NCBI RefSeq assembly: GCF_023256195.1
Contig: NZ_JAGDWX010000032.1
Location: forward strand, 5,781-52,723
Direction of reading: 5' to 3'
Origin: Acidithiobacillus sp.
GTDB taxonomy: Bacteria > Pseudomonadota > Gammaproteobacteria > Acidithiobacillales > Acidithiobacillaceae
DNA: 46,943 bases
In this document: piece by piece, positions 1 to 46,943 of the stretch
Layout of the letters: each line of letters opens with the position of its first letter
How positions within the stretch are numbered: position 1 is the stretch's first letter
Made by a program: the position numbers and the translations under genes
Notes under the pieces: model-generated
Databases searched by the model: none
What the model was told of the DNA's origin: nothing
What the model saw: the letters and a program-made list of their open reading frames with translations, nothing else

Positions 1-2
1 CG

Positions 3-632
3 GCCGCCGGGATCAAGAGCCCGGACATTTCCATCCTCTCGGACGAATTCCTCGCCGAAGTGCAGCAGATGGAGAAGAAAAACCTGGCGCTGGAAGCCCT
101 GCGCAAGCTGATCAACGACGGCATTCGCTCGCGCGCCAAGGCCAACGTGGTGCAGACCAAGGCATTCTCCGAGCGGCTGGAAGATGCGGTGGCGCGCTAC
201 CACGCCAACGCCATCACCACGGCGGAAGTGCTGCAGGAACTGATCCAATTGGCCCGCGACATTCGCGCCGCCCGCCAGCGGGGCGAGGAGCAAGGATTGT
301 CTGACGAGGAAATCGCCTTCTACGACGCGCTGGCCGAGAACGAAAGCGCCGTGCAGGTGATGGGCGACGACAAGCTGCGCGTCATCGCGCACGAACTGCT
401 CATGAGCCTGAAGGAGAACGTCACCGTCGATTGGGCCCACCGCGAATCTGCCCGCGCCCGCATGCGGGTACTGGTCAAACGCATCCTGCGCAAATACGGC
501 TATCCGCCGGATTTGCAGGACGCGGCGGTGCAGACGGTGTTGCAGCAGGCCGAGGCCTTGTCGTCTTTTTGGTCCACACCCACCCAGGCGCACCTGGGCG
601 CCCACAGGGAGCACCACCCGCCACCATTGTGA
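3..632 (+). CDS. hsdR: Type I restriction enzyme R subunit, C-terminal fragment
   Basis: The reading frame is open from the left edge, so only the last ~209 residues are visible and the true start lies outside. The helical, charged segment (SPDISILSDEFLAEV, then MEKKNLALEALRKLINDGI, then WAHRESARARMRVLVKRIL and KYGYPPDLQ) is typical of the C-terminal helical domain (DUF3387 type) of HsdR. That domain contacts the methylase core of type I restriction complexes; the nuclease and translocase domains would lie upstream. Family members usually end shortly after a motif like the AVQTVLQQAEAL seen here, whereas this one continues into a His/Pro-rich tail of about 20 residues. The tail may be a natural variant or the result of a small 3' rearrangement. 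hsdM and hsdS are not in the window. Confidence 0.8.
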   Translation, partial: AAGIKSPDISILSDEFLAEVQQMEKKNLALEALRKLINDGIRSRAKANVVQTKAFSERLEDAVARYHANAITTAEVLQELIQLARDIRAARQRGEEQGLSDEEIAFYDALAENESAVQVMGDDKLRVIAHELLMSLKENVTVDWAHRESARARMRVLVKRILRKYGYPPDLQDAAVQTVLQQAEALSSFWSTPTQAHLGAHREHHPPPL

Positions 633-673
633 GCCTAAATTTAGGGGCGTACCGGGCTGCTGCTGCGTGGGAC

Positions 674-2017
674 TCAGTTGCCGGCGATGGTCATCTCTTG
701 AATGAGGACGGAGGGGCAGCCGACATTGCCGTGGATGAGCATGTCGCTGCCGACCGCGGCAATCTGGGCGAACATGTCCTGGAGCGTGCCGGCAATGGTG
801 ATTTCCTCGACGGGGTACTGGATCTCGCCGTTCTCCACCCAGAAGCCGGCAGCGCCGCGGGAGTAGTCGCCCGTGAGGGTGTTGACGCCGAAGCCGATGA
901 GCTCTGTCACCAGCAGCCCGCGACCCATGTCCCGCAGCAGTTCGTCCAGACTACGCTGGCCGGGGCTCAGGGTAAGGTTGTGGGCGCCACCGGCGTTGCC
1001 GGTGCTCGCCATACCGAGCTTTCGGGCGCTGTAGCTGTCCAGCAGATAACCCTGCAATACACCGTCTTCGACGAGATCGCGGTTGCGCGTCGCGACACCC
1101 TCGGCGTCAAAGCTGGCGCTGCCCAGTCCCTGTGGACGCAAGGGCTCCTCGAAGATGCGGATACCGTCGGCGAAGATCCGCTTGCCGAGACTGTCCACCA
1201 GGAAGCTGGAGCGACGGTAGAGATTCCCGCCGCTGATGGCGGAAGCGAGGTGGCCGAGGAGGCTCGCGGCCACCTGGTTTTCAAAGAGTACCGGCGCCCG
1301 CGTCGTGGCGATCTTGCGCGCCCCCAGGCGGCGTAGAGTCCGTTGCGCGGCGATCCTGCCGATGTCTTCGGCGGCCGCCAGGGCATCGGCGCGGCGAGCC
1401 ACGTCATACCAGTAATCCCGCTGCATGCCCTGGGCATCGCCGGCCAGCACCGAGCAGCTCAGGCTGTGGCGAGAGCCGCGACTGACGCCCAGAAAGTTTT
1501 CGCTGTTGCCGTAGACCGTCAGGCCCTCGCCCGTACCCACACTGGCACCTTCGGAATTGCAGATGCGCGGATCGCTGTCCCGGGCGGCCGCCTCACAGCG
1601 GCGCGCCAGTTCGGCGGCGGTGTCGGCATCGATGGCCCAGGGATGATAGAGATCGAGCTCGGGAAATTCCCGCGCCAGCCATGCGGGATCGGCGAGTCCG
1701 GCATGGGGGTCGGCAAAGGTGTGGCGAGCGATGGCCAGAGCCGCCTGCACCGTCTCTTCCAGGGCCTGTGCGGAAAAGTCGGAAGTGGAGGCGCTGCCTC
1801 TGGCTTGTCCCACGTAGACGGTGACGCCCAGGCTTTTGTCGCGGTGATACTCGATGGATTCCACCTCGCCGAGTCGGACACTCACGGACAACCCTTTGCC
1901 GCTGCTGGCCGACGCTTCCGCAGCCGTCGCTCCGGCCTGGCGGGCGAGGCCGAGCGCCTGTTCGACGATGGCACTCAGTTCGGCGGCAGAGGGTAGTGGG
2001 GGTTCGCTTCGGCTCAT
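674..2017 (-). CDS. pmbA: PmbA/TldE-family metalloprotease subunit
   Basis: 447 residues, the usual length for PmbA (TldE). With TldD it forms a heterodimeric peptidase that degrades unfolded peptides and matures modified peptides in the cytoplasm. The N-terminal domain shows the family pattern (GLSVSVRLGEVESIEYHRDK, then a GVTVYVG strand). The C-terminal half has AHNLTLSPG, LLVTELIGFGVN, TGDYSRGAAGFWVENG and a late EEITIAGTL. As expected for PmbA rather than TldD, I see no HExxxH zinc motif. The start was set at the ATG preceded by GAGGAG; the frame is open upstream only as a shadow of cca. The start codon overlaps the cca stop (ATGA), so the two are probably translationally coupled. No tldD is present here. 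Confidence 0.9.
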   Translation of the reverse strand: MSRSEPPLPSAAELSAIVEQALGLARQAGATAAEASASSGKGLSVSVRLGEVESIEYHRDKSLGVTVYVGQARGSASTSDFSAQALEETVQAALAIARHTFADPHAGLADPAWLAREFPELDLYHPWAIDADTAAELARRCEAAARDSDPRICNSEGASVGTGEGLTVYGNSENFLGVSRGSRHSLSCSVLAGDAQGMQRDYWYDVARRADALAAAEDIGRIAAQRTLRRLGARKIATTRAPVLFENQVAASLLGHLASAISGGNLYRRSSFLVDSLGKRIFADGIRIFEEPLRPQGLGSASFDAEGVATRNRDLVEDGVLQGYLLDSYSARKLGMASTGNAGGAHNLTLSPGQRSLDELLRDMGRGLLVTELIGFGVNTLTGDYSRGAAGFWVENGEIQYPVEEITIAGTLQDMFAQIAAVGSDMLIHGNVGCPSVLIQEMTIAGN

Positions 2018-3312
2018 GCTGGGCTCCTCGACGGTAGGCATCCCTGCATCATACCCATTGCCGCCCCTTGAGGAAAACGCGCGCCACGGGAGGACGACCA
2101 CGCCTCGCACAGCGCCGCGCCACCATCTCGGAGCTGCTGACGATATTGCCTTTGCAGTGCCGCCAGGGTGCGCAGTTGCAGAATGCGCAGGGCGCGGCCA
2201 AAGTCCTGCCCGGCGTAGCCCTGGGTGATATCCGCATAGGCAGAGCTGCCGCGCAGTGCTTGCAGTTGCCGCTGCGCCGCTTCTGTGGTGGCCAGGGCCA
2301 ATGCCCAGGGGCGACGATACTCCATCTCTGCTTCGGCAATGGCCTGCCATACCTGCAGCACCGAACCAAACACGCCGCCCTCCCGCAGTGCTCCAAGCTG
2401 CAGTAGAAGTTGCAACCATGGTCGCGGCGAGGCCTGTCGCAGGGCCGGCAGCAGCTGCTCACGGCCCGCGACCACCGCCAGCGCAAGGCGCTGCCAGTAT
2501 TTGGGGATGGGCAGCCGCTGCCCCATGGCTGTCAACATCGCCTCCGCTGTAGCGGGACAGAGGGTGCCCAGGGGGTAGCAGAGAGCCGCCCAGGCCAGGG
2601 CCCCGGATTCGCAGCGGCGCAGGCAATGATCCAGCGCCGCCAGGGCCCGCTGCCAGGGCAGGCCCGACTGCGCCAGGAGCAGCAATTCCGGGAACAGGAT
2701 GTTAAGGGCGCCCCAGTGCCAGAGCAGGCTGAAATAGCGGCTGGCGCCGGGGCTGGCCAAGGCCTTTTCCGTTTCTTTCCAGATCCGATCCGGACTGAGC
2801 TCCGCCAGCTCGCCCTTGGCAACCATCTGGCGCACCAGAGCTTCTGTTTCGGGAGCGATAATGAAATTACCTAGACGGGCGGCAAACCGTGCCAGGCGCA
2901 GCACCCGCAGAGGATCTTCACGGAAAGCGGGAGAAACGTGGCGCAGAACGCCCTCGTCCAGATCGCGACGGCCACCATAGGGATCGATGATCGCGCCTGT
3001 CTCCAGGTCCTCGGCCATGGCGTTGATGGTGAGATCACGCCGCAGCAGGTCGTCCTCCAAGGACACCCCCGCCGTCGCCACCACAAAACCGCGGTGGCCG
3101 CTGCCACTCTTGCGCTCGGTGCGGGCCAGGGCGAGCTCCTCGCCGTTCCTGCCGATCAACACCGGAAAATCCTTGCCCGCCCAGCGAAAACCTTGGGCGA
3201 GTAGGGCGTCGATATCCTCTGGCCGCGCATCCACCAGGACATAATCGCGATCCTGCACCGCGGCCCCGCGTAGCCGGTCACGCACCGCGCCGCCTACCAG
3301 ATAGCGTTTCAT
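2014..3312 (-). CDS. cca: CCA-adding tRNA nucleotidyltransferase with degenerate HD region
   Basis: 432 residues. This class II nucleotidyltransferase adds or repairs the 3' CCA end of tRNAs. The N-terminus MKRYLVGGAVRDRLRG, the catalytic carboxylates D21 and D23 in VQDRDYVLV, and LARTERKSGSGHRGF align closely with E. coli Cca, as do the later RRDLTINAMAED, YGGRRDLD and REDPLRVLRLARFAARL motifs. The C-terminal half differs. Where E. coli Cca has an HD phosphohydrolase domain (a CHDLGKG-type motif), this protein has LAWAALCYPLG, and no other HD pair is visible. The repair phosphatase activity is therefore probably absent. An in-frame extension upstream of 3312 is ignored because the conserved protein begins at MKRYLVGG. 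The gene overlaps pmbA by 4 bases and diverges from leuC. Confidence 0.93.
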   Translation of the reverse strand: MKRYLVGGAVRDRLRGAAVQDRDYVLVDARPEDIDALLAQGFRWAGKDFPVLIGRNGEELALARTERKSGSGHRGFVVATAGVSLEDDLLRRDLTINAMAEDLETGAIIDPYGGRRDLDEGVLRHVSPAFREDPLRVLRLARFAARLGNFIIAPETEALVRQMVAKGELAELSPDRIWKETEKALASPGASRYFSLLWHWGALNILFPELLLLAQSGLPWQRALAALDHCLRRCESGALAWAALCYPLGTLCPATAEAMLTAMGQRLPIPKYWQRLALAVVAGREQLLPALRQASPRPWLQLLLQLGALREGGVFGSVLQVWQAIAEAEMEYRRPWALALATTEAAQRQLQALRGSSAYADITQGYAGQDFGRALRILQLRTLAALQRQYRQQLRDGGAALCEAWSSSRGARFPQGAAMGMMQGCLPSRSPA

Positions 3313-3484
3313 GGCCTGCTTGCTCGGTCTTCGTGGATTTCCATCACCGCAGATTAGCCCAGCCGACCCGTCGCCCGAAAGTCTTGCCACGGTCCGGCGC
3401 CAGGTCGGCGCCCGGGCAATTTACAGCCGGTCCCGATTTCGCTAAGGTTCAGACTGGATTCAAGGTAGCGGAGGCCCAGGTTTC

Positions 3485-4894
3485 ATGGCCGCACAGACCC
3501 TATACGACAAATTGTGGGACCAGCACCGTATCCTCGCCGAGGACGACGGTCGTACGCTCCTGTATATCGATCGCCAGCTGCTCCACGAGGTGACGAGCCC
3601 CCAGGCCTTCGCGGGACTGCGGGCAGCGGGGCGACCGCTATGGCGGGTGGACGCCAACATCGCCACGGCGGATCACAACGTCCCCACCACCGACCGTGCG
3701 GCGGGGATCAGCGACCCCGTGGCGCGTCTGCAGGTGGATACCCTCGACCGCAACTGTCGTGAGTACGGCATCGAAGAATTCGGGATGATGGACCGCCGCC
3801 AGGGCATCGTCCACGTCATCGCGCCGGAGCAGGGCCTGACCCTTCCGGGGATGACCGTGGTCTGCGGCGATTCCCACACCGCCACCCACGGTGCCCTGGC
3901 AACCCTGGCCTTTGGCATCGGCACCACGGAAGTGGAGCACGTCCTTGCCACCCAGTGTCTGTGGGCGCGCAAGGCCAAGAATCTCCGGGTCTGGGTCGAT
4001 GGACGCTTGGGCGCCGGGGTGACGGCCAAGGATCTGGTCCTCGCCATCATCGGGCAGCTGGGCACGGCTGGCGGCACCGGCCACACCATCGAGTTTGCGG
4101 GCCCGGCCGTCCAGGCGCTCTCCATCGAAGGGCGTATGACCCTCTGCAACATGGCCATCGAGGCGGGGGCGCGTTCCGGTCTGGTAGCGGTGGATGAACG
4201 GACCATCGAATACCTGCAGGGGCGCCCCTACGCCCCCAGCGGTGCCGAGTGGGATCGCGCGGTGGCCGTCTGGCGCCAGCTGGTCAGCGATGCCGATGCC
4301 CATTTTGACAAAGAGCTGCGCTTGGACGGCAGCGCCATTCGGCCCCAGGTGACCTGGGGTACGAGCCCGGAGATGGTGCTGGCCGTGGACGATCGCGTTC
4401 CGGACCCGGACGAGGCCCCCGATGCCGTGCGTCGGCAGGCCTGGAGCAACGCATTGCAGTACATGGGCCTGCGGCCACACACGCCCATCACCGACATCGC
4501 CGTGGATCGCGTCTTCATCGGTTCCTGCACCAACGCCCGCATCGAGGACCTGCGCGCAGCGGCCCAGGTGGTGCAGGGCAAGACCAAGGCGGCTTCGGTC
4601 AAATCCGTACTGGTCGTGCCGGGTTCCGGACTGGTGAAGATGCAGGCCGAGGCCGAGGGTCTGGACGAAATCTTCCGTCAGGCCGGATTCGAATGGCGCG
4701 AGCCCGGTTGTTCCATGTGCCTAGCCATGAATGCCGATCGTCTGGAGCCCGGCGAGCGCTGTGCCGCCACCTCCAATCGCAACTTCGAGGGCCGCCAGGG
4801 CGCCGGTGGGCGCACCCATCTCGTCAGTCCTGCCATGGCGGCGGCGGCGGCCATTGCCGGACATTTCGTCGATGTGCGCCACTGGCAGGTCTGA
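3485..4894 (+). CDS. leuC: 3-isopropylmalate dehydratase large subunit
   Basis: 469 residues, close to the 466 of E. coli LeuC. With LeuD it isomerises 2-isopropylmalate to 3-isopropylmalate in leucine synthesis, using a [4Fe-4S] cluster. The sequence opens with [13 protein letters not shown] and contains [27 protein letters not shown], the first cluster cysteine in [13 protein letters not shown] and the other two in GCSMCLAMN. The start ATG follows a purine-rich GCGGAGG. Downstream a small membrane ORF separates it from leuD, and all three are tightly packed. leuA and leuB are not adjacent. Confidence 0.96.
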
Positions 4895-4904
4895 GGGCGA
4901 GCTG

Positions 4905-5063
4905 GTGCCCGCGCGCCCGCGCCGTCGGCTGTGGGCGCAGCTGGCCCTGGTGATCTGCAGTCTGGGTCTTGTGGATATCGGCATTCTGGCCGGGAGTCGC
5001 GGCTGGGGCAGCGCCTGTTCCGCCGCCGAGTACCTGGTGTTACGCCGTCTGGAGAAGCGCTGA
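4905..5063 (+). CDS. Small single-pass membrane protein between leuC and leuD
   Basis: 52 residues from a GTG preceded by GAGGG at about 7 bases. An in-frame ATG at 4872, inside leuC, would give 63 residues. After a basic stretch (ARPRRRLWAQ) there is one hydrophobic segment (LALVICSLGLVDIGILAG), then a short tail with one cysteine ending in RRLEKR. The stop codon directly abuts the leuD start, so it would be translated as part of the leu operon. I recognise no family. Other proteobacteria keep small secreted ORFs at this same spot, but I cannot show homology. It could also be a non-coding spacer with a chance reading frame. Confidence 0.45.
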   Translation: MPARPRRRLWAQLALVICSLGLVDIGILAGSRGWGSACSAAEYLVLRRLEKR

Positions 5064-5678
5064 ATGGAAGCTTTCACCGTAGTGGAGTCGGTCCTCATTC
5101 CTTTGGACCGGGCCAATGTGGATACCGATGCCATCATCCCCAAGCAGTTTCTGAAAACCATCGAAAGGCAGGGCTTGGGCCGCCACCTCTTTCACGACTG
5201 GCGCTACGAGGACGACGGCACGCCCAAGGCCGATTTTGTCCTGAATCGTCCACCCTACTCGGGGGGCAAGATCCTGTTGGCGCGTGAAAATTTCGGCTGC
5301 GGCTCCAGTCGCGAGCACGCCCCCTGGGCTCTGGCGGATTTCGGTATCCGGGCCGTGGTTGCCCCGAGCTTTGCCGATATCTTCGCCAACAACTGTGTGC
5401 AGAACGGTATCCTCACGGTCACCTTGAGCGCCGATGAGGTCGAACATCTTTTCCAGGCGGTGCAGAGTCGGCCGGGCTACGGACTGCGCATCGACCTCGC
5501 GCAGGGCGAGATTCAGGGCAGTGACGGTTGGCGCACCCACTTTGAGGTCGCACCGGGCACGCGGCACAAGCTCCTGCACGGCTTGGACGACATCGGGATC
5601 ACCCTGCAGCACAAAGAGGCCATCGCGCGTTACGAGGCACAACGGCGAGAGCAGTTTCCGTGGCTGTTTCGTGGGTAG
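5064..5678 (+). CDS. leuD: 3-isopropylmalate dehydratase small subunit
   Basis: 204 residues against about 201 in E. coli. This is the swivel subunit that completes the isopropylmalate isomerase active site with LeuC. Recognisable segments are [19 protein letters not shown] near the N-terminus, [38 protein letters not shown] and the C-terminal DDIGITLQH. Its ATG directly follows the stop of the small membrane ORF, and GGAGAAGCG in the end of that ORF is a plausible ribosome binding site. After it there is only a weak stem (AGGCTT/AAGCCT, 5698-5713) and no convincing terminator. Confidence 0.96.
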
Positions 5679-5790
5679 CAGGGCCATCCTTGGCCCCAGG
5701 CTTCCAAAAGCCTTGCTCCCGAGCCCGAGTGCAGCGGATGGGTGGGGGAATTCAGCAAGTGGGACCCAGTGAGAAAGGGAGTGTGGCGAC

Positions 5791-6120
5791 GTGAGTCTTG
5801 ACGGAAATCCAGGCGTGAGCGATACACCTGCCGAGGAGGGTCTACCCCCCCTGCGACCCGACGCCGTGGTCGTGGAGGGGCAGACGAAACGTGGGAAAGG
5901 CTGTCGCATTGTCGACAACACGGCATCGGTGGAGGTGGCGGAGTTGGAGGGCCTGTTGCAGGATCTCATCGCCCAGGATCTTTTCCAACCTCTCGGCCTC
6001 AGTTCCGCGGGCGGCAGCAGCATTCGCATCGGCGCGCCCCAGAGCGGGCACATCCAGTTAGGCGAATCTCTCTATCGCCTCATCATCATCGACCACGAGG
6101 CACGGCTCGAACCTTTCTGA
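5791..6120 (+). CDS. Hypothetical protein (109 aa)
   Basis: This frame starts at a GTG about 9 bases after AAGGGAG and ends at a TGA just before pdxH (convergent). The product is acidic, with no signal peptide or membrane segment. It has a short amphipathic stretch (EVAELEGLLQDLIAQDLF) and a C-terminal beta-like part (SSIRIGAPQSGHIQLGES, then LYRLIIIDHEARLEPF). I recognise no family. It is kept because the start signal is reasonable, the interval would otherwise be 540 bases without a gene, and opposite-strand frames are less protein-like. It may be absent in relatives, and the start is uncertain. Confidence 0.4.
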   Translation: MSLDGNPGVSDTPAEEGLPPLRPDAVVVEGQTKRGKGCRIVDNTASVEVAELEGLLQDLIAQDLFQPLGLSSAGGSSIRIGAPQSGHIQLGESLYRLIIIDHEARLEPF

Positions 6121-6216
6121 GGAGTCCCGCCTCTTTGGTATGGGGGTCCTTGCGCCGCGGCAGGAAGCTGAGGTCCACCTACCGGGCAGTGCCAGAGCTG
6201 TTGGCGACGGCGGTCC

Positions 6217-6870
6217 TCAGGGCATCAGGCGCTGAATGCGCCAGTCATCGCCGGCACTTGGGCGGTCATAGACGAAGCGATCGTGGAGCCGATCGCGGCG
6301 TCCCTGCCAGAACTCGAAGTGGTCCGGGATGAGGCGGTAGCCCCGCCAGGCCGGGTTGCGTGGCACGCTCCCGTCAGGATAGCGCTCCGCCAGTTCTGCC
6401 ATGCGTGCCTCCAGGGCTGCGCGATCGGCGATGGGACGGGACTGCTCTGAGGCCGAGGCCGCCAGACGGCTGCGCGGTGGGCGCTGGTGAAAGTAATCCT
6501 CGGCCGCGGACTCTGGCAGCATCTCAGCCTTGCCCTCGATACGCACCTGACGATCTACCTCCGGCCAATAGAAGACGAGGGCTGCCCAGGGGTTCGCGGC
6601 CAGATCCTGACCCTTGCGGCTGCGGCTGTCGGTGTACCAGCACAGCCCCTCAGCATCGAAATGTTTCAGCAGGACATAACGCAAGCTCGGGTGACCCTGC
6701 GCGTCGGCGGTGGCCAGGGCCATGGCGGTGGGATCGAAATTTCCCGCCTTCTCGGCCGCTTCCAGCCAGATGGCCAGTTGCCGGAAAGGATCGGGGTCCA
6801 GGTCCCGGCGATGCAGTTCGCCGTGCACGAAATCCCGGCGTGTGCTGCGGTGATCGATCTCGCCTTCCAT
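6217..6870 (-). CDS. pdxH: Pyridoxamine/pyridoxine 5'-phosphate oxidase
   Basis: 217 residues, almost the same as E. coli PdxH (218). This FMN enzyme oxidises PNP and PMP to pyridoxal 5'-phosphate in the last step of vitamin B6 synthesis. Family signatures are ATADAQGHPSLRYVLLKHFD (FMN and phosphate contacts), YTDSRSRKGQDLAANPWAAL, WPEVDRQVRIEGKAE, SEQSRPI and the C-terminal WRGYRLIPDHFEFWQG followed by WRIQRLMP. It is the last gene of a minus-strand group of three, 16 bases after rpiA. Confidence 0.96.
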   Translation of the reverse strand: MEGEIDHRSTRRDFVHGELHRRDLDPDPFRQLAIWLEAAEKAGNFDPTAMALATADAQGHPSLRYVLLKHFDAEGLCWYTDSRSRKGQDLAANPWAALVFYWPEVDRQVRIEGKAEMLPESAAEDYFHQRPPRSRLAASASEQSRPIADRAALEARMAELAERYPDGSVPRNPAWRGYRLIPDHFEFWQGRRDRLHDRFVYDRPSAGDDWRIQRLMP

Positions 6871-6886
6871 GGGAGTACTCCTCGGT

Positions 6887-7558
6887 TCAGGCTTGGGTCT
6901 CGGTAGCGCGGCTGATCAGGCCCGAGGCGCTGCCCATGAGCACCACGTCGGCTCGCCGCTGCGCAAAGATGCCATTGTCCAGGACGCCCGGGATACTGTT
7001 GATGCGGATCTCCATGGCCAAAGGATCGCTGAGATCGAGGCCCGTCACGTCCAGAATCACATTGCCGTTGTCGGTGGTCACATCCTTGCGCAGGACGGGG
7101 TTGCCGCCCAACTTCACCAGCTGTCGGGCAACGAAACTGCGGGCAAAGGGAATGACCTCCACGGGGAGAGGGAAACTCCCCAAAGCCGCCTTGTCCTTGC
7201 TGGCATCGGCGATGCAGATGAAGCGCCGCGCGGCCGAGGCCACGATCTTCTCGCGGGTGAGCGCGCCGCCGCCGCCCTTGATGAGACGAAAGTGCGGATC
7301 GATCTCATCGGCGCCGTCGATGTAGACGGGGATATCGCCGGTGGCATTGAGATCCAGTACCGGCAGGCCCAAGGACTTGAGCCGGGCCTCGGTGGCGAGA
7401 CTGGAGGCCACATAGCCTTCGACGTGGATCTTGGCGCGCCCCAAGGCGTCGATGAACAGGTTGCTGGTGCTGCCCGTGCCCACGCCCACCACCATGCCAG
7501 GCTGGATGTAGTGAAGCGCCGCTTCCGCAGCCATTTCCTTGAGGGCCTTAACGTCCAT
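6887..7558 (-). CDS. rpiA: Ribose-5-phosphate isomerase A
   Basis: 223 residues (E. coli 219). It interconverts ribose-5-phosphate and ribulose-5-phosphate in the pentose phosphate and Calvin pathways; the latter matters if the host is an autotroph, as I suspect. Motifs are [20 protein letters not shown] (phosphate loop), [20 protein letters not shown] (catalytic Asp and Glu) and [11 protein letters not shown]. The start was set at ATGGACGTTAAG, preceded by AAAGGA at 6 bases. The longer upstream frame is the shadow of the neighbouring gene. The start overlaps the 3' end of the DJ-1-like gene by 11 bases, suggesting coupling. Confidence 0.96.
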
Positions 7559-8300
7559 GTCGCGATCCTTTGTGATGTCGAATTGCTTCCAGCTGCGCCA
7601 CGAAGGCGCGGGTGAGTGCGGCGGCCGAGGCAGGGTTCTGACCACTCAGGAGAAGGCGGTCCTGCACCCAGTGCTCAGACCAAGCCGGTCCCAGATCCGT
7701 TTGAAAACCCATCGCCCGGAGTGCCTCTTCTAGATGGAAGGGCCAGCGACCCGATAGGCGCGTGTTTTCTTCCTCAGCCTTGCTGAAACAGCTTACCGTA
7801 TATCCCGAAAAAGCGCGACGGTCGTCGGTTGTCGTGGCGAGCAGAGCGGCGCTGCCGTGACAGAGGGTAGCGACGGGCGTGCCCCGCGCTTCGCAGTAGC
7901 AGAGCAAGCGCGCAAGCGCCGCGCTTCGTGGCAGGTCCTGCAAGGGCCCGTTGCCGCCGGGGATGAAGAGGCCGCGCAGCGTGTGCAGCAGTTCGTCGTC
8001 CAGGCGACGGATATCCTGGACCGTCGACAGCAGGGGGGCGAGGTCGCGGAGTTCCGCGAGCAAGGCTTCGACACGCTGTGAATCGCCGTCCAGGTTGGCC
8101 GCCTGCACGCTTTCGGGGTCGACCTGGGGTGGCTGGCCGTCGGGTGTGGCGAGGACCACGGGCCAGCCACTGTCTCGCAGGATGTTCCAGGGCGTGAGGA
8201 ATTCCTCCGCCCAGAAACCGCAGTCCAGCAGGTCGCCATCCCGCAGTGTCAGCTGTCGGCTGCTGCTCAGTAATATCAGCACATAGGGTTGGGTTCGCAT
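7548..8300 (-). CDS. DJ-1/PfpI-family class I glutamine amidotransferase-like protein
   Basis: 250 residues of Hsp31/HchA-like type. The fold is marked by [11 protein letters not shown] (the Glu that supports the nucleophile), [13 protein letters not shown] and the nucleophile elbow [12 protein letters not shown] with Cys147-His148. A cap insertion around residues 55-100 is typical of the large chaperone/glyoxalase III subgroup. Family members act as glyoxalase III, deglycase or holding chaperones; the substrate cannot be told here. The usual GGHG is GGNG in this protein. It is the first gene of the set with rpiA and pdxH. The ATG at 8300 lacks an obvious Shine-Dalgarno sequence, and a GTG six codons further in is a possible alternative. 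Confidence 0.8.
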
Positions 8301-8945
8301 GGATGAAACATAACACGCCGATGCGCTCAGCGTAATAAAAAGATAAAAATATCTCCTTAAAATCAGAAAAAAAGACTTTTTGAGATGTTTTAAATAACAT
8401 TACAGTAAGATGTAGCTATAGTTTTTTCTCTCTGTGGCGCGTTATTTCTATGGTGGCGACAATAAAGCAAGCATAGGCTTGGCAGAAACTCAGCGTGCTG
8501 TTTTATTATTAATATTAGAATAAATTAATATAACTATATTTACCATTGACCGTGCTAATAAATGTTTTTGTTTGCCCAAAAATATTTGAAGCCTAATTCC
8601 CTTGCCTAACAGAATAGCCTGATTTACCTTATGGACGTTTCTCATTGGTCAGGAAAAAAAGGTTCCATTCAGCAGAGCGTCGGCGGTCCGCCGACGGAGC
8701 GGGGTTCCCCCGAAGGAGTAGCATCGTGCTTTGCCTGCTGGACTGCCGCGGCACGACTTCTAGTCGGATTCTACCAGTGCACCGAGCGATGCTGCGCGGG
8801 GCGGCGGCGTGCTTGCCGCTGGTTTTTCGGCCGCTGCGGGGAAAAAAGGGAGTTCCCGGCAGGGGCAGCTCTGCGTTTTCCGCTCCATCGACACAGTCAT
8901 TACACAATACGGTGGTCGCAAAGATCCGAAAGGGAGAGATGTCCT
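8301..8945. promoter_or_regulatory. AT-rich intergenic region and long cyo leader
   Basis: 645 bases with no recognisable conserved gene. The first ~340 bases are strikingly AT-rich against the GC-rich flanks (runs such as TTATTATTAATATTAG and long A/T tracts). They should hold the divergent promoters for the DJ-1-like gene and the cyo operon. I cannot pick a convincing -35/-10 pair among the many AT hexamers. From about 8640 the base composition becomes GC-rich, and the stretch up to cyoA carries a perfect palindrome, a second hairpin and a good ribosome binding site in front of a possible upstream ORF. Confidence 0.6.
8678..8712 (+). promoter_or_regulatory. Two adjacent hairpins in the cyo leader
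   Basis: CGTCGGCGG, T, CCGCCGACG (8678-8696) is a perfect 9-bp inverted repeat with a one-base centre. Three bases further on, CGGGG/CCCCG with loop TTC (8700-8712) forms a second stem. It is followed at once by AAGGAG (8713-8718). The first could be a DNA operator for a dimeric regulator or part of a cruciform-like RNA stem. The second could occlude or present the ribosome binding site. No T-run follows, so these are not simple terminators. Confidence 0.5.
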
Positions 8946-8959
8946 ATGTATATGAATAA
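8726..8959 (+). CDS. Possible upstream leader ORF overlapping cyoA
   Basis: A GTG start sits 7 bases after a strong AAGGAG. The 77-codon frame runs to a TAA at 8957, overlapping the cyoA start (8946) by 14 bases. The product is basic and cysteine/arginine-rich (LCLLDCRGTTSSR near the start) with no recognised family, no clear signal peptide and no strong hydrophobic helix. The arrangement suits a leader peptide whose translation couples to cyoA, but the frame may be a chance product of a GC-rich leader. Confidence 0.28.
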   Translation: MLCLLDCRGTTSSRILPVHRAMLRGAAACLPLVFRPLRGKKGVPGRGSSAFSAPSTQSLHNTVVAKIRKGEMSYVYE

Positions 8960-9905
8960 GGTCTGGCGCCTGGCGGCGCCTTGGATGGCACTGCTGGTAG
9001 GGCTTTGGTCGAGCCAGGCCGACGCAGGGATTTTCTGGATCTTCGATCCGAAGGGTGTCATGGCCGACACCAACCTCAAATACATGATCATCGACGTGTT
9101 GGTCATGGGCGCCATCGTTGGCATTACGGCGCTTTTGGTGGTGTGGTTCATGTGGCGTTACCACAAGGGCAAGAATCGTGGCAGCTACCACCCGGAATGG
9201 TCGCATTCCAATGCCATCGAAGTGGTGGTCTGGGGTATCCCCATCGTGGCCGTGGGCTTTTTGGCCTACTTCGCCGTGAAGGGCACCTTCGAGCTCAATC
9301 CCTACAATCCGACGGTGATCACCAAGAACATGACACCGCAGTCCCAGCGCGTGGATGTGGATGTCATCGCCACGGACTGGCAGTGGTTGTTTGTCTATCC
9401 CCAGTATCACATGGCGGTGGCCAACGAACTCGTACTGCCCGTCGATACTCCCGCCTTCTTCCGTCTGACCTCGACCTCGGTGACCAGCGGTTTCTTCATT
9501 CCGCAGTTGGTCGGCATGATCGACGTGATGCCGGGCATGCGCACCAAGAATGCACTCTACACCACGCACGTCGGTGAGTATCAGGGTATCTGCTCGGATT
9601 ATGCCGGTGCGGGCACGTCCTGGATGACCTTCAAGACCAAGATCGTCCCTCAGGCAGAGTTCACGCAGTGGGTGCAGCAGGTCAAGGCCTCGCCGAAGAT
9701 CATGACCGAGGCGAGTTTCGATCGCTACGCCGAGCCCTATATCAACGTCCATCACCGGGTAGCCTATTTCTCGCAGGTGCCGGACGGGCTCTTCGATCAC
9801 GTCATGATGGAGGTGATGGACGGCAAGACCTGGCCCATTCCGCCGATGATGACGGAAAACATGGTGGCCTACATGGCAAAACAATCCGCAGAGCATCGCG
9901 ACTAG
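8946..9905 (+). CDS. cyoA: Terminal quinol oxidase subunit II
   Basis: 319 residues. It has an N-terminal export segment, two membrane helices (about 38-62 and 80-105) and a periplasmic cupredoxin domain. HPEWSHSNAIEVVVWGIPI and ATDWQWLFVYPQ are typical of CyoA. The copper A ligands of cytochrome c oxidases are missing: the region SGFFIPQLVGMIDVMPGM...GEYQGICSDYAGAGTSWM has a single Cys and no ligand His pair, so quinol rather than cytochrome c is the electron donor. Unlike E. coli CyoA there is no lipobox cysteine after the signal (SQADAGIFWIFDPKG). The ATG at 8946 follows AAAGGGAGAG; an ATG two codons later is possible. First structural gene of the oxidase operon, 22 bases before cyoB. Confidence 0.93.
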   Translation: MYMNKVWRLAAPWMALLVGLWSSQADAGIFWIFDPKGVMADTNLKYMIIDVLVMGAIVGITALLVVWFMWRYHKGKNRGSYHPEWSHSNAIEVVVWGIPIVAVGFLAYFAVKGTFELNPYNPTVITKNMTPQSQRVDVDVIATDWQWLFVYPQYHMAVANELVLPVDTPAFFRLTSTSVTSGFFIPQLVGMIDVMPGMRTKNALYTTHVGEYQGICSDYAGAGTSWMTFKTKIVPQAEFTQWVQQVKASPKIMTEASFDRYAEPYINVHHRVAYFSQVPDGLFDHVMMEVMDGKTWPIPPMMTENMVAYMAKQSAEHRD

Positions 9906-9927
9906 GACAAAAGGAGAGGATAAGCCC

Positions 9928-12081
9928 ATGCTCGTAGATCTTCCTGGGGGTTGGAACCCCCTTCTGGGGCGCCTGGCCTGGAGCCAGATTCCCTATGACA
10001 ACCCCATCCTCGCGCCTCTGTTTGTGGCAGTGGTCCTGGGTGGCATCGCCATCGTGGCGCTCATCACTTACTACGGTAAGTGGGGCTATCTCTGGAAGGA
10101 GTGGCTCACTACCGTCGATCACAAGAAGCTGGGGGTGATGTACATCATCATCGGCCTGGTCATGCTGTTCCGCGGTTTCGTGGACGGCATGATGATCCGA
10201 ACCCAGCAGGCCTGGGCCGTGGGTCCGGACTCCTCCGGGGTTTTCGGCGCTCTGCACGGCTACCTTACCCCCTTCCACTATGGTCAGGTCTACACCGCGC
10301 ACGGACTGATCATGATCCTTTTGGCAGCGACGCCGCTGCTGGTGGGCTTCATGAACATCATCGTGCCGATCCAGATCGGCGCCCGCGATATGGCCTATCC
10401 CTACCTCAACGCCCTGGGTCTGTGGATCACGGCGGCGGGTGCGGCCCTGATCATGGCGAGCCTGTTCATCGGCAACTTTGCCCACAACGGCTGGTTTGGC
10501 TATGCGCCCATCTTTGAGATCCAGTACAGCCCGGGCGTGGGTGTGGACTACTGGATGTGGACCCTGCAGCTTCTGGCCTTGGGAACTACCTTGGGCGGTA
10601 TCAACCTGCTGGTGACCATCATCAAGATGCGTGCCCCTGGCATGACCTGGTTCCGTCTGCCCATTTTTGTCTGGGCCAGTCTCTCTGCCAACATCATTGC
10701 CCTGACCTCCTTCCCGGCCCTGCAGGTGGCGCTGGGTCTCGTGGCTGCCGATCGCTATCTGGGTGCCCATTTCTTCACGGCGGGCCTGGGCGGCAACCTC
10801 ATGCTTTACACCAACCTCTTCTGGATCTGGGGTCACCCCGAGGTCTACTTCGTCATCCTGCCAGCCTTCGGCATGATGTCAGAGATCTTCCCGGTGTTTT
10901 CCGAGAAGCCGCTGTTTGGTTACATCACCATGGTGCTGGCGAGCTTTGCCATCGCGGGTGTGTCCTGGCTGGTCTGGCTGCACCATTTCTTCACCATGGG
11001 TGCGGGTCCGGACGTCAACAGCTTCTTCAGTGTGGCTACCATGCTCGTCGGTATTCCCACGGGCGTGAAGGTCTTCAACTGGGCCTTCACCATGTACCGT
11101 GGGCGGCTGACCTTCACAGCGGCCATGCTCTGGGCTCTGGGAGCTCTGTTCCTGCTGCTCATCGGTGGTTTGACCGGCATGATGCTGGCCATTCCTGCCA
11201 TCAACTATATGGTGCACAACAGCGTCTTCGTGATTGCGCACTTCCATTCGATGCTGCTGGTGATCGTCTACGCGGTGTTCGGTTCGGTCATCTTCTGGTT
11301 TCCCAAGGTGTTCGGCTTCAAGCTGGATGAGTTCTGGGCGAAGACCATGTTCTGGCTCTTCACCGGTGGCACGGTGTTGGTCTTCGTGCCCATGTACATG
11401 CTCGGCTTCATGGGCATGACCCGGCGTCTGGACTACGTCTTCAACACCAACTGGCATCCGTATCTGCTGGTGATGGAAGGCGGTATCGTGGTGTACACCC
11501 TGTCGGTCTTCGCCTTCTTCGTGCTGCTCTACGTCAGCATCCGCGATCGGGTCAAGAACCGGGTCGGTGCCGATGCCTGGGGTACCTCTCGTTCTCTGGA
11601 GTGGCTCACCCACTCGCCTGTGCCCTTTTACAACTTTGCCGTGACGCCGCACGTCAATGCCCGGGATGAGGCCGCCTGGCGTCGGGCCAATGGTATCGCG
11701 GCGGTGCAGCCGGCCAAGTATGTGGATATCCACATGCCCAACAATACCCCGGTGGCGCTGTACATCGGTGCTCTGACCTTCGTCCTGGGCTTTGCCCTGA
11801 CCTGGCGGATCTGGTGGCTGTGCCTGGCCAGTCTGGTGGCCATCATCGTGCTCATGATCGTCCGTTCCTATCGGGGTGACCCGGGCTACATCGTCACCGC
11901 GGCGGAGCTGGAACGTATGGAGCGCGAAGCCATCGCCCGCGAACGGCAGGTGGACGGCAGTGCCGGTGAGCCCGTGGTGGGTGGTGCGCCGGCGGTGGGT
12001 CGTCCGGCCATGGCTTACGAGCGCAGTGATCTGCCCAAGACCTCCACGCCACCGAGCATGGGTCCTGGTGCGCATCACTAA
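9928..12081 (+). CDS. cyoB: Terminal quinol oxidase subunit I (heme-copper)
   Basis: 717 residues. Catalytic subunit: it reduces O2 to water at a heme-CuB centre and pumps protons. Visible features are the low-spin heme ligand in YTAHGLIMI (H125), CuB ligands in WGHPEVYFVILP (with the cross-linked Tyr) and WLHHFFTMG, the paired heme His in IAHFHSMLL, the D-channel in IQIGARDMAYP and the K-channel Lys in GIPTGVKVFNW. The E. coli quinol-site residues R71, D75, H98 and Q101 have equivalents R82, D86, H117 and Q120, supporting quinol as substrate. The protein is some 55 residues longer than E. coli CyoB, mainly a polar Pro/Gly-rich C-terminal tail. Confidence 0.96.
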   Translation: MLVDLPGGWNPLLGRLAWSQIPYDNPILAPLFVAVVLGGIAIVALITYYGKWGYLWKEWLTTVDHKKLGVMYIIIGLVMLFRGFVDGMMIRTQQAWAVGPDSSGVFGALHGYLTPFHYGQVYTAHGLIMILLAATPLLVGFMNIIVPIQIGARDMAYPYLNALGLWITAAGAALIMASLFIGNFAHNGWFGYAPIFEIQYSPGVGVDYWMWTLQLLALGTTLGGINLLVTIIKMRAPGMTWFRLPIFVWASLSANIIALTSFPALQVALGLVAADRYLGAHFFTAGLGGNLMLYTNLFWIWGHPEVYFVILPAFGMMSEIFPVFSEKPLFGYITMVLASFAIAGVSWLVWLHHFFTMGAGPDVNSFFSVATMLVGIPTGVKVFNWAFTMYRGRLTFTAAMLWALGALFLLLIGGLTGMMLAIPAINYMVHNSVFVIAHFHSMLLVIVYAVFGSVIFWFPKVFGFKLDEFWAKTMFWLFTGGTVLVFVPMYMLGFMGMTRRLDYVFNTNWHPYLLVMEGGIVVYTLSVFAFFVLLYVSIRDRVKNRVGADAWGTSRSLEWLTHSPVPFYNFAVTPHVNARDEAAWRRANGIAAVQPAKYVDIHMPNNTPVALYIGALTFVLGFALTWRIWWLCLASLVAIIVLMIVRSYRGDPGYIVTAAELERMEREAIARERQVDGSAGEPVVGGAPAVGRPAMAYERSDLPKTSTPPSMGPGAHH

Positions 12082-12090
12082 GGCAAGTAT

Positions 12091-12114
12091 GGGCTGTGCC
12101 TACGGGCGCAGCCC
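12091..12114 (+). other. Intercistronic stem-loop with UACG tetraloop
   Basis: GGGCTGTGCC, loop TACG, GGCGCAGCCC forms a 10-bp stem with one G-U pair, closed by C-G around a UACG loop. This is the especially stable cUNCGg class. It sits in the 54-base gap between cyoB and cyoC and has no T-run. That suits an mRNA processing or 3'-end stabilising element that sets the ratio of cyoAB to cyoCD products, rather than a terminator. Confidence 0.6.
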
Positions 12115-12135
12115 CACACAAGGAAGATCGAGCTT

Positions 12136-12774
12136 ATGAGTGGACACGCAAGCAATAACCCGGATCCAAAGACCGCGGTGCTCTGGGATACGGAGTATCA
12201 CGGTCACGACGTGATCTCTACCCGCAGTCTGGGTTTCTTTATGTACCTGCTGAGCGACGGCATGCTTTTCGCCACGCTTTTTGCGGCCTACGGGGTGCTG
12301 AGCTATCAGCACAGTTACTTCGGTGGCCCGACGCCCGCCGACTTCGTCAAGCCTTGGTACACCTTTTCCCAGACCATCGCGCTCTTTCTGAGCGTGCTGG
12401 CCTACGGCATGGGCATGACAGCCCTGAAGCGGCGCAGCCGCGGCGGCCTCATCAACGGTCTGCTGGGCGCTTTCGTCCTGGGGGCGCTCTTTCTGGTGCT
12501 GGACGTCCACGACGTCATGGATTTGGCCGCCCACGGTATCACCGTTGCGACCAGCGGTGGGACCTCGGCCTTCATCATTCTGACCCAGGTGCACGCGGCC
12601 CACATCTTCTTCGGGCTGCTCTGGATCCTGGTGATGATCTACCAGGTGCTGCGGCTCGGCTTTACCACGGACACCGTCGGCCGGCTGCTGAGCCTGCGGA
12701 TGTTCTGGCACTTCCAGGCTGTGATCTGGGTTTTTGTCTACATCTTCGTTTACCTCTGGGGGTACATGTCATGA
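12136..12774 (+). CDS. cyoC: Terminal quinol oxidase subunit III
   Basis: 212 residues with five predicted membrane helices, the size of E. coli CyoC (204). Motifs are LGFFMYLLSDGMLFATLFAAYG (the conserved SDGM region), TSAFIILTQVHAAHIFFGLLW and the C-terminal FWHFQAVIWVFVYIFVYLWGY. It stabilises the catalytic core in the inner membrane. It is preceded by a stem-loop and by AAGGAAG before the ATG. Its stop overlaps the cyoD start by 4 bases (ATGA). Confidence 0.95.
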   Translation: MSGHASNNPDPKTAVLWDTEYHGHDVISTRSLGFFMYLLSDGMLFATLFAAYGVLSYQHSYFGGPTPADFVKPWYTFSQTIALFLSVLAYGMGMTALKRRSRGGLINGLLGAFVLGALFLVLDVHDVMDLAAHGITVATSGGTSAFIILTQVHAAHIFFGLLWILVMIYQVLRLGFTTDTVGRLLSLRMFWHFQAVIWVFVYIFVYLWGYMS

Positions 12775-13154
12775 GTCAGGCACATCACGGGCACCAGGGT
12801 GGACACGGTCACGCCGACCCCATCCTCCACCCAGAGGTGCAGATGTCCAGCGGGCGCGGTTATTTCTCGGGTTTCCTCATATCGACCCTGCTGATGCTGA
12901 TCGCGACTTTTCTCGTCAGCTCCCACGCCGCACCACCCTTTGGGCTCCTGCTGGTGATAACGGTCTGCGCCGGGATTTCCATCATCGCCCAGATCTATTT
13001 CTTGCTGCACATAGACATCTCCGAGCACAACATCTGGAACACCGTTTCCTTGGTGGCCTTTATCCCCTTGTTCGTGCTGACCATCGGTCTGACCTGGTGG
13101 ATGTTCTCGCAGCTCTACCTCCGTACCATGCCGCCCATGCCCGGCATGCACTGA
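12771..13154 (+). CDS. cyoD: Terminal quinol oxidase subunit IV
   Basis: 127 residues with a His-rich N-terminus (HHGHQGGHGHADP) and three hydrophobic helices. AQIYFLLHIDISEHNIWNTVSL matches the QxxLHLN region of CyoD. This small subunit assists CuB site assembly in the bo3 complex. It starts inside the cyoC stop codon and is followed after 21 bases by the CtaA-like gene. The C-terminus is Met/Pro-rich (RTMPPMPGMH), and with the His-rich start this might bind metal. Confidence 0.9.
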   Translation: MSQAHHGHQGGHGHADPILHPEVQMSSGRGYFSGFLISTLLMLIATFLVSSHAAPPFGLLLVITVCAGISIIAQIYFLLHIDISEHNIWNTVSLVAFIPLFVLTIGLTWWMFSQLYLRTMPPMPGMH

Positions 13155-13175
13155 TAGCCGAGGAGTCTGAGACCC

Positions 13176-14123
13176 ATGTCTAGTGTCCTGAGTGATCGTC
13201 CCGCCGCCGCCCCTGCTGCCGCCGAGGCTCTGCCCCATGCGGTAGAGCCGGAGATGACTCCGCTGGTACGCCGAATCGGTAAAGGCATCGGTGTTGCCCT
13301 CGCTGCCGCCGTGCTGGCTGGCCTGTGGCGGGGGCTCGACAGTTCCGGCCCCCTGCTGGAACGGGTGGTAGCGGGTCTTGCCGTCACCGAGGTCGGGCTG
13401 GCCATGGTGCTCATCCTGCTCGGTAGCCTTGTGGAGGGCTTCGGCTACGGTCTGTCCCTGGGGACCAAGTGGCCCTACACCCGTAACATCGTGGTGTTGA
13501 TGCTGCGCGGCGATCCGGAAGCGGCGCACCGGGTGGTGGCGACCATGGTGGGTCTCGTGGCATTGGCTCTCGCGCTGCTGTCGCCGACGGTGAATACCAT
13601 CAGCGGCTTGAGTCTCATCGTGGTGACGGCGCTGTTCGGCATGGGCACGCTGTACGTCCTGGCTGGACGTGCTCCGGCGCTGGTGCACGGCGTGCACGGC
13701 CTGCTGGCCTATGGCGTGTTCTTGACCTATCTCACCAATCTTGCCTATCCAGGGATGAACTTCTGGACCTTCCTGTACTATCAGGGGGCTTTGCACGCAC
13801 TGCTGCTGGCGGTATTGCTGGGCGGCATGACCACGGGTCAGCGTGGCTTCGGCACGGCAATCGGCAGCTTTGTGCAGCCGCGCAAGGCCTCGCAGTGGAC
13901 GGTGGCGGCCCACGTATCCGCCGCCCTGATTCTGGTGGCAACGCTGGGCTGGATGATGCCGGCCTTCCCCGTGGCCTTCTATCTGGCAGTGACCCAGGTG
14001 GCCGTGGGCTTCCTCCTCTTCCACGCTGTCAATCTCAAGCCCAAGGATCCGGGCATCATGGTCGCTTTTCACCAGAGCATGGTGCTGTTGATGAGTCTCG
14101 CCATCGTCCTGCACTGGCATTGA
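13176..14123 (+). CDS. ctaA: CtaA/COX15-like heme A synthase, cysteine-free
   Basis: 315 residues, about eight membrane helices in two four-helix halves. GSLVEGFGYGLSLGTKWP fits the CtaA pattern GxLVxxxGxG...WP. EAAHR (E115, H118) fits the catalytic ExxHR. H171/H174 on helix 4, H246 (WTVAAHVSAAL) on helix 6 and H299 (MVAFHQSM) on helix 8 fit the remaining heme-liganding histidines. The protein contains no cysteine, so the disulfide loops of Bacillus CtaA are absent, as in some CtaA classes. CtaA converts heme O to heme A. Its place between cyoD and the heme O synthase gene implies that this oxidase may carry heme A. The assignment rests on motif matches and context, since overall similarity is not obvious by eye. 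Confidence 0.68.
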   Translation: MSSVLSDRPAAAPAAAEALPHAVEPEMTPLVRRIGKGIGVALAAAVLAGLWRGLDSSGPLLERVVAGLAVTEVGLAMVLILLGSLVEGFGYGLSLGTKWPYTRNIVVLMLRGDPEAAHRVVATMVGLVALALALLSPTVNTISGLSLIVVTALFGMGTLYVLAGRAPALVHGVHGLLAYGVFLTYLTNLAYPGMNFWTFLYYQGALHALLLAVLLGGMTTGQRGFGTAIGSFVQPRKASQWTVAAHVSAALILVATLGWMMPAFPVAFYLAVTQVAVGFLLFHAVNLKPKDPGIMVAFHQSMVLLMSLAIVLHWH

Positions 14124-14136
14124 GGAATCCATAGCC

Positions 14137-15081
14137 ATGTCAAAGTCTTTGAGCAATGCCCCGCGCATACTGCCGCTGCCCGAGCCGGGCAGCGTTCGCC
14201 AGCTCTTGCGTGACCTTTGGGTGCTGGCCAAGGCACGGGTAGTCAGTCTGCTGGTTTTCACCGCGGCGGTGGGTGAGCTGTTGGCGCCTGGCACCCTCAA
14301 TCACTGGCCCGCGGCTCTCGCGGGGCTCGTGGGTATCGCCCTGGCGGGTGGTGCCGGCGGTGTACTCAATCAGATCGTCGAGCCCGATCTGGATCAGCAC
14401 ATGCGACGTACTCACGGGCGGCCCCTCGCAAACGGTCGCATTGGTCGCTCCGGAGCGATTCTTTACGCACTGGTCTTGATGAGTCTGGCCATCGCCATCC
14501 TCGCCACCTGGACCAATCCCCTGACGCTGGTGCTGACCCTCCTGGGCACGGTGGGTTATGGCGTCGTCTACACCCTCTACCTCAAGCCGAGCACTCCTTG
14601 GAACATCGTCTGGGGTGGCCTTGCCGGCGCCCTGCCGCCGCTCATCGGCTGGACGGCCGTGACGGGCCATCTGGCCGCCTTGCCGCTGGTCTTGGTAGCC
14701 CTGATATTTGTCTGGACGCCGGCGCACTTTTGGCCGCTGGCCATCTACTGTCGCCGCGACTATGCCCAGGCCTGTATCCCCATGCTGCCGGTGACCCACG
14801 GCGTCGACCGGACGCGTCGTGAGGTCGTGCGCTATGCCTTGGCAACCTGGGCCGTGAGCATGGTGCCGGCCTTCTTGAACCAGGACTGGATCTACGGCGC
14901 CATCGCCGGTGTCGCAGGAGCCTGGTTTGTCGCCATGGCGCTGCGCCTGAAGGGGATGCGCATCGATGCCGACATGGATCGCTACGCCCGGCGCCTCTTT
15001 GCTTTCTCTATCTCCTATCTGTTCCTGATCTTCACAGCGTTGCTTCTGGGCAAGGCGGCTCTGGCCTATGGCATCGTCTGA
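14137..15081 (+). CDS. ctaB: Protoheme IX farnesyltransferase (heme O synthase)
   Basis: 314 residues, a UbiA-superfamily membrane prenyltransferase that adds a farnesyl group to heme B to give heme O. Motifs are KARVVSLLVFTAAVGELLAP, the Mg-binding NQIVEPDLDQHMRRTHGRPL, YTLYLKPSTPWNIVWGGLAGALPPLIGW, FVWTPAHFWPLAIYCRRDYAQA and GIPMLPV-like CIPMLPVTHG. It is called CyoE when paired with bo3 oxidase. It starts 13 bases after the CtaA-like gene and overlaps the following MFS gene by 14 bases, so one transcript is likely. Confidence 0.96.
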   Translation: MSKSLSNAPRILPLPEPGSVRQLLRDLWVLAKARVVSLLVFTAAVGELLAPGTLNHWPAALAGLVGIALAGGAGGVLNQIVEPDLDQHMRRTHGRPLANGRIGRSGAILYALVLMSLAIAILATWTNPLTLVLTLLGTVGYGVVYTLYLKPSTPWNIVWGGLAGALPPLIGWTAVTGHLAALPLVLVALIFVWTPAHFWPLAIYCRRDYAQACIPMLPVTHGVDRTRREVVRYALATWAVSMVPAFLNQDWIYGAIAGVAGAWFVAMALRLKGMRIDADMDRYARRLFAFSISYLFLIFTALLLGKAALAYGIV

Positions 15082-16306
15082 GCTTCGGCGCGAGCGTACT
15101 GTCGGCACCGTCGCGCGGCCCATGACCAAGGCCGAGAAACAGGCCATCTCCGGGCTGAGCTTCATCTATGTCGTGCGTATGCTGGGACTCTTCATGCTGA
15201 TGCCGGTACTGTCCCTGGACAGTGCGCATCTGCAGGGGAGCTCGCCCGTACTGCTTGGTCTTGCCATAGGTGTCTATGGGCTGGCTCAGGCCGCCCTGCA
15301 GTTTCCCTTCGGCGTTGCCTCGGATCGCTTCGGCCGCAAGCCGATGCTGGTCTTCGGTCTGGTGCTTTTCATCGCCGGCTCCCTGTTGGGCGCCTTTACC
15401 CACAATATCTGGGGAATCGTGCTGGCAAGGGTGCTGCAAGGCGCCGGTGCGGTATCTTCGGTGCTTTTGGCCAGCGCTGGCGACCTCACGGATGAGGCGC
15501 ATCGCACCAAGGCCATGGCAGCCATCGGCGGAAGTATCGCCGTCGCCTACGTGCTGGGTATGGGGCTGGGCCCGGTGGTCTATGGCCTTTCTGGCTTGAC
15601 CGGGGTTTTCCTCGCGGCGGCGGTCTTGGGGGTTCTGGCGTTATTGCCGCTGTGGACCATCATTCCACCCATCCCCGTCCATCCAGAACGACGCATGGGC
15701 GGTTTTCGTGAAGCCTGGGCCATGTTTACCCACGCTCCGGTACTGACGGCCAGCGTTGGCATCTTCATCCTGCAGATGGTGTTGGGTGCTGGCTTCGTGG
15801 TCCTGTCGCCGGAGCTCGTGCGGGCCATGGGGGTGAGTGATACCGGTATCTGGAAAGTGTATCTGCCGGTCATGCTGCTGTCCGTCGCCATCATGGTACC
15901 GCCGGTGATCTATGCCGAGCGTCATCGGCACCACGGCAGCGCTTTGGTGGGCAGCGGCGTCGCCATCGCCTTGGGCGCGCTGTTCATGGGTCTCGAGGCG
16001 GGTCATTTCTGGCCCGTCGCTGTGTCTGCGGTGATCTTCTTCGGCGGCTACAATGTCGCCTCCGCCATCCTGCCATCGATGATGAGTCGCTCCACCAGTC
16101 CGCAACAGCGTGGGGCAGCCAGCGGTGTGTATTCCCTCATGCAGTTTCTCGGCATCTTTGTGGGTGGGGTAGTGGGTGGCTGGGGTCTGGGCCTCGTCGG
16201 TGTGTCTGGGGTTTTCTATATCTTGACCGCCATTGGTTTGCTGCTGGCGCTGCAAAGTCTGGGCAGTGGACGTTTGACCGTATTGCTGGCGCCGGAACAG
16301 CGCTGA
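15068..16306 (+). CDS. MFS permease of the oxidase operon (YajR/CtaT-like)
   Basis: 412 residues with twelve hydrophobic helices and the MFS loop 2-3 signature FGVASDRFGRKPMLVFG. VLARVLQGAGAVSSVLLA and AMAAIGGSIAVAYVLGMGLGP on helices 4-5 are typical of the drug/proton antiporter type. A permease gene after ctaA and ctaB is known in acidithiobacilli as ctaT; its substrate is unknown, perhaps copper or a heme precursor needed for oxidase assembly (inference). The frame overlaps the end of ctaB. An ATG at 15122, just before KAEKQAISGLSF, is an alternative start. A strong terminator follows. Confidence 0.85.
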   Translation: MASSELRRERTVGTVARPMTKAEKQAISGLSFIYVVRMLGLFMLMPVLSLDSAHLQGSSPVLLGLAIGVYGLAQAALQFPFGVASDRFGRKPMLVFGLVLFIAGSLLGAFTHNIWGIVLARVLQGAGAVSSVLLASAGDLTDEAHRTKAMAAIGGSIAVAYVLGMGLGPVVYGLSGLTGVFLAAAVLGVLALLPLWTIIPPIPVHPERRMGGFREAWAMFTHAPVLTASVGIFILQMVLGAGFVVLSPELVRAMGVSDTGIWKVYLPVMLLSVAIMVPPVIYAERHRHHGSALVGSGVAIALGALFMGLEAGHFWPVAVSAVIFFGGYNVASAILPSMMSRSTSPQQRGAASGVYSLMQFLGIFVGGVVGGWGLGLVGVSGVFYILTAIGLLLALQSLGSGRLTVLLAPEQR

Positions 16307-16337
16307 GTTTGGTATCTGAGGACGATGATGCTTGCCT

Positions 16338-16364
16338 CGGGGCCGTGCTCTGCGGCCCCGTTTT
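16338..16364 (+). terminator. Intrinsic terminator of the cyo operon
   Basis: CGGGGCCG, loop TGCTCTG, CGGCCCCG, then TTTT. The 8-bp GC stem plus T-tract lies 31 bases after the MFS stop and ahead of convergent uppP. Confidence 0.85.
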
Positions 16365-16406
16365 CGTTGGTGGTTCAGGTGGATCCAACTTGTTGGCGAC
16401 TGCCCA

Positions 16407-17252
16407 TCAGCCAGCGAGACCGCCCACGCCCAAGATCAAGGCCAGTGCGCCAAAGCCGACGCAGTAGAAACCAAAGGGACGCAAGGCCTTGATCTCGTGG
16501 CTGTGGAAGTAGCGCATCAGGAACCACACCGACAGCCAGGCGAAGACACCCGAGAGTACTCCCGCAGCGAAGATCAGCTGCAGGAAACCGTCTGGAAGTT
16601 GCGCATGGAAGAGCTTGGGGACTTCGAGCAATCCCGCCGCGCCGATGATGGGAGTGGCCAACAGGAAGGAAAAGCGCGCCGAGTTTTCGTAATCCAGTCC
16701 GGTGCCGATGCCGGCCACCAGGGTGGCGCCGGAGCGGGAGAAGCCTGGGATGAGGGCGAGGGCCTGGGCGAAGCCGATGACCAGCGCCCGACGCCAGCTC
16801 AGAGTGTCCAGGTTGTGGCTGGGGTTGCGACTGCGTAAGCGATCGCCCCAGATGAGCATCAAGCCGTTGAGCATGAGCGCAATGGCGGCAAAGCTGAAGC
16901 CGCCGAAAAGGGCCTTGATCTTGTGCGCGAGGGCAAGACCCAGCAGACCAGCGGGGATGGAGGCGAGCACGAGGAGCCACAAGAGGCGCGACTCCGGGTT
17001 GCTCGGCCTTCCCCGAGCCCGCAGAAAGCCACCGATGAGGCGCACCCAGTCGCGCCAGAAGAAGGTAAGCAGGGCTGCTACGGTGCCGAGGTGCAGGACC
17101 ACGATGAAGGGCAGAAACCACTCGGCATCGCGGTCGATAGGCCACTGAAACAAGGCCGGTACCAGTATGCTGTGACCGAGGCTGGATATGGGGAAGAGCT
17201 CGGTGACGCCTTGCAGCGCTGCCAGGATCAGCAGGTAAAGATGGTGTGCCAT
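16407..17252 (-). CDS. uppP: Undecaprenyl-diphosphatase (bacitracin resistance)
   Basis: 281 residues (E. coli UppP/BacA 273), an integral membrane phosphatase that recycles undecaprenyl pyrophosphate for peptidoglycan and other polymers. The first signature, LQGVTELFPISSLGHSI, carries the catalytic Glu; the standard form is QGxTEFLPISSSGHL, so a Ser-to-Leu change is notable. The second is ALALIPGFSRSGATLVAGIGTG, with the Arg and Ser of the PGxSRSG motif. The helix pattern is normal. It is convergent with the cyo operon and follows greA on the minus strand after 85 bases. Confidence 0.95.
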   Translation of the reverse strand: MAHHLYLLILAALQGVTELFPISSLGHSILVPALFQWPIDRDAEWFLPFIVVLHLGTVAALLTFFWRDWVRLIGGFLRARGRPSNPESRLLWLLVLASIPAGLLGLALAHKIKALFGGFSFAAIALMLNGLMLIWGDRLRSRNPSHNLDTLSWRRALVIGFAQALALIPGFSRSGATLVAGIGTGLDYENSARFSFLLATPIIGAAGLLEVPKLFHAQLPDGFLQLIFAAGVLSGVFAWLSVWFLMRYFHSHEIKALRPFGFYCVGFGALALILGVGGLAG

Positions 17253-17305
17253 TACAGATCGCTCCCCGTGCGTGCTGGAATTCTTGGTAAAACAGCGAGT
17301 GAGAG

Positions 17306-17321
17306 GCCCCGGGCACGGGGC
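17306..17321 (-). terminator. GC hairpin downstream of greA
   Basis: On the minus strand GCCCCG, loop TGCC, CGGGGC. It lies 16 bases after the greA stop but is followed by CTCTCACTC rather than a T-run, so it may be a weak or Rho-assisted terminator, or only a transcript-end stabiliser. Confidence 0.3.
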
Positions 17322-17337
17322 TTCGATTTATCGGCGC

Positions 17338-17814
17338 TCAAAGGTAGCGGACACCGAGAATGCTGTATTCGCGGATACCCCCGGGAGCATTGACCTCGGC
17401 ACTGTCGCCTTCGTGCTTGCCGATGAGGGCGCGGGCCAGGGGTGAGCTGATGGAGATCTTGTTCTCTTTGATATCCGCCTCGGCATCGCCAACGATCTGA
17501 TAGGTGATCACCTTGCCATCGCTGTCTTCGAGTTCGACGGTCGCGCCAAAGACGATACGACCGTCCGTATTGAGGCTGCGTGGATCGATGATCTGGGCGC
17601 GGGCAAGAAAGTCCTCGATCTCGCGGATGCGGCCCTCGATGAAGGCCTGCTGCTCCTTGGCGGCATCGTATTCGGCGTTCTCCGAAAGGTCACCCTTGGC
17701 GCGTGCCTCGGCAATGGCCTCGATGACCGCCGGGCGGTCCTGACTCTTGAGGCGCTGCAGTTCTTCGCGCAGACGCTGAGCGCCGACCACGGTCATGGGA
17801 ATTTTATCGCTCAT
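17338..17814 (-). CDS. greA: Transcription elongation factor GreA
   Basis: 158 residues, identical in length to E. coli GreA. It stimulates transcript cleavage by backtracked RNA polymerase. The N-terminal coiled coil contains [25 protein letters not shown], with the acidic tip DLSENAEYD that reaches the polymerase active site. The C-terminal FKBP-like domain has [30 protein letters not shown]. It starts only 5 bases after carB, so it is the third gene of a carA-carB-greA transcript, a common arrangement in proteobacteria. Confidence 0.98.
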
Positions 17815-17819
17815 GGCAG

Positions 17820-21042
<3,223 letters not shown>

Positions 21043-21050
<8 letters not shown>

Positions 21051-22188
21051 GCGGCGTCACCTCTGCCCGGTGGCTGAAACTGGCCACAAATGCATCGAAG
21101 ATGCTGCTGGCATCGTGGGGGCCAGGACCTGCCTCCGGATGCCCCTGGAAGGAAAAGACGCGGGTGCCGCGCAGGCGCATGCCCTGCAGGCTGCCATCGA
21201 AGAGCGAGCGGTGCGTGACCTCGACGCTGGCGGGGAGGGTATCGGCGTCGATGGCAAAGCCGTGATTCTGGCTGGTGATGAGCACGCGGCCCGTGCGCAG
21301 ATCCTGAACGGGGTGATTGGCACCGTGGTGGCCGAATTTCATCTTGAGACTGCGAGCGCCCAGGGCAAGCCCCAGAATCTGATGTCCCAGGCAGAGGCCG
21401 AAAATAGGCAGATCCTGTTCCAGGAGCGCGCGCATGTGCTGCTGCGCACCGTGCAGGGTGGCGGGATCGCCGGGACCATTGGCGAAAAGTACGCCATGGG
21501 GGCGCAGAGCGAGTACCTCCTGCGGGCTGGTGTCGGGCGGTACCACGGTACAACGGCAGCCTCTGTCGGCCAGAAGGCGCAGGATATTGCGTTTGGCGCC
21601 AAAGTCGTAGACCACTACATGATGGGTAGCGGCGTCCTGCTCCTGCGCCCTGTAGGCTTCCGCCGGGTGCCCGCTGCGCAGGGTCCAGGTGCTGCGCTGC
21701 TCCGACGCCACCTCGGCGATGAGATCTGCCCCCTCGAGGCCGGGAAAGGCGCGGGCGGCATCCAGGGCCGTCTCCGGATCCACAACATCGCCCACCAGCA
21801 CGGCGGCGTTCTGCGCGCCGCCTTCCCGCAAGCGCCGGGTGAGCGCGCGGGTATCGATGTCCGCCAGACCTGGAATCCCCTGTCGGCGCAGATAGTGGTC
21901 CAGATCTTCCTCGCTGCGCCAGCTGCTGGGGCGACGGGGCAGGTTGCGGACCACCAGGGCGGAGCAGAAGATGGTTCGTCCCTCGGCGTCTTCGCCGTTA
22001 GTGCCGGTGTTGCCGATGTGCGGATAGGTTAGCGTGACGATCTGACCGCGATAGGAAGGGTCGGTGAGGATCTCCTGATAGCCCGTCATCGCCGTGTTGA
22101 AGCAGATCTCGCCAACGGCCAGGCCCGGGGCTCCGAAGCCCCGCCCACGAAAGACGCTACCATCCGCCAATACCAGGACTGCCTGCAC
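21043..22188 (-). CDS. carA: Carbamoyl-phosphate synthase small (glutaminase) subunit
   Basis: 381 residues from a GTG start (E. coli 382). Class I amidotransferase that hydrolyses glutamine and channels ammonia to CarB. The N-terminal domain starts [19 protein letters not shown] and contains [17 protein letters not shown] and [11 protein letters not shown]. The C-terminal triad region has [17 protein letters not shown] (nucleophile Cys) and [15 protein letters not shown] (His/Glu). The in-frame upstream extension is ignored because family homology begins at this GTG, GAGGATAGAGG precedes it, and the carA promoter and hairpin lie inside the longer frame. Confidence 0.97.
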
Positions 22189-22219
22189 GCCTCTATCCTC
22201 AACTCTGCGCAAAAGCTGC

Positions 22220-22243
22220 AAAAAAAGGAGGGCAAAGCCTCCC
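22220..22243 (-). terminator. Short hairpin plus T7 in the carA leader (attenuator candidate)
   Basis: Minus strand GGAGG, loop CTTTGC, CCTCC, followed by seven Ts. It lies between the carA promoter and the GTG, starting only about ten bases after the expected transcription start. The stem is short (5 bp), so full termination is doubtful. Regulated attenuation, slippage on the T-run, or pairing of CCUCC with the downstream GAGG ribosome binding site are all possible. Confidence 0.45.
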
Positions 22244-22257
22244 GACATCGACTCGCC

Positions 22258-22286
22258 ATTCTAAAGAGGGGGATGCCTGGGGTCAA
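22258..22286 (-). promoter_or_regulatory. Sigma-70 promoter for carA-carB-greA
   Basis: On the minus strand TTGACC (22286-22281), 17-base spacer, TAGAAT (22263-22258). Both hexamers are close to consensus and the spacing is optimal. Transcription would start near 22251, about 63 bases before the carA start. Confidence 0.7.
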
Positions 22287-22305
22287 TTGGACCGCCCGAG
22301 GGTGG

Positions 22306-22334
22306 CTGACCTGCGTCGGCCGGTCCGCTATACT
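22306..22334 (+). promoter_or_regulatory. Sigma-70 promoter for the lipoprotein gene
   Basis: CTGACC (22306-22311), 17-base spacer, TATACT (22329-22334). This diverges from the carA promoter with about 20 bases between the two -35 boxes, so the start regions may influence each other. The lipoprotein ATG lies 31 bases after the -10 box. Confidence 0.65.
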
Positions 22335-22365
22335 GCGGCCGTCATTGGTGTGGCGGGGTCCTGGA

Positions 22366-22992
22366 ATGGGGATGGCGCGGAAAAGTGTCGGGCTGATAGC
22401 AATACTGGCGGTAGCAGGTTGTGCCACCAACAATGGACTGCCGCCGAACACGGTGGCCTACGAGATGTCGGCACCTGCAAGTGCGGCCGCTACCGTAGCA
22501 GAGCGGCCTCAAAGCTACCGTCCTGCCCCCTCCCCGGTTCGGCCTCGACCGGTTCCGTCGACACCGACCATCCGCTCCGAGTCCATCAGCCCCGCACCGT
22601 CCCAGAGCGCATCCATGTCTGCCCAGGGCGTGGGTCCCGTGACGGCGTTGAGCCCAGCGACGGCGGACTTTAAGACGCGCTGGGAGACGGACCTGCGTCA
22701 GGCCCGCAAAGACAGTGCCCAGTGTGCGGGACTGAACGGTGAGGCCCAGAGTCGATGCTGGCAGTCCGTTGCGACCTGGGCCAAGGATCGCTCGTCGAGC
22801 TATGAGCAGCTCAGTCGGCAGGAGCAAGGGGCGCGGGTTGAGCAGGCCAGATCGGCAGCGCACTTTTTCTCTGTGACGGCGCAGTGGGCCAGCGCCTGCA
22901 GCAGTCTTTCGGCCAATGCCTGCGCAAGCTCTCCCCTCATCGCCCAGATGCAGCAGTGGAAGGAGTCCGTAGGAATCGGCGCCCAGCCCTGA
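22366..22992 (+). CDS. Putative lipoprotein, unknown function
   Basis: 208 residues. MGMARKSVGLIAILAVAGC is a short lipoprotein signal with lipobox AVAGC and acylated Cys19. A low-complexity Pro/Ser/Ala region follows (about residues 25-100), then a Gln/Ser-rich, probably helical domain with five cysteines (AQCAGLNGEAQSRCWQ, WASACSSLSANACASS). Its own promoter lies just upstream, so the ATG at 22366 (or the ATG two codons later) is the likely start. The cysteine pairs suggest disulfides in the periplasm. I recognise no family. It is convergent with a small DUF2892-like gene. Confidence 0.75.
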   Translation: MGMARKSVGLIAILAVAGCATNNGLPPNTVAYEMSAPASAAATVAERPQSYRPAPSPVRPRPVPSTPTIRSESISPAPSQSASMSAQGVGPVTALSPATADFKTRWETDLRQARKDSAQCAGLNGEAQSRCWQSVATWAKDRSSSYEQLSRQEQGARVEQARSAAHFFSVTAQWASACSSLSANACASSPLIAQMQQWKESVGIGAQP

Positions 22993-23027
22993 CGCTGCGT
23001 CAAGGCTCGGGCAGGCACGGTGAAGGC

Positions 23028-23222
23028 TCAGGATCTGGGCAGCTTACAGGTGCGAATTCCCAGCAGGGAGTAAGCAGGGCAGACTCCCACGAGTCCAGTA
23101 ATGAGGGGGAGCAGACCTATCCATCCCCACGGCGTCTTGGGGCCGACGAACACCAAGGCGATAAGCACTATCCCGACGACGACGCGAAGCACACGATCGA
23201 CACTGCCTTCGTTGACTTGCAT
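23028..23222 (-). CDS. DUF2892-type small membrane protein
   Basis: 64 residues. MQVNEGSVDRVLRVVVGIVL, a second hydrophobic segment (WGWIGLLPLITGLVGVCPAYSLLGI) and the TC ending are typical of the YgaP-like inner-membrane domain often found beside rhodaneses. The conserved CPAYSLLGIRTC end is visible. The start was chosen at the ATG preceded by GGAGGAAAT; the 20-codon upstream extension is not family-like. Function is unknown. Related proteins are common in sulfur oxidisers (inference). Confidence 0.85.
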   Translation of the reverse strand: MQVNEGSVDRVLRVVVGIVLIALVFVGPKTPWGWIGLLPLITGLVGVCPAYSLLGIRTCKLPRS

Positions 23223-23597
23223 TTGGATTTCCTCCCGAGGTCCATGTGACCACGTTAAAAGCATCGTCGATGTCGGTGTCAAAGTCCAGAATGGGCGCGG
23301 GACGGCGAAGATATTCGGATTCCAAATACTCCGTCATGCTCCGTCCCATCGCTTGATCCTTGCGCCAGCGCCGCGGCATGACCACGGGACAGATGGGGCG
23401 ATCCAGCACATCATTAATTGTGTAGATAGTGCGATGCTGATGCTCTGTGGGCATTCACGGCAAGGCTTGACCTGTTTCAACGATGGTGTATTAATTTCCT
23501 TATGCTCCCTATGCTTGAGGGGGCACGGACCGCGGTATAGAGCCTATGGCCGAGCACCGTCGGAATTCCTCACCACCTACAAAAAGCGAGAAATATC
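23223..23597. other. Intergenic region upstream of the porin gene
   Basis: 375 bases with no gene I can support. Plus-strand TTGACC at 23467-23472, followed 16-18 bases later by TATTAATT (around 23489-23496), could be the porin promoter. On the minus strand a frame containing MTEYLESEYLRRPAPIL reads into the DUF2892 gene in another phase; it may be a gene remnant or chance. Confidence 0.4.
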
Positions 23598-24749
23598 ATG
23601 CCCAAAACCGTATCGCTGCTTGCGGCATCCGTGACCATTCCTCTCCTGGTTTTTACGACACCAGCCCTGGCCGCAGTTCTGCCGGCCATGCCTCCGAGCG
23701 TCAATATCGATGCCGGCCCCTTGGGTCAGGTACAGGTGGGTGGCCTCTTTTCATTTGCGGGCAGAGCCCAGAGCAATGTCTATCCCGGCGCCTCCGGGCC
23801 GGCTGGCAAGACTTTCAGCGCCGCCGTGAGCGACGCCCTGATTTCCATTTCCAAGGATACCGGTACCTGGCAATTCTATCTCGAGGGTGGCGCCTATAAT
23901 TTCTATATAGTGGGTCAGCCGCCGAGTTCCACTGGCAATATCATGAACGCGACCTTTGGTCCTTTGCCCCTGGCTTATATCCAATACACGCCAAGCAAGA
24001 ATTTCAATGTGCAGATTGGTAAGTTACCAGCCATACCCGGAATTACGCCCCTCACGTCTCTGATTTCGGATTCCTACGGAATCGAGTTCGGGCTGACCGG
24101 TGCACAGCAGCAGACCGTTACCCGTGGGATCCAGGCCAATTATACCTTGGGCCCGGTGTCCGCTTCTTTGGCGTGGACGGACGGCCCATATTCCAACCGC
24201 TATAACTGGGCCGTGGGTCAGTTGGCGTACAATCTCAGCAAGGCCAGTACCGTCATCGCTCAGGCAGGTGGAAATCTCGGACGTACAGGCTACGCCACCT
24301 CAGCAGCTTCAGCCTACCTCAACAATTCCGATTTTTACCTGCTGGGTTACAACTATAGTGGCAGTCGCTGGAATCTCTTCGGCTACGTACAGTACCAGAA
24401 GCTGCTGGCGACCCGCCGCGGTGGGCGCAGCCACGGTGATCAGTACGGTGCCAGTATCGATGCCAACTACGCCTTTACACCCCATTACTCCCTCAGTACC
24501 CGAGTGGATTACATTGCGTACAGCGATCAAGCGGCGGTAGCGAATCCCGGGAACGGCATGGGTTACGGTCCAGGCAGCCGCGCCGTCTCGCTGACGCTGT
24601 CGCCTATCTATCAGTACAAGCACTGGTTTGCCGAGGGTGACCTGAGTTATGTCCACGTCTATCACTATCAGGCGGGCGACGTCTTTGGGCAAAACGGCAC
24701 TGCGCCAAATCAATTTGTCGCCATGGTCAATGTCGGCTTCCTACTCTGA
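23598..24749 (+). CDS. Outer-membrane beta-barrel porin
   Basis: 383 residues with a signal peptide ending TTPALA. The rest is a run of alternating amphipathic strands rich in Tyr, Trp, Asn and Gly (for example GTWQFYLEGGAYNFYIVG, WNLFGYVQYQKLLATR, HYSLSTRVDYIAYS), ending in ...NQFVAMVNVGFLL with a terminal hydrophobic residue. The early VNIDAGPLGQVQVGGLF and LAYIQYTPSKNFNVQIGKLP resemble the OmpL-like BBP2 porins. Substrate is unknown. The permease gene begins 20 bases downstream, so the pair probably moves one solute across both membranes. Confidence 0.75.
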   Translation: MPKTVSLLAASVTIPLLVFTTPALAAVLPAMPPSVNIDAGPLGQVQVGGLFSFAGRAQSNVYPGASGPAGKTFSAAVSDALISISKDTGTWQFYLEGGAYNFYIVGQPPSSTGNIMNATFGPLPLAYIQYTPSKNFNVQIGKLPAIPGITPLTSLISDSYGIEFGLTGAQQQTVTRGIQANYTLGPVSASLAWTDGPYSNRYNWAVGQLAYNLSKASTVIAQAGGNLGRTGYATSAASAYLNNSDFYLLGYNYSGSRWNLFGYVQYQKLLATRRGGRSHGDQYGASIDANYAFTPHYSLSTRVDYIAYSDQAAVANPGNGMGYGPGSRAVSLTLSPIYQYKHWFAEGDLSYVHVYHYQAGDVFGQNGTAPNQFVAMVNVGFLL

Positions 24750-24769
24750 TCACCACAAGGAATTCTGCC

Positions 24770-26356
24770 ATGAAGGGAAAATTGAAACGCGATGTCGGCT
24801 TCTCGGGCCTAATCTTCGCGAGCCTCGGAGGCATCATCGGCTCGGGATGGCTGTTCGGCCCGTTGGTGGCAGCACAGACCGCCGGACCCTTGAGCATATT
24901 TTCCTGGCTCATCGGTGCCCTGACCATCCTACTGCTGGGCCTGACCTACGCCGAAGTGGGGCCGCTCTTTCCCCGGGCCGGTGCTGCCGCGCACATTGCC
25001 AATGTGGTGCATGGCAATCTGCTCGGCAAGATCTGGGCCTGGTTGCTGTTCATGTTCTATATCGCCATTGCGCCTGTAGAGGTGGTGGCGGTCTTGACCT
25101 ACGCCAACAATTATCTGCCGGGTCTGTTGCAGGGGAATACCGGACTCTTGAGCGGCGTTGGCGTCATAGCGGCTGTGGTGCTGCTGGGCCTCATGTTTCT
25201 GCTGAACTTTTTGGGCATCAAACGTGTGGCTCAATTATTCACCGGCATTGGCTGGTGGAAACTGGGCGTGCCTATCCTCACCATCGTCGTGCTCGTGCTG
25301 ACCAGTTACCACCCCGAAAATCTGCACGTGATGGACTGGCACAGCAGTGTGCACGGCATGTTCGTGGCCGTGGCCTCTTCGGGTATCGTCTTCAGCTACC
25401 TGGGCTTTCGCCAGGCTATCGAGCTGGGAGGCGAGAGTCGTGAACCGGGCAAGCACATTCCGGGTGCCGTCATTGGTGCCATCGTCATCGGTGCTCTCGT
25501 CTATGTCGGTCTGCAGTGGGCTTTCATCGTCAGCATGCCACCGAGTCAGCTGACCAACGGCTGGCAACATCTGGATTTCAAAGGCCTGTTCGGTCCCTTT
25601 GCGGCCATCTCCACCATGCTGGGAATCGGCTGGCTGGCCATTCTGATTTACGCGGATGCTCTCATCTCCCCCGGCGGTACCGCTTTCGTCTATGCCACAT
25701 CGGCGGCGCGGGCCGTGGTGGCCAACGGCGAGGTCGGGGCCGGTCCATCCGTCTTCACGCGCATCAGTGCCAAAGGGGTACCCTGGGTGGGGGTAATCGT
25801 GGCCTATGTGATCGGCTGCCTCTACTTTCTACCCTTTCCCTCCTGGCAGAAGATGGTGGGCTTCATCACGACCATCTCGGTCATTACTTACGGCATCGGT
25901 CCTATCGTGCTCTTGCAGTTGCGCCGGTCGGTGCCGGATCTGGATCGGCCCTTCCGATTGTGGGGCGCCCAAGTGATTGCTCCGGTGGCCTTTGTGCTCT
26001 CCTCTCTCGTCGCCTTCTGGGGCGGGTTCCAGGCACTGACCTACATTTTTGGGGCTCTCTTCGGCATCCTGGCCGTCTATGGCATCGTTCGTCTGCTGCG
26101 CGGCGGGCAAGCGGGGATGGAGTCCGGCTTTTACAACATCACCTGGATCTTCCCGTATTTCATCGGTCTGTGGGTCCTCTCCTATCTCGGACCCAAGGTA
26201 CTAGGTGGGGTTGGCGACATCGGTTTCTATTGGTCGATGCTGGCCGTTGCGGTGCTTGCGCTGGTGAGCATGCTCTGGGCGCTCAAGGTGACGGTTCCCG
26301 ATGGCCGGGTGGCCGATTACTTTGCGGCCATGGCCGAGGAGGGCATCTCCCTCTGA
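24770..26356 (+). CDS. APC-family amino acid permease
   Basis: 528 residues with twelve or more helices. LIFASLGGIIGSGWLFGP is the APC helix 1 signature (GxxIGSG), followed by LLLGLTYAEVGPLFPRAGAAA on helix 2. SSGIVFSYLGFRQAIELGGESREPGKHIPGAVIG is the typical helix 6 and loop, where amino acid carboxylates are bound. It probably imports an amino acid or other amine with protons. It follows the porin gene closely and ends before an intrinsic terminator. The actual substrate cannot be read from the sequence. Confidence 0.88.
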   Translation: MKGKLKRDVGFSGLIFASLGGIIGSGWLFGPLVAAQTAGPLSIFSWLIGALTILLLGLTYAEVGPLFPRAGAAAHIANVVHGNLLGKIWAWLLFMFYIAIAPVEVVAVLTYANNYLPGLLQGNTGLLSGVGVIAAVVLLGLMFLLNFLGIKRVAQLFTGIGWWKLGVPILTIVVLVLTSYHPENLHVMDWHSSVHGMFVAVASSGIVFSYLGFRQAIELGGESREPGKHIPGAVIGAIVIGALVYVGLQWAFIVSMPPSQLTNGWQHLDFKGLFGPFAAISTMLGIGWLAILIYADALISPGGTAFVYATSAARAVVANGEVGAGPSVFTRISAKGVPWVGVIVAYVIGCLYFLPFPSWQKMVGFITTISVITYGIGPIVLLQLRRSVPDLDRPFRLWGAQVIAPVAFVLSSLVAFWGGFQALTYIFGALFGILAVYGIVRLLRGGQAGMESGFYNITWIFPYFIGLWVLSYLGPKVLGGVGDIGFYWSMLAVAVLALVSMLWALKVTVPDGRVADYFAAMAEEGISL

Positions 26357-26402
26357 GCAGGGATGCCCCCCTGCTTGGGGGGCAATTCGGGTGCTTCCCC
26401 GA

Positions 26403-26429
26403 GGGCGATCCAGTGGGATCGCCCTTTTT
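26403..26429 (+). terminator. Intrinsic terminator of the porin-permease unit
   Basis: GGGCGATCC, loop AGTG, GGATCGCCC, TTTTT. A perfect 9-bp stem plus T5, 46 bases after the permease stop. Confidence 0.92.
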
Positions 26430-26452
26430 ATCGCGGTGTTCATCCATTTTTC

Positions 26453-26482
26453 TTGACAAGCTTCCGAGGCGCTGAGGACAAT
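26453..26482 (+). promoter_or_regulatory. Promoter for the polyprenyl synthase gene
   Basis: Perfect -35 TTGACA (26453-26458), 18-base spacer, GACAAT (26477-26482, four of six matches). It sits 56 bases ahead of the ATG and just after the upstream terminator, so ispB is independently transcribed. Confidence 0.5.
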
Positions 26483-26538
26483 CCCGATTCCTTGGGGCGC
26501 GATGCGCGTTCCGGTTTCATCTCTGGAGACGAGTGCTC

Positions 26539-27507
26539 ATGGATTTTGATGCGGTCAAAGGCCTGGTCGAGGCAGACATGCAAGCAGTCAATCGGGTCAT
26601 CCATGAGCAGATCCAGTCGGGAGTGCCTACCATTCCGGCCATGGGCGCCTACCTCATCAATGCCGGGGGCAAACGTTTGCGCCCGATCATTCTGCTGCTG
26701 GCCGCGCGTATGGGCGGTGAGCGCGGCCCGCGCCCCATCCCCCTGGCGGCGGTGGTGGAGTTCATCCATAGCGCTACCCTGCTGCACGACGACGTGGTGG
26801 ATGGCTCGGAGCTGCGACGCAACCACGCCACGGCAAATCAGCTCTGGGGCAATGCCGCGGCCGTACTGGTGGGCGATTTCCTCTATGCCCGGTCCTTCGA
26901 GATGATGGTGGAAGATGGCGACATGCGCGTCATGGCCACTATGGCCGAGGCCACCAGCGTCATCTCTCAGGGTGAGGTGGCCCAGTTGGAGAATGCCGAC
27001 GACCCCGATCTAGGTACGGAAGCCTATTTCGCCGTCATTGCCGCCAAGACCGCGAAACTGTTCGAGGCAGCCGCCCGCATCGGAGCCATCGTCAATGCCA
27101 TGCCGCCGGCGGAAGAGTCCGCGCTGGCGCGCTACGGTTCCCTGCTGGGGGTAGCGTTTCAGCTGATGGACGATGCCTTGGATTATCAGGCGGAGGCCGT
27201 CACCATGGGCAAGAATCCGGGCGATGATCTGGTCGATGGTAAGGCTACGTTACCGTTCATCGTCGCCATGCAGCGCTGTGAGCCGCGTGACCGGGAGGTG
27301 CTGCGCGCGGCGCTCGGCGATGACAGTCGCCAGCACTTGCCCGCGGTCTTGGAGATCATTGCCAGAACCGGGGCAATTGACTACACTCTGCAATCTGCGC
27401 GGGAGCGGGCGGAGGAGGCAGTACATTGCCTCGCAAATTTCGGCCCCGGTCCCGAACGGGATGCTCTGGAATTTCTGGCGCGTTTCTCGGTGCAGAGAGA
27501 GTACTGA
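26539..27507 (+). CDS. ispB: Polyprenyl (octaprenyl) diphosphate synthase
   Basis: 322 residues (E. coli IspB 323). Elongates farnesyl diphosphate with isopentenyl diphosphate to the quinone side chain. The first Asp-rich motif is in ATLLHDDVVDGSELRRN and the second in GVAFQLMDDALDY; GAYLINAGGKRLRPIILLLAAR and YSFARSFE-like FLYARSFEMM are also typical. Chain length is inferred from overall similarity to IspB, presumably octaprenyl for ubiquinone-8, which would feed the quinol oxidase in this window. The ATG follows GGAGACGAG. The in-frame GTG two codons earlier is possible. Confidence 0.93.
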   Translation: MDFDAVKGLVEADMQAVNRVIHEQIQSGVPTIPAMGAYLINAGGKRLRPIILLLAARMGGERGPRPIPLAAVVEFIHSATLLHDDVVDGSELRRNHATANQLWGNAAAVLVGDFLYARSFEMMVEDGDMRVMATMAEATSVISQGEVAQLENADDPDLGTEAYFAVIAAKTAKLFEAAARIGAIVNAMPPAEESALARYGSLLGVAFQLMDDALDYQAEAVTMGKNPGDDLVDGKATLPFIVAMQRCEPRDREVLRAALGDDSRQHLPAVLEIIARTGAIDYTLQSARERAEEAVHCLANFGPGPERDALEFLARFSVQREY

Positions 27508-27587
<80 letters not shown>

Positions 27588-27653
27588 TTGATATAAGCAC
27601 TGCCTATCCCTGGGACCCCCAGGGGAGACGGCTGGGGCCGCGGAAGTGATCGT

Positions 27654-27842
27654 ATGTGGAAAATTCTGATCTTGGCTGCTGCGGTCGTCTTTCTGTGGTG
27701 GCAGTGGCGCCGTCGTCGTCCGGTTTCCCATGTCACCCGTCCCCTGCAGTCCCTGCGAGAATGTCCCCGCTGCCAGCGTTACACCTCGGCGGATCACTGC
27801 ACAGAGTCCGACTGTCCCCTGCAGACTCCGCAGACGCACTGA
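27654..27842 (+). CDS. PP0621-family small membrane/zinc-ribbon-like protein
   Basis: 62 residues. One N-terminal membrane helix (MWKILILAAAVVFLWWQW), a basic stop-transfer RRRRP, then a cytoplasmic tail with CPRCQRY...DHCTESDCP. The four cysteines may bind zinc. This matches the PP0621 family, small proteins of unknown function common in beta- and gammaproteobacteria. GGAAG precedes the ATG. It is 3 bases ahead of the penicillin-binding protein gene and so is probably cotranscribed. Confidence 0.75.
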   Translation: MWKILILAAAVVFLWWQWRRRRPVSHVTRPLQSLRECPRCQRYTSADHCTESDCPLQTPQTH

Positions 27843-27845
27843 GCC

Positions 27846-29603
27846 ATGTCTGGCCAGGATCCACGCAAGCTTCACAGAAAACTTCCGGGCTGGCGCGCGG
27901 CGGCGCTCTTTGCTGTAATCGTTCTCGCGTTCGTCGCGGTTCTGGTCCGCGATGCCGAGGTGCAGGGTTGGCTGTCCCAGCATCTGCGCAGTCAAGGCGC
28001 CATCCGGATGATCCAGGAACGGCCCCTGCCGGCGGCGCGGGGCAGCATCCTCGCGGACAATGGACAGGCTTTGGCGGTGAATGTACCGGCAGTGACGGTG
28101 TGGGTTGACCCACGCATCTTCGCGCGGGAAAAGGCGCAGTGGCCCAGCGTTGCGCAGGTTCTCGGCCTGACGCCGGCGGAACTGGCACAGCGGGTCGATG
28201 CCGGTGGCGCGGACTTTGCGTACCTGGAGCGGCAGGTCCTGCCACAGCTGGGGCAGAGCATCTCGGCCATGCACGTTCCGGGACTTTACGTGCAAAAAAC
28301 CAGCCGCAGCTATTATCCTCTGGGGCCTGTGACGGCGCCCCTGATCGGGCTGGTTCACCTGAACCACCACGGTGCCGCTGGTCTCGAGCGCGGCTACGAC
28401 AGTTGGTTGAGCGGTCAGCCGGGCGAAGAAAAGGTGCTCGTCGACGGCAAGGGGGAGGTGCTGCGCGTGCTGGGCAGACCGCGGCCGCCCGTGAACGGTC
28501 ACGATCTGCATTTGACCATCGATCCCCAGATTCAGTATTGGGCCTACATGACCCTGCGGGCAGCGCAGAAGCATTTTGGTGCCGAGAATGGCTCGGCCGT
28601 GGTGATGAATGTGCACACCGGCCAGATTCTGGCCATGGTCAGCGTACCTTCCTGCAACCCCAATACCCGGGACGGCTGCACGAATCCGTCGGACTACGTC
28701 AACAATGCCGTGCATCAGGCCTTCGAGCCGGGTTCGGTGATGAAACCCTTCATGGTGGCAGCGGCGCTGGCTACCGGCAGCATCCGCCCCGACCAGCATT
28801 TCAACGTGTCCCACTGCCTGCCGGTGGGCGGTTTCTGCATCCGGGACGACGTGGTCCATCGGGAGTTGGACGTAGCGCATATCCTCAAGTATTCCAGTGA
28901 CGTGGGGGCCGCCAAGATTGCTTTGCGCACCCCCGCAGAAGCCATCGCCCAGATGTATCGGGCCGCGGGTTTCGGTGAGCCGGCGCCATTGGGCTTCGAC
29001 GAGGCAACGGCGGGTGTATTGCCACCGGCGCAGAGCTGGGATCGCGCGCGTCATGCCACCATCGCCTTGGGCTATGGTGTATCGGTGACCACGCTGCAAT
29101 TGGCGGAAGCCTACGCCGCCATCGCCAATGGTGGCTACCACGTGCAGCCGGTGCTGGTGGCTGGGCAGACGGGCCAATCCCGCCGTATCATGTCAGCCGC
29201 CATCGCCAACCACCTGCGACACTGGCTCGAAGGCGTCTGTGCCGCCAATGGCACAGGCATATTGGCCGCCATCCCGGGCTACGCGGTAGCGGGCAAGACG
29301 GGTACCGCCAACCTCGCCAATGGCAAGGGCGGTTTCAACAAAAAGAAGACCAACGCGACCTTCGTCGGTTTTGCTCCGGGTTTTGCACCGGACCTCGTCA
29401 TGGCGGTATCGTTACGCGGCAGCACGCGCTATTGGAATTTCGGCGGAGTAGAGGCGGCGCCGGTCTTTCGGGTAACCATGCGCCACGCTCTGCAGCGGCT
29501 GAACATCGCGCCCCGCTGGTGCGGCACGCGCGCCTGCGTGAGCAAGGACGCCAACGTCTCTACCACGCAGGCGGAGATCTGGGCAGAAGGAGGTGGCAAG
29601 TGA
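27846..29603 (+). CDS. FtsI-like class B penicillin-binding protein
   Basis: 585 residues. A membrane anchor (about 19-36) is followed by a dimerisation domain starting RPLPAARGSILADNGQALAVN, and a transpeptidase domain from about residue 240. The active-site motifs are SVMK (S297, K300) in FEPGSVMKPF, SSD (S350-D352) in LKYSSDVGAAKIAL where SxN is usual, and KTGT (484-487). It cross-links septal or lateral peptidoglycan in the periplasm. It is outside any dcw cluster, so it is likely a second, accessory FtsI/PBP2-type enzyme. The Asn-to-Asp change in the second motif could affect acylation or beta-lactam binding. Two small membrane proteins follow with overlapping starts. Confidence 0.9.
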   Translation: MSGQDPRKLHRKLPGWRAAALFAVIVLAFVAVLVRDAEVQGWLSQHLRSQGAIRMIQERPLPAARGSILADNGQALAVNVPAVTVWVDPRIFAREKAQWPSVAQVLGLTPAELAQRVDAGGADFAYLERQVLPQLGQSISAMHVPGLYVQKTSRSYYPLGPVTAPLIGLVHLNHHGAAGLERGYDSWLSGQPGEEKVLVDGKGEVLRVLGRPRPPVNGHDLHLTIDPQIQYWAYMTLRAAQKHFGAENGSAVVMNVHTGQILAMVSVPSCNPNTRDGCTNPSDYVNNAVHQAFEPGSVMKPFMVAAALATGSIRPDQHFNVSHCLPVGGFCIRDDVVHRELDVAHILKYSSDVGAAKIALRTPAEAIAQMYRAAGFGEPAPLGFDEATAGVLPPAQSWDRARHATIALGYGVSVTTLQLAEAYAAIANGGYHVQPVLVAGQTGQSRRIMSAAIANHLRHWLEGVCAANGTGILAAIPGYAVAGKTGTANLANGKGGFNKKKTNATFVGFAPGFAPDLVMAVSLRGSTRYWNFGGVEAAPVFRVTMRHALQRLNIAPRWCGTRACVSKDANVSTTQAEIWAEGGGK

Positions 29604-29911
29604 GCAGACTGGATCGTTGGGTGGCGGGCGTCCTCGCGACTGGCGTTGCCCTGATTCTTCTGGGAATTCTGGTGGTGGCACTGAACACCCGGATTCCCAT
29701 CGCCCACATCTATGTGAACGCCGCTGGAGCGCGGGCGCTGGAAGCCGCGGGCGTTGCGGTGCACCGTGCTGCCGACTGGCCCGGGGCATTCCGCGCCAAT
29801 CCCCGCAACACTGCGGCAGCCTTTCTTCCCAGCGCCGAGCTGTATTTTGGCGGGGATCGGCGGGTGCAGCTCCCGCGTCGAGATGTCCTGCTGTGGGTCT
29901 ATCGAGGGTGA
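29600..29911 (+). CDS. Small single-pass membrane protein coupled to the PBP
   Basis: 103 residues from a GTG that overlaps the PBP stop by 4 bases, preceded by a near-perfect AAGGAGG at 6 bases. One membrane helix (about 9-30, VAGVLATGVALILLGILVVA) is followed by about 70 residues with short beta-like segments (HIYVNAAGARALEAAGVAV, AELYFGGDRRVQLPRRDVLL) that should face the periplasm. I know no family. The overlap with the PBP gene points to a partner of the transpeptidase, by analogy with small divisome subunits, but that is inference. Confidence 0.7.
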   Translation: MSRLDRWVAGVLATGVALILLGILVVALNTRIPIAHIYVNAAGARALEAAGVAVHRAADWPGAFRANPRNTAAAFLPSAELYFGGDRRVQLPRRDVLLWVYRG

Positions 29912-30213
29912 GACCACTGGCCGATCGGATCCCAGCGCTGGGCCCGCTACTACGGGGAGTCGGGGCGGTGCTCTTGGTACTCTTGGCAGTACTCGTGCTG
30001 CTGGCTGTGAACGGGCTGCTACTCATCCCGGCTTTGCTGCTGTCCTATGATCTCTTGGATATCGCCTGGCAGTGGCAAGGCTTTTTACCGGACCCGGTGC
30101 CATCGCCCGGACCCTGGACCAGCCTGTTTATCGGACTGGTGGCGTCGTTCTTGTTGGCTCTGGTGAATGGCGTGGCTCTGGGGCTGTGGACGCGTCGCCA
30201 GCGCTCAAGCTGA
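29908..30213 (+). CDS. Small two-helix membrane protein
   Basis: 101 residues from a GTG overlapping the previous stop by 4 bases (GTGA). A long hydrophobic segment (LLRGVGAVLLVLLAVLVLLAVNGLLLIPALLL, too long for one simple helix) and a second (TSLFIGLVASFLLALVNGVALGLW) flank a proline-rich loop. It ends in RRQRSS. No family recognised. It is translationally coupled to the 103-residue protein and PBP genes, and its 3' end overlaps convergent uup by 9 bases. Confidence 0.65.
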   Translation: MRPLADRIPALGPLLRGVGAVLLVLLAVLVLLAVNGLLLIPALLLSYDLLDIAWQWQGFLPDPVPSPGPWTSLFIGLVASFLLALVNGVALGLWTRRQRSS

Positions 30214-32052
30214 GGCTTCACTGGCTTTGCTTTCCAGAAGTGCCCAGCGGGCGTAGGCCGCATCCAGTTCCGCGGCGACGGTTTTGGCCTCCTCCTGGAT
30301 GCTCTTGAGCCGGTCCGGCTCCCGGTACAGGTCGGGGTCGGCGAGAGCGGCGGCTATGCTCTCTTGGCGCGCTTCCAGAGCTTCGATCTGGGCTGGGAGC
30401 TGCTCGAGATCCTGTCGCTCGCGAAAACTCAGGCCAGCCTTGCGCGGTTTTTCTTTCTCGCGCGTGAGCTTGCGCGCGATCGGCATAAGCGAATCGCCCG
30501 CGTGTGGCGGCTCTGCCTGCTGCTGCCACGCCTCCCAGTCACTGTAGCCGCCCGCCATGTTGAGCCAGTGCCCGTCGCCGCGACTGACGAGGACCTGGGT
30601 AGCCACCTGGTCGAGGAACTCGCGATCGTGGGAAACGAGGATGACGGTGCCTGGAAAAGTCTGAAGGCGTTCTTCCAAAACCTCGAGGGTTTCCAGGTCG
30701 AGGTCGTTGGTAGGCTCATCCAGCACCAGCAGATTGGCGGGCCGCGCGAAGAGACGGGCCAGCAGTAGGCGGGCGCGTTCGCCGCCCGATAGGGCCTTGA
30801 CAGGCCCACGGGCGCGACCAGGTGGGAAGAGAAAATCCTGCAGATAGCTGAGAACATGGCGGCGCTCGCCACCGATGTCCAAGAAGTCGCTGCCATCGGC
30901 CACGGCATCGACGACGCGCATGTCGGGGTCGAGTTGGGCACGGAACTGGTCGAAGTAAGCAAGCTCCAGCCGGGTACCCTGGCGTACCTGGCCCTTCTGT
31001 GGGGGCAACTCCCCAAGGATTAGACGCAGCAGCGTGGTTTTCCCCACCCCATTGGGCCCGACGATGGCGATCCGGTCGCCGCGCTCAATGCGGATGGACA
31101 GATCCTCGACAATGGGTCGATCGTCGTAGGAGAAAGACACATGGGTCAGTTCTGCCACCAGGCTGCCGGAGCGTTCGGCGGCGGCAATATCCAGACGCGC
31201 CGTCCCGAGCCGTTGGCGCCTTTGTCGGCGCTCATCGCGCAGACGCTCCAGGCGACGCAGACGGCCTTGGTTACGCTTGGCGCGCGCCTTGACGCCTTGG
31301 CGCAACCAGGCTTCCTCTTCGGCCAACTGTCCCTCCAGCCGCTCCGATGCGGCCGCCTCGGCAGCCAGCATCTCCTCCTTACGCTTGAGGTAATCGCGAA
31401 AGCTGCCGGGAAAGCTGCTGAGCTTGCCACGGTCCAGTTCGACGATGCGCGTGGCAAGACGATCGAGAAAGCGGCGGTCGTGGGTGATGAATACCAGGGT
31501 TCCCCGATATCGGGCCAGGGTTTTTTCCAGGGTGTCTATACCGGCCAGGTCCAGATGATTGGTGGGCTCGTCCAGAAAAAGTAGGTCGGGTTCACCCATG
31601 AGGGCCTGGGCAATAGCGACCCGTTTGCGCTGCCCGCCAGAGAGTGCGGCGATCCGCCCGGATTCCGGCAGGCCCAATTGATCGCGCAAACTCTGCGCCC
31701 GCGCGGTGACGGTCCAGAAATCCGGATGGTCCGTCGGTTCGGCGGTACCCTGCGGACTTGCTTGCGCTGCTTGGTGCAGCGGGTGCCCTGCGCAGATGGC
31801 GTCCAGCAGATCCTGGTCTTCTGGCAGTTCCGGTTCTTGGGCCAGGTAGGCAGCGTGCAGTCCGGAAGACCAAGAGAGTCGACCGCCGTCCAGAGGGTAG
31901 AGCCCTGCGAGCACCTGCAGCAGGGTCGACTTACCCTCCCCATTACGGCCGATGAGACCTACCCGCTCGCCCTCATCGAGCACGAGGTCGGCACGATCCA
32001 GAAGCGCACGCCCCCCCCATTCGACCTGGCCCTGGTCCAACTGCAAAACCAT
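30205..32052 (-). CDS. uup: ABC-F ATPase Uup
   Basis: 615 residues. Two ABC domains in one chain: Walker A GRNGEGKSTLL and GPNGVGKTTLL, signatures LSGGQRKRVAIAQAL and LSGGERARLLLARLF, Walker B LLFLDEPTNHLD and LLVLDEPTNDLD. The linker is the ABC-F interdomain arm, rich in Arg and Glu (KARAKRNQGRLRRLERL). The Glu/Arg-rich C-terminal coiled coil (about 525-610) is the Uup DNA/RNA-binding domain. Uup acts on ribosomes or branched DNA, lowering transposon excision and tandem-repeat deletion. No membrane domain. Start ATG at 32052; a GTG two codons earlier is also possible. Confidence 0.93.
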   Translation of the reverse strand: MVLQLDQGQVEWGGRALLDRADLVLDEGERVGLIGRNGEGKSTLLQVLAGLYPLDGGRLSWSSGLHAAYLAQEPELPEDQDLLDAICAGHPLHQAAQASPQGTAEPTDHPDFWTVTARAQSLRDQLGLPESGRIAALSGGQRKRVAIAQALMGEPDLLFLDEPTNHLDLAGIDTLEKTLARYRGTLVFITHDRRFLDRLATRIVELDRGKLSSFPGSFRDYLKRKEEMLAAEAAASERLEGQLAEEEAWLRQGVKARAKRNQGRLRRLERLRDERRQRRQRLGTARLDIAAAERSGSLVAELTHVSFSYDDRPIVEDLSIRIERGDRIAIVGPNGVGKTTLLRLILGELPPQKGQVRQGTRLELAYFDQFRAQLDPDMRVVDAVADGSDFLDIGGERRHVLSYLQDFLFPPGRARGPVKALSGGERARLLLARLFARPANLLVLDEPTNDLDLETLEVLEERLQTFPGTVILVSHDREFLDQVATQVLVSRGDGHWLNMAGGYSDWEAWQQQAEPPHAGDSLMPIARKLTREKEKPRKAGLSFRERQDLEQLPAQIEALEARQESIAAALADPDLYREPDRLKSIQEEAKTVAAELDAAYARWALLESKASEASA

Positions 32053-32148
32053 CCCCACGGTATTTCGTCTCCTCGCCCTCTGCTACCGGCACACGGACGC
32101 GCACCGGCCTCACAGCTTAGAGGGCGAGAGTCCATGGGGCAAGGACCC

Positions 32149-32508
32149 CTATTTCAAAAGGCGCAGGGCGATGGGATAGCGGAAGTCCGCACCATTGCTG
32201 GATTGTACCGCAGCCAGAATGCAGAACACGATGTTGACGAGGAACAGAAGCCCAAAGAACACCAGACCGACGAGCAGCATGGCTAGAATACCGGAGATCA
32301 GGTAGGCGATGAGCAGCGTGATCTGAAAATTCAGAGCCTCCAGGATCTGACTGCGCAGCCAGGGACTGGCACTGTCTTTCTTGACAAGGTAGAGGACCAA
32401 GGGGACGATGATGCCGAGGAGGATTCCGCTCAAATGGACGATGGTGGCCGTGTTGGTATCTTCGGAACTCGGTCGGCTGGTGGAAATGGCCTGTTCGGGT
32501 GATTCCAT
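32149..32508 (-). CDS. DUF4870 membrane protein
   Basis: 119 residues. After a polar N-terminus, NTATIVHLSGILLGIIVPLVLYLVKKD and LRSQILEALNFQITLLIAYLISGIL are hallmarks of DUF4870 (Tic20-like), followed by two further hydrophobic segments and the typical end ANNGADFRYPIALRLLK-like (SSNGADFRYPIALRLLK). Function unknown; the protein is in the inner membrane. It precedes uup by 96 bases on the same strand and diverges from the uracil-DNA glycosylase gene. Confidence 0.85.
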   Translation of the reverse strand: MESPEQAISTSRPSSEDTNTATIVHLSGILLGIIVPLVLYLVKKDSASPWLRSQILEALNFQITLLIAYLISGILAMLLVGLVFFGLLFLVNIVFCILAAVQSSNGADFRYPIALRLLK

Positions 32509-32645
32509 GGTACGCTCCCTGGGGTGGTTGATTTCGTGACGATTTTAATGAGCAACACCGCTTTAGTCCAGTATTTTTCGCCAGCGTTTTTTGCGGGCGA
32601 GCGGGATCCCAGGAGCAAAGAACGGCGAATCCCGTGGCATTCCTC

Positions 32646-33509
32646 ATGAATCCGCGGCAACGCCGTTTTTTTGAGGTTCTGGGTCTGGATCTTGCGGGAT
32701 TTCCGGTCTCGAACCCCGGCGCCGAGCTGGGCCCAAAGTCGATGTCTCTGTCTTCTGCGGTGCCACAACCGTCTGCGCGAACCCCGTCAAACCTGCCACA
32801 TCCAGCGCCGGCTCGCATCGAACCGGTTGCTGCAGAGCCGGAACGCGAGGACGTCCGGGCGCCGGCGAGCGCGAACGAGTGCAGCGCCGACAATGTGGGC
32901 GTGGATGAGCAAAGTCGACACGCCATCGCGGCCATGGACTGGTCGACCCTGAAGGATAGCATTGCGGCCTGTCGCGCCTGCAGCCTGGGGAACACCCGGC
33001 AGAATGCTGTGGTAGGCGCCGGCAGTCCCACGGGATCCTGGTTCTTCGTTGGCGAGGCGCCAGGGGCGGAAGAGGATCGGCGCGGGGAAGCCTTTGTGGG
33101 TCGCGGCGGTCAGCTTCTGGACGCCATGCTGGCGGCCATGTCTCTGAGTCGCACTCGGGACGTCTACATCGCCAATGTGCTCAAATGCCGCCCGCCCAAC
33201 AATCGTGACCCACAGGGTCCGGAAGTGCAGTCCTGCCTACCGTATCTGGAGCGCCAAATTGCCTTGGTCCAGCCCCGGATAGTGGTGGCCATGGGACGCT
33301 TCGCCGCGCAGTCCCTATTGCAGACCACCACTCCCATCGGGCAACTTCGTGGGCGTGTCTGGGAATACCGCGGCATTCCTCTGGTGGTGACCTATCATCC
33401 GGCCTATCTGCTGCGCAATCCCCTGGACAAACGCAAGGTCTGGGAGGATCTGAAACTGGCGCTCTCCGTTTATCCCAAGGACTCGCCGCGCACCGATGCG
33501 ATGGCTTGA
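32646..33509 (+). CDS. Family 4 uracil-DNA glycosylase with Fe-S cluster
   Basis: 287 residues. Removes uracil from DNA arising from cytosine deamination, a threat for acid-loving or moderately thermophilic cells. Cysteine ligands of the [4Fe-4S] cluster are in ACRACSLG and LKCRPPNNRDPQGPEVQSCL. The active site is in FVGEAPGAEEDRRGEAFVG, and VVTYHPAYLLRNP is the second uracil motif. Residues before about 95 are a poorly conserved, Pro/Ala-rich linker after a short N-terminal NPRQRRFFEVLGLDL, as in many proteobacterial members (DNA polymerase-related fusion name). I chose the ATG at 32646; a GTG at 32634 is also possible, neither has a clear Shine-Dalgarno sequence. Its end overlaps the convergent SDR gene by 40 bases. 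Confidence 0.88.
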   Translation: MNPRQRRFFEVLGLDLAGFPVSNPGAELGPKSMSLSSAVPQPSARTPSNLPHPAPARIEPVAAEPEREDVRAPASANECSADNVGVDEQSRHAIAAMDWSTLKDSIAACRACSLGNTRQNAVVGAGSPTGSWFFVGEAPGAEEDRRGEAFVGRGGQLLDAMLAAMSLSRTRDVYIANVLKCRPPNNRDPQGPEVQSCLPYLERQIALVQPRIVVAMGRFAAQSLLQTTTPIGQLRGRVWEYRGIPLVVTYHPAYLLRNPLDKRKVWEDLKLALSVYPKDSPRTDAMA

Positions 33510-34408
33510 GCGACATCGTGACGAGCCCGCCAGCCCAGCTCTGCCTCTGCCTTGCGACAGTCCACCACCAGAGGATGCTCGAGCCCGAGTAGCCAGCCGG
33601 GGTCTCCCATGGCTCGGACCAAAGGACGCAGGCGTCGGTGGATTTCGTGCATCTGCCGTGGCGACAGGGGCAGCGACCAGCGGCGGGGAATGCTCGACCA
33701 GGGGATCGGGTCCGGTGCGGCGATGTTGTAGGCGCCTGGACGATCCTGTGTCAGAGCTGCCAGCACGGCGCCTATGGCATCCTGCTCGTGGATGCATTGC
33801 AGGGGCAAGTCGGGATCGGGCAGGCGTAGACCGAAGGGACTCGTGGCGATGTTGTTGACGAGAGGCTGGGCTTGCGGCCCGACGATGGCATGCAGGCGCA
33901 GGCGGGTGATGCGCAGGCGCGGATTGCTGGCGGCGTGTTCATCCAGTAGCCCTTCCACAGCCACCTTGTCCTCCGCGTAAGCAAAGCCTGGGTTGGGACG
34001 CAACCTCTGCTGCTCATCGATGATGGCGGGGTTGTCGGGCCAGGCGCCATAGACCGCGACGCTGCTGCTGTAGATGAGACGATGGACGCCTGCGGTGCGC
34101 ATGGCCTCCAGGAGCGCGCGAGTCCCCTCGCGATTACTGGCCGCCATGCGTTCCCGCCACGCCTTGCCCCAGCCGAGGTGCGGACTCAGGACCACGAAGG
34201 CGAGGTGGATGACGAGATCGACGCCCGCCAACAGTACCGGGAGATCCGGATCGCGCAGGTCGCGCTGCCAGCAACGGAGCCTGGGATGGGTCGAATGGGC
34301 CGCTACCCGATCCAAGGCCAGCAATTCGTGTTCCGGAAAACGATGGAGAAGCTCCGCCACGAGCAACCTGCCCATGTGGCCCGCGGCGCCCGTGACCAGA
34401 ATACGCAT
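33470..34408 (-). CDS. NAD-dependent epimerase/dehydratase (extended SDR)
   Basis: 312 residues. Rossmann glycine motif MRILVTGAAGHMGRLLV, Asp-rich strand end LLALDRV, and the catalytic SS-SVAVYG...YAEDKVAVE arrangement (Ser, Tyr, Lys) of the extended short-chain reductases. IYSSSVAVYGAWPD and AYNIAAPDPIPW are seen in sugar-nucleotide epimerases and related enzymes. The substrate cannot be assigned. Its start touches the stop of the flavin-dependent oxidoreductase gene (TGATG), so the two form a coupled pair. Overlaps the 3' end of the uracil-DNA glycosylase gene on the other strand. Confidence 0.82.
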   Translation of the reverse strand: MRILVTGAAGHMGRLLVAELLHRFPEHELLALDRVAAHSTHPRLRCWQRDLRDPDLPVLLAGVDLVIHLAFVVLSPHLGWGKAWRERMAASNREGTRALLEAMRTAGVHRLIYSSSVAVYGAWPDNPAIIDEQQRLRPNPGFAYAEDKVAVEGLLDEHAASNPRLRITRLRLHAIVGPQAQPLVNNIATSPFGLRLPDPDLPLQCIHEQDAIGAVLAALTQDRPGAYNIAAPDPIPWSSIPRRWSLPLSPRQMHEIHRRLRPLVRAMGDPGWLLGLEHPLVVDCRKAEAELGWRARHDVAQAIASVRGESLG

Positions 34409-35499
34409 CAGGCGGCGTCGGCGTCCTCGTGCTCGAGGCCGGGCAAGACCTCTCTCGCCAAGATTTCCAGAGATCTCTGGGTTACTTCGCTGGGCACCAT
34501 GCCTGCGCCCACCGCGAGAATCAGACGATCCACTCCGGCGCGTGCGTAACGAGAAAGCTTGCGGCGGCAGCTGGCGGGATCGCCCACGACCACCATCCCC
34601 ATGTTTTCCAACAGGCTCAGGCTCAGACCGCGACGCAGCAGGGGCTCCAGAAAGCCAAGGCGATGATAGTACTCATAGCTTTCCCGCAACTGCGCGAGAA
34701 CCGGACGGGTCTGGTCCAGAAGCCGCTGGTAGTACCAAGCAAAACCGGCCGCCAGTTGCCGGGCCTCCCTCTCATTTTCGAGGCAGAGACAACCGATGGT
34801 CATGGCGAAACGGGGATTCTGGCCGGGTGTTACCGTGGCGGTACCGTGATGCTCCCGCCAGGCCCGACGATAGGATTTAAGGTCCTGTTTAATGAGAAAC
34901 CAAGGCTTGAAGGGGCCGCTCAAGACACCGATACCCTCTTTTGCTGCCCATTGAAAGCTCGGCGGGCTCACCGCTGCTGTCCACAGCGGTGGGTGAGGGC
35001 GCTGCACCGGCTTGGGCAGAATGTCGAGATCCTCGAAGTCGTAGATCTCGCCGTGATGGCTGAAGGCACCGCCCGGCGCCCGGCGAAGGATAGCGAGGCC
35101 TTCCTCGAGGTGGCGGCGGCTTTGCCCCATGTCGCTACCGAAGAGGCGATACTCTTTCGGCGAAAAGCCCCGGCCCAGGCCGAGCTCCAGCCGTCCTCCG
35201 CTGAGAATGTCCAAGGCTGCCGCTTTCTCGGCAACGCGCACGATGTGCTGATAGGGCAGAACCACCACGGCATGGCCGAGACGCAGCCGCTCGGTGCGCT
35301 GGCTGGCGGCCCCCAGGAACACTTCCGGCGCACTGGAGTGCGAATACTCGCGCATGAAATGGTGTTCCACAAACCAGGCGCCGTGGAAGCCGAGACGATC
35401 GGCCAGTGTCAGCTCCGCAAGGGTTTCGTGATAGACTTGTGCCTCGGAGCGCCCGAGGTGCTCGGGTACCGCCAGCTCGTAGAAGAGATCCACCTGCAT
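34408..35499 (-). CDS. LLM-class flavin-dependent oxidoreductase
   Basis: 363 residues. Luciferase-like TIM barrel: MQVDLFYELAVP at the N-terminus, LADRLGFHGAWFVEHHF, TERLRLGHAVVVLPYQHIVRVAEKAAALDILSGGRLELGLGRGF (given here as the region 80-125) and GVDRLILAVGAGMVP near the end. Uses reduced flavin on an unknown substrate. The start at 35499 was set at the ATG preceding VDLFYEL, with GGGACTCCC... giving a weak Shine-Dalgarno. It is followed directly by the SDR gene and diverges from a 79-residue ORF only 15 bases away. Confidence 0.85.
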   Translation of the reverse strand: MQVDLFYELAVPEHLGRSEAQVYHETLAELTLADRLGFHGAWFVEHHFMREYSHSSAPEVFLGAASQRTERLRLGHAVVVLPYQHIVRVAEKAAALDILSGGRLELGLGRGFSPKEYRLFGSDMGQSRRHLEEGLAILRRAPGGAFSHHGEIYDFEDLDILPKPVQRPHPPLWTAAVSPPSFQWAAKEGIGVLSGPFKPWFLIKQDLKSYRRAWREHHGTATVTPGQNPRFAMTIGCLCLENEREARQLAAGFAWYYQRLLDQTRPVLAQLRESYEYYHRLGFLEPLLRRGLSLSLLENMGMVVVGDPASCRRKLSRYARAGVDRLILAVGAGMVPSEVTQRSLEILAREVLPGLEHEDADAA

Positions 35500-35514
35500 G
35501 ATCGGGAGTCCCCC

Positions 35515-35754
35515 ATGTCTTTGACGCCGCCCCACATCGCCGAGCGCCTGCAGATCGCCATTCTAACATCGGAACAGATGCGTCTGCACTGGGAAGATCC
35601 CGACAGTGGCATGCATTACTATGAGCGGGTACTGCCTGTGGCTCTGGAGTCGTCCGGCGATGGCGATCTGCTGCGCTGTCGACTCCTGGATGAGGATCGT
35701 GAGATTCAGGTGCCCGTGGCGCGTATCCGCAATCTGCCGACACCGGTGAAGTGA
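35515..35754 (+). CDS. Small hypothetical protein (79 aa)
   Basis: 79 residues from an ATG 6 bases after GGGAG. No membrane segment. It begins MSLTPPHIAERLQIAILTSEQ, has HWEDPDSGMHYYERVLPV, and ends with a beta-rich stretch LLRCRLLDEDREIQVPVARI that suggests a small SH3-like or barrel fold. It is divergent from the luciferase-like gene with a 15-base gap, so their promoters must overlap the coding starts. No family recognised. Convergent with orn. Confidence 0.6.
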   Translation: MSLTPPHIAERLQIAILTSEQMRLHWEDPDSGMHYYERVLPVALESSGDGDLLRCRLLDEDREIQVPVARIRNLPTPVK

Positions 35755-35779
35755 CCCAGGTGACGGCTCTCCGCCGGGG

Positions 35780-36382
35780 TCAGGGCAGTTCAGCGTCATC
35801 CGTCTCGCCAAAATCTCCCGCGCTGCCAGCGACGAAAAGACGTTGTGGGAACAGGTGCTCGCGGTAGTAGAGCAGCTCGCCTATGGATTCGCGAATATCC
35901 GCCAAAGCTTCGTGGCGCTCGGTCTTGGGGTAGCGCGGCAGGTTGGGATACCAGCGGTGGGCCAGTTCCTTGATGGTACTGACGTCGATGAGACGGTAAT
36001 GGAGAAAACGCTCGAGGCGGGGCATGAGACGGGCTAGAAAACGACGGTCCTGACAGACGCTGTTTCCACAGAGCGGTGCCGTTCCGGGCTGGACGTGGGC
36101 TTGCAGAAAATCCAGGGTCTGGGCCTCCACTGCGCCGAGGTCGAGGCGGCTTTCGCGCACCCTCTGGGTGAGTCCAGAGTTTCCGTGGGTGCGTTGATTC
36201 CAGTCGTCCATGGCGGCAAGCACACTCTCACTTTGATGTACGGCCAGTACCGGCCCTTCGCTGAGGATGCGGAGCTCGTTGTCGGTGACGATGCTCGCAA
36301 TCTCGAGTATCTGATCACGCTCCGGACTCAGGCCCGTCATTTCGAGATCGATCCAGACCAGGCGCTGCGTTTTCGGATCCAT
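35780..36382 (-). CDS. orn: Oligoribonuclease
   Basis: 200 residues (E. coli 181), a DEDDh 3'-5' exoribonuclease that clears 2-5-mer RNA and pGpG. Catalytic acids D12 and E14 are in [14 protein letters not shown], and the third and fourth in HVQP...[12 protein letters not shown] and [29 protein letters not shown] is typical. The C-terminus carries about 20 extra residues. The start was placed at [10 protein letters not shown]; the frame continues upstream into repeat sequence with no support. The tandem sRNA-like region lies immediately upstream on the same strand. Confidence 0.95.
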
Positions 36383-36431
36383 ACCGTGCTCCTCCGTGAC
36401 CAGCTTCAGTCTAGCACGATGGGCTCGGGGT

Positions 36432-36458
36432 AAAAAAAGACGGGCTTGTGAGCCCGTC
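36432..36458 (-). terminator. Terminator of unit 1
   Basis: Minus strand GACGGGCT, loop CACA, AGCCCGTC, T7. Also sits just upstream of the orn start (50 bases), so it could insulate orn from the array. Confidence 0.85.
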
Positions 36459-36617
36459 CAATAGCCGCAAAACAACCGCTACAAAACTCGCCTGGACACC
36501 GTACTCCTTACCTGCGTCTTTCCCTTCGGATGCTACGCTCCCTTTCATCTTGAGGCTTGGGCCAGATCTCCAATGCCCATCCAGAATATCCCTGCCGTGT
36601 TTCCAGATTATTTCCGA
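36432..36617 (-). ncRNA. Candidate small RNA, unit 1 of a tandem array
   Basis: Read on the minus strand. It begins with an upstream box (36617-36598, ~20 nt, TCGGAAATAATCTGGAAACA), has a mid segment with GGCCCAAGCCTCAAGATG and GGGAGCG near 36563-36535 that recurs in unit 2, then a shared 3' segment (TAGCGGTTGTTTTGCGGCTA TTG, 36481-36459) and the terminator stem GACGGGCT/AGCCCGTC with T7. The box-to-terminator length is 186 nt, so a transcript starting after the box would be about 150 nt. A short frame starting at the ATG near 36549 is present but not kept in unit 2, so I favour a non-coding RNA. The box might be promoter or regulator site. Confidence 0.6.
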
Positions 36618-36650
36618 TAACGCCTGTTTTGCTGCCCCGAGAGCCGGGAT

Positions 36651-36677
36651 AAAAAAAGACGGACTCAGGAGTCCGTC
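36651..36677 (-). terminator. Terminator of unit 2
   Basis: Minus strand GACGGACT, loop CCTG, AGTCCGTC, T7. It differs from unit 1 by a paired (compensatory) change in the stem. Confidence 0.88.
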
Positions 36678-36833
36678 CAATAGCCGCAAAACAACCGCTA
36701 AAACTTCTAGGGTCGATCCCCTGTCCTTTCTCGGGGCTTGACCGTGTCTATCGCTCCATCACATTTGAGGTTTGGGTCACTAAGCCTCACTGCGCACTAC
36801 TATGCTATCTTAATGTTTCGAGAATATTTCCGG
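36651..36833 (-). ncRNA. Candidate small RNA, unit 2 of a tandem array
   Basis: Minus strand. Upstream box CCGGAAATATTCTCGAAACA (36833-36814), then a possible -10 TAAGAT, then GACCCAAACCTCAAATG (around 36780-36763) and GGAGCG, the same order as in unit 1. The shared 3' segment TAGCGGTTGTTTTGCGGCTATTG (36700-36678) is identical to unit 1. Its terminator stem is GACGGACT/AGTCCGTC with T7. Length from box to terminator is 183 nt, almost equal to unit 1. The ATG after the mid segment meets a stop at once, which argues against coding. Confidence 0.62.
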
Positions 36834-37008
36834 CTGATCGCCCATTGGGTAGAGTCACTGTCTGCGGCTTCGTCCGCCGTTTTCCGGGGTGGTCTCAGCT
36901 TGGGTTCCGTCGCGGGATGGATACCACAATGGTGCCTCGATAGGTCCGGGCATGGATTGGGGAGGCGCAGGTGAGGGCTCTCGTGGGTTTTGGGATGGTC
37001 GCCGGAAC
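36834..37008. other. Spacer between sRNA-like units 2 and 3
   Basis: 175 bases with no supported gene. On the minus strand it carries GGAACCCAAGCTGAGACC, faintly like the mid segment of units 1 and 2, but no terminator follows. It may be a decayed further unit. Confidence 0.3.
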
Positions 37009-37035
37009 AAAAAAGTGACGGGCGCAAGGCCCGTC
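37009..37035 (-). terminator. Terminator of unit 3
   Basis: Minus strand GACGGGC, loop CTTGC, GCCCGTC, AC, T6. The loop sequence is different from units 1 and 2; the fold is kept. Confidence 0.8.
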
Positions 37036-37142
37036 CAATAGCCGCAAAACAACGAGAACCGCGTGGATGGCCGCTCCGAAGCGTCATCATCCGACGCGAA
37101 TGTGTGGATTATTCCCGAGAATTGTTTCAGAATTATTTCCGG
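37009..37142 (-). ncRNA. Candidate small RNA, unit 3 of a tandem array
   Basis: Minus strand. Upstream box TCCGGAAATAATTCTGAAAC (37143-37124), then about 60 nt with CGGAGCGGCCATCC, and the shared segment GTTGTTTTGCGGCTATTG (37053-37036). Terminator stem GACGGGC/GCCCGTC (loop CTTGC) then AC and T6. At 134 nt it is shorter than units 1 and 2 and lacks their mid segment. It is transcribed away from the response regulator gene, with the box between the two. Confidence 0.55.
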
Positions 37143-37168
37143 ATCCCTGGGAGAGGAGTCTGAAGCGC

Positions 37169-37915
37169 GTGGCCGTGGTACTCATCGTCGATGACGACCA
37201 ACGCTTGGCGGCTTTGCTGCAGGATTTTCTGCAGGCAGAAGGGATGGTGGTGCGAGTCGCCAGTAACGGCCGAGAGATGTGGCAGCAGCTGGCGGCCGAA
37301 CCCGCGGACGTCGTGGTGATGGACTGGATGCTGCCCGGCGGCCAGGACGGCATCAGTCTGGTGCGGGAGCTGCGCGCGAAGTCAGGGCCGCCCATCCTTA
37401 TGCTTTCGGCCAGAGGCGAGGACGAAGAACGCATTCACGGGCTGGAGAGCGGGGTCGAGGATTATCTTGCCAAGCCCTTCAACGCTCGAGAGTTGCTGGC
37501 GCGATTGAAGGTTTTGCTGCGTCGGGCCGGTCGTGGCGACCCTGGCCGCTTACTGCACTTTGGTCCCTTCGTTTTGGATCTGGTGGAGCGACGCCTGTCG
37601 CGCGATGGTGAGGTCGTGGAACTCAGTCCTGCCGAGATGGACCTGCTACTGGTATTTGCCCAACGACCCAATCGAGCCCTCAGCCGGGACCAACTGCTAC
37701 AGGCCCTCGGAGGAGATGACGAGGGACGATTCGATCGCAGCATCGATGTTCGGGTGACACGGCTGCGCAAACTGATTGAAGAAAATCCGCGCCAACCGCA
37801 GTTTCTCCTGACAGAGCGTGGCGTGGGCTACCGCTTCACGCCAAGAGACGCGAAGGCGGCGAGCCACGCCGAGATGGGGTCGGCCGACGATACCCCTAAG
37901 GGCATTGCCGGCTGA
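37169..37915 (+). CDS. OmpR-family response regulator (orphan)
   Basis: 248 residues from a GTG about 10 bases after GAGAGGAG. Receiver domain (about 1-118): acidic pocket D8-D10, phosphoacceptor D52 in VVMDWMLPGGQDG, S80 in LMLSARGED and K102 in YLAKPFNA. The C-terminal winged-helix domain (about 130-228) has LSPAEMDLLLVFAQRPNRALSRDQLL, then RFDRSIDVRVTRLRKLIEEN and FLLTERGVGYRF. No histidine kinase gene is next to it. It is convergent with a TonB-dependent receptor gene and divergent from the sRNA-like array, whose third box lies in its promoter region, so autoregulation or control of the array is plausible. An upstream ATG at 37067 lies inside the repeat region and was not chosen. Confidence 0.9.
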   Translation: MAVVLIVDDDQRLAALLQDFLQAEGMVVRVASNGREMWQQLAAEPADVVVMDWMLPGGQDGISLVRELRAKSGPPILMLSARGEDEERIHGLESGVEDYLAKPFNARELLARLKVLLRRAGRGDPGRLLHFGPFVLDLVERRLSRDGEVVELSPAEMDLLLVFAQRPNRALSRDQLLQALGGDDEGRFDRSIDVRVTRLRKLIEENPRQPQFLLTERGVGYRFTPRDAKAASHAEMGSADDTPKGIAG

Positions 37916-37933
37916 CTCGGGCGTCGTCAGCGT

Positions 37934-40159
37934 TTAGAAGCTTGCCGTGACGCTGCCGTAGAAGGAGCGCGGTGCCTGAAAGTTGAAGGTATCGCCGGGA
38001 GAGGGCTGCGCGCTCTTGACCTTGGCCTTGTACGCGCCGCGTTCATCCGTCAGATTGTAGACATCGAAGCCAAGCCGCAGCTTCTTGACCCGCGGCAGGG
38101 GCGAGACGATGTCATAGCCGAGCTTCAAATTGAGATTGTTGAGGGGTGCCAAGGGGTACTGGGCATCGTCACGAACGTATTGACGACCGGTACGTTTGTA
38201 AACCAAGGCGAGGTGATAGGGCCCCATATCGTACAGCAGAGCTGCGGCCGCCGTGTAGCGCGGCGCTCCCGATATGGTCAAGTTGGTCGCCTTGGATTTG
38301 GCGCTGTTGATGGAGCCGTTGGCGTAGATGGCAAGCCCATTGCCGAGGGCGTAAGTCGCTTCGCCCTCGACCCCTTTGTAGATGACCCCGCCCTGGTTGT
38401 AGTAGTAGGGATCGCTCAAAGGCGAGTTTGGATCGATGGCATAGCGGTTGTTGAAATCGATGTAGTAGAGATCGGCATCCCAGACCCAGTGCTCGGATTG
38501 GTGGTTGAAACCCAGCTGATAATTGGTAGTGGTCTCCGGCTGCAGACGATTTTTCTCGCCATTGGCCGTCTGCAATACGTCCAGCGGCGGTGCGAGAAAG
38601 CCTTTGGCAAACTGCAGATAAGCCGAGTTTTCAGGATTGAGGCGATAATTTACGGTCAGGAAAGGCAGAGTGCTATGGTAGCTCTGTTGATAGAAGGCTG
38701 GCAGTCGCGAGTTCTGGTTGATGAGTGCGCTCATGCTGCGGGTGAAACGTAGGTATTTGATGCCGGGTGTGATGGTGAGGGACTCCATCGGGCGCCAAGC
38801 GAACTGAGCAAAGGGTTGCAGGTTGCGCGTTCCAGAGTGCTGATCGAACTGGATGTTGTTTATGCCGGGAAGGATTCCGGGCACCGGCTTCTGATCGTAA
38901 TTGGGCGCACCCGTCAGAAGATCGTAATCCACACGCCCACGCTGGGTCGCTCCCGTTTCTACCCACAGACCCGCCGTGGCGCGACCAAAAGACCAATCCT
39001 TGTGTAGGCGCAGAATGTTGCCAACCAGCCAATAGCCGTTGAGTTTGTCGTAGCCCGGTATTCCTAGGGATTTCTTGCCGTTGCCAAGGATCACCGCACC
39101 GAGTCCCGCCAGGGGATCCTTGGCCGAGCTGGACAGGGTACTGTTGTGATAGAAGTAGTAGTACACCGTATCGTCCAGCGAAAAACCCTCCCCGAGGGTG
39201 CTCTGCAACCGCAGATAACTGAAGCCCGTATGCTTTCGCGTACGGTTGTAGGCGTAATAGTTGGCCATGAGGGGATTGTTGCCGAGCGCGAAATCCTTGC
39301 CGAAACGCTGGGCCAGAGCTTCCGTCAACTGCCCTTTGGTGGCATCGGACTGATAATACGTATTCCAATTGAAGGTGGTGAGCAGGGTCACCAGAGTGTT
39401 CTCGCCCAGGGGTACGAGCATCTTGAAGAGGACGTTGTCGCCTTTCACGGGCGAGAAGCTCTGATAGCCATCGCTGCTGTTGTGTTGATAATTGACGAGG
39501 TAGCGTGCCCCGCCCAACCACGGCAGCGCTCCGCTATTGGCGCGGGCCTTGAAGAGCAGGGTATTGTCGGAACCGTAAAGGAAGCCCATCTTGCCCGAGG
39601 GTGTGGCGCTGGGATTTGGGGAAAAGAGATTGACGGAGCCGCCAAAGGTGGCGTAGCCGAGGTTGTCGGCGTTGCCGGGACCGCGCTCCACGACCACCCG
39701 ATCGATGGTGGAAGCGGGGAAGTAGGCGGTGGAGTGGTGGGTAAAGTCGTTGGTATCGCCGAAGGGGATGCCGTCGTAGGTCATGTTGAACTCTCCGTCG
39801 CCGAATCCGCGAAGGTTGAGCTTGGACTCCCCAATACCGGGTCCATTGCTGTTGAAGCCCCCGGAAACACCCGGTGCAAGATTTGCAATCTGATTGAAAT
39901 CGGCATCCCCCAGTACGGCGTTGTCGATGAAGCGGGAGTCGATGATCGTGGACGGCTCCGTGGCAGAGAGCGGAGCCTTGCCCGGAGCCAGGGCCGGAGC
40001 ACTCTGCGGCCCATAATGCGCCATGGAAGGCGCCCCCCCACCGTCCGGGGTAGAGTCCACCGCCGTGACGGTCCCGAGGGACTGGCTCTCGGCCAGTGCC
40101 GTGCCCGGCAGGAAACTAAGAACCACGGCAATTCTCAGGGCTTTCATACTTAGTTGCAT
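37934..40159 (-). CDS. TonB-dependent outer-membrane receptor
   Basis: 741 residues with a signal peptide ending PGTALA. Plug domain about 45-195: STIIDSRFIDNAVLGDADF, KLNLRGFGDGEFNMTYDGIPFGDTN, STIDRVVVERGPGNADNLGYATFGGSVNLFS (seen over residues ~140-190). The rest is a 22-strand barrel ending in FYGSVTASF with the terminal Phe of outer-membrane proteins. Transports a large or scarce ligand using TonB energy. It follows tonB by 51 bases and is the last gene of the locus. An ATG four codons in is an alternative start. Ligand unknown; metal-phosphate or organic phosphate is suggested by the adjacent phosphoesterase. Confidence 0.92.
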   Translation of the reverse strand: MQLSMKALRIAVVLSFLPGTALAESQSLGTVTAVDSTPDGGGAPSMAHYGPQSAPALAPGKAPLSATEPSTIIDSRFIDNAVLGDADFNQIANLAPGVSGGFNSNGPGIGESKLNLRGFGDGEFNMTYDGIPFGDTNDFTHHSTAYFPASTIDRVVVERGPGNADNLGYATFGGSVNLFSPNPSATPSGKMGFLYGSDNTLLFKARANSGALPWLGGARYLVNYQHNSSDGYQSFSPVKGDNVLFKMLVPLGENTLVTLLTTFNWNTYYQSDATKGQLTEALAQRFGKDFALGNNPLMANYYAYNRTRKHTGFSYLRLQSTLGEGFSLDDTVYYYFYHNSTLSSSAKDPLAGLGAVILGNGKKSLGIPGYDKLNGYWLVGNILRLHKDWSFGRATAGLWVETGATQRGRVDYDLLTGAPNYDQKPVPGILPGINNIQFDQHSGTRNLQPFAQFAWRPMESLTITPGIKYLRFTRSMSALINQNSRLPAFYQQSYHSTLPFLTVNYRLNPENSAYLQFAKGFLAPPLDVLQTANGEKNRLQPETTTNYQLGFNHQSEHWVWDADLYYIDFNNRYAIDPNSPLSDPYYYNQGGVIYKGVEGEATYALGNGLAIYANGSINSAKSKATNLTISGAPRYTAAAALLYDMGPYHLALVYKRTGRQYVRDDAQYPLAPLNNLNLKLGYDIVSPLPRVKKLRLGFDVYNLTDERGAYKAKVKSAQPSPGDTFNFQAPRSFYGSVTASF

Positions 40160-40210
40160 TGGCTTAGACGCTCCTTCTCGATCAGCGGAATTTCTGTGTT
40201 TCCCTTGCCT

Positions 40211-40915
40211 TCAGTCGTTGCGCAGCACGAACTGCACCACTACGTCCAGGCTGTAGGTTTTGTTCTCGAGTTCTTTAGGTGTGGGCGGCAGACGCGCGCT
40301 GCGTACGGCCGCCAGAGCCGCGCTGTCGAAGGCCTCCAGACTGCCTTTGCGGAGGATGCGCAGATCCGTTACCGCGCCGTTACGCAAGGTGAAGTGCACC
40401 AGGACTTGGCCCTGTTCTCCCAGCATTCGGGCGGCCTCGGGAAAGTGCACAGCGGCCTGGATAGCGCCTTTCACCTGGGCGAGGTAGTCGGCCTTGACTG
40501 CGGGATTCACGGGAGCGGGAGGCGGGGGCGGCGTCTCCGGCACCGGTTCCGGGGGCGGTGCTTGCACCGGGCTGGGGAGAGGGCTCGGCGGCAGCGTCTC
40601 GCGCACCGGCTTGGGCGTCGGAGCCGGTTTGGGCGTGGGCTTCGGCGTGGGCTTTGGCACCGGCTTGGGCGTGGGTTTAGGCGGCGTCGGAGTGGGCTTG
40701 GGGGGCGGCGGCGTCGGTGGCAGCGGTTTGGGCTCCTGCACGAGCTGCAGCTGCATGGGTGGGAGGGCAGCGGGGGGTGGAGAGGCGTGCTGGGTCTCCC
40801 AGAGGATCAGGGCGAGCAGTATCGCCTCCACCACGATGGCGAGAACCCAGGCTTTCCGCTGCGTGCGCGGCTCGACACACAGTTCTGCCGGGAGCTGGCG
40901 AAAGTCGACGGCCAT
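40211..40915 (-). CDS. tonB: TonB-family energy transducer
   Basis: 234 residues. One N-terminal anchor helix (KAWVLAIVVEAILLALILW, about 22-40), a long Pro/Lys-rich spanning region (about 50-140, repeats of KPTPKP and PPPP), and the C-terminal TonB domain with ARMLGEQGQVLVHFTLRNGAV and SARLPPTPKELE. Transmits proton-motive energy from ExbBD to outer-membrane receptors. It starts 3 bases after the phosphoesterase stop and sits between that gene and a receptor gene. Confidence 0.93.
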   Translation of the reverse strand: MAVDFRQLPAELCVEPRTQRKAWVLAIVVEAILLALILWETQHASPPPAALPPMQLQLVQEPKPLPPTPPPPKPTPTPPKPTPKPVPKPTPKPTPKPAPTPKPVRETLPPSPLPSPVQAPPPEPVPETPPPPPAPVNPAVKADYLAQVKGAIQAAVHFPEAARMLGEQGQVLVHFTLRNGAVTDLRILRKGSLEAFDSAALAAVRSARLPPTPKELENKTYSLDVVVQFVLRND

Positions 40916-40918
40916 GAC

Positions 40919-43753
40919 TCAGTCCTCCCGTGTGCTTGCGGCAGCGAAATACGCAGCGGGATAGGGTCTATCCATCAGACCTTTCCACAGGATGCGGTTG
41001 TAGCGGTCCGCATCCAGGCGATCCTCACGACTGAAATCCATGCCGGCCGCGGCCTGCGCCCAATAGTGGCGATCGTGGCGAGGAGCCAGCGCCGCTGAAT
41101 CGCTACAACGTGTAGCCTCAGCCGGGAAGTGCTGTGCGAGAGGTGTGCCCAGGAGATAAGGTGAGGGACAGGCCCGAAAATCCCACTGGGCCGCGCGTGT
41201 GTCGAAGACCTCCACCATGGGCCGCGCCGCGGCCACCAGGGCGTTCGTCGGCGGAATGCCGAGGACCTCGCTGATGGTACGCAGCACGCTCAGGGTGTTG
41301 TAAGGCGCGGAGATGACGCGGCCGTGAGCGACGTAAGGCCCGACGACGAGGGCGATGCTACGGTGAGCATCCACGTGATCGGGGCCATCCTGGGCATCGT
41401 CCTCCAGCACGAAAATGAGAGTGTCTTTGGCAAAGGGACTCTGCGCTACGCGCTCTAAAAGCAGACCCAAGGCGTAGTCGTTGTCCGCGACCTGACGCTC
41501 CGGTGTGTCGATGCCGTCCATGGCCTCCGAGAAGGAGCCGGTGTGATCCCCCGGCAGACGTACCAGGGAGAGCCGGGGCAGCTGCCCCTGTTTTCCGTAA
41601 TCGCGAAATTCCCGCTCCCACTCCTTGAATCGCCAGAAATCCGGATAGGCGCTGTCAAAGCCCCGGAAGTAGACGTCCGTGATGGGGGCGAGCTCGGGGT
41701 TGGCGGGCACACCTTGCGGCTTCTGCTCAGCAAAGGCGTTACGGGAGGCCTTTAGGCTGCTGTCTTCGGCGCGGTGATAGAGACTGAGGAAGAACCCGTA
41801 ATTTCGCACCGAAAGACCCTGGCGCAGGGCCGCACTCCAGAGGTAGCCTTTTTGTTTTTCGCCATCCATGGCGTCGGGAGCAGCGACGTCGGCGGTACCA
41901 GGCAGAAGATCCGGGTCCGCAGGCAGGCGGGGGTCCGCCGCACGGCGGGCCGCGCCACTGAGGCCGACATTCACGCCGCGATTGCTGCCTTCCCAGTCGT
42001 AGGAACCGCCGCCACCGCTATAGGCCATGGGCAGGACTTTCACGCTGAGATAGGACTCGCGGCCGGCCGTGGACCAGGCCCAGCCGTTCCCACTTACCTC
42101 CCCCGTCACGAGAAAATTGTCCAGGAGTACCATCTGCTCAGCCGCTTGGTGCTGATTGGGGGTGGTCCGGCGCGGGAATTCCGTGAGTTTCGGGTCACCG
42201 TTGCCCCGCGGGATATCTCCGAACACCTGATCGTAGCTGCGATTTTCCTTGATCACGTAGATGACGTGGCGAATGTGGCGGCGCAGAAAGGCCATGGTCG
42301 CCTGCTCGTCGGCACTGAGGGCAGCGGCCGGATGATTGTTCTGCCAGGTCTGGCGGGTCAGACCCACCAGGGTTTCGGGATCCTGTGGCAGCGGGAGCTT
42401 CTGCAGTCCGGACTCCACCTTCTGGAGGATGTACTGATTGGCACGAGCCTGCACCGGAGAGCTCTCCAGACAGCCGCGGTAGCGTCCGTAACAGAGTCCG
42501 GTGTTCGGGCCCGGCATGGTCTTGTTGTTGACTACCCAGAGGGTCCTGTCGTCGCTGCCGACGGCGAGATCCTGCGGTGACCAGGCCGTTGGCAGGAGGG
42601 CGAGGCTCTCAGGCCGGTCCTTGTCGAGACCCAGCACGGCGACGGCGTTCATGCGGCCGATGCTGGCATACAGCCGCTTGCCGTCCCGAGACATGGCGAG
42701 GCTGTTGGCGGACCAGCCAAGATTCTTGGCGCCGACGAAACCCGCTGCCTGCAATTCCGGCGCGAGGCTTGCCGGCAAAAGAGGCGTCTCGCCGAGCAGC
42801 TGAAAGCGAGCGAGGTCCACCACCGCGATGCTGTCCCGATTGTCCTGCGCAACGTATAGGCGCCCTCGGGCCGTATCTACCAGCATGCGTCCCGGGTTGC
42901 CAGGCACGGAGAGGCGCTGAAGGATCTGCGCGCCACCGGGTGTCACGTGCAAAAGTACGAGTTCGCGATCCCGGAGGCTGGAGACGATGGCCTGATCCGC
43001 CTGGCTCCAGACCACCGCAAAAGGATACTCCCCACCCGCCACGCCGCTTTTTCCCTGGCTTGGCCCGGGGCGCAGATCCTGCTCCCAGAGGATGCGGCGA
43101 TTTTCGGTGTCGATGAGGCTTACGGAATCGTTGAAGGCGTTGCAGACGAGGAGATAGCGGCCAGTGCCGTCCAGGGCGAGACCGGCGGCCAGCGGTTTGA
43201 CGCCGATGCCGAGGCCTTTGCCTTGGTGGCCAAGCGCGATGGCAGGCCCGGCAAAGCGCCAGGCAGCCTTGTCCCCCTCGCGGCGAAGGATCAGTACGCC
43301 GTCTTTTACCCCAGTGCTCAGGTAAAGGGTTCGTTCATCGGGGCTCAGCGCCATACCCTCGAAGCTATCAAAGAGGGGGATGGACTGGGTCAAAGCGGGC
43401 ATCTGCGCGGAGAGTTGCAGGCGCAAAAGGTGCTGATTCGAGAGTTTCCGGTCGGTTCTGCCGGGAGCCTCATCGACATTCTTGTAGCCTGCGCCCAATA
43501 CGAGGGCTTCGGCCCCGCCGTTCACGAACAGTATGCGACTCGCCCCCCGCAGGGCCAAACCGCGATTACTGCCGTCTGCGGGCAGGCGCCAGTAGGCACT
43601 ACCCGGCGCGGCCAGGGGCGCGAGCCGCTGACCACTGGACAGGAGCGTCGCGGAATGCGCCGAGGGGGAGGCCCCTTCGCGCGCCAAAGCGGGCGCTTGC
43701 GTAAGGCAAGCGAGCAGAACCACCGACACGATCACCGAACTTCGGTGCGACAT
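40919..43753 (-). CDS. Secreted beta-propeller/phosphoesterase fusion protein
   Basis: 944 residues with a signal peptide (MSHRSSVIVSVVLLACLTQAPALA). Residues ~60-420 are YVTN-type beta-propeller blades (MALSPDERTLYLST, LALDGTGRYLLVCN, LYVAQDNRDSIAVVDL, LAMSRDGKRLYASIG). Residues ~495-930 are a phosphoesterase domain (PF04185 type, alkaline phosphatase superfamily): HVIYVIKENRSYDQVFGD near 496-513 and EDDAQDGPDHVDAHRSIALV near 784-803 hold the metal-binding and catalytic residues. Members include phospholipase C and acid phosphatases. It probably acts in the periplasm or at the surface. It lies 16 bases after exbD and 3 before tonB, so it is part of the uptake operon. Exact substrate unknown. 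Confidence 0.85.
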   Translation of the reverse strand: MSHRSSVIVSVVLLACLTQAPALAREGASPSAHSATLLSSGQRLAPLAAPGSAYWRLPADGSNRGLALRGASRILFVNGGAEALVLGAGYKNVDEAPGRTDRKLSNQHLLRLQLSAQMPALTQSIPLFDSFEGMALSPDERTLYLSTGVKDGVLILRREGDKAAWRFAGPAIALGHQGKGLGIGVKPLAAGLALDGTGRYLLVCNAFNDSVSLIDTENRRILWEQDLRPGPSQGKSGVAGGEYPFAVVWSQADQAIVSSLRDRELVLLHVTPGGAQILQRLSVPGNPGRMLVDTARGRLYVAQDNRDSIAVVDLARFQLLGETPLLPASLAPELQAAGFVGAKNLGWSANSLAMSRDGKRLYASIGRMNAVAVLGLDKDRPESLALLPTAWSPQDLAVGSDDRTLWVVNNKTMPGPNTGLCYGRYRGCLESSPVQARANQYILQKVESGLQKLPLPQDPETLVGLTRQTWQNNHPAAALSADEQATMAFLRRHIRHVIYVIKENRSYDQVFGDIPRGNGDPKLTEFPRRTTPNQHQAAEQMVLLDNFLVTGEVSGNGWAWSTAGRESYLSVKVLPMAYSGGGGSYDWEGSNRGVNVGLSGAARRAADPRLPADPDLLPGTADVAAPDAMDGEKQKGYLWSAALRQGLSVRNYGFFLSLYHRAEDSSLKASRNAFAEQKPQGVPANPELAPITDVYFRGFDSAYPDFWRFKEWEREFRDYGKQGQLPRLSLVRLPGDHTGSFSEAMDGIDTPERQVADNDYALGLLLERVAQSPFAKDTLIFVLEDDAQDGPDHVDAHRSIALVVGPYVAHGRVISAPYNTLSVLRTISEVLGIPPTNALVAAARPMVEVFDTRAAQWDFRACPSPYLLGTPLAQHFPAEATRCSDSAALAPRHDRHYWAQAAAGMDFSREDRLDADRYNRILWKGLMDRPYPAAYFAAASTRED

Positions 43754-43769
43754 GTGCAACCTCACTGGC

Positions 43770-44168
43770 TCAGCGCGAGCTCTCAAGACGGGAAGCGAGA
43801 CCGATGGCGGTGACGCCGGCCTTTCGGCAGCTGTCCATGACGTGGACCAGGGCGTCGACATCGGCATTTTTGTCGGCGGCGATGGTCACTTGCAGGTTCT
43901 TGGGATCGTGCTGACGCAGGTAATCCTCAAGGGCGCTTGGGCTGTAGGTTTTGCCGTCGACCTCGGCATCGCCATTGACCTGCAGGTTGATGACGAGCTT
44001 GGGCTTGGGCAGTTCCTGGGCGGTGCTTGAGCCCGGCATCTGGGCTGGTAGACCTTTGTCGGGGATCATGTGGATGGTCACCATGATGAAGAACACCAGC
44101 AGAAATAGCATGATGTCGATCATCGGGATGATCTCGATGCGCGCTTTTTTGACCTCGAGATACTGCAC
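43770..44168 (-). CDS. exbD: Biopolymer transport protein ExbD
   Basis: 132 residues. The membrane helix carries the essential Asp (D18) in IIPMIDIMLFLLVFFIMVT. A Pro/Lys-rich linker and a periplasmic domain follow (LVINLQVNGDAEVDGK, LQVTIAADKNADVDALVHVMD, AGVTAIGLAS). With ExbB it converts proton flow into TonB motion. It begins 3 bases after exbB. Confidence 0.95.
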   Translation of the reverse strand: MQYLEVKKARIEIIPMIDIMLFLLVFFIMVTIHMIPDKGLPAQMPGSSTAQELPKPKLVINLQVNGDAEVDGKTYSPSALEDYLRQHDPKNLQVTIAADKNADVDALVHVMDSCRKAGVTAIGLASRLESSR

Positions 44169-44171
44169 GGA

Positions 44172-44849
44172 TCAGGCCTCCTGCGCCGCGTAGTACACGG
44201 GTTTGGCCTCGTTGGCCGTCAGGGCGTGGCTATGGTCCAGACCTTCCAGACGGTTGACCAGCATGTTGCGCAGGGTTTCCATCTGGTGGACGACGAGGCG
44301 CATGCGGTTGTGCAGCCCGTTGAAGGTCACCAAGCCGATGATGGCGATGACAAGGCCGGCGGCGGTGGCGAGCAGGGCCTCGGCGACGTTACCGGTGATG
44401 GCGGTGGGGTTGTTGGCGGCGTCCCCCAGCACCTGGAAGGCGTGGAACATGCCGACGATGGTGCCGAGCAGGCCCAAAAGAGGGGCGAGGGTCACGGCAG
44501 TGTCGAGAATCCAGAGGCGTTTGTCGAGGCTTGGGACCTGGCGCATCACCATTTCCTGGAGGACTTCCGAAAGGCGGGCGCTGTCGCGGATCTGAGGAAA
44601 GCGCAGGGGGACCTCGAGCAGCGCCCGGAAGGGATAGGGGCTACGCTCGGCGATGGGTGCCAGGGTGCTGGGCTTGAGGTCGGGGGCGGAGTCCAGTGCT
44701 GCGGCGATCTGCTCGCCCTGCTGCACCATGCGGTTGATGAAGAGAAAGCGCTCGAAACTCACCCAGAGGACGAGCAGGAGGATGAGGGGCATGATGAAGA
44801 GGATCCCGCCCGATTCCTGAGCGATGGTGAAAAGTGCGTGCATATCCAT
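44172..44849 (-). CDS. exbB: Biopolymer transport protein ExbB
   Basis: 225 residues with three helices of the MotA/TolQ/ExbB type: ESGGILFIMPLILLLVLWVSFERFLF, a second in LWILDTAVTLAPLLGLLGTIVGMFHAF, and a third in GNVAEALLATAAGLVIAIIGLVTFNGL, the last two framing the proton channel. It starts after AAAGG; an ATG two codons further in is possible. The upstream 59 bases hold a 25-base palindrome. It is the second visible gene of the TonB locus. Confidence 0.94.
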   Translation of the reverse strand: MDMHALFTIAQESGGILFIMPLILLLVLWVSFERFLFINRMVQQGEQIAAALDSAPDLKPSTLAPIAERSPYPFRALLEVPLRFPQIRDSARLSEVLQEMVMRQVPSLDKRLWILDTAVTLAPLLGLLGTIVGMFHAFQVLGDAANNPTAITGNVAEALLATAAGLVIAIIGLVTFNGLHNRMRLVVHQMETLRNMLVNRLEGLDHSHALTANEAKPVYYAAQEA

Positions 44850-44866
44850 GGCAATACCTTTCTCAG

Positions 44867-44891
44867 ACGGGATACCTCAGAGGTATCCCGT
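44867..44891 (-). promoter_or_regulatory. 25-base palindrome between receptor gene and exbB
   Basis: ACGGGATACCTC, one base, GAGGTATCCCGT, perfect 12-base arms. No T-run follows. It lies between the receptor stop and the exbB start. It could be an operator for an internal promoter or an intercistronic mRNA stem that lets exbBD be expressed apart from the receptor. Confidence 0.55.
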
Positions 44892-44908
44892 AGGGTGGAT
44901 GGATGGAC

Positions 44909-46942
44909 TCAGAAGCTCGCGTCCAGTGTGGCGTAGACGTTGGCGGGCAGATTCAGCTTCAGGTTGGGATTGGCGTTGCTGCCCGAGTAACTCTGGATCC
45001 AGGTGCGATCGAAGAGGTTATTGACGTACACGCCCAGGGAGACCTTCTTGAGGCCAAAGCCGCCGCTGCCGAGCGCCATGTTGTTGAAGGTGTAGCGCAA
45101 GCTCGCGTTGGTGTAGAAGCGACTGCCCAGAGGCAAGAACTTCCCACCCAGGTTGTAGTAGGCGTTGCCGATCTCGTTGAAGCCGACCGTCGCCCGCAGA
45201 CCTCGGTCGTGATAGATGAAACCAATGGATTCGGTGTGGTGCGGGGCGTAGGGGAAGGGTTGTCCCTGCGATTTCAGGCGAGCGTCCAGAATGCCCAGAT
45301 TGGCGTAAGCGCTGAACTGGTCGTTGAGGATGAAGCTATTCTGCCAGGAAATGCCCTGATTAATGGCCTTGCCCGCATTGGCGAGCACAGTCTGGTTGAA
45401 GGAGCCGACCTGCACGGTAGTCGACAGAATATAATTGCGGAAATCCACCCGGAAGAGATCCAGTTCGCCTTTCCAGAAGCCGAGATTCCAGACCGTGCCG
45501 AGATCGTAGGTGTACGCCTTCTGCGGCGCCAGAGAAGGATTGAAGACGCCGGAGTAGAACTGATTGTAGGCGGGGGGGTTGGCATTCTGGGTGAAGTTGG
45601 CAAAGACGTTGACGCCATCCATGACCCGATAGTTGAGGCCCACCGACGGCAGCACCGCGTGGAAATTCGCGTTGAAGACCCCTGGCTTATTCTGTGCTAA
45701 GGCGACCTCATCGCGGAAATCGCGCTGAGCGTAGAGATATTTGACGCCCGCGGTCAGCTTGAGCGCCTGGGTCGGCTTGTAATTGAAGACGATGAAAGGC
45801 TCGTAGGTATCGGTCTTGACCGGCTCGATGTAGGTCGAACCGAGATAGGTGTTGGCCTGATTGTAATACTGAGCATCGTGCATGGTGTTGTTGTGGTTGA
45901 ACCAGAAGCCCAGCTCGGTATCCACGGGTCCCAGCGGGAAGAGCAGCTTGGCGATGTTTCCCCAGCGATGGGTGTTGTTGACGCTGTTGCGTAGCAATAC
46001 CTGGTTGGCAGCTGGCGAGGTACGCTGTACCGTACCTTGAGGAGTGAGGAGCGTTTGGGGGAAAGTGGTCGCACCGGCGCCGAAGCCGTTGCCGTAGTAG
46101 TAATAGAGCTGCTCCGAGAACTTGACTTTTCCTACTTCACCTTCGTACTTGCCATAGGCTACCCAGTTGAGGTAGCGGTTATAATTATAGCCGGTGTAGA
46201 AAGTGTTCGGTTTGCCATTAGCGAGAAATGGATCGCTCGTATAAGCGTTATAATTTTCTCCATATTTCGCGATATCGGCCGCCGTGGCACCGTTGTAATA
46301 ATTGAAGCGCTGATTGTTCTGAGTGAAGAACAGGGTCAGGGCTCCGGGGCCGATCTGGCTCACGGATTTGAAGAGGAATTGCGTCTGGATAGAGCCGTTG
46401 TTCAGGAAATACCCGTCCCGACGATTCTGATTGACATAGAGCCAGGCCGAGGTGGGCGCGACATTCTTCAGGAAGAGTCCGGTATTGATCAGTCCGCCGT
46501 AGTTGTACTTGCCGAAGGAACCGCCGCCAACCATGGGCCGCACGAAGAAGTAGGGGGACGGCTTCAGGCTGTAGGTCTCGATGGAGCCGCCGAAGCTTGC
46601 AAGCCCCGGGATGGCCGCAGACTGGGCACCGGGGTAGTACTTGGTACCGGCGATGAGCACCGAGGGGATGAATTCATTGGAATAATAGGTGTAACTGTCG
46701 TTGTCGTTGAGTGGTATGCCATCGAGGGTGAAGTTGATGAGACTCTTGCTGAAACCATTGATGTAGACGTCGTCCCCGTCCATACTGTCGCCACTGCTGA
46801 CGACCACGGCATTGGGCAGGTTCTGCAAGGACTGGGTGTAGGAATCCGTCGGGGTGAGCATCTCGTACTGCCCCCGGGTGATGGTGGTTTCGGCGTTGGT
46901 GGTGTCCTGCTTGAACTTCTGGATCTGCTGGATATCGCTGGG
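44909..46942 (-). CDS. TonB-dependent outer-membrane receptor, N-terminally cut by the window
   Basis: About 678 residues visible; the frame runs off the right edge, so the signal peptide and probable TonB box lie beyond. Plug segments are QNLPNAVVVSSGDSMDGDDVYINGF, LINFTLDGIPLNDND and IPGLASFGGSIETYSL; the barrel is rich in Tyr/Asn and ends in VYATLDASF with terminal Phe. The plug pattern (TRGQYEMLTPTDS, then IQQIQKFK upstream) is that of a receptor. It is the first visible gene of the locus and is unlike the receptor at 37934 in sequence, so two ligands or ligand forms may be used. Confidence 0.9.
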   Translation of the reverse strand, partial: PSDIQQIQKFKQDTTNAETTITRGQYEMLTPTDSYTQSLQNLPNAVVVSSGDSMDGDDVYINGFSKSLINFTLDGIPLNDNDSYTYYSNEFIPSVLIAGTKYYPGAQSAAIPGLASFGGSIETYSLKPSPYFFVRPMVGGGSFGKYNYGGLINTGLFLKNVAPTSAWLYVNQNRRDGYFLNNGSIQTQFLFKSVSQIGPGALTLFFTQNNQRFNYYNGATAADIAKYGENYNAYTSDPFLANGKPNTFYTGYNYNRYLNWVAYGKYEGEVGKVKFSEQLYYYYGNGFGAGATTFPQTLLTPQGTVQRTSPAANQVLLRNSVNNTHRWGNIAKLLFPLGPVDTELGFWFNHNNTMHDAQYYNQANTYLGSTYIEPVKTDTYEPFIVFNYKPTQALKLTAGVKYLYAQRDFRDEVALAQNKPGVFNANFHAVLPSVGLNYRVMDGVNVFANFTQNANPPAYNQFYSGVFNPSLAPQKAYTYDLGTVWNLGFWKGELDLFRVDFRNYILSTTVQVGSFNQTVLANAGKAINQGISWQNSFILNDQFSAYANLGILDARLKSQGQPFPYAPHHTESIGFIYHDRGLRATVGFNEIGNAYYNLGGKFLPLGSRFYTNASLRYTFNNMALGSGGFGLKKVSLGVYVNNLFDRTWIQSYSGSNANPNLKLNLPANVYATLDASF

Positions 46943-46943
46943 C

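Follow-up and report, generated by a model that had tools for sequence, protein, structure and literature searches.

The six-gene TonB locus found in this Acidithiobacillus genome (G000) is best explained as a part of the Pho (phosphate-starvation) regulon, in which TonB-dependent uptake serves to collect phosphorus esters or complexes of ferric phosphate and a phosphoesterase in the periplasm sets the phosphate free; we assign this reading a probability of roughly 0.6. A link to phosphate had been proposed in an earlier note on the same DNA, and it is strengthened here by tandem Pho boxes found on orthologous and paralogous operons.

Organization of the locus

The six genes lie on the minus strand of the window, i.e., the whole analysed stretch of 46,943 nucleotides, in the order TonB-dependent receptor (TBDR), exbB, exbD, propeller-phosphoesterase, tonB, TBDR. 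This order and the single strand, both given in the earlier note, are borne out by the coordinates of the open reading frames (ORFs) and by Pfam, which backs each of the identities. The upstream TBDR (44909..46942; PF07715 and PF00593) is incomplete at its 5' end. It is followed by exbB (44172..44849; PF01618 MotA_ExbB, 4.6e-28), exbD (43770..44168; PF02472, 1.8e-27), the gene of a predicted exported bifunctional protein, a YncE-like beta-propeller joined to a phosphoesterase of the alkaline-phosphatase superfamily (40919..43753; PF04185), a proline-rich tonB with the TonB_C domain (40211..40915; PF03544, 5e-14), and the downstream TBDR (37934..40159; PF07715 and PF00593).

Measured from the ORF coordinates, the gaps are 3 nt between exbB and exbD (44169-44171), 16 nt between exbD and the phosphoesterase gene, 3 nt between the latter and tonB (40916-40918), and 51 nt between tonB and the downstream receptor (40160-40210), exactly as previously listed; the gap between the upstream receptor and exbB, missing from that list, is 59 nt. 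The 16-nt gap corresponds to the phosphoesterase start at 43753, which is preferred because the longer ORF, starting at 43867, would run into exbD. No terminator-like site is seen on the coding strand in the intergenic gaps of the operon. This anatomy agrees with the proposal that a dedicated TonB-ExbBD set is physically tied to an exported phosphoesterase. To call the uptake locus self-contained was, however, an overstatement, as none of the six genes encodes an inner-membrane transporter.

The window ends together with contig C10 (52,723 bases), hence the upstream receptor lacks ~55 N-terminal residues (the signal peptide and the TonB box) and its promoter; no adjoining contig carrying this promoter was found among the contigs of the genome. 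The intact orthologue from another species of the genus (G001; L046:13433-15631) is 89% identical to the window receptor. The two receptors of the window are only ~24% identical to each other and thus differ strongly, as claimed before; their divergence is suggestive of two ligands, the further step that had been taken from it.

The propeller-phosphoesterase

The N-terminal part of the enzyme (residues ~40-410) is confidently modelled as a YncE-like propeller, and the C-terminal half contains the phosphoesterase domain (~460-850), with PF04185 matching residues 714-834 at 44.7 bits against the curated cut-off of 23. The structure model of the whole enzyme is poor in the catalytic half; therefore, the C-terminal half was folded separately with 29 sequences, yielding pLDDT 74 and pTM 0.83. 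The top Foldseek matches of the latter model are 8k3g and 2d1g (phospholipase C and AcpA folds; E ~7e-9, TM ~0.4).

Two motifs, KENRSYD (E503, N504) and EDDAQDGPDHV (D785, D786), are candidate metal ligands. All four residues are invariant in 11 homologues, and alignment of the profile of these homologues with Francisella AcpA (2d1g) places them at E43, N44, D386, and D387, which we take to be the metal ligands of AcpA. Hence the metal-site residues are intact in the alignment. The candidate nucleophile S561 adjoins the invariant W560; this position is occupied by Ser or Thr in most homologues and by Ala in a paralogue from contig C25 of the same genome.

Judging from the sequence and the model, the C-terminal half is predicted to be an alkaline-phosphatase-superfamily phosphoesterase of the AcpA/phospholipase C type. 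It resembles this family (PF04185; 2d1g, 8k3g) in the fold of the catalytic domain and in the E-N and D-D metal-ligand motifs, but differs in the fusion with the N-terminal YncE-like propeller and in the weak sequence identity. The start at 43753 yields a Sec-type signal (by eye), and so the enzyme, previously described as secreted, is predicted to be exported; this part of the description stands, whereas release beyond the periplasm does not follow from the signal. A beta-propeller phytase was also considered and rejected, since no phytase model matched and the propeller is YncE/YVTN-like.

Gene neighbourhood in related genomes

All six genes are retained in G001 in full synteny, which extends to flanking genes (response regulator, orn, and LLM-like); the identity is 81-94%, except for TonB (69%). 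The six-gene order is hence not confined to one strain, which was to be checked by a neighbourhood search; among the species examined, the exact order is seen in two only, this genome and G001, both from one genus. The latter observation could mean that, in one strain, a phosphatase gene came to lie beside an iron TonB locus by accident. We consider such an accident very improbable: it is contradicted by the syntenic locus of G001, by the family-wide association, and by the conserved promoter, both described below.

Other genera swap or add enzymes (the propeller-phosphoesterase, PhoD, AcpA-like), so that the receptor and the energiser are constant and the phosphatase is variable. In G003 and G018, a gene for an AcpA-like Tat phosphatase, fragmentary in G018, comes first, and TBDR, exbB, exbD, tonB, a further TBDR, the propeller enzyme, and one more tonB follow; in G003, PhoD and a histidine kinase come after. 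The order in G009 is enzyme, exbD, tonB, PhoD. G007, from another genus, has TBDR, exbB, exbD, tonB, and PhoD, the latter matching PhoD of G003 and G009 at 66-68%, and no propeller enzyme at this operon within the stretch read. The genome under study itself contains, on contig C37, a paralogous TBDR-propeller enzyme-MFS cluster with exbB-exbD-TBDR nearby.

In six genomes, a TBDR barrel is encoded no more than 5 kb away from 10 of the 15 propeller-phosphoesterase genes, the expectation being ~4% for each gene (binomial tail 3.5e-11, a value that overstates independence, as the six genomes are related). The pairing of the enzyme with TBDRs is non-random and occurs far above chance across the family. 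Beyond the family, a sample of 397 other genomes of the phylum contains orthologues of the enzyme in 4, and their short flanks show no recognisable TonB genes; the enzyme appears solitary in Methylacidiphilum, Caulobacteraceae, Desulfobacteraceae, and others. As the orthologue usually seems to stand alone outside the family, the enzyme probably does not need TonB genes.

Several further copies were observed. Contig C3 of this genome (L013 5369-7204) ends inside a propeller-phosphoesterase gene of the C37 type (residues 34-672 aligned), and contig C25 starts with residues 833-973 of a propeller-phosphoesterase (L010 2-442); these may be two pieces of the same split gene. A solitary paralogue (L010 3244-6054) features a lipobox-like N-terminus (VAGC, by eye), with no Pho box found upstream. 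In G007, a TBDR gene is separated from a propeller-phosphoesterase gene by transposase-like ORFs (by eye; L084, G007:C1:2114000-2127000, at 7016-8142), in an apparent insertion into the pair.

Pho boxes and regulation

The sense strand of the G001 operon promoter (L046 ~15731-15771, minus strand) reads ATGTCAC-aaaa-ATGTCAT-caaa-GGTTCAT-caaa-GTGTCAC, followed by ATTTCTCTGCTAGAGT. These are four 7-bp units with 11-bp spacing and a fixed -10, and the predicted element is arranged like a promoter activated by PhoB. When the upstream regions of G001 and G007 are compared, the Pho box and the -10 are among the best conserved blocks. For the window operon, PhoB control would follow by orthology, because its own promoter lies beyond the contig end.

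Genomes were scanned with the motif TGTCAYN5TGTCAY, the reversed motif serving as the control. This yields 13 sites in this genome, 14 in G001, 3 in G018, and 13 in G007, and none with the control in all four. The non-TonB sites of this genome are at pstS, pstB-phoU, a second pstS, and an olsB-like gene, and also before an MFS gene (best match phosphate:H+ symporter-like) and genes for an OprD-like porin, an ABC permease, and an OmpA-family protein. On the TonB side, the sites are at a TBDR (C36), TBDR-phosphoesterase, MFS, a PhoB-like regulator gene, and exbB-exbD-TBDR. The matrix built from the eight non-TonB boxes of this genome only reaches 23.8 at the operon of G001, compared with a maximum of 12.9 over 20 shuffled 20-kb sequences; the operons of G003 and G018 score 17-18, and several paralogous operons 21-36. 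Pho boxes are absent from two TBDR genes outside clusters of the TBDR-phosphoesterase type and were not found at the related loci L054 (G014), L057 (G004), L085 (G023), L084 (G007), and C25 (G000).

The Pho-boxed paralogous locus on contig C37 (L011, 3964-15998) comprises TBDR, propeller-phosphoesterase, MFS, the PhoB-like gene, and exbB-exbD-TBDR. Here, six box-like units are seen at exbB-exbD-TBDR, and Pfam detects only the DNA-binding domain in the product of the PhoB-like gene. Also on C37 (L070, G000:C37:97400-100600), the Pho-boxed olsB-like gene would encode an ornithine-lipid acyltransferase, suggesting lipid replacement in low phosphate.

The ornithine-lipid box bears on whether the propeller-phosphoesterase serves uptake at all. 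It could be an envelope or surface-layer protein that, e.g., remodels lipids or surface polymers when phosphate is scarce and is merely co-regulated with the TonB genes; a likewise Pho-boxed lipid gene, the solitary enzymes outside the family, and a superfamily that takes in phospholipases C and sulfatases are all in line with this. Such a role seems quite unlikely given the recurrent TBDR pairing (10/15) and, in this genus, the position of the enzyme gene between exbD and tonB, with gaps of 16 and 3 nt.

TBDRs are classically iron transporters, and the closest solved relatives of the window receptors are FecA, which carries iron citrate, and PqqU/YncD, a PQQ carrier, both matches being weak. 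The weak similarity to FecA and the classical role of the receptors favour iron uptake with phosphate as a chelator: the phosphatase would free phosphate, Fe(III) would be bound, and the receptors would import the ferric phosphate, with Fur and PhoB co-regulating the genes. Although this hypothesis has been published for homologous Acidithiobacillus clusters (Osorio et al., 2008; PMC2631029), we find it rather unlikely for the present locus. The G001 promoter has the four-unit Pho box and the -10, yet no Fur-like site, as the best match in a scan with a simple 19-mer consensus is 10/19 (shuffle p ~0.94), and the other boxed genes are phosphate genes. In nine further stretches, the same type of scan gives at best two 14/19 matches; since it is a simple consensus count, a divergent Fur site may still be present. 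The two readings may also be combined, in that ferric organophosphate would be taken up under Pho control. Thus, of the phosphate or metal scavenging suggested earlier, the phosphate part is supported by the Pho boxes, and the metal (ferric-phosphate) part finds no counterpart in a Fur-like site of the G001 promoter.

Proposed mechanism

Under the Pho-regulon reading, low phosphate would cause PhoB to activate the operon, in the window strain by orthology. ExbB, ExbD, and TonB would energise both receptors, and these would import phosphorus ligands through the outer membrane, namely organic phosphate esters, perhaps as ferric complexes. Cleavage of these ligands by the exported propeller-phosphoesterase might take place in the periplasm, or else at the surface before entry, and the freed phosphate would pass to phosphate transporters (Pst and MFS) with genes at other loci. 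We infer the ligand, the substrate, the activity of the enzyme, the place where it acts, and the direction and order of these steps.

A broader generalisation is conceivable, although tentative: the acidophilic Acidithiobacillaceae may have a non-Bacteroidetes counterpart of the Pus system, that is, PhoB-controlled TonB operons in which the receptor and ExbBD-TonB stay constant and the phosphoesterase is interchangeable (propeller-PF04185, PhoD, or AcpA). Such operons would import intact organophosphate or ferric organophosphate at low pH for cleavage in the periplasm.

Relation to known systems

In acidophiles, TonB receptors mostly carry the annotation of receptors for iron siderophores. This is puzzling, since dissolved iron surrounds the cells and classical siderophores are not known to be produced by them. 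Should a large number of such receptors belong to the Pho regulon, phosphorus scavenging would answer part of the puzzle.

The TonB-phosphatase cluster type has been known since 2008, and the loci of the window and of G001 represent a variant of it. The FecA3-ExbBDTonB-SLP-PhoD cluster was described in A. ferrooxidans, A. thiooxidans, and A. caldus near a PhoB-like regulator, with uptake of metallophosphate (ferric phosphate) hypothesized and Fur control predicted (Osorio et al., 2008, BMC Microbiol 8:203; PMC2631029). Judged by the cluster description, the likeness consists in a TBDR, ExbB-ExbD-TonB, a propeller protein (named surface layer protein there), and a phosphatase, with a PhoB-like regulator gene in the vicinity. 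In contrast to the FecA3 cluster, neither the window nor the G001 cluster has a PhoD gene, both have a second TBDR, and the propeller protein itself bears the PF04185 domain.

In Flavobacterium, PusCD and Pi-inducible TonB-dependent transporters are encoded beside phosphatases, and their induction by Pi depletion was measured (PMC8115612). The common feature is TonB-dependent importers adjoining phosphatases; however, those are SusC/SusD pairs of Bacteroidetes with measured induction, whereas none of the six genes considered here is SusD-like, and induction is predicted. In the PUMA3 region of P. aeruginosa, expression of exbB2D2-tonB4 in low phosphate requires PhoB (PMC4971064), so that a TonB-ExbBD set is tied to PhoB there as well, but the region contains genes of two-partner secretion and sigma-VreI, and no propeller-phosphoesterase is described in it. 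The Pho-box evidence appears to be new, as no earlier report of Pho boxes on such loci was found in the openly readable literature; we claim no priority.

Response regulator gene and adjacent tandem repeats

An OmpR/PhoB-type response regulator gene (37067..37915, plus strand, probable start 37169; PF00072 and PF00486) is convergent with the operon; its NCBIfam OmpR/PhoB matches are below the cut-off. No histidine kinase gene adjoins it within the window; in G003, a histidine kinase gene (L047:14311-15519) adjoins a relative of this regulator.

Between orn and the response regulator gene (36426-37141, minus strand) there are three tandem units, candidate tandem small RNAs, with no match in Rfam. 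Each ends in a near-identical terminator hairpin, a 59-nt repeat at 36426, 36645, and 37003, and the 19-nt repeat TGTTTCCAGATTATTTCCG (plus strand) is found at 36598, 36814, and 37123, ~100-150 nt upstream of the hairpin. The core 23-mer is present in 1-4 copies in all eight family genomes searched, the reversed control giving 0.
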